This document shows positions 1-38,475 of a DNA stretch of 38,475 nucleotides, one piece after another. The stretch's first letter is position 1. Each line of letters starts with the position of its first letter. Source of the stretch: Clostridia bacterium (lineage in GTDB: Bacteria; Bacillota; Clostridia; Oscillospirales; CAG-272). The notes beneath the pieces were generated by a model. That model did not search any database and was not told the origin of the DNA. It was given only the letters and a program-made list of their open reading frames with translations. The position numbers and the translations under genes were made by a program. The DNA lies in assembly GCA_017453245.1 (NCBI GenBank), contig JAFTKM010000010.1, positions 1 through 38,475 of the forward strand. The letters are read 5' to 3'.

Positions 1-546
1 AGATACGTTGCCGTTGACTCCTCCGCAGCGGAGCTTGGCGGTTGGGAGGATTGGGGCTATATCACCTTCAATGAGATCCACTCCTCGATGTACGATATGC
101 GTCTTGGTATGAAGGATTACTCCGTGTATGATCTTGAAAATGACAAGCACTATACCTCGGGCGGCAATCTCAAGGGCGGTGACAGAGATACCGCAGAAAT
201 GGAGATCACCCATGAGGATTGGGCATTTATGCGTGAGCTTGATGGCTTCGTGCCTTCTTACTACAACATCAGGATCAAGACCGAGGACGGTGTATATGAA
301 GCGAGAGCGCACGTATGCAACGCACGTGTATGGGGCGTAACCTTCCAAACACCCGATAATCCCGTAGCAACTCTTATTTTTGATAAGGTTGAAGGTACGT
401 TCACGAATAACGACGGAGCAGTAAGAACTCTTACCGGTGGTCGTGGAACAATGTCAGTCAGACAATGGCATCAGTATCCCAATATGCTTCCTCGTGAGCT
501 TTATTGCGATGATGAGCGTACGGGCGAAAAGTTTGAAACACTTTAA
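1..546 (+). CDS. C-terminal part of an unrecognised protein (5' end outside window)
   Basis: An open frame runs from the first base of the window to a TAA at 544-546, so the gene begins upstream; the ATG at 88 is internal. The 181 visible residues are acidic and aromatic-rich, with several Trp and Tyr residues, and contain no membrane segment. The pattern of alternating polar and hydrophobic residues suggests a beta-rich fold, perhaps the end of a secreted or surface protein, but I recognise no family. A strong hairpin terminator follows 52 bases after the stop, so this is the last gene of its unit. Function unknown; that it is coding is fairly sure from codon use and the terminator. Confidence 0.75.
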   Translation, partial: RYVAVDSSAAELGGWEDWGYITFNEIHSSMYDMRLGMKDYSVYDLENDKHYTSGGNLKGGDRDTAEMEITHEDWAFMRELDGFVPSYYNIRIKTEDGVYEARAHVCNARVWGVTFQTPDNPVATLIFDKVEGTFTNNDGAVRTLTGGRGTMSVRQWHQYPNMLPRELYCDDERTGEKFETL

Positions 547-597
547 TTCTATACAGAGTCAATTTCCAATTTGACGGTTAGGATCATATATAGCAAA

Positions 598-631
598 AGG
601 GCTGGCGAAAGCAATCGTCAGCCCTAAAAAT
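598..631 (+). terminator. Rho-independent terminator after the first gene
   Basis: An 11-bp stem pairs AGGGCTGGCGA (598-608) with TCGTCAGCCCT (615-625), with one G-U pair and a 6-base loop, followed by an A/T-rich tail. It separates the truncated first gene from the acetyltransferase promoter at 703. Confidence 0.75.
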
Positions 632-702
632 TTGAGTCTTATTAAGCAAAGATGAACAAAGCGGTTGAAAATTTCATTTTTTCGCTCTTCCCAGCCTCCC
701 TC

Positions 703-731
703 TTTACTTTTCACCATTTTTATGGTATAAT
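703..731 (+). promoter_or_regulatory. Sigma-A promoter for the acetyltransferase gene
   Basis: The -35 TTTACT (703-708) and perfect -10 TATAAT (726-731) are 17 bp apart. Transcription would begin near 738, downstream of the possible ATG at 652. This argues that the ATG at 772 is the real start. The same TTTACT-17-TATAAT arrangement with GG before the -10 recurs at 10810-10838. Confidence 0.8.
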
Positions 732-771
732 CCAATTAATCGATAAACTTGAATTTGTAAAGGTTAAAAGC

Positions 772-1287
772 ATGAGATTAGAAACGTGCAGGTTGTTTAT
801 TCGACAACTGAATGAGTCGGATTGGCAAGAGATGCAAAAAGTGTTTATAGATTTCAATAATTCAAAATACGCGATCTATGATATGCCTCTGCCAACAGAG
901 GATGAGGAAAGCAAGACATTAACGAAAAGGTTCGCAGATACGAAACTGTTCTTTGCGGTTTTCCTTAAGAATTCAAATGATATGATAGGATACGTATGCT
1001 TTCACAAAAACGGTGACAAATACGATTTAGGATATTGCTTCCACTCTGCGTATCATTCAAACGGTTACGCATACGAAAGCGCAGATGCTCTTATCAAATA
1101 CATTACTACCGAATACGGCGCAAATCATTTCACAGCAGGTACAGCATTGGATAACAAGCCTTCTTGCAAACTGCTAAAAAAGTTAAGTTTTATTTGCATT
1201 TCAACCGAAACCGTATCTTTTAATGATGCTTTTTCATTCCAAGGCGGCAACTTTGAATTGCGCATAAATAAGAAAATCCCGATTTAG
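772..1287 (+). CDS. GNAT-family N-acetyltransferase (RimJ/RimL type)
   Basis: A 171-residue protein opens with MRLETCRLFIRQL, the typical first strand of RimJ/RimL-like acetyltransferases, which move an acetyl group from acetyl-CoA to an amine on a protein N-terminus or small molecule. The middle holds the IGYVCFH strand and the DLGYCFHSAYHSNGYAYE segment expected around the acetyl-CoA site. The C-terminal ASGTALDNKPS-like region (here GTALDNKPSCKLLKKLSF) matches the usual GVDPENxxSxxLLEKLGF motif. The frame is open back to 652, but the promoter at 703-731 and the family N-terminus favour 772. The esterase gene follows after 9 bases, so the two are probably co-transcribed. The substrate cannot be told from sequence. 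Confidence 0.85.
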   Translation: MRLETCRLFIRQLNESDWQEMQKVFIDFNNSKYAIYDMPLPTEDEESKTLTKRFADTKLFFAVFLKNSNDMIGYVCFHKNGDKYDLGYCFHSAYHSNGYAYESADALIKYITTEYGANHFTAGTALDNKPSCKLLKKLSFICISTETVSFNDAFSFQGGNFELRINKKIPI

Positions 1288-1296
1288 AGGAAATTG

Positions 1297-2235
1297 ATGA
1301 TGAAATACCCGATAAATAAAGAATTTTCGCCGTACTCGCATTTTGCACCACCGATCAGGAACGCGAAAATGGCGGGCTGGATGGGCTCAATGATGAAGCC
1401 GCCGAGGTGGGTGCGAAAGAACCTCGACCACGAGGTTTCTATCAAAAAAGAGACTATCAAAGGCTATGACAGCGCAGAGATTGAAATACTGATCTTCGCC
1501 CCTTATGGAATTGAAGAAGGCGCACCTTGTCTTGTATATTATCACGGCGGCGGTTTCTTCTTCGGTGGCGCGGGCTACCACTATAAGCTTGCAAAGCAGT
1601 ACGCACTTGAAACGCCTTGCAAGGTGGTTTTCGTGCAGTACCGACTTGCGCCGAAGAATCCCCATCCCATACCTGTCGAAGATTGCTACGAGGCTCTGCG
1701 GTGGACGTTTGATAATGCGGAATACCTGAAGATAGATAAAGAAAAGATCGCCGTTGGCGGTGACAGCGCGGGCGGTGCGCTTGCGGCGGCTGTATGCCAG
1801 ATGGCGAGAGACAGAGGCACGGATATGCCGCTTTTCCAGCTTCTCGTCTATCCCGTGACGGACCGCAGAATGAATTACGATTCCTGCCGCAAGTTTACCG
1901 ACACACCTATGTGGAACGCGAAGCTTTCGGTCAAGATGTGGCAGGGCTACGTGCAGGATGAAAACGATCCCGATATTGCTTACGCCTCGCCGATGGAGGC
2001 AATAAGCTTTGAAAATCTGCCGGGCGCATACGTGGAGACTGCCGAGTTTGACTGTCTGCACGATGAGGGAGTTGCCTATGCAGAGGCGCTTAGTAAAGCA
2101 GGAGTATCGGTCGAGCTTAACGAAACCAGAGGCACGATGCACGGCTTTGACATCGTGAAAAAAGCCCCGACTACGGTGGCGGCGGTCAAGGCAAGAATCG
2201 AGTATATGAAAAAGATGTTCGAGCACGGAAAATAA
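1297..2235 (+). CDS. Alpha/beta hydrolase, hormone-sensitive-lipase family esterase (Aes-like)
   Basis: This 312-residue protein has the hallmarks of the HSL/acetyl-esterase family: the oxyanion-hole motif HGGGFFFGG at residues 83-91, the nucleophile elbow GDSAGG with Ser157, the acid region AEFDCLHDEG, and the C-terminal catalytic His in GTMHGF. Such cytoplasmic enzymes hydrolyse short-chain esters. There is no signal peptide. Three in-frame starts lie together (TTG 1294, ATG 1297, ATG 1300); the AGAGG at 1286-1290 fits 1297 best. It sits 9 bases after the acetyltransferase and 22 bases before the lipoprotein gene, probably in one transcript. Family assignment is firm; substrate unknown. Confidence 0.93.
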   Translation: MMKYPINKEFSPYSHFAPPIRNAKMAGWMGSMMKPPRWVRKNLDHEVSIKKETIKGYDSAEIEILIFAPYGIEEGAPCLVYYHGGGFFFGGAGYHYKLAKQYALETPCKVVFVQYRLAPKNPHPIPVEDCYEALRWTFDNAEYLKIDKEKIAVGGDSAGGALAAAVCQMARDRGTDMPLFQLLVYPVTDRRMNYDSCRKFTDTPMWNAKLSVKMWQGYVQDENDPDIAYASPMEAISFENLPGAYVETAEFDCLHDEGVAYAEALSKAGVSVELNETRGTMHGFDIVKKAPTTVAAVKARIEYMKKMFEHGK

Positions 2236-2257
2236 AAATTCAAAGGGAGGATCATTT

Positions 2258-2902
2258 ATGAAAAAAACTGTTTGTGCGATATGCTTATTGCTAATCTTTT
2301 GCCTCGTTTTTTCATCATGTTATACTCCCGCGGGCATCAAAATAGGATTTGACGGAAAATGGGGGCTGTTGCCCGAGGTATATTTTGGAGTAAAGAGTGA
2401 TAATACTGAATTCCCTATTGATGATGTTACTCTCGATTTTTCATACGGAAACGGTGCTGCTTCGGGCGTAGGCGGTTTTGTTGGCGGTGATAACGGTGAG
2501 GACTGCCCTATCGTTTGCGTTGCTGTATATTTCTTTAATGCCAAGTATCAAGATACCGCGGCCGGCTATGGAGAAGCGCGTTTTGAAGACTATAAGGAAA
2601 TCGAAGGGCTTTATTTTGTAAAGGAAATAGGTATTGATGACTACAACGATAATTACGGTGTAAAAAACAATTTTCTATCCTGCAAATACGAGCACACAGA
2701 AGCCCTGACGATTCCCGAAGAGGTAATGGAGCTTTCCGTAGGCTATGCTTGTCTTGGAGTTTTTCAGATTGCGTATGTACCCTCGACAAATTTGTATCGC
2801 ATTGTCGGAGGCGGATACCAAGCCTTGAAATACGAAAAGCTTGACGCGGATACGGTGAGGATCTCGGAGCCCGTAGGAAGTCACTACGAAAATCCTAAAT
2901 GA
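2258..2902 (+). CDS. Small lipoprotein of unknown function
   Basis: The 214-residue product begins MKKTVCAICLLLIFCLVFSSC, a lipoprotein signal peptide with a lipobox ending in Cys21, so it should be tethered to the outer face of the cytoplasmic membrane. The mature part is rich in Gly, Asp and Tyr with no recognised domain; a YGNGAASGVGG stretch lies near residue 70. A good ribosome site (AAAGGGAGG) precedes the ATG. Its TGA overlaps a possible upstream ATG of the GIY-YIG gene (2899). Codon use is more AT-rich than in the esterase, and Asp-Val and Tyr-Val pairs use GAT GTT and TAT GTA, unlike most genes here. Function unknown. Confidence 0.85.
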   Translation: MKKTVCAICLLLIFCLVFSSCYTPAGIKIGFDGKWGLLPEVYFGVKSDNTEFPIDDVTLDFSYGNGAASGVGGFVGGDNGEDCPIVCVAVYFFNAKYQDTAAGYGEARFEDYKEIEGLYFVKEIGIDDYNDNYGVKNNFLSCKYEHTEALTIPEEVMELSVGYACLGVFQIAYVPSTNLYRIVGGGYQALKYEKLDADTVRISEPVGSHYENPK

Positions 2903-2946
2903 ATGCACAATATCATAAAAATACGCGGAAGCTTAAAGAGGTAGAA

Positions 2947-4080
2947 ATGGAGATAAATAAGAAAATCTTATTATTTGAAAAATTAAACTGCAACAATGTT
3001 TTAGACATAGGTTTATTCTACGAAGTATTAGAGCAATGCCAAGCAATAAAAACGAATTATCACGAATATATGACAACCGCTCCTATAAACTGTAATGAAG
3101 AATTACGTAGGCTGCCTACTGCTGACTATGAGCTATGTTGTGCCCTGCTTACAATGTTATTGAGAGAGGATTATTTTACTAACGGAAGTTTTGTCAGGCG
3201 TCAACGTAGCGGACAAGTAAAACCTATAATTGAACGCATTATCAACCTACTCAGACAAAAAGCACAAAAACGCATTTGCTCTTTTTCCGAAAAAGCACTT
3301 GCTTCACTCAATGGATTTTATGTTTATGCACTTATCGACCCAAGAGATGATAAAGTTTTTTACATTGGTAAAGGTACAGGAAATAGAGTTTTTTCACACG
3401 AAATTGAGAGTGGAAAATTAAATAAATCCGAAAAACAAAAATTGCAGAAAATACGAGAAATTGAAAAAGACGGTTTTTATGTAAAAAGGTTAATTATAAA
3501 TTGGGGCTTGAGCGAAGACGAAGCTTTTATTGCTGAAGCAACGCTTATAAATTTAATGAACTACATCCCATCATGCCAACTCACCAACGAAGTATCGGGA
3601 CATCATGTACACGAAAGCTTGACAGTCGAAGATTTTGAATTGCAGTACGGTGCTATCCCATTGAAAGCGGAAGAAATAAGGCACAGTATTCTCGTTATCA
3701 AAATCAATAAGCTTTATCGAAGAGGAATGAGTGAAGCGGAATTATATGATACGGTCAGAGGATGCTGGGCGGCTTCCATAAAATCTATTGAAGCAAGAAA
3801 AGTAAAATATGTTTTTGGCGTATATAACGGACTAATAATTGCCGTTTACAAACCTGATGAATGGCATTATTGTTATGAAATGATTGATGTTCCTCAAAAA
3901 GATCTATTAAAACCCGAGGATTACGAGAAAATCAAAAATCGGATATATTTTACATGCAAGGATTACAGTGTTCTTGATGAAGAAGGACGCTTTTATCTCA
4001 ACAAGTCAATAGTAAATTTAAAAGTAAATCAAACTGCTCAAAATCCGATTACATATTTATCCCCTGAAAGCAAACGATAA
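2947..4080 (+). CDS. GIY-YIG nuclease domain protein (COG3680-like)
   Basis: A 377-residue protein with a central GIY-YIG nuclease core: GFYVY at residues 123-127, YIGKG at 139-143, the expected Arg soon after in GNRVFSH, and a later acidic helix, EDEAFIAEATLINLMN, which would supply the metal-binding Glu. The C-terminal part (from about residue 240) has the ARKVKYVFGVYNGLIIAVY pattern often joined to this nuclease in bacterial proteins of unknown role. The ATG at 2947 has AAAGAGG 5 bases upstream and is preferred over 2899, which would overlap the lipoprotein gene. The gene is clearly more AT-rich than its neighbours and prefers NAT before Val codons, so recent transfer is likely. A defence or DNA-processing role is possible, but no partner is adjacent. 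Confidence 0.85.
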   Translation: MEINKKILLFEKLNCNNVLDIGLFYEVLEQCQAIKTNYHEYMTTAPINCNEELRRLPTADYELCCALLTMLLREDYFTNGSFVRRQRSGQVKPIIERIINLLRQKAQKRICSFSEKALASLNGFYVYALIDPRDDKVFYIGKGTGNRVFSHEIESGKLNKSEKQKLQKIREIEKDGFYVKRLIINWGLSEDEAFIAEATLINLMNYIPSCQLTNEVSGHHVHESLTVEDFELQYGAIPLKAEEIRHSILVIKINKLYRRGMSEAELYDTVRGCWAASIKSIEARKVKYVFGVYNGLIIAVYKPDEWHYCYEMIDVPQKDLLKPEDYEKIKNRIYFTCKDYSVLDEEGRFYLNKSIVNLKVNQTAQNPITYLSPESKR

Positions 4081-4156
4081 AGCACTAGAATATTGTCGCA
4101 ATCCTGATCGACACTTAGTTTTTATTACTAAGCAATTACGGATAAGGTCAGTTTCA

Positions 4157-4204
4157 ATGGAGAAAAATGAAGATCGTTTAAGCAATTTTATAGGTGAAAT
4201 ATGA
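4157..4204 (+). other. Possible 15-codon leader ORF coupled to the methyltransferase
   Basis: A short frame encoding MEKNEDRLSNFIGEI ends in a TGA that overlaps the methyltransferase ATG as ATGA (4201-4204). An AAGG lies 9 bases before its ATG. It could couple translation into the next gene, or be a remnant of a lost upstream gene. Too short to be sure it is translated. Confidence 0.3.
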
Positions 4205-4998
4205 ACAACGTAAACAAAACATTATACATTCCCTTATACGGCAAGTCGTACGTAAGCAAAAAGGGGCTGTTTCTTAATGATAAAAAGGCGGAGGAAATCT
4301 GGGAAGCAGAGGGCTTTTGCCTCAAGGGGAAATCGAAGTCCAAGTGGCTTGCTTACTATATGGGAGTCCGCTCTCGGGTATTTGACGAATGGGTGACGGA
4401 GCGGATGACGGATGGCGAGGATGCCGTAGTTATACATATAGGATGCGGTCTTGATAGCCGAGCTATAAGAATAGGCGAAAGCGGTCATAAATGGTATGAC
4501 GTGGACTTCGCCGAGGTTATCGAGGAGAGAAAGAAATATTATTCCGAAACCGACAACTACAAAATGCTGGCAGGTGATGCCAGAGACACCGCGTGGCTTG
4601 AAGCAATTCCCGAGACGGGACACGCTATAGTTGTAATGGAGGGTGTCAGTATGTATATGACGCCCGAGGAATTGCGCGGTCTGTCGGAGAGCCTATGCAA
4701 TCACTTCGCGAGGGTGAATCTACTGATGGATTGCTACTCTGTTTTTGCCGCGAAGATGTCTAAGTACAAGAATCCCATCAACGACGTCGGTGTGACAAAG
4801 GTCTACGGTATAGATGACCCGAGGATAATTGAGCGCGGAGACTTCACCTACGTGACAGAGCACGAGATGACACCGCAAAGGTACATAGATGAGCTAAGGG
4901 GATTTGAAAGATTCATCTTCGGAAAGCTGTATGCAGGAGGCTTTGCAAAAAAGCTGTACAGATTATTCGAATTTGAGAAGAAGGACGTCCCCGTCTGA
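4201..4998 (+). CDS. Class I SAM methyltransferase, LCMT/TcmP-like family
   Basis: This 265-residue protein resembles the leucine carboxyl methyltransferase/TcmP family, which transfers a methyl group from S-adenosylmethionine to a carboxyl or hydroxyl oxygen. The SAM-binding loop is HIGCGLDSR (residues 79-87), followed by WYDVDF with the conserved Asp102, which should bind the adenosine ribose, and a later VVMEGVSMYM strand equivalent to the family motif EGVxMYL. Cytoplasmic, no signal peptide. In bacteria the family often modifies secondary metabolites, but no biosynthetic genes are nearby. Codon habits match the host genes, unlike the GIY-YIG gene just upstream. Substrate unknown. Confidence 0.88.
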   Translation: MNNVNKTLYIPLYGKSYVSKKGLFLNDKKAEEIWEAEGFCLKGKSKSKWLAYYMGVRSRVFDEWVTERMTDGEDAVVIHIGCGLDSRAIRIGESGHKWYDVDFAEVIEERKKYYSETDNYKMLAGDARDTAWLEAIPETGHAIVVMEGVSMYMTPEELRGLSESLCNHFARVNLLMDCYSVFAAKMSKYKNPINDVGVTKVYGIDDPRIIERGDFTYVTEHEMTPQRYIDELRGFERFIFGKLYAGGFAKKLYRLFEFEKKDVPV

Positions 4999-5003
4999 CG
5001 TGT

Positions 5004-5031
5004 TTTACGGTACGGATCACGTGCCTATAAT
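5004..5031 (+). promoter_or_regulatory. Promoter of the GH13 gene
   Basis: TTTACG (5004-5009), 16 bp, then TATAAT (5026-5031). It starts 5 bases after the methyltransferase stop and would give a leader of about 80 nt before the GH13 start. Confidence 0.65.
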
Positions 5032-5041
5032 ACGCCAAAAA

Positions 5042-5109
5042 TCAAGGAGGATTTCTCCCTGCGCACTTCGATTTTTAACACTGATTTTGCCTGATTATCA
5101 GGCAGGAGG
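5042..5109 (+). promoter_or_regulatory. Structured leader of the GH13 gene with two Shine-Dalgarno-like sites
   Basis: The leader holds an AAGGAGG (5044-5050) followed by no start codon, whose GGAG could pair with CTCC a few bases on. Further down, a perfect 6-bp hairpin, GCCTGA tta TCAGGC (5089-5103), directly abuts the functional AGGAGG (5104-5109), 9 bases before the ATG. A stem abutting the ribosome site could affect translation; this is inference. Confidence 0.4.
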
Positions 5110-5118
5110 ATTAACAAA

Positions 5119-7026
5119 ATGGAGCAATGGCTGGAAAGTGTATATAGTGACGGAACGCGTGCGTTTGTCAGCGAAATGACGCCAAATGTAAACAATACGG
5201 TTACAATCAGCATACGTTTATACGCCGACGCACCGGTTAAGCGTATTCTCTTACGCACAATGCCAAATGGCGATGACGTCCTCACCGAGATGAAGCGATA
5301 CAAGATCGAGCACGGCCTCGCCTGGTATTCTGCAACGGTCAAAATGAACGAACAAAGACTCTCCTATCAGTTCTATCTGGTATGCGAGGACAGGATATAT
5401 TTCTACACGCAAAGAGGTATCAGCGATTACGTCCCCGATGAGAGCTGTAACTTTGTTTTGCTCGCCGATTACGTCCAGCCCGAGTGGGTAAAGGAAGCCG
5501 TTTTCTATCAGATATTCCCCGAGAGATTCTGTAACGGTGACAAGACCAATGACGTCGAGTCGGGCGAGTACAAGCAGCTCGGTCATCCGACTATCAAAAT
5601 GGCAAGCTGGGACGACGTGCCTCTTAGCTACAATGAGGGACGGTGCCTTGACTTCTTTGGCGGTGACCTTCAGGGCATCAAGGAAAAGATTCCCTACTTA
5701 AAGGAGCTCGGTGTTACTGCGGTTTACCTCAATCCCATATTCGTAGCCCCCTCTGTACATAAGTATGATTGCCTTGACTATTTCCACGTTGACCCGCACT
5801 TCGGTGGGGATGAGGCTCTTGCCGATTTATGCTCTTCCCTGCACGAAAACGGCATGAAGATAATCCTTGACATTTCCATCAATCATACCGGTATGGACCA
5901 CGTATGGTTTAACAGAGACTGCGCCTTTTTTGATAAGTCCGTAGGCGCTTACAACAATCCCGAAAGCCGTGAGCGTGAATACTACTTCTTCGGTGAGAAT
6001 AACACCTATCACGGCTGGAAAGGCATTGAGACTCTGCCTACTCTCAACTATACCTCAGAGGCTCTGCGCGACGTGATATACCGAAGTGAGGACTCAGTGC
6101 TGAAAAAATGGCTGAAGCCGCCCTACTCCATCGACGGATGGCGCTTTGACGTAGCAAACACGTTTGCCAGAAACAATGAATTACAGCTTGCTCGGGAGCT
6201 ATGGCCCGAGATACGCAAGAGTATACGCGAGGTCAATCCTCAGGCATACGTATTGGCGGAGGAATGGGGCGACTGCGCAGGATATCTGCAGGGTGATGCG
6301 TGGGATTCTCCTATGAATTACTTCGGTTGCGGACGTGTAATCCGTGAATTTCTCGGTGAGCAGGACCTTGTCCTTGCATTTAATCCTACCCTCAAGAGCA
6401 TACACAGAAAGCTGAGCGCGGAAAACGTCGAAAACCGCGTAATGCAGCATCTTGCAAGGATACCCTACGTGATGTGGGAAAACCAATTCAACCTCTTTGA
6501 CAGTCACGATGCAAGCCGCCTTCACAACAACCCCGCGGTCAATCCCGAGGAGTACAGAGGGGCGATTATATTCCAGTTTATACTGCCCGGTGCGGCATCG
6601 ATATACTACGGTGACGAGGCAGAAATCGACGGCACGATAGAGACGACGGAGGGCTGCAGATACACTATGCCCTGGAGCCGCGATTTCACCAAATCCGAGG
6701 CCTACGTGCTCAATAGCACTTTGGCTAAGATGAAGGCAGAAAACAAGGCGCTAAGTCACGGTGGTATGAAATTCCTTTATGCCAAGGACGGAGTTGTTGC
6801 AATCGCGCGTTTCCTTGACGAGAAGGTATTTGTAGGCATTATCTCAAACAACGATCATGACACGGAAATTCGCCTTCCCCTCGGTGCTGTCGGAGCGTCT
6901 AGGCCGATTAGTGATAAGGACGTTTTCGGCAAAGCTCTGAGCTATAAAGCAGCCGATGAGAACAGTATTCTCCTCTCTGTGCCCGCACATCACGCATACT
7001 TTATAGAGTGCTCAATGAAAAAGTAA
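5119..7026 (+). CDS. GH13 alpha-glucan hydrolase (neopullulanase/cyclomaltodextrinase-like)
   Basis: A 635-residue cytoplasmic glycoside hydrolase of family 13. Residues 1-120 form a beta-rich N-terminal domain like CBM34 of neopullulanases and cyclomaltodextrinases. The (beta/alpha)8 barrel begins at WVKEAVFYQIFPERF. The conserved regions are present: DISINHTGMDH, DGWRFDVAN with nucleophile Asp344, LAEEWGD with acid/base Glu381, and DSHDASR with transition-state stabiliser Asp464. A short beta C-terminal domain follows. With no signal peptide it would cut imported maltodextrins or cyclodextrins, releasing maltose or glucose. AGGAGG lies 9 bases before the ATG. It has its own promoter and ends in a strong terminator, so is probably monocistronic. 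Fine specificity cannot be read from sequence. Confidence 0.95.
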   Translation: MEQWLESVYSDGTRAFVSEMTPNVNNTVTISIRLYADAPVKRILLRTMPNGDDVLTEMKRYKIEHGLAWYSATVKMNEQRLSYQFYLVCEDRIYFYTQRGISDYVPDESCNFVLLADYVQPEWVKEAVFYQIFPERFCNGDKTNDVESGEYKQLGHPTIKMASWDDVPLSYNEGRCLDFFGGDLQGIKEKIPYLKELGVTAVYLNPIFVAPSVHKYDCLDYFHVDPHFGGDEALADLCSSLHENGMKIILDISINHTGMDHVWFNRDCAFFDKSVGAYNNPESREREYYFFGENNTYHGWKGIETLPTLNYTSEALRDVIYRSEDSVLKKWLKPPYSIDGWRFDVANTFARNNELQLARELWPEIRKSIREVNPQAYVLAEEWGDCAGYLQGDAWDSPMNYFGCGRVIREFLGEQDLVLAFNPTLKSIHRKLSAENVENRVMQHLARIPYVMWENQFNLFDSHDASRLHNNPAVNPEEYRGAIIFQFILPGAASIYYGDEAEIDGTIETTEGCRYTMPWSRDFTKSEAYVLNSTLAKMKAENKALSHGGMKFLYAKDGVVAIARFLDEKVFVGIISNNDHDTEIRLPLGAVGASRPISDKDVFGKALSYKAADENSILLSVPAHHAYFIECSMKK

Positions 7027-7036
7027 AACAAATATA

Positions 7037-7084
7037 AACACCGCTATTTGCAAACCTAAGCTTACAAATAGCGGTGTTGTTTGT
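7037..7084. terminator. Bidirectional terminator between GH13 and CotH genes
   Basis: A perfect 14-bp stem, AACACCGCTATTTG (7037-7050) with CAAATAGCGGTGTT (7065-7078), has a 14-base loop and T-rich flanks on both strands. It lies between two convergent genes and can serve both. Confidence 0.85.
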
Positions 7085-7092
7085 TTATTTAA

Positions 7093-9363
7093 TTATTTGG
7101 TTTTTGCAAACTCTTCTATCGCGGCAATAGCCTCGTCGTAGCAGTTCATACGATTTTCCATCCACTCGTACATAAAGTCGAAGTGATACTTGGTGTAATC
7201 CCAAGTAGGAACAGATGTAACTTTAGAATCATATTTACCTTTCCACCAGTTTGCTCTCGACTCTGCCCATCTCTCAGCATCAGCATCGTAAACGGATGAG
7301 GGAATCGCGTCCTCGACCTTCTTAAGCTCAGCCACAATATTCTCGGTAGAGAGTGTGGTCTCGCGAAGCTCATAATATCTTGCAACGATCTCGTCGGTAT
7401 AAGCGTTAAGGATGCGGTCCCAAAGAATGAACTTGGGGTTATTGTTACCGCTCGGACCGTAGGTAATGTTAACGTCGATCTTGCCGTTGACTACCTGAGG
7501 AAGATATCTATCGGGAGTTTCGATGCGGACACCGTCCCAATACTGACCGAAGGTACCGTCCTGGTCGTAAACGGAAGGAATCCAGGTCTTGCCGTCGTAG
7601 GTTGCCCAAAGCATATTCTTGGATGCGTTATCGTGCATACAGTTAGCATACATAAAGATAACGTAGTCGATAGCGGCGTCAACGTCAAGGTAATTCTCAA
7701 TACCTGCTCTGAAGGCGTCACCCTCGTTATCCTGACAGAACTTAATAAGCTTATCAAAGCTCTCGGCTACCCAGGAGTAATCGTCGCTTCCGCAGTAGAT
7801 GAGCTCCCAGCCGTTATTCTTGGACATTATGTCACCGTTTGAAGCCTCGTAGAAGCTCTCAACCAGACTGTAGAAGTCGGTGTGATTCCAGTCATCGGAT
7901 GCGATGAGCGCCTCTGTGGGAGAATCGTCCATACCGAACATCCACTCGTCCTTGGGAACGTTAAAGGTGTAAATACCGTGGAACTCGCCATTCATATATA
8001 CGGAGATCGGGAAGCCGTCGATAGCGCCGGCGTTGGTCTTAAGAGCCGCAAGGCGCTTCTGATTCTCGCTCTCGGGTCTGGAGGCTACGATATCGCCCCA
8101 AAGCTTGCAGGATACGATGTTACGCGCATTGGAGAAGTCAACCCAGTTAGCCTTGATTACGTACTTATTCTCCTTGCCCCAGCCGAAATCGTACTTGAGC
8201 TTAGAGTCATAGGTATCGTCCTTATAGAACTTAACCGTATAATTCTTCTTATCGTATGCAACGGAGGAGGAGCCCTGAACCTTAATGGTAGCGTATGCGG
8301 TGAATTCCTCGCCGTTGGGATTGGTGTATGTAACACCCATCTCTACCTCGTTCTTAGCGTTGGTAGCGTTCTTGTATTCACCGGTGAAGTAAAGAACGGG
8401 CATCGTCTTGGCGTCGCAGGTAAGCACTTCCTCGTCGATCACCTTATCACAGCGCGAGCAATGAAGAACCTTGAGACCGTCAACGGTAGCTGTGGGGCTG
8501 CTTGTTATCTCCCAATCGCCGTCAAAGTGCTCGTCAACTGTGGGAAGAGTGTATCTCTTCTCATAGCCGCATACGGAGCAGGCATAAACCTCTGTACCGG
8601 TTTCAGCGCAGGTAGGCTCCTTCTCTACTCCAACCTTAACCAATTCGTGAGGGCCGTCAAAGGTCTCGCCGCAATCGGTGCAGGTGAGGCTGTGGCCATC
8701 ATCGGTGGGCTGATAATTCTCGGGGAAGCTATGTCCCTTCGCGGGGGCAATCTCATTTCTGGAGCTGCCGCAGGCATCACAGCCGTAGTAGGTCACGCCG
8801 CCATCGGTGCAGGTGGGATCGGAGGACTGGATCACGTACCAGCTGTGAGACTCCTCCTTCTTGTCAAGACAACGGGAGCACGTAATGGTGTGTACGTCGC
8901 CAACGGAGGTGTATTTCTCGGGATAGCTGTGGCCAAGCGCCTTAATAGTCTCGGTCTTCTCACTGCCGCAGGTGTCACAGGTGTAATCCTGCTTACCGTC
9001 CTCGGTACAAGTAGGAAGAACAGCATCTCCGGCCTTTTTCCAGCCGTGAGGCATATCATCGGTGTAGGTGCAACGGGAGCACACGCGGGAGTGTACGTTC
9101 TCGTCACCCTCAACGTAATTCTCGGAGAGGTCGTGGCCAAGAGCGGGCACAGACTTGAAGGTTGTGTAATCCTTGCAGTCCGAGCAGGTAACGTAAGCTA
9201 ACCAGCCCTCCTCGGTGCAGGTAGGCTCCTTAGCCTCGTGCTTAACAAACTCGTGCTCATGCTCACCGCCGCCGAGTAAGGTATCGCATCCGACAAGGGT
9301 GAATACCATAAGGCAGGTCATAAGGAGCATGATACAAAGTAGAAATCTTTTAGTGTTTTTCAT
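7093..9363 (-). CDS. CotH-kinase family lipoprotein with zinc-ribbon-like Cys repeats
   Basis: This 756-residue protein starts with a lipoprotein signal ending LVGC (Cys26), so it should be anchored outside the membrane. Residues about 35-310 hold eight CxxC pairs in alternating units (CSDC, CSRC, CDTC, CSRC, CDAC, CTDC, CSVC, CSRC), with repeated PTCTE, GHSYPE-like and HS motifs, reminiscent of serial zinc ribbons. From about residue 318 comes a CotH-type kinase domain: the strand KVQGSSSVAYDKKNYTVKF, the KENKYVIKANWVDFSNARN segment, and YDQDGTFG near residue 598, matching the YDMDWTFG-like active-site motif. CotH proteins are atypical secreted kinases (spore-coat kinase in Bacillus). AAAGGAG precedes the ATG. 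The N-terminal array may bind metal or a surface ligand; kinase activity is inferred from family. Confidence 0.88.
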   Translation of the reverse strand: MKNTKRFLLCIMLLMTCLMVFTLVGCDTLLGGGEHEHEFVKHEAKEPTCTEEGWLAYVTCSDCKDYTTFKSVPALGHDLSENYVEGDENVHSRVCSRCTYTDDMPHGWKKAGDAVLPTCTEDGKQDYTCDTCGSEKTETIKALGHSYPEKYTSVGDVHTITCSRCLDKKEESHSWYVIQSSDPTCTDGGVTYYGCDACGSSRNEIAPAKGHSFPENYQPTDDGHSLTCTDCGETFDGPHELVKVGVEKEPTCAETGTEVYACSVCGYEKRYTLPTVDEHFDGDWEITSSPTATVDGLKVLHCSRCDKVIDEEVLTCDAKTMPVLYFTGEYKNATNAKNEVEMGVTYTNPNGEEFTAYATIKVQGSSSVAYDKKNYTVKFYKDDTYDSKLKYDFGWGKENKYVIKANWVDFSNARNIVSCKLWGDIVASRPESENQKRLAALKTNAGAIDGFPISVYMNGEFHGIYTFNVPKDEWMFGMDDSPTEALIASDDWNHTDFYSLVESFYEASNGDIMSKNNGWELIYCGSDDYSWVAESFDKLIKFCQDNEGDAFRAGIENYLDVDAAIDYVIFMYANCMHDNASKNMLWATYDGKTWIPSVYDQDGTFGQYWDGVRIETPDRYLPQVVNGKIDVNITYGPSGNNNPKFILWDRILNAYTDEIVARYYELRETTLSTENIVAELKKVEDAIPSSVYDADAERWAESRANWWKGKYDSKVTSVPTWDYTKYHFDFMYEWMENRMNCYDEAIAAIEEFAKTK

Positions 9364-9422
9364 TTAGTCTCCTTTCAAGCTTGCTCCACGATATCTCTCA
9401 TATCGCAGAGGTTTTTTCTTTT

Positions 9423-9450
9423 ATTTTACCATACTTTTTTCTCACCGCAA
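9423..9450 (-). promoter_or_regulatory. Possible promoter of the CotH gene
   Basis: On the minus strand, TTGCGG (9445-9450) and TAAAAT (9423-9428) are 16 bp apart, about 60 bases before the start codon, with A/T tracts upstream. The -35 is imperfect. Confidence 0.4.
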
Positions 9451-9538
9451 GTAGTGTTAATAATTTTTCATAACAAATAATATATAAAATAGCCAAAAGT
9501 TTTTTCGAGTTTAGTGCATATTCAACAACACGAGAAAA

Positions 9539-9581
9539 CGCCTACGCGGTACAAGTTACAAAAACAAATACTGCGTAGGCG
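9539..9581 (-). terminator. Terminator of the YwaF-like gene
   Basis: A 13-bp stem pairs CGCCTACGCGGTA (9539-9551) with TACTGCGTAGGCG (9569-9581), one wobble pair. Read on the minus strand it is followed by TTTTCTCG, 22 bases after the stop codon of the membrane-protein gene. Confidence 0.75.
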
Positions 9582-9603
9582 CGGTGATTAATTTGTGATA
9601 AAA

Positions 9604-10527
9604 TCAGCGGGTAATAAGCTCGTCATCCTCTATTAGCTCAGCATTGGTGGTCTTGCGCTTTAATCTAAGCACGTATGCTCTCACGCGAGAACAAAGAGCC
9701 TTTACGTCACCTGCGAACTGCTTATGATCGAAGATCATAGACAGAAGGAAGGACAGAATGGGTACTATGATATATACCGGGACAAGCAGCCAGAACCAAG
9801 GCCAATATTTCTCCTGCCCCGCAAATTCACCTACGGGGACGGTCTTGAATATCTTAGGTGTGAATATAGCGAGGAATTCACCGATGGCGTCATTGGTGCC
9901 CGGGCCCCAGATATAGGAGGAATTCTTATAGCCGATGCCGAAGAAATCGCCTCTGTCTCTGAGAGGAATAAATCCGAGTTCTGACTGGAATATCTGGTTA
10001 AGCATAATGTAGAGCATAACTATCATAAGTCCTGTCGGAGCAGTGAATACACGCTTGTAGGAGAGCTTGTGATGTCCGAGGAGGACCATAAGGAGCGGAA
10101 CGGCAAGGAGCATCCAATGGTGGAAGTAGAATCTGATTATATCGAGCTGCTCGGCAAGCTGATCAACCTTAGCGAGAGGCTCCTGCGGATAAAACAGCGC
10201 GATAAGGCCGCTGATAACGCCTATGTAGAACATATAATCCTTAGCCTTTTTGCTCTTGGAAAGATAAATGAACGGGAAAAGCGAAATGTTGGCGCCGCAG
10301 ATATTCACAAACCAGGAATCTCTGAGCATTCTGGCATTATCCACAGAGTAAGGAGGATAATAAACCTTGAGGAAATGCATAAGAAGTCCAAAAAGGAGAA
10401 TACCGAAGAGCACTATCCTCTGTGTCCTTTCGCTCCTGTTACGGAGTAGGAAGTAAAGACCTACTGTAAGACCGCCGAGAAGAATGAGCCAAAAGAAATA
10501 CCAAAGGTTAAACATCTCAATAATCAT
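9604..10527 (-). CDS. YwaF/TIGR02206-like integral membrane protein
   Basis: A 307-residue polytopic protein with about seven hydrophobic helices. The start (MIIEMFNLWYFFW), the RIVLFGILLFGLLMHFLKVYYPP helix region, and a later SLFPFIYLSKSKKAKDYMFYIG segment resemble the YwaF family of Bacillus (TIGR02206, related to TMEM164), whose role is unknown. The C-terminal tail is basic (RVRAYVLRLKRKTT) and should face the cytoplasm. The ATG at 10527 is chosen because AAAGGG lies 9 bases upstream; a TTG at 10545 also opens the frame. It has its own promoter and terminator, so is a single-gene unit. Family call moderately sure; function unknown. Confidence 0.8.
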   Translation of the reverse strand: MIIEMFNLWYFFWLILLGGLTVGLYFLLRNRSERTQRIVLFGILLFGLLMHFLKVYYPPYSVDNARMLRDSWFVNICGANISLFPFIYLSKSKKAKDYMFYIGVISGLIALFYPQEPLAKVDQLAEQLDIIRFYFHHWMLLAVPLLMVLLGHHKLSYKRVFTAPTGLMIVMLYIMLNQIFQSELGFIPLRDRGDFFGIGYKNSSYIWGPGTNDAIGEFLAIFTPKIFKTVPVGEFAGQEKYWPWFWLLVPVYIIVPILSFLLSMIFDHKQFAGDVKALCSRVRAYVLRLKRKTTNAELIEDDELITR

Positions 10528-10577
10528 AATACTATTCCCTTTCAATCCGATGTTAAGCTTATTTTAAGGTTAGTTTA

Positions 10578-10606
10578 ATGTTACTACTTTTGCCCTCATA
10601 TGTCAA
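10578..10606 (-). promoter_or_regulatory. Promoter of the YwaF-like gene
   Basis: Minus-strand TTGACA (10601-10606), 17 bp, TAACAT (10578-10583), about 50 bases before the ATG. The -35 is perfect and the -10 matches 4 of 6. Confidence 0.65.
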
Positions 10607-10809
10607 TTACCTTAAATGAAGTTTAATAATTTTTAATTTTTCGTCTATTTGTAAACAAACTGTTACAAAAACGTCTGCATTAGTCTGCTGCTCTTCGCAG
10701 AGTATCGCGTAGAGACAGATCCCTCGCGGATTTTCGATATACATCTGTGGCGTTCGTTATATTGCTGATGGCAACCGTGAAAGGATTTTTTTAATCTTGC
10801 ACTTTGCTC
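10607..10809. other. Gene-free stretch between divergent promoters
   Basis: I see no coding frame here. The segment 10675-10770 carries small imperfect hairpins (CTGC tcttc GCAG near 10688, ATCC ctcgc GGAT near 10722) but nothing that matches a known RNA. Confidence 0.5.
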
Positions 10810-10838
10810 TTTACTATTTCAAAACCTTGTGGTATAAT
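10810..10838 (+). promoter_or_regulatory. Promoter of the small membrane-protein gene
   Basis: TTTACT (10810-10815), 17 bp, TATAAT (10833-10838), very similar to the promoter at 703-731. The leader contains a CGGGA gaga TCCCG hairpin (about 10856-10869). Confidence 0.8.
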
Positions 10839-10897
10839 ATCTATGTAAAACGCTTCGGGAGAGATCCCGGGTTATAATACGTTCTATCGGAGGACAA

Positions 10898-11476
10898 ATG
10901 AAGGCAGTATATATTTATGCATCGCGCTTACGCGCGTTCTGGGTGCTTGTGCCAATGTCGATGCTGTTGATGCTCTCAATCAGCTTTAACGATACGGTTG
11001 ACGGAGCAATCAAGCTCTACCCTCTTATCCTATTCAGCATCGGCGCAATTATCTTCACCTTTGTGTATCTGTTCAGGTTTATCAGTGTCTCATACAGCGA
11101 GATAAAGTACATAGGACGCTTCACCTCAAGGGATAGCGCGACCGTAAACGCGGGAAAAACGCTCGTAATTGACATTTTGGAGAAAAAACGAGTAAGTGTC
11201 AGGCTTTTCGGCAATGAGGGCTATAATCCGGAAATTAAGTGGCTTACAAACGAGGACGGCGAAGATGGCGACGTTTGCCTGTTCAGAGGAAAGGCATACG
11301 GCGGTGAGAGTGTGGCAATCAGTCTTTTGCGTTACTTTGGCGTTGAGGACTATGCGGATCTCGATGCGATACTCAGCGAGGACGGATTTGTCAAGTCGTA
11401 TGAAAACGTAACGGTGAGGTCGTTGACCGAGCTTGAGCATAGACAGATAAGAATAAAATTCGATAAAACAGTATAA
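10898..11476 (+). CDS. Small membrane protein of unknown function with a cytoplasmic-type C-terminal domain
   Basis: The 192-residue product has two hydrophobic helices (about residues 13-30 and 39-62, joined by a short loop) and a soluble domain of about 130 residues. The layout, with SYSEIKYIGRFTSRDSATVNAGKTLVIDILEKKRVSVRLF after the second helix, recalls small two-helix proteins with a PH-like or beta-rich tail, but I do not recognise a family. GGAGG lies 5 bases before the ATG. It has its own promoter. Its stop codon is one base from the left inverted repeat of the hairpin element at 11478, so that element forms the 3' untranslated region of this gene. Function unknown. Confidence 0.75.
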   Translation: MKAVYIYASRLRAFWVLVPMSMLLMLSISFNDTVDGAIKLYPLILFSIGAIIFTFVYLFRFISVSYSEIKYIGRFTSRDSATVNAGKTLVIDILEKKRVSVRLFGNEGYNPEIKWLTNEDGEDGDVCLFRGKAYGGESVAISLLRYFGVEDYADLDAILSEDGFVKSYENVTVRSLTELEHRQIRIKFDKTV

Positions 11477-11495
11477 TAAAAAGTGATGAGCGGAT

Positions 11496-11526
11496 AGCGT
11501 GATGCTCCAAGCGGAGCATTCACGCT
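11496..11526. repeat. Long hairpin at the left of the element
   Basis: AGCGTGATGCTCC pairs with GGAGCATTCACGCT across an AAGC loop, 13 bp with one bulged T. It follows immediately on the left terminal inverted repeat. Confidence 0.75.
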
Positions 11527-11703
11527 AAATGATGTTTGCCCTTATGGGCAAGTGATGTTACCTTCGGCAGTGATGTTCACTGCGTGAATGATGTTGTGCC
11601 TTCGGCACAGTGGGCAAACATCACATCACTGCGAGCATTTGCGAGCAACATCATTATGCGTAGCATAACATCATTTTTGCGTTAGCAAAAACATCACTAA
11701 CAG

Positions 11704-11756
11704 AAAAAAGAGCAGACACACAAGATTTTTCGTCTTGCATGTTTGCTCTTTTTGTT
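11704..11756 (+). terminator. Terminator inside the hairpin element
   Basis: AAAAAGAGCA pairs with TGCTCTTTTT (11744-11753); an inner CAAGA/TCTTG stem tops the structure and TTTTTG follows. It can end transcription coming from the small membrane-protein gene at 10898. Confidence 0.7.
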
Positions 11757-11913
11757 TGTAATAAGGGTTTGGGCTCAGCCCATAATGCGTTTGACTGGTC
11801 AAATGCGATGCTCGCACTTAGTGGTATTTTTTAAATTCTCCGCTAAGAACCTCAACCTATATCCGCTCATCGCTTTTTGCTTACGCGCTGTGAGTGAGTG
11901 CGCATACGTATAA

Positions 11914-11941
11914 AGAGGGTGCACGAAACCGTGCACCCTCT
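11914..11941 (-). terminator. Terminator of the 1791-aa surface protein gene
   Basis: A perfect 12-bp stem, AGAGGGTGCACG / CGTGCACCCTCT with a 4-base loop, lies 29 bases after the minus-strand stop codon, followed on that strand by TTATACG. Confidence 0.8.
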
Positions 11942-11970
11942 CGTTTATTTCAGGTAATTATTTAAGTTAA

Positions 11971-14900
11971 TTACTCCTCAAGCTCAACCTTACCGCCTGC
12001 AAGAGTGATCATCTTGACAGCCTGAATGGAGAACTTGCTTGCCTTAACGGTAAGTCTCTTGTACATAATACCGCGGGCAAGAACCTTTACTCTCGCGATC
12101 TTGGGCGATACGAGACGCTTAGCCTTGAGAGCCTCTACGTCAACAACGTCATCGTCCTCGAAGTTCTCGCAGATTACGTCGAGGTTGATCTCACCCATCT
12201 TGCCTGCGCGTCTTGCAGCCTCAACGGTTACGATCTCGATCTTTGCCTCAGCCTCCTCATCGGTGATAAGCTGGTCAGCAACCTCTGCGTCAGCGTGAGC
12301 GGTACCGTCATCGAAGATCTGTACTACGGGAGCCTTGGGCTCTTCTACTACGGGCTCTTCTACTACGGGCTCTTCCTCGACTACAGGAGCCTCCTCGACT
12401 ACAGGAGCTTCCTCGACTACGGGTGCCTCCTCAATAACAGGAGCTTCCTCGACTACGGGAGCCTCCTCAACAACGGGAGCTTCCTCGGTCTCGGGAACGT
12501 CAACCGCGATGATCTGCTCGGTAGTCTTCTCGCTTGTACCGGACTCAATGAGCTCGCTTACGTTAACGTGTACGAAGGTCATATCGTCGCTGAGCGTTAC
12601 GCCTGCGGGAAGGATAACCTTAACAAGGCCGCGCTTTGCAAGCTCCTCGGTGGTCTCGTAAGGCATACGGTAATCAACGTTAGGCTCATCGCCCTTGGTG
12701 AGCTCATACTTAGCCATCATCTCATCGATAAGCTCGAGAGTGTACTTAAGAGCTCTGGTGCTTCTCACCTTCATCATCATAGGCACCTTAGCAAACTTAG
12801 GCTTGTCGGAGCAATCGATGAAGTGATACTTGTTGATATTGAATTCCTTAGGATCAAGGTTAAGGTTAACTATGAGAGTTCTGCCCTTGATGTTAAGCTT
12901 AACAAGCTGGATTCTGCCCTTATTGAAGGCCTCGTAGTTCCAGCTCTCACGAGCCTTGATGCCCTTATAGGAAAGAACGTGATTCTTGATCTCGGTGTAG
13001 AAGCTCTGAATGTTCTCGGTAGACTGGATAAGTCTGGACATGAAGGAGCTTCTGAATCTGATGTGAACGACCTCGCCGCCGATGATAGCGGTAGCTTCCT
13101 TGCCGTCCTCACCCATAACGAGTACAGCGGTCTGAGGCTCTGTGGATACAGGCTCCTCAACAACGGGCTCTTCGGGGGCTACAGGCTCTTCCTCGACTAC
13201 GGGCTCTTCCTCAGCAGCAACTACTTCCTCGTCGATCTCGGGAATCTCTTCCTCTGCAGCCTCTTCTACAGTCTCGTCGACCTCGGGAACTTCCTCAGCC
13301 TCCTCAACTACGGGCTCCTCCTCAACCTCGGGAACCTCCTCGGTCTCGGGCCCGGAGATGGGCTCCTCAGCCTCAACTGCAGGGATCTCATCGGGAGCGG
13401 GAGTCTCATCCTTCTTGTTCTTGAGGATGAAGTAAACAGCAACTGCGATACCTGCAACAAGGATTATTGCAAGAAGGATCCAGAGCCAAGCGAGATTAGC
13501 ACCCTCTACCTTTACGATAGCGTATACGGAGAAGTGAGTGGTCTCGAATACCATATAATCACCGTCACGGGTGGATTCCATAACCTCTACGGATCCGTCA
13601 TCCTTGATGTGGATAACTCTGAGCTCATCGTCCTTAAGCGCACGGTACTCAGCGGGAATAAGAAGTCTTACTGTGAAGGTCTGGCCGTCAACGGAAACAA
13701 CGGCGCCGCCCTCGGTGAAGTAAATATCGTATGCTACGAGAGTCTCGGCATCCTTGCCGTCAACCTCATAGGTGGACTCAACGTCCTCGGTCACACCTCC
13801 TGCGATAATATTATCGGGATCAAGACCGTCGGTAGCCTCTACCTTAACGATAACGTCGGTGCCATCGGTAAGCTCGTGGTTGGTCTTCTTGTCACCGGTA
13901 ATGGTAAGGGTTGCGGTGAGCTCGTCGGAATAAGTGTAATTAGCTGCATACTCAGCCTTAACGGTAAGAGTAGCGGTTACGGGGTAAGCGCCGAGAAGCA
14001 CCTTGTCATTGCCCTCGTAGGTAACGTCGAGCATTGCAAGAACGTCAGCGTTGCCGGTAACGGTTATGCTGTGAGCGGTTCCGTCATAAGTAACGGTAGC
14101 ATTCTCAAGCTTGATGCTGGAGCCGTCGATAGCCGCCTTGGCGATAGTCCAGTCAACGGAAGGAACGGTGCCTACTACGTTGTAGTTAGCATTCTCCGCG
14201 CTTGCGGTTGCGGTCGCGGTATAGTCGCCTGCGTTGGTGAAGGAGTTATCGCTATATACAACGGTTACGCCTGCGGGAACACTTACGAGAGTGACGCCCT
14301 GAAGCTGACCGTTATAGGTGAAGGGAGTGGTATAATTCCAGGTGAGAGCGGAAACGTCCACGTCAAGCGCCTTGATGCCCCAGCTAAGTGTGGTAGGCTC
14401 GCCGTCTGCAACTACTACATAGTAGTTAGAATCGGAGCACTCGAAGGTAACGTTAGCGGTATAAGCGCCTGCGTTGGTAGCGGTGTTACCGGTTACAACT
14501 GCAGAAATGAACTGCTTAACAGACTCAACGCTCACGCTGAAGGTAGGAGCTGCAACACTCTGCTCTGCTCCGTTATAGATAATGCTGTCAGCTACGTAAT
14601 TCCAGGTAATGCCGCTTACGGTCACGGGAGCCTTAGCTATTGTCCAATCGCAGGAAACGGAACCGGCGGAAAGAACGTAGTTGGAGCTATTGGAGGTAAG
14701 AGCTGCAACAGCGGTATAGCCGCCTGCGTTGGTAGCGCTTGCATCAGCATACTCAACGTCGATATAATCGGGAAGATTATTGATCTCTACCTTGTGCTCA
14801 CTTCCGTCGAATACGAACTCGGAGGAGGACCAGGTAAGGGTGGAAACGTCAAACTGAGCGGGAGTAATGCTCCACTCAAGATCCTCGATCACGCCAAGGC

Positions 14901-17346
14901 CTGTGAAGTTGCCCTCATAGCCCTCTGCAGCGACAAAGGTAACGGATGCAACGTAGCTGCCTGCGTCGGTAGCCTTGTTGCCGGTATACTTGGGAAGAAG
15001 TCCTGCGGGACAATTCTCTACGTATACGCTGTGCTCCTCACCGTCGTAGGTGAAGGTAACGTCGGTGGACCAGGTCACGCCGGAAACGTCAATGCTCTTA
15101 GGATCGATTCTCCAGCTGAGAGTGGGAGCGTCCTCAAGGCCGATGACCATATATTCGCTCTTATACTCATCCTTAACCTCTGCGGAAACGATGGTGGCAA
15201 CGTACTTGCCTGCGTTGGTTGCCTTGTCACCCTCAAGGGTAAGTACAAGCTTATCCATATTGTCACCGCTAAGGGTAACGGATATCTCGGAGCCGTTGTA
15301 AACGGGAATGGTTACGTTATCGGGGTCATTCTTATCAACCGGCCAGCTCCACTCGAAGTCGGAGAGGTCGATGATGTGTCTGATATACCAGTCGAACTCT
15401 ACAGTCGCGGGATCTGCAACGTAGTTTTTGTTTTCAGCTTCGAGAATTACGGTAACGGTGTAGTCACCGATCTCGGTAGCGGTAACGTTTTCGGTAAGAG
15501 TTGCCTTCACGCCCGCGGGCACGCCGGAGATAGTAACTGTGTGCGCCTGTCCGTCATACGCGAAGTAATTTTTCTCGATAGCAACGTCGGATGTATCGAT
15601 GGTGGCGGGAGAAATAGCTACCTTGATCTCGCCCTCGTGGGTGAGCTCGCCTGCGCTGTATACGCGGTAGGTGTAAACGCCGCTGTCGGCAACGTCAGAA
15701 ACGGTAAAGGTGTTGTCGGTTACGGAAAGAAGTACGCCGTCCTTGTACCACTCGTAGGTATAGGTCTTGTGGCTCTCTCCGATGATAACGCCAACGGTCT
15801 CGGACTCACCGTCATAAACCTTCTCAACGTCATCGGTGGGATATGCCTCACCGTCCTGATATACCGCGGTAAGAACAACGTCACGGCCGGGCATCTTATC
15901 CACAGCCTTGAGCGACTCGTCAACCCAGCACATAATATCGCTGTCGTTAACGTTAGCGAAGAAGGCAACGTCAGCGCCTGCGGGAAGGAAGCCGGATCTT
16001 ACGGTCTCGCCGTCTACAACGTAGTCAACGCGGTAGATGCTGCCGAGGCTGACGGAAACGTCAGCGCTTACGGTAAAGCCGTTTTCCTTATAGGACTCGG
16101 GAACGAAGCCGAGAAGAAGAGAAACAAGAGAATCGTCAACGCCGATGAGATCAGCGCCCTTGCCTGCAAGCTTCTCTACCATTTCGTAGGAAACGGTATG
16201 TGTACCAACGTAATTGAATACGCCCTCGGAATATGTAAGCTTATCGTTCTCGTCCTCGTAGCCGATAGCATCAATGAGAGATGCGTTCATATACTTCTCG
16301 GGAAGAACGTTTGCCACGCCGTCCGCGATGCGAACGCCGTAATTGAGAGCCTTGGTGAAGAGCTTCTCATAGTTCTCTACGATATCCTTGATCTCCTCAT
16401 TGGTGTAAGAGGTGAGATCAACGTACTTCTTCACAAACTCGGTGTTAAGAATACCCTCAAGGTCTACGCACTCAAGAAGAGTGAGAAGATCGTCGAAGGA
16501 AAGAGACTTAATGAGAGCGTGAACGTCATTGCCGTCTGCCATGAATGCGGCGAAGACCTTGTGCTTAAGCGCGGGATCGATAGCGTCGGTGTCTGCCGCC
16601 TTAAGAAGCGCCTCGCAAACAACGTCGGGTATCTGAACGTCAAGAACTATCTGACCGTCAACGTAAGAAACGTCGAAGGTATCCGCAAGGAACGCAGCCA
16701 TTGCTCTGACGTACTTGTAACCGCCGCCGATCTTGCCGGTAACGGTGAGGCTGCAATTGGACTCAAGAGTGGTGCTGATCTCAACGTCAAGGGAGACCTG
16801 CATCTCGCCGTCAGCCATCTTTGAGATCTCCTCAAATGCGGGGAGATCCGCAAGAAGATCGAGAATGGCGCCGGGCTTGAGCTCCATTGCGCCGGTGCTT
16901 CCGGCACCGTATACGGTATGGCCGTTAACAGAAACTCCGTTAACGTAGCCTATGATGTCGGTTAGGGTGATGTCTACGTCAAGGTTCTCGAGATCATCGG
17001 GATCGTCAACCTCGATCTCGCCCTTGTCGTACATATCCTTGATAATATCCTCTGCAAGAGCATCGATGACGATGTCCTTAGCACCTGAAAGGATCTCACC
17101 AAGAATTTCCTTGATAACCGTGGAGTTGACCTGCTTGAGAGAATCAACGTCGGGTGTCAAGGTTACGCTGAGACTGTCTCCGACACGCTCTACCTGAAGC
17201 CAGCCGGCATCGTAAGAGCTGTCAGGGGAGTCATTGCCGCTTGCGGGAGCAAGCTCTGCTGCATAAATGGCAACGGGCGCGATAACGCCAAACGCCATCA
17301 TAACAACAAGCAACAACGTCAAAATCGAACGTAATGTCTTTTTCAT
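11971..17346 (-). CDS. Giant membrane-anchored surface protein with MBG repeats and an L15-like cytoplasmic tail
   Basis: 1791 residues. A Sec signal peptide (about 1-30) is followed by a helical, Asp/Leu-rich N-terminal region (to about 450) and an Ig-like segment. Next come seven MBG-type repeats (about 580-1150), each with a YDG or YNG turn, a TNAGxYTA motif and a closing W-[TRSG]-I strand. One transmembrane helix (WLWILLAIILVAGIAVAVYF) lies near 1283-1305. The inside tail has a Glu/Pro/Val-rich linker, a conserved domain (about 1425-1555, containing SFMSRLIQS, WNYEAFNKGR and LDPKEF) seen in other clostridial membrane proteins, a PVVEEA tandem linker (about 1620-1675), and a last domain of about 70 residues like the C-terminus of ribosomal protein uL15. 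There is no LPXTG. The upstream ribosome site (AAAGG) is rather distant. Likely an adhesin or envelope scaffold; the role is inferred. Confidence 0.88.
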   Translation of the reverse strand: MKKTLRSILTLLLVVMMAFGVIAPVAIYAAELAPASGNDSPDSSYDAGWLQVERVGDSLSVTLTPDVDSLKQVNSTVIKEILGEILSGAKDIVIDALAEDIIKDMYDKGEIEVDDPDDLENLDVDITLTDIIGYVNGVSVNGHTVYGAGSTGAMELKPGAILDLLADLPAFEEISKMADGEMQVSLDVEISTTLESNCSLTVTGKIGGGYKYVRAMAAFLADTFDVSYVDGQIVLDVQIPDVVCEALLKAADTDAIDPALKHKVFAAFMADGNDVHALIKSLSFDDLLTLLECVDLEGILNTEFVKKYVDLTSYTNEEIKDIVENYEKLFTKALNYGVRIADGVANVLPEKYMNASLIDAIGYEDENDKLTYSEGVFNYVGTHTVSYEMVEKLAGKGADLIGVDDSLVSLLLGFVPESYKENGFTVSADVSVSLGSIYRVDYVVDGETVRSGFLPAGADVAFFANVNDSDIMCWVDESLKAVDKMPGRDVVLTAVYQDGEAYPTDDVEKVYDGESETVGVIIGESHKTYTYEWYKDGVLLSVTDNTFTVSDVADSGVYTYRVYSAGELTHEGEIKVAISPATIDTSDVAIEKNYFAYDGQAHTVTISGVPAGVKATLTENVTATEIGDYTVTVILEAENKNYVADPATVEFDWYIRHIIDLSDFEWSWPVDKNDPDNVTIPVYNGSEISVTLSGDNMDKLVLTLEGDKATNAGKYVATIVSAEVKDEYKSEYMVIGLEDAPTLSWRIDPKSIDVSGVTWSTDVTFTYDGEEHSVYVENCPAGLLPKYTGNKATDAGSYVASVTFVAAEGYEGNFTGLGVIEDLEWSITPAQFDVSTLTWSSSEFVFDGSEHKVEINNLPDYIDVEYADASATNAGGYTAVAALTSNSSNYVLSAGSVSCDWTIAKAPVTVSGITWNYVADSIIYNGAEQSVAAPTFSVSVESVKQFISAVVTGNTATNAGAYTANVTFECSDSNYYVVVADGEPTTLSWGIKALDVDVSALTWNYTTPFTYNGQLQGVTLVSVPAGVTVVYSDNSFTNAGDYTATATASAENANYNVVGTVPSVDWTIAKAAIDGSSIKLENATVTYDGTAHSITVTGNADVLAMLDVTYEGNDKVLLGAYPVTATLTVKAEYAANYTYSDELTATLTITGDKKTNHELTDGTDVIVKVEATDGLDPDNIIAGGVTEDVESTYEVDGKDAETLVAYDIYFTEGGAVVSVDGQTFTVRLLIPAEYRALKDDELRVIHIKDDGSVEVMESTRDGDYMVFETTHFSVYAIVKVEGANLAWLWILLAIILVAGIAVAVYFILKNKKDETPAPDEIPAVEAEEPISGPETEEVPEVEEEPVVEEAEEVPEVDETVEEAAEEEIPEIDEEVVAAEEEPVVEEEPVAPEEPVVEEPVSTEPQTAVLVMGEDGKEATAIIGGEVVHIRFRSSFMSRLIQSTENIQSFYTEIKNHVLSYKGIKARESWNYEAFNKGRIQLVKLNIKGRTLIVNLNLDPKEFNINKYHFIDCSDKPKFAKVPMMMKVRSTRALKYTLELIDEMMAKYELTKGDEPNVDYRMPYETTEELAKRGLVKVILPAGVTLSDDMTFVHVNVSELIESGTSEKTTEQIIAVDVPETEEAPVVEEAPVVEEAPVIEEAPVVEEAPVVEEAPVVEEEPVVEEPVVEEPKAPVVQIFDDGTAHADAEVADQLITDEEAEAKIEIVTVEAARRAGKMGEINLDVICENFEDDDVVDVEALKAKRLVSPKIARVKVLARGIMYKRLTVKASKFSIQAVKMITLAGGKVELEE

Positions 17347-17416
17347 TTGTTTTTCTGCCTTTCGTATGATTTTTTATAATAATTATTTTATTTCCTTTAA
17401 AGTCTTTTATAGCAAA

Positions 17417-17445
17417 ATTATACCACCCCGTGTTAAGTTTGTCAA
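17417..17445 (-). promoter_or_regulatory. Perfect-consensus sigma-A promoter of the 1791-aa gene
   Basis: On the minus strand TTGACA (17440-17445), 17 bp, TATAAT (17417-17422): every position matches consensus, suggesting strong expression. The start codon lies about 70 bases downstream. Confidence 0.88.
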
Positions 17446-17494
17446 TAAAAACCTTAAAAATATTTTACGAATTTTAAAGTTTTTTTAAAATAAA

Positions 17495-17528
17495 ATGGGC
17501 CTTGTGCACATTTTGCACAAAAACCCAT
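17495..17528 (-). terminator. Probable terminator of the 1056-aa gene
   Basis: Nested pairs ATGGG/CCCAT and TGTGCA/TGCACA form a hairpin. On the minus strand it is followed by TTTTATTTT. It lies about 120 bases after the stop at 17650; the rest of 17347-17649 is A/T-rich and contains only the promoter at 17417. Confidence 0.6.
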
Positions 17529-17649
17529 CTCATTTTTATTAAATTTGCAGTAAAATAAACTTTACGAAATTACGCCTTTTTAAGCCATTTTTTCCGCATT
17601 TTTCCACACCGCTAAACTTGACACGGGTGAGGGGGTGGCTTTTTTCGCG

Positions 17650-20600
17650 TTACTGCTCGTCCGAGCCGTTTTCCTCACTGATTTCTAAGGTTTTCGAGTC
17701 ATCGGGGGTGTTTGCCGTTTCTGTCTTACCCCCTACCCGTGCGAGCTTTCGAAAAACGGAGGATAGCGCAACACGGATGCTGAAAATGCCTTTTTTGTCA
17801 AGAATAATCAGGACTACGGTGACGACTCCGAGAATTAGTAGAGTGATCACCGAGTAGTAAATTACGGTAAACCACGGGAAGCTCGTCTCTTCCGGCGGGA
17901 GCTCGGCACGCTCAAACTGAGCCGTATAGACAATGTCGCCCGTCACTGTGGAAACCGCGGGTGACCAGCCTATGAAGGTGTAGCTATATTCGGAATCGTT
18001 CAGCTTTATCGGATCGCGCGGAATTCTCACAGTCTCACCGTATTTATAGGTGCCGACCGATATTTCCTTTCCGTCGCTGACAAAGCTTACGGTATAGGTG
18101 AGCTCGGTAAAGGTTGCTCGGAGATTTATTGCCTCCGAGGGCATAGTAAAGCTCATACCGTCGATCAGGTGCTTTGTCGACGAATCGGATTCGAGGAAAT
18201 AATAGATCTGTACCGACTGACCGAGAGGAAGCTCCACGTCGACGGTAACCGTCTCTCCCGGAATCGCATCGGCAGGCACGGTTACCCTGCCCTTCAGGCT
18301 TGTCGGAAGATTGATCGGATGCCTGATGGAAAGAAGATATGAACGGTTTGTCGAGGCGGTAAAGCGGACCGCACCGTCGGAATAGGATTTGCCGAGATAT
18401 TTCGTCTCTCCGTCCTCAACGTAGGTAAGGAAGGAATCGGTCGCAAATGCAGGATCGGGGCAAGAGAGAGCCACGCTGATTCCTACGGACAAGTCTACCG
18501 GCTCGCCGTGCGGATCCATAGGCGTCAATCCGAAGGAATAAGCACCCAGCTCGGAGACGTCCGTAAAGACATCAAGATACGACACGCCCCCGTCCTCAAG
18601 CTGCATAAGAACGCCATAGGAAAGGTCGATGACAATACCGGATGCGCTGACAGCCAAGCCGACAGAGTTATCCTTGGCAAGACCGGTAAAATACTCAAGA
18701 GGCAGATAGGTAAGCTGCTCATCCGGCACCGAGACGTTGATTCGCGTGCCTGAAGAGTTCAGGTCATAGGATTTGTAATTTGGAGTAAAGGAGGGATAAA
18801 GTGTTACGTCCTCGTTTACCGAGGAGAGATCATAGATCGATCCGTCAGAATCTACCCATGATGTGAAGGAATAGGTGGCGCTGATGTCCTCCGCCTTAGT
18901 CGGGAGATCTCCCATAAATTGAGCGGAGGTGCCTTTATCAACGGTGACCTCTGAGATCACACCGCCGCATCCGTCCTCGAATGTAACGGTAACGGTTTCT
19001 GAACCGCCGACGTATCTCTCAAGATTGACGGTAGGGGTATAGCGAAGGTCCTCGGTGACCTCTTCCCTTTCGTGAAGGTTGCCAAGAGAGTAATCGGATA
19101 CAAGCTTTAGCAAGGCTTCATCGTCAAGCAACGCCGGTCTTTCGGGATTTTCTACGTATCCGACGGGGGGCGTGGGCTCTGATACAACCGTGGGAGGCTC
19201 TCCGGGATCTGCAACGGGATCGGGCTCTATCGGGCGAGCTACCGACGCGGGCTTATCAGGCACGGGAAGAAGCTCGGGCGGTACAGGCTCCTGCATCTCG
19301 GACGGGTAACCTCCGGGAATCGGAGCGGCGTTGCCGCTGTCCTCGACGTACTCGTCTCCGATAATGTCCGTCACGGCTCTGTCCTTTATCTTGTTTCCGT
19401 CCTGATCCCAATAGCTGAGAGTAGTCGTGCCGTCAAGGACGAATGAATCCGTAAAATCTCTCACGGGCTCATCGGAGAGCGCGTTTGAGAACAAAATAAG
19501 CTGAGAAATAAATATAGAAAGCTTTTCGGTATAATCGGGTCTGCCTACAAGAGTCGGAGCGGCGTGCATCATATCTCTTAAGCGGCTGTTGGAATACAGC
19601 GTGTGAAGCGAGCGTGTAAGCTTTACGATCGCGTCACGTAGGGCGGCGTGGTTGTTGACGTAGAACTCATACTTTTCAACCTCGCTCTTAAGGCTCTTAT
19701 AAGCCACTCCTCCCTCGGGAGCAAGAATGGCGCGGATCGTGGCAGATGCCTCCTCACAGTCATCAATGACCTTTGCATCTATACCAAGCACGTTGACGTA
19801 AATGTCCTTGTTGGCGGCTATGACCTCGTCAACAAGACTCGAAAACAGCGAGCTGTAAAGCTGACGGTTAAGCGAAGTCACCTTATCAAAAAGTCCGCTG
19901 TCAAGCGTAGCGATCTGCTGAGATACGAGCGCTTTATTTGCTAAATATCGGTCATATATCTCCATATCGGCGAGATACTTTGCGTAATTATCCTCATAAT
20001 TAAGGTTGTTATCGATAATTGCGTTATATTCGTCAAGCTCGGCAAGGTAGGCACTATATAGGTCAAGCTGAGCCTCATACTCGGAGTATCTGTCGAGGTA
20101 TTCAAGGTAGCTCGCCTTCTCCTCGTCGTAAACAAGCTTTTCACGTAGGTACTGAGCATAGAGCTCTTTATCGGAGTAATACTTATCTACCGCGGCGGAA
20201 TTTTCCGCATAGAAGCTGTCGTAGGCATTTCTTTTTTCCTCGTAATCGGATCTCGCCTCGTCAATGCTCGCTTTTATTGCGGGCGCATTTGAATATGCCA
20301 TATTGAGAAGCTCGTTAATATCCTCTCGGGCAATAAGGAAGGTGACGTCAAGCACGTACTCGACGCGAAGTGTGGACTCATCGGTGATACCCGATGCATC
20401 AAAGCGGGCTACGTATACGCCATCCTCAAGCGTAAGCTCAGCGGAAATACCGTCGACGGTAACGCGCGAGGGTGACCAGGTAGCAGTGCTTCCCTGCCCG
20501 GTTGTATAGGTGTAGGGACGCGCAAGGACCTCGGTGACGCCGTCCGCGGTAATCACGGTCACCTGCTGAGAGGTCACGCTCTCATAGCTGAGACTAAGTC

Positions 20601-20820
20601 CGCCGTATGCATCAAGATAGGCTCGCTCGCCGTCGGTAAGCTCCTCACCAAGCAGCTCAATTATATCTGAGGAGGTGAGCGTAACATTGAAATAAGACCC
20701 CGGCTTTGAGTAGTCAAGCTCGGCGGTGTGTGCCTCATAGGCTAGGGACGTGGGAAATGCTGATACTGTCAAAATAAGAATGAGACACAAAATACAACTA
20801 AACGTTTTTTTGCCGTTCAT
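17650..20820 (-). CDS. Large membrane-anchored surface protein with a tyrosine-rich helical stalk
   Basis: 1056 residues with a signal peptide (MNGKKTFSCILCLILILTVS, cleavage near residue 28). Residues about 175-300 are a long helical region in which Tyr recurs every three to four residues (YLEYLDRYSEYEAQLDLY). A Pro-rich linker of short P-x-x-P units lies at about 500-560. Two InlB/Listeria-Bacteroides-type beta repeats follow, near 605-690 (FTSWVDSDG) and 905-975 (FIGWSPAV, ending YTAQFE). One transmembrane helix (about 980-1003) and a 50-residue basic-then-acidic tail complete it. AGGAGA lies before the ATG. It starts 28 bases after the cysteine desulfidase gene, so the two share a transcript. 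Likely a cell-surface stalk or adhesin; no specific function can be assigned. Confidence 0.85.
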   Translation of the reverse strand: MNGKKTFSCILCLILILTVSAFPTSLAYEAHTAELDYSKPGSYFNVTLTSSDIIELLGEELTDGERAYLDAYGGLSLSYESVTSQQVTVITADGVTEVLARPYTYTTGQGSTATWSPSRVTVDGISAELTLEDGVYVARFDASGITDESTLRVEYVLDVTFLIAREDINELLNMAYSNAPAIKASIDEARSDYEEKRNAYDSFYAENSAAVDKYYSDKELYAQYLREKLVYDEEKASYLEYLDRYSEYEAQLDLYSAYLAELDEYNAIIDNNLNYEDNYAKYLADMEIYDRYLANKALVSQQIATLDSGLFDKVTSLNRQLYSSLFSSLVDEVIAANKDIYVNVLGIDAKVIDDCEEASATIRAILAPEGGVAYKSLKSEVEKYEFYVNNHAALRDAIVKLTRSLHTLYSNSRLRDMMHAAPTLVGRPDYTEKLSIFISQLILFSNALSDEPVRDFTDSFVLDGTTTLSYWDQDGNKIKDRAVTDIIGDEYVEDSGNAAPIPGGYPSEMQEPVPPELLPVPDKPASVARPIEPDPVADPGEPPTVVSEPTPPVGYVENPERPALLDDEALLKLVSDYSLGNLHEREEVTEDLRYTPTVNLERYVGGSETVTVTFEDGCGGVISEVTVDKGTSAQFMGDLPTKAEDISATYSFTSWVDSDGSIYDLSSVNEDVTLYPSFTPNYKSYDLNSSGTRINVSVPDEQLTYLPLEYFTGLAKDNSVGLAVSASGIVIDLSYGVLMQLEDGGVSYLDVFTDVSELGAYSFGLTPMDPHGEPVDLSVGISVALSCPDPAFATDSFLTYVEDGETKYLGKSYSDGAVRFTASTNRSYLLSIRHPINLPTSLKGRVTVPADAIPGETVTVDVELPLGQSVQIYYFLESDSSTKHLIDGMSFTMPSEAINLRATFTELTYTVSFVSDGKEISVGTYKYGETVRIPRDPIKLNDSEYSYTFIGWSPAVSTVTGDIVYTAQFERAELPPEETSFPWFTVIYYSVITLLILGVVTVVLIILDKKGIFSIRVALSSVFRKLARVGGKTETANTPDDSKTLEISEENGSDEQ

Positions 20821-20848
20821 TTTATCTCCTGTTGAGTCAGGCTCGGGA

Positions 20849-22120
20849 TTACTCTCCCTTGCCTAACATAATTTCAAGTATTGCTTTATCTGTGTCGCGC
20901 ATACCGTCCTTGGCAAGACGGGATACGCTCTCTATCGTGTTCTCGACACCCTTCTTGACTATACCGTCTCCGCCGAAGAACTGATTGCCTGTGCGGTAGA
21001 GATGGAAGCCGAGAATACCGTTTTCAACAGCGGTCGCTATCTTGGCTGCACAGCTCGCCTTAGCACCGTCGCAGATAAGACCGGAGTCTATCGCCAGAGC
21101 GTTGACGAGAGTGTGGGCGATGTCCTTATAGCCGCCTCCGTAGAGGTAGGTGATGCCCGCACCCGCGCCCGCACCTGCGGCAACCGCGCCGCAATAAGCT
21201 GACAGAGTGCCTATTCCCTGCTTTACGTGAATGGTGGAAAGATTAGATATACAAAGAGCGCGGTAGAGCTTCTCCTCGTCGAGGCCAAGCTCGCGCCAAT
21301 AAATCACCACAGGTATGGAGGCGGTCATGCCCTGATTACCGCTTCCGGAGTTAATAATAACGGGAAGCTCACAGCCATTCATACGCGCGTCGCTTCCCGC
21401 GGCGGCATATGCCTTAGCCTTAACGCTGATGTCGGGGAGGTAGCTTGAGAGATACACCTTGCCGATGTTGGCTCCGTAATTGCCCGAAAGACCTGCCTCG
21501 GCAATAGCCATATTGCAGTCGATCTGACGCTTGAGAGTCGGCTTGATGAGCTCGATGTCGACTGTATTCGCAAACTCAACTATCTCCTCGATGGAGAGAT
21601 CCTTCTTCTTGACCTCAATCGCCTCGGTGATCTCGCCCGTGAAGAGCGCCTCGCCGTTTCTGGTTATGGAAACTATATTCGTATGTCTGTTGGTGACTCT
21701 GACGGATGCGTTATTCACTCCGTCGGTCACGGTAACGAGAATGTCAAAGGGATAGTCGCTATCCGAGAGGCGGACGGTGATTGGGAGAGTCTCTCTCACC
21801 TTGCGCATACGCTCGATGTCCTCGTCGGTTACAGACGAGAGAACCTCGAGGCGAGCATCCTCGTTGCCTGCTACGATACCCGCAACGACCGCAGTCTCAA
21901 TTCCCTTCATGCCACCCGTGTGAGGTACTACGACGGATTTCGCGTTTTTGATTATGTTGCCGCTGACGGCTATGTCACAGGACGTGGGGAACGCTCCAAG
22001 CGTTGCCCTTGCCTTTGCAGAGGCGTAAGCGATGGCGATAGGCTCGGTGCAGCCCATAGCCGGTACAAGCTCGTCTTTAAGTATTTGTACGTAGTAGTCT
22101 CTTCTCTCGTCGGTAATCAT
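20849..22120 (-). CDS. cyuA: L-cysteine desulfidase-like protein (UPF0597 / CyuA family)
   Basis: A 423-residue cytoplasmic protein of the UPF0597 family (serine dehydratase alpha-like), whose characterised members break L-cysteine down to pyruvate, ammonia and sulfide with a [4Fe-4S] cluster. It shows VPAMGCTEPIAIAYA near the N-terminus, the HTGGMKGIETA segment, GNQGMTAS in the middle and the cluster motif CDGAKASCAAK near the C-terminus. The ATG at 22120 has ACGGAG 6 bases upstream and fits the family N-terminus and length (about 430); the frame is open to 22264. It is the first gene of a unit with the 1056-aa surface protein, an unexpected partner. No cysteine transporter or regulator is adjacent. 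Family firm; exact substrate less so. Confidence 0.88.
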   Translation of the reverse strand: MITDERRDYYVQILKDELVPAMGCTEPIAIAYASAKARATLGAFPTSCDIAVSGNIIKNAKSVVVPHTGGMKGIETAVVAGIVAGNEDARLEVLSSVTDEDIERMRKVRETLPITVRLSDSDYPFDILVTVTDGVNNASVRVTNRHTNIVSITRNGEALFTGEITEAIEVKKKDLSIEEIVEFANTVDIELIKPTLKRQIDCNMAIAEAGLSGNYGANIGKVYLSSYLPDISVKAKAYAAAGSDARMNGCELPVIINSGSGNQGMTASIPVVIYWRELGLDEEKLYRALCISNLSTIHVKQGIGTLSAYCGAVAAGAGAGAGITYLYGGGYKDIAHTLVNALAIDSGLICDGAKASCAAKIATAVENGILGFHLYRTGNQFFGGDGIVKKGVENTIESVSRLAKDGMRDTDKAILEIMLGKGE

Positions 22121-22152
22121 AGAGTTCTCCGTTTCTGGGTTTATCATCTCAC

Positions 22153-22181
22153 ATTTTAGCATAAATCGGGGGCGTGTGCAA
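22153..22181 (-). promoter_or_regulatory. Possible promoter of the cyuA-like gene
   Basis: Minus-strand TTGCAC (22176-22181), 17 bp, TAAAAT (22153-22158), giving a leader of about 26 nt. An alternative (TTACAA-17-TATACT) lies further upstream. Neither -35 is strong. Confidence 0.4.
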
Positions 22182-22273
22182 TAGTATAGCGAAAAAATTA
22201 ATTTTTTGTAATTATTTTTCTTCCATTTATATATAAACGCGCGTGTGTTTTTCTGTTTTGCCATTTTTCGCTA

Positions 22274-22302
22274 TTGACAAACACCCCAAAAAAGTGTACA
22301 AT
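22274..22302 (+). promoter_or_regulatory. Promoter of ssrA
   Basis: TTGACA (22274-22279), 17 bp, TACAAT (22297-22302). The mature tmRNA 5' end lies 38 bases after the -10, so a short 5' trailer is removed by processing. Confidence 0.85.
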
Positions 22303-22339
22303 ATCTTACACGGGCGATAGCCTTAGACAAAAACCTTAT

Positions 22340-22708
22340 GGGGCCGCAATGGTTTCGACAGGGGTTTTGAAGTACGATAAGCGTAGCGCGCCGGATAATC
22401 GCGTCAAAATGTCCAAACTTAAACAATAAACGACAACAATAACGTTGCTATGGCTGCCTAATGGCAGTGCCGCGGCTTAATATTGCCGCCCGTACCGCTT
22501 GGGAGGACTACGGCCCAAGCCGTGCGTCAAATCAGTAGTGCACGTGAACCGAGAGTCGCTTGTGTATCGGTCACGCATTAAGAAGCTACCCTGACGGAAG
22601 CCTGTCACTCGGCGTCCCGATGTGGGAAATCTAAAAGATTGACTGTCTACGGAGAAAGTTGTGTGAATGGATCTTTGGACACGGGTTCAATTCCCGTCGG
22701 CTCCACCA
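22340..22708 (+). ncRNA. ssrA: tmRNA (one-piece)
   Basis: The 5' end GGGGCCGCAATGGTTTCGAC is the conserved tmRNA start, and the 3' end has a T-arm (ACGGG TTCAATT CCCGT), acceptor strand CGGCTCC and encoded CCA. GGGGCCG and CGGCTCC pair over 7 bp with one wobble. The length of 369 nt is normal. The tag frame ends GTT GCT ATG GCT GCC TAA at 22461; with GAC at 22432 as resume codon the tag is DNNNVAMAA, and the exact resume codon is inferred. tmRNA with SmpB frees stalled ribosomes and marks the unfinished protein for proteolysis. It has its own promoter and terminator. Confidence 0.97.
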
Positions 22709-22715
22709 GAAAAAG

Positions 22716-22750
22716 CAGAGGACACCAAGATGGTGTCCTCTGTCTTTTTA
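22716..22750 (+). terminator. Terminator of ssrA
   Basis: A perfect 11-bp stem, CAGAGGACACC / GGTGTCCTCTG with a 5-base loop, is followed by TCTTTTTA. It begins 8 bases after the CCA end. Confidence 0.9.
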
Positions 22751-22752
22751 TT

Positions 22753-22784
22753 CTCTGGTGGATTCCGACATGGAATTGAACCCG
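22753..22784 (-). repeat. Decayed inverted copy of the tmRNA 3' end
   Basis: Read on the minus strand, this segment contains CGGGTTCAATTCC, then GTCGG, then TCCACCAGA, in the same order as the 3' end of ssrA (22682-22710), broken only by two small differences. The T-stem no longer pairs (GCGGG against CCATG), so it should not be functional. It lies 44 bases from the true ssrA end in the opposite orientation. It may be the relic of an element that used the ssrA 3' end as attachment site; that is inference. Confidence 0.6.
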
Positions 22785-23067
22785 CCCGCGCTTCATGCTC
22801 TGCCTTACTTTCTACTCCGGTAAGCAACCTCACCTTGTTCGCACTTCGTGCAGGGCGCGGATACGGGTGCACATACCAAACGAAGCCGTAGGGAGCTCGC
22901 TCACTTAAGGCGAGTGTAGGTATATTCGCCGTAGGCGAAATCCGTCGGCTAGCGGTTGAACCAATCAAATTTCCATTTTTATGATACAATTTTATAAAGT
23001 ATTCTTCCCCATTCAGGTGCCTTTTTATTATCCTTATTTTAACATTCAATTCACCAATATTTATCAC
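22785..23067. other. Gene-free stretch with micro-hairpins
   Basis: No credible gene is seen. Small hairpins resemble the units of the 11.5-kb element: GCAC ttc GTGC (22841-22851), TTCGCC gta GGCGAA (22925-22939) and CTCGC/GCGAG (22896-22914). From about 22960 it becomes A/T-rich and leads into the flavoprotein promoter. Confidence 0.55.
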
Positions 23068-23096
23068 TTGAATTATGTTTGTATATATGATATAAT
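23068..23096 (+). promoter_or_regulatory. Promoter of the flavoprotein gene
   Basis: TTGAAT (23068-23073), 17 bp, TATAAT (23091-23096), 32 bases before the start codon. Confidence 0.75.
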
Positions 23097-23128
23097 AAGA
23101 TATAACCAATAAAGAGAGGATATAAGCT

Positions 23129-24355
23129 ATGGCATTACACGTACTAGATGAAGCAAATCGTTGTCTGCAATGCAAGAATCCGCAATGTGTCAAGGGCTGT
23201 CCTATACAGACGCCCATTCCCGAGGTAATCAGACTTCTGAAGGAAAGCAAGCTTGACGAGGCGGGTAGACTTCTCTTTGAGAACAATCCTCTGACAACCG
23301 TTTGCAGTCTTATCTGCAATCACGAAAAGCAATGCGAGGGACACTGCGTGCTCGGTAAAAAGGGAGTCGCGGTGCACTTCTCCACTATTGAACAGTATAT
23401 TTCAAGAGCCTATGCGCCGAAGATGGTAAAGGGCCCCACCGAATGGAACGGTATGAGGGCGGCAATCATCGGCTCGGGGCCTGCGGGTATAACTATTGCT
23501 ATAATACTCGCCCGTTACGGATACAAGGTCACGATATTTGAAAACAAGAGCGAGATTGGCGGAGTTCTCCGTTACGGTATTCCCGACTTCCGTCTTCCCA
23601 AGACGATACTTGACGATATACAGTACCGTCATATCGAGATGAAGGGCATCAAGGTCAGACCTAACGCTAATATTGGTGATTCGATTACCATTGACGACTT
23701 GTTCCGTGACGGATACAAGGCTATATTCGTCGGCACGGGAGTATGGAAGCCCAACGCGTTGCATATCAAGGGTGAGACGCTCGGTCACGTGCATTTCGGC
23801 ATCAATTATCTGAACAGCCCCGATTCCTTCAAGCTCGGCAGACGCGTTATCGTGATCGGCGCGGGCAACGCCGCTATGGACGTGGCAAGAACCGCGATAA
23901 GACACGGAACCGAGGAGCTGACCTGCTTCTCTATCACCAGCAAGGTTGCGGCAAGTCAGTATGAATTCACCTACGCCAAGCTCGACGGCGTGCAATTTGA
24001 ATACAACAAGAGACCGGTTGAGATCACCGACGAGGGAGTTATCTTCTGCGACGTGATCGAAAACGAGGACGGCAGCTTTACCGACGTGGAAGGAACAGAA
24101 AAGCTTTACGAGGCGGACAGCGTTATCGTCTCCATCAGCCAGGGGCCGCAGAACGTTATCGTGAAGTCCACAGAGGGCCTCGTTACGGGAAAGAACGGCT
24201 TGCTCGCGGCGGATGAATACGGCAACACCTCGCGCCCCGGCATATTCTCAAGCGGAGACGTTGTTCACGGCCCGAGAACGGTAGTTGAGGCAGTCGCACA
24301 CAGCAAGGTCGTCGCGGAAACGATGCATAAGTATATGCAGTCGTTGAAGGATTAA
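23129..24355 (+). CDS. NAD(P)-dependent flavoprotein oxidoreductase, GltD/NfnB-like
   Basis: A 408-residue homologue of the glutamate synthase small subunit and NfnB family. The N-terminus has the iron-sulfur motif CLQCKNPQCVKGCPIQTPIPE and a second Cys group, CSLICNHEKQCEGHC. Two dinucleotide folds follow: an FAD site, IIGSGPAGITIAIILARYGY, and an NAD(P)H site, VIGAGNAAMDVARTAIRHG. The C-terminal GIFSSGDVVHGPRTVVEAV closes the FAD site. It should pass electrons between NAD(P)H and an iron-sulfur partner. No large glutamate synthase or NfnA partner is adjacent, and the protein is somewhat shorter than GltD (about 460). AGAGAGG precedes the ATG; own promoter and terminator. The physiological acceptor is unknown. 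Confidence 0.9.
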   Translation: MALHVLDEANRCLQCKNPQCVKGCPIQTPIPEVIRLLKESKLDEAGRLLFENNPLTTVCSLICNHEKQCEGHCVLGKKGVAVHFSTIEQYISRAYAPKMVKGPTEWNGMRAAIIGSGPAGITIAIILARYGYKVTIFENKSEIGGVLRYGIPDFRLPKTILDDIQYRHIEMKGIKVRPNANIGDSITIDDLFRDGYKAIFVGTGVWKPNALHIKGETLGHVHFGINYLNSPDSFKLGRRVIVIGAGNAAMDVARTAIRHGTEELTCFSITSKVAASQYEFTYAKLDGVQFEYNKRPVEITDEGVIFCDVIENEDGSFTDVEGTEKLYEADSVIVSISQGPQNVIVKSTEGLVTGKNGLLAADEYGNTSRPGIFSSGDVVHGPRTVVEAVAHSKVVAETMHKYMQSLKD

Positions 24356-24366
24356 TAATGATTAAG

Positions 24367-24396
24367 GACAGAGCTTTTTATTGGCTCTGTCTTTTT
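24367..24396 (+). terminator. Terminator of the flavoprotein gene
   Basis: GACAGAGC (24367-24374) pairs with GCTCTGTC (24384-24391), followed by TTTTT. It lies 11 bases after the stop codon. Confidence 0.85.
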
Positions 24397-24449
24397 CTGT
24401 TCCCGTGGAAATGCGCGTTTTTTCAACATATATTGCAAATCTTGCCCTC

Positions 24450-24489
24450 TTTACACTTCTTTACACTTTTTTACGTTTTTTACTTGACA
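24450..24489 (+). promoter_or_regulatory. 10-bp periodic repeats upstream of the HTH gene (possible operator)
   Basis: TTTACACTT begins at 24450 and again at 24460, and TTTACGTTT at 24470: three units exactly 10 bp apart, ending at the -35 box. The inverse word GTGTAAA lies over the -10 region (24504-24510). Units repeated at one helical turn just before a gene for a DNA-binding protein suggest an autoregulatory site. Confidence 0.45.
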
Positions 24490-24512
24490 AATGTCGGAAA
24501 ATAGTGTAAAAT
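24484..24512 (+). promoter_or_regulatory. Promoter of the HTH gene unit
   Basis: TTGACA (24484-24489), 17 bp, TAAAAT (24507-24512). An in-frame ATG at 24491 lies inside this promoter and therefore cannot be the start of the protein. Confidence 0.85.
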
Positions 24513-24535
24513 TGTGTCAAACGGAGGTAATGAAA

Positions 24536-24874
24536 ATGCAAATTACAGACATTGTAACGATAACCGAGCTGTCAAACCTGCTCGGCAAGAGCAGACCGAC
24601 GGTCTACAAATACGTATCCGACTATGAGTCGGGAAACTACTCGGCGATACCCCACTCGGTGAAGTCGCTCTTTGACAAGATAATGTCGGGAGAGACGTCG
24701 AAGCGAGGTGTCTTTGAATACTGCGACCACTGGTTTGCGGGCAAGGCGCAGTCATCGGCAAGCGGTGAGAAGCCGACCACACTCAAGGAAGTGATAAAGC
24801 TGCTGAAGGACAACGAGAGGCGCTTGAATCTCGGTAAGATAAAGAAGTATATAGAGGAGGAGCTCGGAAGATGA
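24536..24874 (+). CDS. Small helix-turn-helix DNA-binding protein
   Basis: A 112-residue protein whose N-terminus, ITDIVTITELSNLLGKSRPTVYKYVSDY, reads as a helix-turn-helix: a first helix, a turn at GKS, and a recognition helix RPTVYKYVSDY. The middle is variable and the C-terminus is a charged helix (TLKEVIKLLKDNERRLNLGKIKKYIEEELG) that could dimerise or bind a partner. GGAGG (24523-24527) is 8 bases from the ATG at 24536; an ATG at 24530 is too close. Its stop overlaps the next start as ATGA, so the two genes are translationally coupled. The 10-bp repeats upstream may be its operator. The role as a regulator is inferred. Confidence 0.75.
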   Translation: MQITDIVTITELSNLLGKSRPTVYKYVSDYESGNYSAIPHSVKSLFDKIMSGETSKRGVFEYCDHWFAGKAQSSASGEKPTTLKEVIKLLKDNERRLNLGKIKKYIEEELGR

Positions 24875-25782
24875 TCTTCGGAAAGAAAAAAAGAGAAAGA
24901 ATAAGACAGAATATAATAGATAACCTTACCCTCTGCCGTCTTGAGGGAGACCTTCTGGCAGTTGAAGCGGCTATAAGAGATAACGCGCCGAAGGAGGCAA
25001 GCGAAGAGGGCGGAGCCTTCAAGAGATTTGTGAATGGGGTGATAAACGACATAAACAACTCCTTCAGAAGACAAAACGTCGAAGGGCTGAGCGTAGACAA
25101 GGCAAAGGCAGGTGAGGCGCTTAAGGCATTCCGCGCGGCGCACTCCGAAAAAGAGCTTGAATTAAGCCGTGACACCGAGAAATTCAGAAAATACATAGAC
25201 AAGCACCTATTCAAGAAGGACAAGGACGGTCTCGGTAAAATTTCCTTTGCGCTCATCTTTGCGCTCGACGGAAGGAACAACGAATATCAGTGTCCCGAGG
25301 AGTCGCTGGAGGTTGTATCCGAGATACTCTTTGATGACTCAAAGCGTCTTGGCAGACTCTACAACCGATACAGAAAAAATTACGAGGCGATACATCAGCA
25401 GTGGCCGAGTGAGGCTGAGGGCATCAAGGGATTCGGCAGAGCTCTTGCGCTCGCGCTTATGCCCCTTTGCGTCAGCGGAGTCTTTGCGGCAGTGAGCTAC
25501 GCGATGCACAAGAAGGCGGCAAGAGAGGCCTTCAAGAATATGACACCTAATGAGACTAACGCTTCCCTCGCCTTCTATCTCACCCTCATCGAGGAGATGA
25601 AAAACGCAGATGAAGGCAAGAAGAAGGAGATGGTCGACGAGCTGCTCAGGAAGCTCTCTAATATACGCTCTGATGCGGAATACAAATGGTACGTTGAGGG
25701 GCTTGACGTGCCCGAGTGCAAGGCGAAGATCGAGCTGTGCAATATGGCGCTTAAGAGACTCGGTCAGATAATCGGCGTATAA
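24871..25782 (+). CDS. Unrecognised charged helical protein with one hydrophobic segment
   Basis: A 303-residue protein, rich in Lys and Glu and predicted mostly helical. The start MIFGKKKRERIRQN is basic. A single hydrophobic stretch (about residues 188-212, GRALALALMPLCVSGVFAAVSYAM) is flanked by charged helices, which could be a membrane hairpin or a buried helix. No catalytic motif is seen. The first ATG overlaps the HTH gene stop (ATGA) and GGAGGAG lies just upstream. Paired only with a small DNA-binding protein under one regulated promoter, it could be an effector such as a toxin, stress or defence protein, but nothing in the sequence proves this. I do not recognise the family. Confidence 0.75.
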   Translation: MIFGKKKRERIRQNIIDNLTLCRLEGDLLAVEAAIRDNAPKEASEEGGAFKRFVNGVINDINNSFRRQNVEGLSVDKAKAGEALKAFRAAHSEKELELSRDTEKFRKYIDKHLFKKDKDGLGKISFALIFALDGRNNEYQCPEESLEVVSEILFDDSKRLGRLYNRYRKNYEAIHQQWPSEAEGIKGFGRALALALMPLCVSGVFAAVSYAMHKKAAREAFKNMTPNETNASLAFYLTLIEEMKNADEGKKKEMVDELLRKLSNIRSDAEYKWYVEGLDVPECKAKIELCNMALKRLGQIIGV

Positions 25783-25796
25783 TTTCCGTTAAAAAT

Positions 25797-25843
25797 AAAA
25801 CCGCTATACGGGACACACTAAGTGCTCATATAGCGGTTTTTGC
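25797..25843. terminator. Bidirectional terminator between the helical protein and MATE genes
   Basis: AAAACCGCTATA (25797-25808) pairs with TATAGCGGTTTT (25829-25840), with A and T tracts on each side, between convergent genes. Confidence 0.85.
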
Positions 25844-25858
25844 TTATATTAGTTTACA

Positions 25859-27250
25859 TTATGCGGCGACAGTATCGCCGATTTTTGTTTTTCTCTCCTT
25901 AGGCTTGAGACCTGTGATCTTGTAATAGATTATGGTTACTATCGCGGAGATCACCCATCCTGCCGGGAAGCCCATGGCTATCGGGAGTATGGTGTTGGAG
26001 ATAAACCTAGATACCACGAAGAGGTAGGTCTGTCTGAAAAGAACGAAGGACGAGAGCATAATTATCATAGGTCCTGTGCTCTTGCCTACACCCCTGAGGG
26101 CTCCCGAATAGATCTGGTTTACACACCAGAAAAGATAGAAGGGAGTGAGCCAGCGGAGGAATACGGTACCGTGCTTTATGATCTCGGGATTTGTGTTGAA
26201 GATAGATACGAAGGTGCCCGAGAATATCATAACGGGAATAATGAGGACTGCGGTGGAGACCAAGGACATAAGGAGCGCGGTGTTGGCGCCCTTCTCTGCT
26301 CTCTTGATCTGCTTCTGTCCGATGTTCTGTCCGACAAAGGTAGTCGACGCAAGCGCAAGCGACTGCATCGGAAGAAGAATGAGCTGATCGATCTTGGTAT
26401 ATGCTGTCCAACCGCCCATAACCTCCTTGCCGAAGAAGTTGATGTAGCTCTGTACGAAGATGTTGGAGAATGAGGTGATAGTCATCTGCAGAGCGGCGGG
26501 CAGACCGATTACGAGTATCTCCTTGAAGATGGGGGTATGGAACTTCATTCCCTTGAAGGAGATCTTAACGCAGGATTCATTTCTGCATAGTGAAATAACG
26601 GTGAGTACCGCGGAGAGCCCCTGCGCAATTATGGTTGCAATAGCAACGCCCGCAACGCCCCAATGGAATACAATAACGAATACAAGGTCAAGAACGGTGT
26701 TTGTAATAGCGGCAACGACAAGATATATGAAGGGACGGCGTGAGTCACCAACTGCTCTCATTATCGCGGAACCCATATTATATACCATAAGTCCGGAAAG
26801 TCCCGAGAACCAGATGGTAAGATAGGTGAGTGCCTCTGCTCTGACGTCAGGGGGCATATCAAGTATCCTAAGAAAGACGGGGATAAGAGCAAGGCCGAGA
26901 GCCGTAAAGACGACGCAAAGAACTCCCGTTAAAATGACCGAGGTATTGACAGTATCCTTAACTCTGTCATACTGCTTTGCACCGAAGAAGCGGGAAATAA
27001 CTACGCCCGCTCCGCTGGTAAGACCTATGAAAAATCCTATCATAAGATTCGTAACCGAGCCGAGCGTTCCAACCGCGGAAAAGGCGGCGTCGCTTACAAA
27101 CTGACCGACCACCCAGGTGTCGACCATATTATACATCATCTGGAAGAGGTTACCGATAAGAAGAGGAACGGCAAAGGTGATCAGGTGCCTCACTATTCCG
27201 CCCTCGGTCATATCGACGTCGGTAGTTCTCCCTTTTGCTTTAGTTAACAT
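25859..27250 (-). CDS. MATE family efflux transporter
   Basis: A 463-residue polytopic membrane protein with about twelve helices in two repeated halves. The start MTEGGIVRHLITFAVPLLIGNLFQMMYNMVDTWVVGQF is the typical first helix of MATE exporters, and GAGVVISRFFGAKQ and FVGQNIGQKQIKRAEKG are the family segments after helices 2 and 8. Such pumps export drugs or metabolites using a Na+ or H+ gradient. The ribosome site before the ATG at 27250 is weak; the family core begins at residue 14, so a later start is possible. It lies 118 bases after the FAD oxidoreductase gene; that gap holds a small AATGTAA/TTACATT hairpin without a clear promoter. Substrate unknown. Confidence 0.93.
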   Translation of the reverse strand: MLTKAKGRTTDVDMTEGGIVRHLITFAVPLLIGNLFQMMYNMVDTWVVGQFVSDAAFSAVGTLGSVTNLMIGFFIGLTSGAGVVISRFFGAKQYDRVKDTVNTSVILTGVLCVVFTALGLALIPVFLRILDMPPDVRAEALTYLTIWFSGLSGLMVYNMGSAIMRAVGDSRRPFIYLVVAAITNTVLDLVFVIVFHWGVAGVAIATIIAQGLSAVLTVISLCRNESCVKISFKGMKFHTPIFKEILVIGLPAALQMTITSFSNIFVQSYINFFGKEVMGGWTAYTKIDQLILLPMQSLALASTTFVGQNIGQKQIKRAEKGANTALLMSLVSTAVLIIPVMIFSGTFVSIFNTNPEIIKHGTVFLRWLTPFYLFWCVNQIYSGALRGVGKSTGPMIIMLSSFVLFRQTYLFVVSRFISNTILPIAMGFPAGWVISAIVTIIYYKITGLKPKERKTKIGDTVAA

Positions 27251-27368
27251 TTATTATCACACTTTTCTTCTGTTTTTTAGTAGTATCTGTTGTTTGCTTG
27301 GATTTTATTATCAGTCGATAAAACAAGCTTAAATAGCGTTGTTTGAATGTAATTATTTACATTTCGGC

Positions 27369-28778
27369 TTATTTCTGTTCGTTCTCAACTATTTTTCTAC
27401 CCATAATAACGCCCATAACAGACGCCATCATAAGGCCTCTTGTCCAACCGGAGGAGTCACCGAGACAATGGAGCCCCTTGATGTTGGTGGTAAGCTCCTT
27501 ATCCATCTTTACTCTGTTGGAATAGAACTTAAGCTCGGGGGAGTAAAGAAGTGTCTCATAGGAGGCGAAGCCGGGAACAACCTTATCTGCGGCGATGATA
27601 AAGTTGATAATATTCATCATAGCGCGGTAAGGCATAGCGGCGGTGATATCGCCTGCCTCAGCATCGGGAAGCGTGGGCTTGACGTTGGACTGCGAGAGCT
27701 CCTCGGGCCAAGTGCGCTTGCCGTCGAGAATGTCTCCGAAGCGCTGGACAAGAATGTGTCCCGCGCCGAGCATATTGGTGAGCTCACCGACCTTCTGAGC
27801 ATACTCGATAGGCTGATTGAAGGGGGTGGAGAAATTATGCGAGACAAGAATTGCGAGATTGGTGTTATCACTCTTCATATCCTTGTAGGAGTGACCGTTT
27901 ACAACCGCGAGATCGTTGTCGTAATTCTCCTGGCTGACAAATCCGCCGGGATTCTGACAGAAGGTACGCACCTTATTCTTAAACGGTGCGGGATATCCGA
28001 TAAGCTTGGACTCATAAAGAACGTTATTCACTCTCTCCATGATCTCGTTTCTTACCTCAACTCTGACGCCGATGTCCACAGTGCCTGGCTGATGAGCGAT
28101 ATTATGCTCTGCGCAAAGCTTCTCAAGCCAATCTGCGCCGCGTCTGCCCGTAGCAATAACTACTGTGCCTGCATCGATAACGACTTCCTCGCCCTTGTCC
28201 TTAACGATAACGCCGGTGCAGGTCTCGTTCTCATCAATAACTATGTTGAGGCACTCTCTGTTGAATTCTATCTCAACGCCGTTATCGATCAGATACTGCT
28301 CGATGGCGTAGTAGATCTCCTGCGCCTTCTCGGTGCCGAGATGTCTGATGGGACAGTCAACGAGCTTAAGTCCTGCGGCGATAGCGTTGCGGCGTATCTC
28401 CTTCTTTTCCTCGGTGAAGCCAAGTCCCTCTACGTGAGGATCCGCGCCGAACTCAAGATAGATACCGTCGGTATAATCTATCATTGTCTTTGCGTATTCC
28501 GCTCCGATAAGGCTCGGAAGATCTCCGCCTACCTCCTCGGAAAGCGAGAGCTTACCGTCGGAAAACGCGCCCGCGCCGGAAAATCCGGTGGTGATGTTAC
28601 AAGGCTTGCAGTTGACGCACTTGCCAACCTTATGCTTAGGGCAGCTTCTCTTTTCTATTGCCTTGCCCTTCTCTATTATCAAAATACTCTGCTTCGTTCC
28701 CTGTCTTAGCATCTCGAGCGCGGTAAAAATACCCGCAGGACCTGCTCCGACGATAACGACGTCATATCTGTTTTTCAT
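27369..28778 (-). CDS. FAD-dependent oxidoreductase (COG2509-like)
   Basis: A 469-residue flavoprotein. The N-terminus, YDVVIVGAGPAGIFTALEM, is a classic FAD-binding Rossmann fold; a Cys-rich loop, CPKHKVGKCVNCKPC, follows near residues 45-60; GFSGAGAFSDGKLSLS and the later GGDLP match the family of uncharacterised FAD dehydrogenases COG2509. The C-terminal GLHCLGDSSGWTRGLMMASVMGVIMGR completes the FAD site. Cytoplasmic. AAGGAG lies before the ATG. The gene starts 22 bases after the stop of the LRR protein gene, so both are probably in one transcript. Electron donor and acceptor are unknown. Confidence 0.9.
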   Translation of the reverse strand: MKNRYDVVIVGAGPAGIFTALEMLRQGTKQSILIIEKGKAIEKRSCPKHKVGKCVNCKPCNITTGFSGAGAFSDGKLSLSEEVGGDLPSLIGAEYAKTMIDYTDGIYLEFGADPHVEGLGFTEEKKEIRRNAIAAGLKLVDCPIRHLGTEKAQEIYYAIEQYLIDNGVEIEFNRECLNIVIDENETCTGVIVKDKGEEVVIDAGTVVIATGRRGADWLEKLCAEHNIAHQPGTVDIGVRVEVRNEIMERVNNVLYESKLIGYPAPFKNKVRTFCQNPGGFVSQENYDNDLAVVNGHSYKDMKSDNTNLAILVSHNFSTPFNQPIEYAQKVGELTNMLGAGHILVQRFGDILDGKRTWPEELSQSNVKPTLPDAEAGDITAAMPYRAMMNIINFIIAADKVVPGFASYETLLYSPELKFYSNRVKMDKELTTNIKGLHCLGDSSGWTRGLMMASVMGVIMGRKIVENEQK

Positions 28779-28800
28779 TTTGTTTCTCCTTACCCTGAAG

Positions 28801-31734
28801 TTAAGTCATATTTGTTATTGCGGCATAGTCGAGATCATCATTACCCTCGCCAACCGAAATGTATGCGTAGTCCTCAAGCGTACCGTCATATATAAGTCTT
28901 GACAAGGACGTACAGCCCGAAAAAGCATTCTCATAAATCGTGTTCACCGAAAGCGGCAAACGAACCGTTCCAAGAGACGAGCAACCGTCAAAGGCGCTGA
29001 CTCCAATGGTGTTGAGTCCGTCGTGGAAGCGCGCGTCGGTAAGCGCGGAGCATCCGTAGAAGGTGTAGTCATTGATAGACACAAGCTTCGGCGAAAACTC
29101 AACGGTATGTAAAGAATAGCAGTTCATAAAGGCGGACGAGCCAATGCTGACAACTCCCTCTCCCATATCGAACTTTGCAAGAGAGACGCACTCAGAAAAC
29201 GCCTTTTCACCTATCGTTTCCACGCTGTCGGGAATAACTACCTCGACAAGTGACGGGCAAACGTAGAACGCCTGACTTGATATAGTGGTTAAATTATCGT
29301 TGAATATGATCTCCTCAAGCGATGCGCATCCCGCAAACGCGCTTATACCTATTACGGTAAGCGACTTCGGAAGCTTGATCACCTCGAGTCCCTCGCAGGA
29401 AATAAAGGCCGCGCGGCCGATCTCGGTAACCGAGGAAGCAAGCTTAACGTCGGAAAGAGAGACGCAGTAAGCGAATATTCTCGACGGAATACTATGCTCA
29501 AGGCTCTTAAGATTTACTTTTTCAATAGATGAGCAGTACTCAAAGGCGCTGCTGCCTATTTCCTCTACGTACCTAAGATCTGCCTCGGCAAGAGATGAGC
29601 AACCGAAGAAGGCATACGAGCCTATCTTCTTAAGCGATCTTGTAAACCTGAAGCTCTCCATCTTTGCCGCGCCGTAGAAGGCTGAGCTGCCGACCTCGGT
29701 AAGTCTGCCCTTCACGTTGACAGTCTCAAGCGCGCTGCATCCGTCAAAGACGGTATTACCGATTATCTTCACGCTTCTTGGCAGGGTTATCTCGGTAAGA
29801 GAGGTGCAGCCCGCGAAGGAATCGTCATTTATACGAGTGAATTTGCCGTCAAAGGTAACGTCGGTAAGCGAGGTACAAGCCATACAAAGTCCGAATGGCG
29901 ATTCTCCCTCGCCGAGTATTGTCACCTTGGTGAGCGCTTCACATGAGAAGAGCAGATAATCGCCTATCTCCACGTCGGGAACGGTAAACTCGGTAAGACC
30001 CGATTCACCGAAGGCGTACTTGCCTATTTTCTCTATCGAGTCGGGCAAGGAAATGCTCTTAAGCGAAAGCGTTCTTGAGAAGGCGTAGTCACCGATAGTC
30101 CTTACGCTCTCGGGAATGAATACGCTCTCGAGCGCCGCGCACTCAAAGAACATACTGTGACCTATCTCAACAAGCGATTCGGGAAGCGTAACCGTCTTAA
30201 GCAAGCTTGCGCCCGCAAGAACCATCTGCCCGGTCGTACGAAGTGTACCCGGGAACAAGACGGAGGACAGACGGGTAGTATTTCCAAGGCAGTAATCGGG
30301 AAGGTGAGTTACGGCTGTCGCGGACATATCTACCTTCTCAAGCATAAGAGCGGAATAGAATGCGTAATCCGAGACAACGCTCACCGTGGAAGGCAGAGTT
30401 ACCTCGACTACGTCGTTATTGTAAGCAAACGCGGAGGATATTTCCTTCACCCCGTCAGGCACAGTCACCGATACGCCGAGTATCTCGTTTACGGTATAGC
30501 CGCCCATATCAATGGGGCGCTCAACGATTGCGACTCCGTCGCCTGCGACAAAATTGCCCGTGCTGTCAGTGTGCGGCTTGAAATCGATAAGAACGCCGTC
30601 ACCCACAACGGTAAAGCCTGCGGGAAGCTCCTTTTGGAATTTGGTATTGAAGAAAGCGAGACCGCCGATAGACTTAACCGTATCGGGGAAATCGCAGTTA
30701 ACTGTCTCATCAGAGCTTGCGAGTACTATGCGGTAAAGATTGTCGCAGAGGTTAAAGGCATAGCTGCCGATAGTCTCGAGCGAGTCCGAAAGAATGACCG
30801 AGGTAAGCTCAAGACAGTTATTGAAGGCATAGTCGTCAACCGTCTTTATACCCTCGGGGAACGTGTAGGAGGTAAGAGGAGACTTCGGGGGCATATACAT
30901 AAGGGTGCCATTTGCGGTGTCGACAAGCGCTCCCGAGGAGGTGGAATAGCGCGCGTTGCCCTCTCCGACCGTAATAGACGCCACCTTTGATGCGCCAAAC
31001 AGAATTCCCTCTCCGATATACTCGACAGAAGCGTCTACGGTAAGCGACTCAAGCGCGGTACAGCCCTCAAAGGCGTGAATACCAAAGCTCTTTACACCGA
31101 CGACCGAGAGAGTCGACAAGGATGTACAGCCCGAAAAGGCGTAGTCACCGATCGAATCGATATGAGATGCCGAGTCAAAGGCGGTAAGCGACGAGCAATT
31201 ATAGAGCATATGCGGAGGAATTGCGGTGATATTCTCCGGCACGGTGATGCTCTCAAGCGACGAGCAATCCGCAAAGGCTGCCTCTCCTATTGAGGATACA
31301 GTCGACGGGAGCTGTACATTCTCAAGAGCGACGCACATATAGAAAGCGTACTTGTCGATCTTGGTAAGAAGCGCATTCCAGGTTATCTTCTCAAGAGAGG
31401 TGCAGGAGTGGAACGCGCTGTCACCGATCTCGGTAACAAACGTACCTATCTTAAGCGTTCTCATCTTATTTCCGAGAAAGGCGCCGTCACCTATTGAAGT
31501 GACCGAGCGGCTCTCGATAGCCGAAGGGATAACGACGTCGCTATCCGTTCCCGAATAGGAGACGATCTCGATCTTGCCGTCGTCCTTGATCACGTAGCCG
31601 AAGTCATTGTGATAATAGACCGTACGCTCCTCGGGCTTGTCTCTCGTGAGAAGAACGACCGCGAGAGTCACGGCGGCTACAAGGAGCACCGCGGCGGATA
31701 TTATGATTATAAGCTGTTTTTTCGTCAACTTCAT
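28801..31734 (-). CDS. BspA-like leucine-rich repeat surface protein with N-terminal membrane anchor
   Basis: A 977-residue protein. After a basic start (MKLTKKQ) comes one hydrophobic helix (LIIIISAAVLLVAAVTLAVVLL) acting as an uncleaved anchor, so the rest lies outside. A short YYHNDFGYVIKDDGKIEIVSY module precedes a long array of roughly 23-residue BspA/Treponema-type repeats with the motif IGxxAFxxCxSLxxVxLPxSV. Such LRR_5 proteins bind host or bacterial proteins and are common in gut and oral anaerobes. The C-terminus, YAYISVGEGNDDLDYAAITNMT, ends without a wall anchor. The frame opens with a TTG at 31752, but the ATG at 31734 before MKLTKK is preferred. It has a strong promoter and leads into the FAD oxidoreductase. 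Confidence 0.92.
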   Translation of the reverse strand: MKLTKKQLIIIISAAVLLVAAVTLAVVLLTRDKPEERTVYYHNDFGYVIKDDGKIEIVSYSGTDSDVVIPSAIESRSVTSIGDGAFLGNKMRTLKIGTFVTEIGDSAFHSCTSLEKITWNALLTKIDKYAFYMCVALENVQLPSTVSSIGEAAFADCSSLESITVPENITAIPPHMLYNCSSLTAFDSASHIDSIGDYAFSGCTSLSTLSVVGVKSFGIHAFEGCTALESLTVDASVEYIGEGILFGASKVASITVGEGNARYSTSSGALVDTANGTLMYMPPKSPLTSYTFPEGIKTVDDYAFNNCLELTSVILSDSLETIGSYAFNLCDNLYRIVLASSDETVNCDFPDTVKSIGGLAFFNTKFQKELPAGFTVVGDGVLIDFKPHTDSTGNFVAGDGVAIVERPIDMGGYTVNEILGVSVTVPDGVKEISSAFAYNNDVVEVTLPSTVSVVSDYAFYSALMLEKVDMSATAVTHLPDYCLGNTTRLSSVLFPGTLRTTGQMVLAGASLLKTVTLPESLVEIGHSMFFECAALESVFIPESVRTIGDYAFSRTLSLKSISLPDSIEKIGKYAFGESGLTEFTVPDVEIGDYLLFSCEALTKVTILGEGESPFGLCMACTSLTDVTFDGKFTRINDDSFAGCTSLTEITLPRSVKIIGNTVFDGCSALETVNVKGRLTEVGSSAFYGAAKMESFRFTRSLKKIGSYAFFGCSSLAEADLRYVEEIGSSAFEYCSSIEKVNLKSLEHSIPSRIFAYCVSLSDVKLASSVTEIGRAAFISCEGLEVIKLPKSLTVIGISAFAGCASLEEIIFNDNLTTISSQAFYVCPSLVEVVIPDSVETIGEKAFSECVSLAKFDMGEGVVSIGSSAFMNCYSLHTVEFSPKLVSINDYTFYGCSALTDARFHDGLNTIGVSAFDGCSSLGTVRLPLSVNTIYENAFSGCTSLSRLIYDGTLEDYAYISVGEGNDDLDYAAITNMT

Positions 31735-31783
31735 ATCTTTTAAACCTATCAATAAATATTTTATTTTTTAAGGTAACCATTTA

Positions 31784-31812
31784 ATTATACAACACCCGGG
31801 GGAGAAAGTCAA
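31784..31812 (-). promoter_or_regulatory. Promoter of the LRR protein gene
   Basis: Minus-strand TTGACT (31807-31812), 17 bp, TATAAT (31784-31789), about 50 bases before the ATG. Confidence 0.85.
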
Positions 31813-31939
31813 TCAAATATCTATTCTTTTATTTTTATTTACAATTTTTTCGGCAAAAGGACTAATATTTTTTGTTTTTCCGTAAAATTGCCGCATACCG
31901 CCACCTCACTCGGGTAAAATAATCCCATAACTACAAAAA

Positions 31940-31967
31940 GGAGGAAGACCGAAAGGTCAAGATAAAA
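31940..31967 (+). promoter_or_regulatory. Ribosome site separated from the start codon by a tetraloop hairpin
   Basis: AAGGAGG ends at 31944, 23 bases before the ATG at 31968, which is too far for normal initiation. GACC gaaa GGTC (31947-31958), a 4-bp stem with a GNRA loop, lies between; folding it out shortens the gap to about 11 bases. A weaker AAAGG lies inside the stem. Confidence 0.45.
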
Positions 31968-33230
31968 ATGAAAAAGCTGATTGTATTTTGGGTGCTACTT
32001 GCCGTATTGGTTTCTTGCGTGGGATTCACCGGTTACGCTCTGTTCGGCTCGGGATATACGGTAGTAGCGAGCGAGGTGCGGCTGATCAAGACAGGGCTCG
32101 TCGGACAGAAGCTGGCCTTCAGCGACTCGGATTTCAAGAGCGCTTACGCGATAACCGACTTTGACTCGGTGAGCATAGATACCCTGCCCTCGTCAAACGA
32201 GGGAACGCTCCTGCTCGCGGGCAGACGCGTCAAGGAGGGACAGAGGGTTAAGCGCAAGAACGTGGCGGCGCTTATCTTTGTGCCGGCGTCAGGCGAGGTA
32301 AGTGAGGCAAGCTTTGACTACACGTTAAGCTACGGAGGTACTGATACGCCCGGCAAGTGCGAGATGAAGTTTATCGACAAGATCAACTATGCTCCGAAGG
32401 TACCCGAGGAGAAGGAATCCTCTCTATCACTCACCACTCAGGCGGAGATCTCGGTCTACGGACGTCTTGAGGGCTCCGATCCCGAGGGAGACAAGCTCGA
32501 GTATATTATTGCGGCATACCCAAAAAGGGGCTCGCTCTCATTTGTCGATAAGGAGTCGGGGACGTATAAGTACACCCCCACCGAGGAGTTTACCGGATAC
32601 GACTCGTTCACCTACGTTCTGCGTGACGAATACGGTAACTATTCCGAGCCTCGCGAGGTTGGAATAAGGATCATTGAGAGAATGAGCGGCGAGGTATACG
32701 CCGATATGACGAACAGAAGCGAATACAACGCGGCGGTGGCTATGAGCGCGCTTGGGATCATGAGCGGTAAGACTCTCGGAGACAGCAAATACTTCATGCC
32801 CGACGAGACGGTAAGCAAGGCGGAGTTTGTCGCTATGGCGATGAAGGCAAGCGGAATGAGAGCGGATTCTTCCCTGACTAAGACCTTCTTTGACGATAAT
32901 ACGGAAATCCCCGCGGCGCTTGTGTCCTACGTCGCTACCGCGCAGAGGCTCGGTATTGTAAACGGTGACTACACCGAGGCGGGGCTTATCTTTGAGCCTA
33001 ACAGAGGAATCACAAAGAATGAGGCGGCGGAAATAATAACGGGAATCCTCGGGCTCAAGACAAGCGAGGAGGACGGAGAGTATTTCGAGAATGCGTCGGT
33101 GAGCCTTTCATCGAGGGCAAGCGTGCAGGCGATGTTCACTCTCGGGATATTTGACGGTGATATTGCCGACTTCCTCGGTACAGATATTGTAACAAGAGCA
33201 GAGGCGGCGGAATATCTATATAGGATGTAA
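31968..33230 (+). CDS. Exported SLH-domain protein with a cadherin-like domain
   Basis: A 420-residue protein with a signal peptide or N-terminal anchor (MKKLIVFWVLLAVLVSCVGF). Residues about 30-125 form an unassigned domain. Residues about 145-235 form a cadherin/VCBS-like Ig fold (GSDPEGDKLEYII, TPTEEFTGYDSFTYVLRDEYGN). The C-terminal third holds three SLH motifs: LGIMSG with AEFVAMAM, LGIVNG with KNEAAEIITG, and LGIFDG ending TRAEAAEYLYRM. SLH domains hold proteins on the cell wall by binding pyruvylated secondary polymers. No clear promoter is seen upstream (TAAAAT at 31914 has a poor -35). Probably a wall-bound envelope protein; ligand unknown. Confidence 0.88.
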   Translation: MKKLIVFWVLLAVLVSCVGFTGYALFGSGYTVVASEVRLIKTGLVGQKLAFSDSDFKSAYAITDFDSVSIDTLPSSNEGTLLLAGRRVKEGQRVKRKNVAALIFVPASGEVSEASFDYTLSYGGTDTPGKCEMKFIDKINYAPKVPEEKESSLSLTTQAEISVYGRLEGSDPEGDKLEYIIAAYPKRGSLSFVDKESGTYKYTPTEEFTGYDSFTYVLRDEYGNYSEPREVGIRIIERMSGEVYADMTNRSEYNAAVAMSALGIMSGKTLGDSKYFMPDETVSKAEFVAMAMKASGMRADSSLTKTFFDDNTEIPAALVSYVATAQRLGIVNGDYTEAGLIFEPNRGITKNEAAEIITGILGLKTSEEDGEYFENASVSLSSRASVQAMFTLGIFDGDIADFLGTDIVTRAEAAEYLYRM

Positions 33231-33247
33231 AGCACAGAAATATGAAG

Positions 33248-33284
33248 AAAGCAGAGCGCGAAAAATCGTCGCTCTGCTTTTGCT
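33248..33284. terminator. Bidirectional terminator between the SLH and Nnr genes
   Basis: AAAGCAGAGCG (33248-33258) pairs with CGCTCTGCTTT (33270-33280), followed by TTG; on the opposite strand CTTTCTTC follows. The genes are convergent. Confidence 0.85.
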
Positions 33285-33295
33285 ATAGTAGTCGA

Positions 33296-34843
33296 TCAGT
33301 GTTGGCTAATGGCCTTAGCAAGCTGTCTTGCGATCTCACGCGGCAGGTCGGATGGAGTCACACCGAAGGCGGAGAGCTCCTCGGCAAGGACGTCGGCGGC
33401 GAGGCCGTGGAAGTAGGTCGCAAGGGCTGAAGCTCGGAGCGGGTCGCACCCCGAGGCAACAAGAGCCGCGAGGAAGCCTGCGAGCACGTCACCGCTACCC
33501 GCTTTTGCAAGGGCGGACGAGCCGGAGGAGTTGACGTACGTTTCTTTGCCGTCGGTGACGATAGTTGCCGCTCCCTTTAGGACGAGAATACAGTTACACT
33601 CGCGGGCGAAGGATTTTGCGACTGCGAGTCTTTTGCTCTGTATCTCATCGGTAGGGATGCCCGAGATACGCGAGAGCTCGAGAGGATGAGGGGTAAGGAT
33701 AACCGTTCTTTTAGCATTTTTTATAAGCGCTCTGCCCTCCTCGGGGTTCTCGGAGAGGACGTTTATGGCATCGGCATCAAGAATTATGGGTGAGCCTTCA
33801 TCACAAAGGAGGCGAATAAGAAGGCGGCGTAAGCCCTCGCTACGCGACGAGCCCGAGCCGATAAGGGTGGCGGAGTGACGTGCCGAGAGCGAGGATATTT
33901 CGTCAAGGCTTTCGGGAGTCAGATCATTAAGTGAGTAAGGCTTGTAGATAGCCTCGGGGAGCTTTGAGATAAGCGAGTCGCAAAGGTCTTTTTCACCCAG
34001 ATAGGTGACGTAGCCAACACCTCCGCGGAGAGACGCCTCGAGAGACAGGTGAGCCGCGCCGGGAAAGTCAAGAGAGCCGGTTATCATAAGAAGCTTGCCG
34101 AAGCTACCCTTGTTGGAATTCTCTTGCCTTTTCGGAATAAACGAGGCGGCAAGCTCATAGTCTGTATAGTAGCTGTCAAAGGCAAAATTCGACAATATCT
34201 CGTCATTATGCAAACCAATGTTGTCATAAATCAGCTTTCCAACATATTCCTTGGCGGGATACGACACAAGTCCCGGTTTTACAAAGCCGAGAGCAACGGT
34301 CGCGGTTGCGCGATATAAAGAGCCGTCACAAATGCTTCCGTCGGTCGCATTTACACCGAGTGGGACGTCGATGGCGAGGATCGTTTTATCATTTATAGAT
34401 GCGAGTTCTTTCGCCAGATTTACTGCGATCTTGGGGAGTTCTCCTGCAAATCCCGTGCCGAAAACGGCATCAATTATGCAGTCGGAGCTTCTGATATCAG
34501 AGAGGCTTGCACCGTCAAAGGAAAGCGGCTCTATAGCGCCGCCCGCTGCGGCGTAAGAGGTAAGGTAGTATCTGCCCTCATCGGTCCTCTGCCCCGCTGA
34601 AAAGACGTCGTAGACCTTGACGTCGTAGTCGCGCATCAAAAGAGTAGCTGCGGCATAGCCGTCACCGCCGTTGTTGCCCTTGCCTGCGAGGATGCGAATC
34701 TTTGAGCCCTTTGACACGTAGGATCGTACCGCGCTTGCAACGGCTTCTGCCGCGCGGAGCATAAGAGCTCTCTTTGGTATGCCGAGAGATTCGCTCGCGA
34801 AGTTATCTATTTCACTTATTAAAGACGGATCAACGAGAAGCAT
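33296..34843 (-). CDS. nnr: Bifunctional NAD(P)HX repair enzyme (epimerase + dehydratase)
   Basis: A 515-residue fusion of the two enzymes that repair hydrated NADH and NADPH. The N-terminal YjeF-type epimerase (about 1-210) has AGKGNNGGDGYAAA and DCIIDAVFGTGF. The C-terminal ribokinase-like dehydratase (about 225-515) has GSFGKLLMITGS, SLRGGVGYVTYL, TPHPLELSRISG and the nucleotide/catalytic motif AKAGSGDVLAGFLAAL. The dehydratase uses ADP or ATP. The ATG at 34843 has GGGAGA upstream and fits the family N-terminus; the frame is open to 34885. It is monocistronic and divergent from the cytidylate-kinase-like gene. A complete and typical member. Confidence 0.96.
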   Translation of the reverse strand: MLLVDPSLISEIDNFASESLGIPKRALMLRAAEAVASAVRSYVSKGSKIRILAGKGNNGGDGYAAATLLMRDYDVKVYDVFSAGQRTDEGRYYLTSYAAAGGAIEPLSFDGASLSDIRSSDCIIDAVFGTGFAGELPKIAVNLAKELASINDKTILAIDVPLGVNATDGSICDGSLYRATATVALGFVKPGLVSYPAKEYVGKLIYDNIGLHNDEILSNFAFDSYYTDYELAASFIPKRQENSNKGSFGKLLMITGSLDFPGAAHLSLEASLRGGVGYVTYLGEKDLCDSLISKLPEAIYKPYSLNDLTPESLDEISSLSARHSATLIGSGSSRSEGLRRLLIRLLCDEGSPIILDADAINVLSENPEEGRALIKNAKRTVILTPHPLELSRISGIPTDEIQSKRLAVAKSFARECNCILVLKGAATIVTDGKETYVNSSGSSALAKAGSGDVLAGFLAALVASGCDPLRASALATYFHGLAADVLAEELSAFGVTPSDLPREIARQLAKAISQH

Positions 34844-34875
34844 ATTCTCTCTCCCTTCGTTTTCTATTTGGATAT

Positions 34876-34904
34876 ATTGTAGCATATGTTGACAGATTTT
34901 TCAA
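34876..34904 (-). promoter_or_regulatory. Promoter of nnr
   Basis: Minus-strand TTGAAA (34899-34904), 17 bp, TACAAT (34876-34881), with a leader of about 25 nt. A possible upstream start codon at 34885 lies between the -10 and the likely start point, which supports the 34843 start. Confidence 0.8.
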
Positions 34905-34933
34905 GAAATTTTATCCAATTTGCATTTTAGGTA

Positions 34934-34962
34934 TTTACAAACGGTCATTTTTTTGATAAAAT
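34934..34962 (+). promoter_or_regulatory. Promoter of the cytidylate-kinase-like gene
   Basis: TTTACA (34934-34939), 17 bp, TAAAAT (34957-34962), 29 bases before the ATG and back to back with the nnr promoter. Confidence 0.75.
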
Positions 34963-34991
34963 GATAATATAAAAAAGCAAGGAGGCTATCT

Positions 34992-35621
34992 ATGGACAAG
35001 AAAATCATTATAACAATCGCGCGTCAGTACGGAAGCGGCGGACGTGAAATAGGAGAGTTGGTAGCCGAGAAGCTTGGCATCGCGCTCTATGACAGAGAGC
35101 TGATAACCGAGGCGGCTAACCGCGGAAGCCTTGACGAGAAGATAACTAAGCTTGCGGACGAGTCTGCGGCAAACAGTTTGCTCTACACTCTCGCTATGGG
35201 CTCAAACGTGCTTGGCACTACTATGCACTTCGGCTACAAGATGCCGCTCAACGACAAGCTCTTCATCCTCCAGTCCGAGGTCATCAAGGAGTTTGCAAAG
35301 GAGAAAAGCTGTGTCATAATCGGAAGATGCGCAGACTACGTGCTCCGCGATGAGGAGAAACTGCTGAGGATCTTCGTATACGGAGACCTTGATCACAGAC
35401 AGGCGCGAGTTGCCGAAAGACACCCCGAGCTTAAATCCGGTCAGATCATTGACGTTATCAACAAGACGGATAAGCGCCGTTCATCCTACTACAACTTCTA
35501 CACCGGAAACAAGTGGGGTAAGTACGATAACTACGACATAGCGATCAACTCCTCTACCCTTGGCATTGAGGGTACGGCAAAGCTCATCTGCGCTTGCGCC
35601 GTGAAGATTCTTGAGGGGTAA
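34992..35621 (+). CDS. Cytidylate kinase-like family protein
   Basis: A 209-residue P-loop protein starting MDKKIIITIARQYGSGGREIGELVAEKLGI, the signature of the cytidylate kinase-like family (AAA_26). In this family the Walker-like loop is GSGGREIG, without the usual GKS/T, which separates it from true CMP kinase. YDRELI, CVIIGRCADYVL and the NKTDKRRSSYYNFYTGNKWG segment also fit. The NTP-binding role is likely, but the substrate is not established; it should not be named cmk. AAGGAGG lies 7 bases before the ATG. It has its own promoter and terminator. Confidence 0.9.
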   Translation: MDKKIIITIARQYGSGGREIGELVAEKLGIALYDRELITEAANRGSLDEKITKLADESAANSLLYTLAMGSNVLGTTMHFGYKMPLNDKLFILQSEVIKEFAKEKSCVIIGRCADYVLRDEEKLLRIFVYGDLDHRQARVAERHPELKSGQIIDVINKTDKRRSSYYNFYTGNKWGKYDNYDIAINSSTLGIEGTAKLICACAVKILEG

Positions 35622-35638
35622 TTTTTATCTGAAATATT

Positions 35639-35675
35639 AAAAGCGGAAGGCTGTTTTCTTCCGCTTTTTTCTTGT
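35639..35675. terminator. Bidirectional terminator after the kinase-like and TIM-barrel genes
   Basis: AAAAGCGGAAG (35639-35649) pairs with CTTCCGCTTTT (35658-35668), with T tracts on both strands, between convergent genes. Confidence 0.88.
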
Positions 35676-35698
35676 TGTTTGTTAAGTTGAATTTACAA

Positions 35699-36565
35699 TT
35701 AAGGTCTATAAAGATCGATTTTGTTTGATATAACTCTCGCGGTATCCGCCATAAATTTCGTTACTGCGGGGTAGTGTTCCTCCATAAATCCGTCATAGAA
35801 GCAATCCGCCTCAAGGGTAAACGGTCCCTTGTAATCTATCTCTCCGAGGGCTCGGGAAACCTTGTCCCAATTGATCTTGGAGGTACCGGGGAGGGTGTGC
35901 AGATCCGAGACGTAATCGACGTCGTGAGCGTGGATGCAGCCGAGCCTTTCCCTGCCGATTATGCGCACTGCGTCCTCGGGCTCTCTGCCGCAAAGCGCGA
36001 CGTGACCGATGTCAAGGCAAACGGTGAATACCTCGGGGTCGGCAAGCTCGTCATAGTATCTCACAAGCTCGTGAGGGTCGGCGCAAACGTGGTCGCAGAT
36101 CCTGCCGGTGACGGGGTGTCTGTCCCACATATTCTCTATCGCGATCTTGACCTTATTCGTTCTTGAAAGAGGCGCGATGGCGCGGTAGAACTTCATATTC
36201 ATATCAAAGTGCTCAGCCTCAGCCCCGTAGTAGTGACCTCTCATAATCGGGTGTACGATGAGATTCTCTATGCCGAGGAGCGAGCAGAATTCAAAGACGC
36301 GCGGAAAGAGGGGTATGAGCTCGTTAAGGTAGCGGTCATAGCCTCCACCAAAGGGCGCGTGCGCCTGCACAAATCTTACGCCCGCCTTGTCAGCCATTGA
36401 GCGCAGCCTTGCGGCGACCTCGCGGTAGTCGTCGGTAAAGGGATAACCGTTAGTGTGGTACATCGTGACGTCGATGGCGGGATAGCCCGCCTCGATAAGC
36501 ATCTCGACCGCGCGAACGAGTCCGTATTTGCGAGCGAGAAAGTCGGTCTGGGTTGCGAAAAGCAT
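35699..36565 (-). CDS. Sugar phosphate isomerase/epimerase-like TIM-barrel protein
   Basis: A 288-residue member of the xylose-isomerase-like TIM-barrel family (AP_endonuc_2). It shows the barrel strands AGYPAIDVTMYHTN, VRFVQAHAPFGG, IENLIVHPI, KIAIENMWDRH (metal Glu), FTVCLDIGHVALCG (Asp and His), GCIHAHDVDYVSD and GPFTLEADCFYDG (last metal Glu). Members isomerise or epimerise sugars with a divalent metal. It begins 12 bases after the metallo-hydrolase gene with AGAGGAG before the ATG, so the two form an operon. The substrate is unknown; no sugar kinase or transporter is adjacent. Confidence 0.9.
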   Translation of the reverse strand: MLFATQTDFLARKYGLVRAVEMLIEAGYPAIDVTMYHTNGYPFTDDYREVAARLRSMADKAGVRFVQAHAPFGGGYDRYLNELIPLFPRVFEFCSLLGIENLIVHPIMRGHYYGAEAEHFDMNMKFYRAIAPLSRTNKVKIAIENMWDRHPVTGRICDHVCADPHELVRYYDELADPEVFTVCLDIGHVALCGREPEDAVRIIGRERLGCIHAHDVDYVSDLHTLPGTSKINWDKVSRALGEIDYKGPFTLEADCFYDGFMEEHYPAVTKFMADTARVISNKIDLYRP

Positions 36566-36577
36566 TGGATTCTCCTC

Positions 36578-37429
36578 TTAAATCTCGATCTCGAGACCGT
36601 CGTAGCTGATGATAAAGCCGTATCTCTTGGCGTGCTCGCACATCGCGTCATAGTCGGCGTCAACACCCTGATGCGAGAAGTGGTTTGCTATGCAAACGGT
36701 GTGCTTGTCGGTCACTCCGTTCATATCAAGGAAGCCCTTGACAGCGACGTTGTCGAGAAGTCCCATATGATGATCTGCCTTGCCGTACTTGACGAGGACG
36801 TTCTCATTGCCGTAGGTGGTATCGAAGGAGATGGCGCTGAGGACGATGCCGCGCTTGATGAGATACTCGTAGAACTCGTAGGAGGGGCGGCCGGTGTCGT
36901 TAAGAACAAGGAAGGACTTTCTGCCCTGCTCTATAAGATATACGTAAGGCGTCTTTGTGCCGTGCTGTGCAGGAAGGGGTGTGACTATGTAATCGCCGAT
37001 CTTGCGCGACTCATACGGCTTCATAATATCGAAGAGCATTCTCTTCTGATTCTTATATCTCTCGTTGTTGTCGCTGACCTTCCTTATGTAAGAAAGCGTG
37101 TCCTCGGAGCCGTGGATTATCATCGTCTCGACGAGAGGATTTTTAGTAAATCCCGGAAGACGGTTGGTAAGCTCGTCCGCATAGAGATGATCCTCGTGAG
37201 GATGAGTGATAAGAACGTGCGCAAGGCGCGAGAGGTCGTAATCATACTTGAGAGTATGCGCATAAGTGTCGGGACCGAAGTCCACAAGCAGATCGTCATT
37301 GATAAGAAGCTGCGAGCGGGTGCGGATCTTTCTTCCCTTCTCCCGTCTTGCAAGAGCGCATACCTCGCAGTTGCAGAATATGCCAGGAACACCCTCTGCC
37401 GCGGCTGTTCCCCAATACTGAATCTTCAT
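36578..37429 (-). CDS. PhnP-like metallo-beta-lactamase fold hydrolase
   Basis: A 283-residue cytoplasmic hydrolase. The start MKIQYWGTAAAEGVPGIFCNCEVCALAR resembles PhnP, including the Cys group (CNCEVC) that binds a structural zinc. The metal-site motif ITHPHEDH follows near residue 75, with later His and Asp residues in PAQHGTK, LNDTGRPS, ADHHMG and ANHFSHQG. PhnP is a cyclic phosphodiesterase of phosphonate breakdown, but no phosphonate genes are present, so a different phosphodiester substrate is possible. GGAGG is 6 bases before the ATG. It is the first gene of an operon with the TIM-barrel protein. Confidence 0.88.
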   Translation of the reverse strand: MKIQYWGTAAAEGVPGIFCNCEVCALARREKGRKIRTRSQLLINDDLLVDFGPDTYAHTLKYDYDLSRLAHVLITHPHEDHLYADELTNRLPGFTKNPLVETMIIHGSEDTLSYIRKVSDNNERYKNQKRMLFDIMKPYESRKIGDYIVTPLPAQHGTKTPYVYLIEQGRKSFLVLNDTGRPSYEFYEYLIKRGIVLSAISFDTTYGNENVLVKYGKADHHMGLLDNVAVKGFLDMNGVTDKHTVCIANHFSHQGVDADYDAMCEHAKRYGFIISYDGLEIEI

Positions 37430-37458
37430 ATTGCCTCCGATGTCGTTTTATTACTTTA

Positions 37459-37487
37459 ATTGTATAACATTTCGGGGGAAATGTCAA
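37459..37487 (-). promoter_or_regulatory. Promoter of the metallo-hydrolase operon
   Basis: Minus-strand TTGACA (37482-37487), 17 bp, TACAAT (37459-37464), about 30 bases before the ATG. Confidence 0.85.
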
Positions 37488-37684
37488 GGAAAGAAGGAAA
37501 AATGGATGAGATTTGTTGAGTATATTTTATGTGGGTTACTTTCACTCTAATTATTGGATAAGTATGGTGAGACCTGCCTATCCACTTTCATTATATTCAG
37601 ATAACTTATGCGAGTCAATCACCTCAACACCATATATGGGGGTAGGCATATTTCTTGACACAAGATGGTGTGGTAAGATGGGGA
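37488..37684. other. Gene-free stretch
   Basis: No coding frame is seen. There are loose inverted words (TGGATA/TATCCA around 37555-37583 and CACCAT/ATGGTG around 37629-37671), but no convincing promoter, RNA or repeat. Confidence 0.5.
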
Positions 37685-37685
37685 G

Positions 37686-37718
37686 TTAAAAAAAAAAAGG
37701 GAGCGCCGAAGCGCTCCC
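37686..37718 (-). terminator. Terminator of the second LRR protein gene
   Basis: A perfect 8-bp stem, GGGAGCGC cgaa GCGCTCCC (37699-37718), is followed on the minus strand by a run of about eleven T residues (37688-37698), 12 bases after the stop codon. Confidence 0.92.
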
Positions 37719-37730
37719 TTGGGTTAGGTT

Positions 37731-38475
37731 TTATGTACGTTTCCAATAATAATTTAAATAGGTTGTTTTCAAATATGTAGCCGCAGTAGCAAGATCGTCA
37801 AGATCGGTTGCTGAAATGCTAGTACCACTTGTCGCAGATGAACTCGATGCATACCACCAGCCATCGGTGTTTTCAAAGGTAACACTTGTAAGATTAATGC
37901 AATTCGAGAACGCATAAGAGCCGATGCTTGTAACACTATCGGGTATAGTCACGCTCGTAAGACTTGTGCAATAATAGAACGCACCATCGCCAATGTTTGT
38001 TACGCTATCGGGTATTGTCACGCTTGTAAGGCTTGTGCAACCCGAGAACGCATAAGAGCCGATGCTTGTGACTCCTTCCGGAATAACAAGCTCTGTTACA
38101 AGCTCACCGTTAAGATAGAGATTGTGTGCATAATATAACGGGTTTGCAGAGTAATCACCGAACGAAATTGAACACCATTTGGCTATATCTGTAATATACA
38201 CGCTCGTAAGACCTCTGCAACCATAGAACGCATAAGAGCCGATGCTTGTGACGCTATCGGGTATTGTCACGCTTGTAAGGCTTGTGCAACCCGAGAACGC
38301 AGAATAGCCGATGCTTGTTACGCTATCGGGAATTACGATGCTCGTAAGGCTTGTGCAATAATAGAACGCACCATCGCCAATGTTTGTTACGCTATCGGGT
38401 ATTGTCACGCTTGTAAGGCTTGTGCAACCCGAGAACGCATAAGAGCCGATGCTTGTGACTCCTTCCGGAATAACA
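37731..38475 (-). CDS. BspA-like LRR protein, C-terminal part (5' end outside window)
   Basis: The frame is open to the right edge, so the visible 247 codons are only the end of the gene; the GTG at 38408 is internal. It consists of 23-residue BspA-type repeats ([22 protein letters not shown]) with an interposed module, [20 protein letters not shown] and [17 protein letters not shown], common in such proteins. It ends in a Ser-rich tail ([16 protein letters not shown]) and a basic YYWKRT. Repeats are nearly identical even at DNA level, including a 126-base exact copy, unlike the diverged repeats of the LRR protein at 28801. No wall anchor is seen at the C-terminus; the N-terminus may carry the export signal. 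Confidence 0.9.
37963..38475. repeat. Exact 126-bp direct repeat inside the LRR gene
   Basis: Bases 37963-38088 and 38350-38475 are identical at all 126 positions, 387 bp apart (129 codons, so in frame). The second copy reaches the window edge and may continue, so the full unit could be a 387-bp tandem duplication. Confidence 0.9.

Follow-up and report, generated by a model that had tools for sequence, protein, structure and literature searches.

A probable MITE-like element in the loop of a transcription terminator carries a palindromic word array that partly matches the candidate RNA Gut-1

Layout of the locus

The window (the whole stretch of 38,475 nucleotides that was analysed) contains a repeated element of 363 bp between two genes. 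The open reading frame upstream of it stops at 11476, one base before the left arm of a host terminator begins (11478), as had been predicted originally for the start of the structure, and the neighbouring gene lies on the opposite strand and ends at 11971, so that the place of insertion is situated between convergent genes. The following parts were distinguished:

11478–11493, no strand: left arm of the host terminator, AAAAAGTGATGAGCGG plus A-tract, pairing with 11863–11878
11494–11495, no strand: AT, left copy of the 2-bp target duplication, read by the rule derived from 48 of 55 parsed copies
11496–11858, plus strand: whole element, 363 bp, ends taken from the comparison of its dispersed copies
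11496–11526, plus strand: left terminal inverted repeat (first 21 nt), self-folding as hairpin P0; left and right repeats agree imperfectly, the parsed copies having a median of 15 matching positions out of 20
11527–11599, plus strand: match to Rfam RF01706 (Gut-1), W0-hp1-W1-hp2-W2-hp3-W3, 40.0 bits, E 1.7e-6, below the gathering score of 50
11530–11595, plus strand: left half of the array, TGATGTT at 11530, 11553, 11571 and 11589 with hairpins 1–3 interspersed (sequence, array scan)
11596–11609, plus strand: hairpin 4, apex of the nested fold (sequence, consensus fold)
11612–11623, plus strand: array centre, GGGCAAACATCA, which perfectly complements 11530–11541 (W0 and the 5' arm of hairpin 1)
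11617–11696, plus strand: right half of the array, AACATCA at 11617, 11647, 11667 and 11690 with hairpins 5–7 (sequence, array scan)
11700–11757, no strand: inner terminator-like stem (inverted repeat I1) that has an A-tract as well as a T-tract and is plausible for either direction, matched by the terminator scan on the minus strand only
11758–11858, plus strand: conserved tail, with the right terminal inverted repeat at its end (11838–11858), from copy comparison
11859–11860, no strand: AT, right copy of the target duplication, read by the same rule as the left one
11861–11878, no strand: right arm of the host terminator plus T-tract (sequence, inverted repeat)

The element thus runs from the left inverted repeat folded as P0 through the word array, a stem resembling a terminator, and a conserved tail to the right inverted repeat, and no open reading frame of at least 80 amino acids starts and ends within its 363 bp. 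The four TGATGTT and four AACATCA words named in the original prediction are exact, and they are tightly clustered: pairs of TGATGTT at 5–25 nt spacing occur six times in the window, all of them in the array, and were found 0 times in 100 dinucleotide shuffles. Folding, which had been proposed as a check, gave a structure far beyond that of shuffled segments on the plus strand (−177.4 kcal/mol, z −11.0) as well as on the minus strand (z −10.4). The terminator that had been noticed inside the structure corresponds to the stem between array and tail, where the terminator scan (2 matches, against 0.7 expected by chance) placed a minus-strand match at 11742–11716; over 69 copies the score of this inner stem has a median of 30, against 14 in shuffled sequence. 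Another strong hairpin (12 pairs) lies just downstream at 11914–11941 and is probably the terminator of the convergent gene. At the Rfam gathering threshold the window contained only a tmRNA (22340–22708, plus strand, 154.7 bits).

Copies and distribution

A search of the own genome, a fragmented assembly of about 64% completeness, returned 25 matches to the segment. In the taxonomic neighbourhood matches were found in 39 of 59 genomes, i.e., in 33 of the 36 genomes of the same genus and in 6 of 23 that belong to the order but to other families. Class-wide, similarity to the array of the window was detected in 19 of 391 genomes including the own one, some of these matches being only 22–35 nt long, and a word array was recognized by scan in 6 of 21 other loci with similarity. 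The conserved tail was present in 2 of 291 genomes of a class sample (own genome included), and an exact search of a named genome collection with the tail pattern gave at least 118 stretches. Among the matches listed, all stretches came from MAGs titled Clostridia, Oscillospiraceae, Clostridiales or Ruminococcus, and the hosts, where named, were roe deer, sheep, goat, water deer, and yak. The phages and plasmids searched held no match to the element, and the viral contigs no exact match to the tail pattern.

The gene context was counted for 51 copies (18 of 69 were excluded for short flanks). In 30 of them, as a raw count, an open frame of at least 100 codons ended within 120 bp on both sides; a frame end was present on the antisense side only in 10, on the sense side only in 7, and on neither side in 4, with median distances to the copy of 22 and 24.5 bp.

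Insertion into terminator loops

The original prediction took 19-bp inverted repeats at 11478–11496 and 11860–11878 for the ends of the element. Their complementarity (95%) stands, but they bound the insertion site and not the element, which occupies 11496–11858. Other copies are again enclosed by one arm with an A-tract and one with a T-tract, the sequences of which differ from copy to copy, and since those of one own-genome copy (L011) also occur closed without the element in two relatives (see below), we regard the 19-bp ends as the arms of the target terminator. The flanks were analysed with 116 distinct tails. Both ends were parsed for 69 of these, 67 of which also had both flanks; the 47 others were without a parsed left or right end, several of them lying at contig ends and others having failed the parser, the window copy among them. 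The outer stem score of the 67 copies had a median of 30 versus a mean of 18.7 for randomly re-paired flanks, and it reached at least 28 in 45 copies versus 5.1% of the re-paired flanks; the 22 copies with lower scores include some that owe them to decay or misparsing.

For the target duplication, the ends were set one base outside GCGTG and CACCC, and 14 of the 69 copies were left out for unclear ends. A duplication of 2 bp was present in 48 of the 55 clear-ended copies (500 shuffles: mean 17.7, highest 28) and absent in 7, and no other offset and no longer word stood out. The window copy, the right end of which (CAACC) failed the parser, was not among the 55. A reading of the 3-nt flanks as an IS630-like TA duplication was dropped because the 2-bp duplications have several sequences.

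The comparison of orthologous loci, also proposed originally, revealed empty sites for another copy of the own genome (L011), which reads AAAAAACAGAGCGG, element, CCGCTCTGTC. At the same place G006 has AAAAAACAGAGCGG-CGAAAAAG-CCGCTCTGT and G018 has AAAAAACAGAGCGG-AAAAAT-CCGCTCTGTC, with the arms closed over a short loop in both genomes. None of the 11 relatives with the upstream gene has an element at the window locus (one copy, L121, lies further downstream), and by eye most of them have a short terminator there. The ortholog in G011 (L117), a protein of only 38% identity, is followed by a closed terminator with arms AAAAAGCGATGAGG/CCTCATCGCTTTTT that resemble those of the window, and when flanks were compared among the collected loci, the one empty site obtained was that of the window locus in G006 (L113), where the terminator differs. 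Behind the S20 gene (rpsT) the own genome carries a copy, and 0 of 18 parsed relatives do (29 loci fetched, 19 of 26 parsed). Neither an array unique in its genome nor unrelated sequence at the site in relatives, the outcomes that had been named as contradicting the original prediction, was found, and with dispersed copies, terminal inverted repeats, a 2-bp duplication, and empty sites, its option of a non-autonomous mobile element is the one borne out.

Two further loci downstream of rpsT (L124 and L139) hold other repeated hairpin arrays with different words. The flanks of a second own-genome copy, L010, were likewise compared with G006 and G018; the related locus in G018 contains an oppositely oriented copy whose words are of another class, the adjoining gene being only 68% identical and its orthology therefore unsure.

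The word array

A homology-free scan, which required a 7-mer to occur three times directly and three times inverted, yielded 94 distinct arrays in 1.41 Mb of loci, mostly chosen for such arrays, and 0 in shuffled loci. Their words fall into the classes TGAAGTT, TGATGTT, TCGATAT, GCGATAT, GTGATAT, TGAATTG, TGAAATC, GTTATGA, and others, several of which coexist within one genome, and the layout is constant across the classes, with usually three left words plus a variant first word and four right words. Of 60 TGA[A/T]GTT arrays, 58 were pure when words with other changes were not counted (44 with TGAAGTT only, 303 words; 14 with TGATGTT only, 105 words), and the two mixed ones had a single odd word each. 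Within a class the identity of the words was 0.990 and that of the hairpins 0.665.

For a consensus fold, 33 of 46 arrays were aligned, the other 13 being left out for odd length or other words. The fold is nested, each left word pairing with a right word and a hairpin standing on each side of the junction; the higher-order palindrome of the original prediction is in this respect correct, except that its outermost stem consists of the host terminator arms. Paired cells made up 98.5% in the aligned arrays, 92.3% after shuffling and 36.8–44.4% when slid, and 91 cells had changed on both sides versus 26.6. Further pair types were not in excess over shuffles in this alignment (304 of 500 shuffles reach the observed value). 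In an unrooted tree of the hairpin columns, the 8 T arrays and the 25 A arrays are split by one branch with a support of 99/99, so the word changed once on the tree, in all of its places, in one direction or the other. A second, rival pairing is also retained: in 57 of 68 arrays the centre is complementary, for at least 8 nt, to the first word together with the 5' arm of hairpin 1, and this complementarity spans word classes (mispaired control 9.9%). One array (L066) has several extra word-hairpin units, as if by duplication of units.

The array also occurs outside of the element described above. A hairpin ends within 10 nt of the first word in 73 of 79 oriented arrays, against 69 of 400 random 60-mers. 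A second chassis has other inverted repeats (P0 CGGCGACCTGC...), a tail and a stem of its own and the same array; it lies inside terminator arms at L047, L074, L076, L078, and L231, and by eye it appears to be flanked by a 3-bp duplication. Stand-alone arrays follow other terminators closely on the 3' side, and these are often terminators of tRNA genes. Together, the second chassis and the stand-alone units indicate that the array is a module of its own. At L222 and L045 the second chassis directly adjoins ends of the first one.

Relationship to Gut-1

The statement that no named family fits has to be revised, as the left half of the array matches Gut-1 (Rfam RF01706), a 77-nt candidate sRNA that covers exactly this half. 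For the window copy the match (40.0 bits, gathering cut-off 50) arises with a permissive threshold; elsewhere the cut-off is exceeded, e.g., at L017 of the own genome (68.3), L043 (50.7), L255 (62.6), L200 (54.1), and L261 (53.7). The word classes TCGATAT, TGAATTG, and GTTATGA had no Gut-1 match in the loci tried, nor had L097, L099, and L102 at E values up to 1, so the Rfam model covers a part of the array family. In six arrays from five loci the model matched on both strands. A class-wide search, in which at most about 11–12 candidates per genome were scored, gave matches in at least 64 of 391 genomes, at least 39 of them over the cut-off, and among the control genomes E. coli was the one with a match, below the cut-off.

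At the 20 loci returned by the class-wide search (one of them the own-genome copy), an inverted half, defined by at least two inverse words within 150 nt, was present in 18, against 38 of 686 control windows. A strong hairpin lay just 5' of the motif in 17, and in 11 a tRNA gene ended 30–45 bp upstream on the same strand. From the inverted half, the 5' hairpin and the placement behind tRNA genes, Gut-1 looks like one arm, the left one, of a palindromic array of DNA lying at the 3' foot of terminators. Both have three hairpins split by a repeated word (W0-hp1-W1-hp2-W2-hp3-W3); Gut-1 was published as an RNA of the human gut, according to the passages seen of its source, whereas here the motif forms half of a mirrored array in mobile elements, many of them from MAGs that name ruminant hosts. 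Our literature search, which for Gut-1 covered the 2010 survey alone, did not return the element.

Proposed explanation and alternatives

Taken together, we consider it probable that the element is non-autonomous and MITE-like, that it inserts with a 2-bp duplication into terminator loops, and that it carries a palindromic array, part of the family of which is known as Gut-1. As the comparison of copies shows, insertion takes place in the loop of an intrinsic terminator, very often between converging open frames; movement would depend on a transposase acting in trans. As the element has a terminator-like stem of its own, the splitting of the host terminator could be harmless. The payload is three hairpins among four direct words, an apex, and three hairpins among inverted words, and its role presumably lies at the level of DNA.

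The likeliest of the alternatives, to which we nevertheless give a low probability, is a structured non-coding RNA (Gut-1 as published) that has spread with the genes whose 3' ends bear it and whose fold acts in the transcript. Passages of the 2010 survey (PMC2864571) rate Gut-1 as certainly RNA, not cis-regulatory and confined to human gut sequences, Rfam models it as an sRNA, and the stems of the arrays contain paired changes. The folds also differ slightly with the strand: the local hairpins are more stable on the sense strand (mean −4.97 versus −4.44 kcal/mol), which also has more G-T pairs (5.2% versus 3.6%), and this small excess leans a little towards RNA. Both values are, on the other hand, lower than the 13.2% of G-T pairs in shuffled segments, and the tmRNA of the window, folded by minimum energy, has 9.5%. 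Against an RNA stand the loops, which invert with the strand: C-TNC-G closes 62 of 114 left hairpins and 0 of 136 right ones, whereas C-GNA-G is found in 32 of the 136 and in 0 of the 114, so the hairpin units have a polarity, which is reversed in the second half. DNA mini-hairpins with a GNA or GNNA loop and a closing C-G pair are exceptionally stable, as described in PMC4686876. Because the second half is a mirror image, the Gut-1 motif also stands on the opposite strand, in line with the Rfam matches on both strands; in the tRNA cases the array sits behind a terminator, and the chassis is placed at an antisense end only about as it is at a sense end only (10 and 7 copies). Loop polarity and mirrored half favour a DNA-level structure over the folded RNA that had been among the options of the original prediction, and most likely the array is kept as a DNA structure, either as single-stranded hairpins or as a cruciform.

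The element could also be a chromosomal protein-binding site, comparable to BIMEs, that acts between convergent genes on supercoiling or the stop of transcription, its mobility being incidental. The raw count of 30 of 51 copies between convergent open frames would agree with this, as would the uniformity of words within arrays, which is to be expected if a protein reads them. Single genomes, however, contain several word classes, for which one reader would not do, and we think this alternative improbable too. The uniformity itself probably results either from templated correction between words at replication or from a protein that reads the word. More tentatively, and with the odds rather against it, we propose that Gut-1 arrays keep an identity word of their own, with all seven or eight words, on both sides of the array, changing together via foldback-templated correction or a cognate factor, and that they spread via terminator hairpins on at least two unrelated inverted-repeat chassis.

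In REPs, BIMEs, and REPINs, hairpins that contain a constant word stand inverted to each other at the ends of genes. The element resembles them in its inverted layout of words and hairpins, which recalls a pair of REPs, and it might accordingly be taken for a REPIN-like element moved by a RAYT/Y1 transposase on single-stranded DNA (REPs and BIMEs are described in general terms in passages of PMC4666352). Y1_Tnp was detected in 13 of 40 genomes searched, incomplete assemblies among them, and it was absent from the likewise incomplete assemblies of the own genome (G000) and of nine others with copies (G001, G002, G006, G007, G008, G010, G011, G014, G016). For this absence from the own genome and many carriers we rejected Y1/RAYT as the mover, and with terminal inverted repeats and a 2-bp duplication, which do not fit such elements either, the REPIN-like reading is highly improbable. 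Scarcely credible at all is that the outer stem is part of the element and simply changes rapidly, without any targeting of terminators: the inner terminator stems and P0 do differ from copy to copy, but at one locus (L011) two relatives have the same arms closed at the orthologous place with no element between them, and the duplication lies inside the arms.

Search for the mover and comparison with known systems

Among the collected loci, no transposase with matching ends was found; 152 of 155 end motifs lay in tails or P0 hairpins, and the other three were decayed or variant copies. One locus with a gene upstream of a tail (L190) was rejected as an autonomous copy, being a truncated copy beside ordinary genes. 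Members of the IS30 family duplicate 2 bp of the target and prefer a nearly palindromic site (passages of PMC9333248), and the element likewise has a 2-bp duplication in a palindromic target. IS30 transposases were present in 10 of 36 genomes searched, but not in the own genome; in the 10 loci inspected of 17 fetched, no matching pair of ends was found and the inverted repeats of the resident IS30s are unlike those of the element, so that IS30 was not retained as the mover. One of the IS30 loci (L296) has a single-sided resemblance to an end at 5 mismatches.

Bacterial MITEs such as BOX, RUP, and SPRITE of pneumococcus are, in passages of PMC10969869, short, intergenic, and geneless, with inverted repeats, a target duplication and stable folds, and SPRITE contains a terminator-like part. 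The element shares with MITEs its size of 363 bp, lack of coding capacity, dispersal, terminal inverted repeats, and 2-bp duplication; ends in common with an autonomous element, as MITEs have, were not seen in the collected loci examined. It differs from the MITEs of those passages by the insertion into terminator loops, the array of words varying as a set, and the use of two chassis for one payload. Group IIC introns recognize a stem-loop in the DNA next to the place where they insert (passages of PMC10190682), and stand-alone arrays similarly begin just 3' of a hairpin, whereas the first chassis sits inside the loop; no Rfam match to an intron ribozyme was obtained in the scans run.

If the proposed explanation is true, a catalogued candidate non-coding RNA would be one arm of a mobile DNA palindrome, and the way it is annotated in gut genomes would change. 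The element would also be an example of mobile DNA that targets the loops of terminators, where genes are spared by its landing, and would offer a natural setting in which to ask how short words, though separated, remain identical, be it by templated correction or by a reader protein.

Further inverted repeats were also noticed within the copies. Upstream of a tail at position 4101 of L183, the loop of the inner terminator contains a foreign inverted-repeat insert (ATGATATGCACC...GGTGCATATCA). A second and smaller palindrome, of about 40 bp (GGGGTTCCCCGAAGCGAAG...GAGCTTTGGGGGTTCGC type) is present at L097, L071, L163, L166, L176, L182, L192, L030, and L031, either in hairpin loops of the array or between the inner stem and the tail, as if it, too, landed in hairpin loops.
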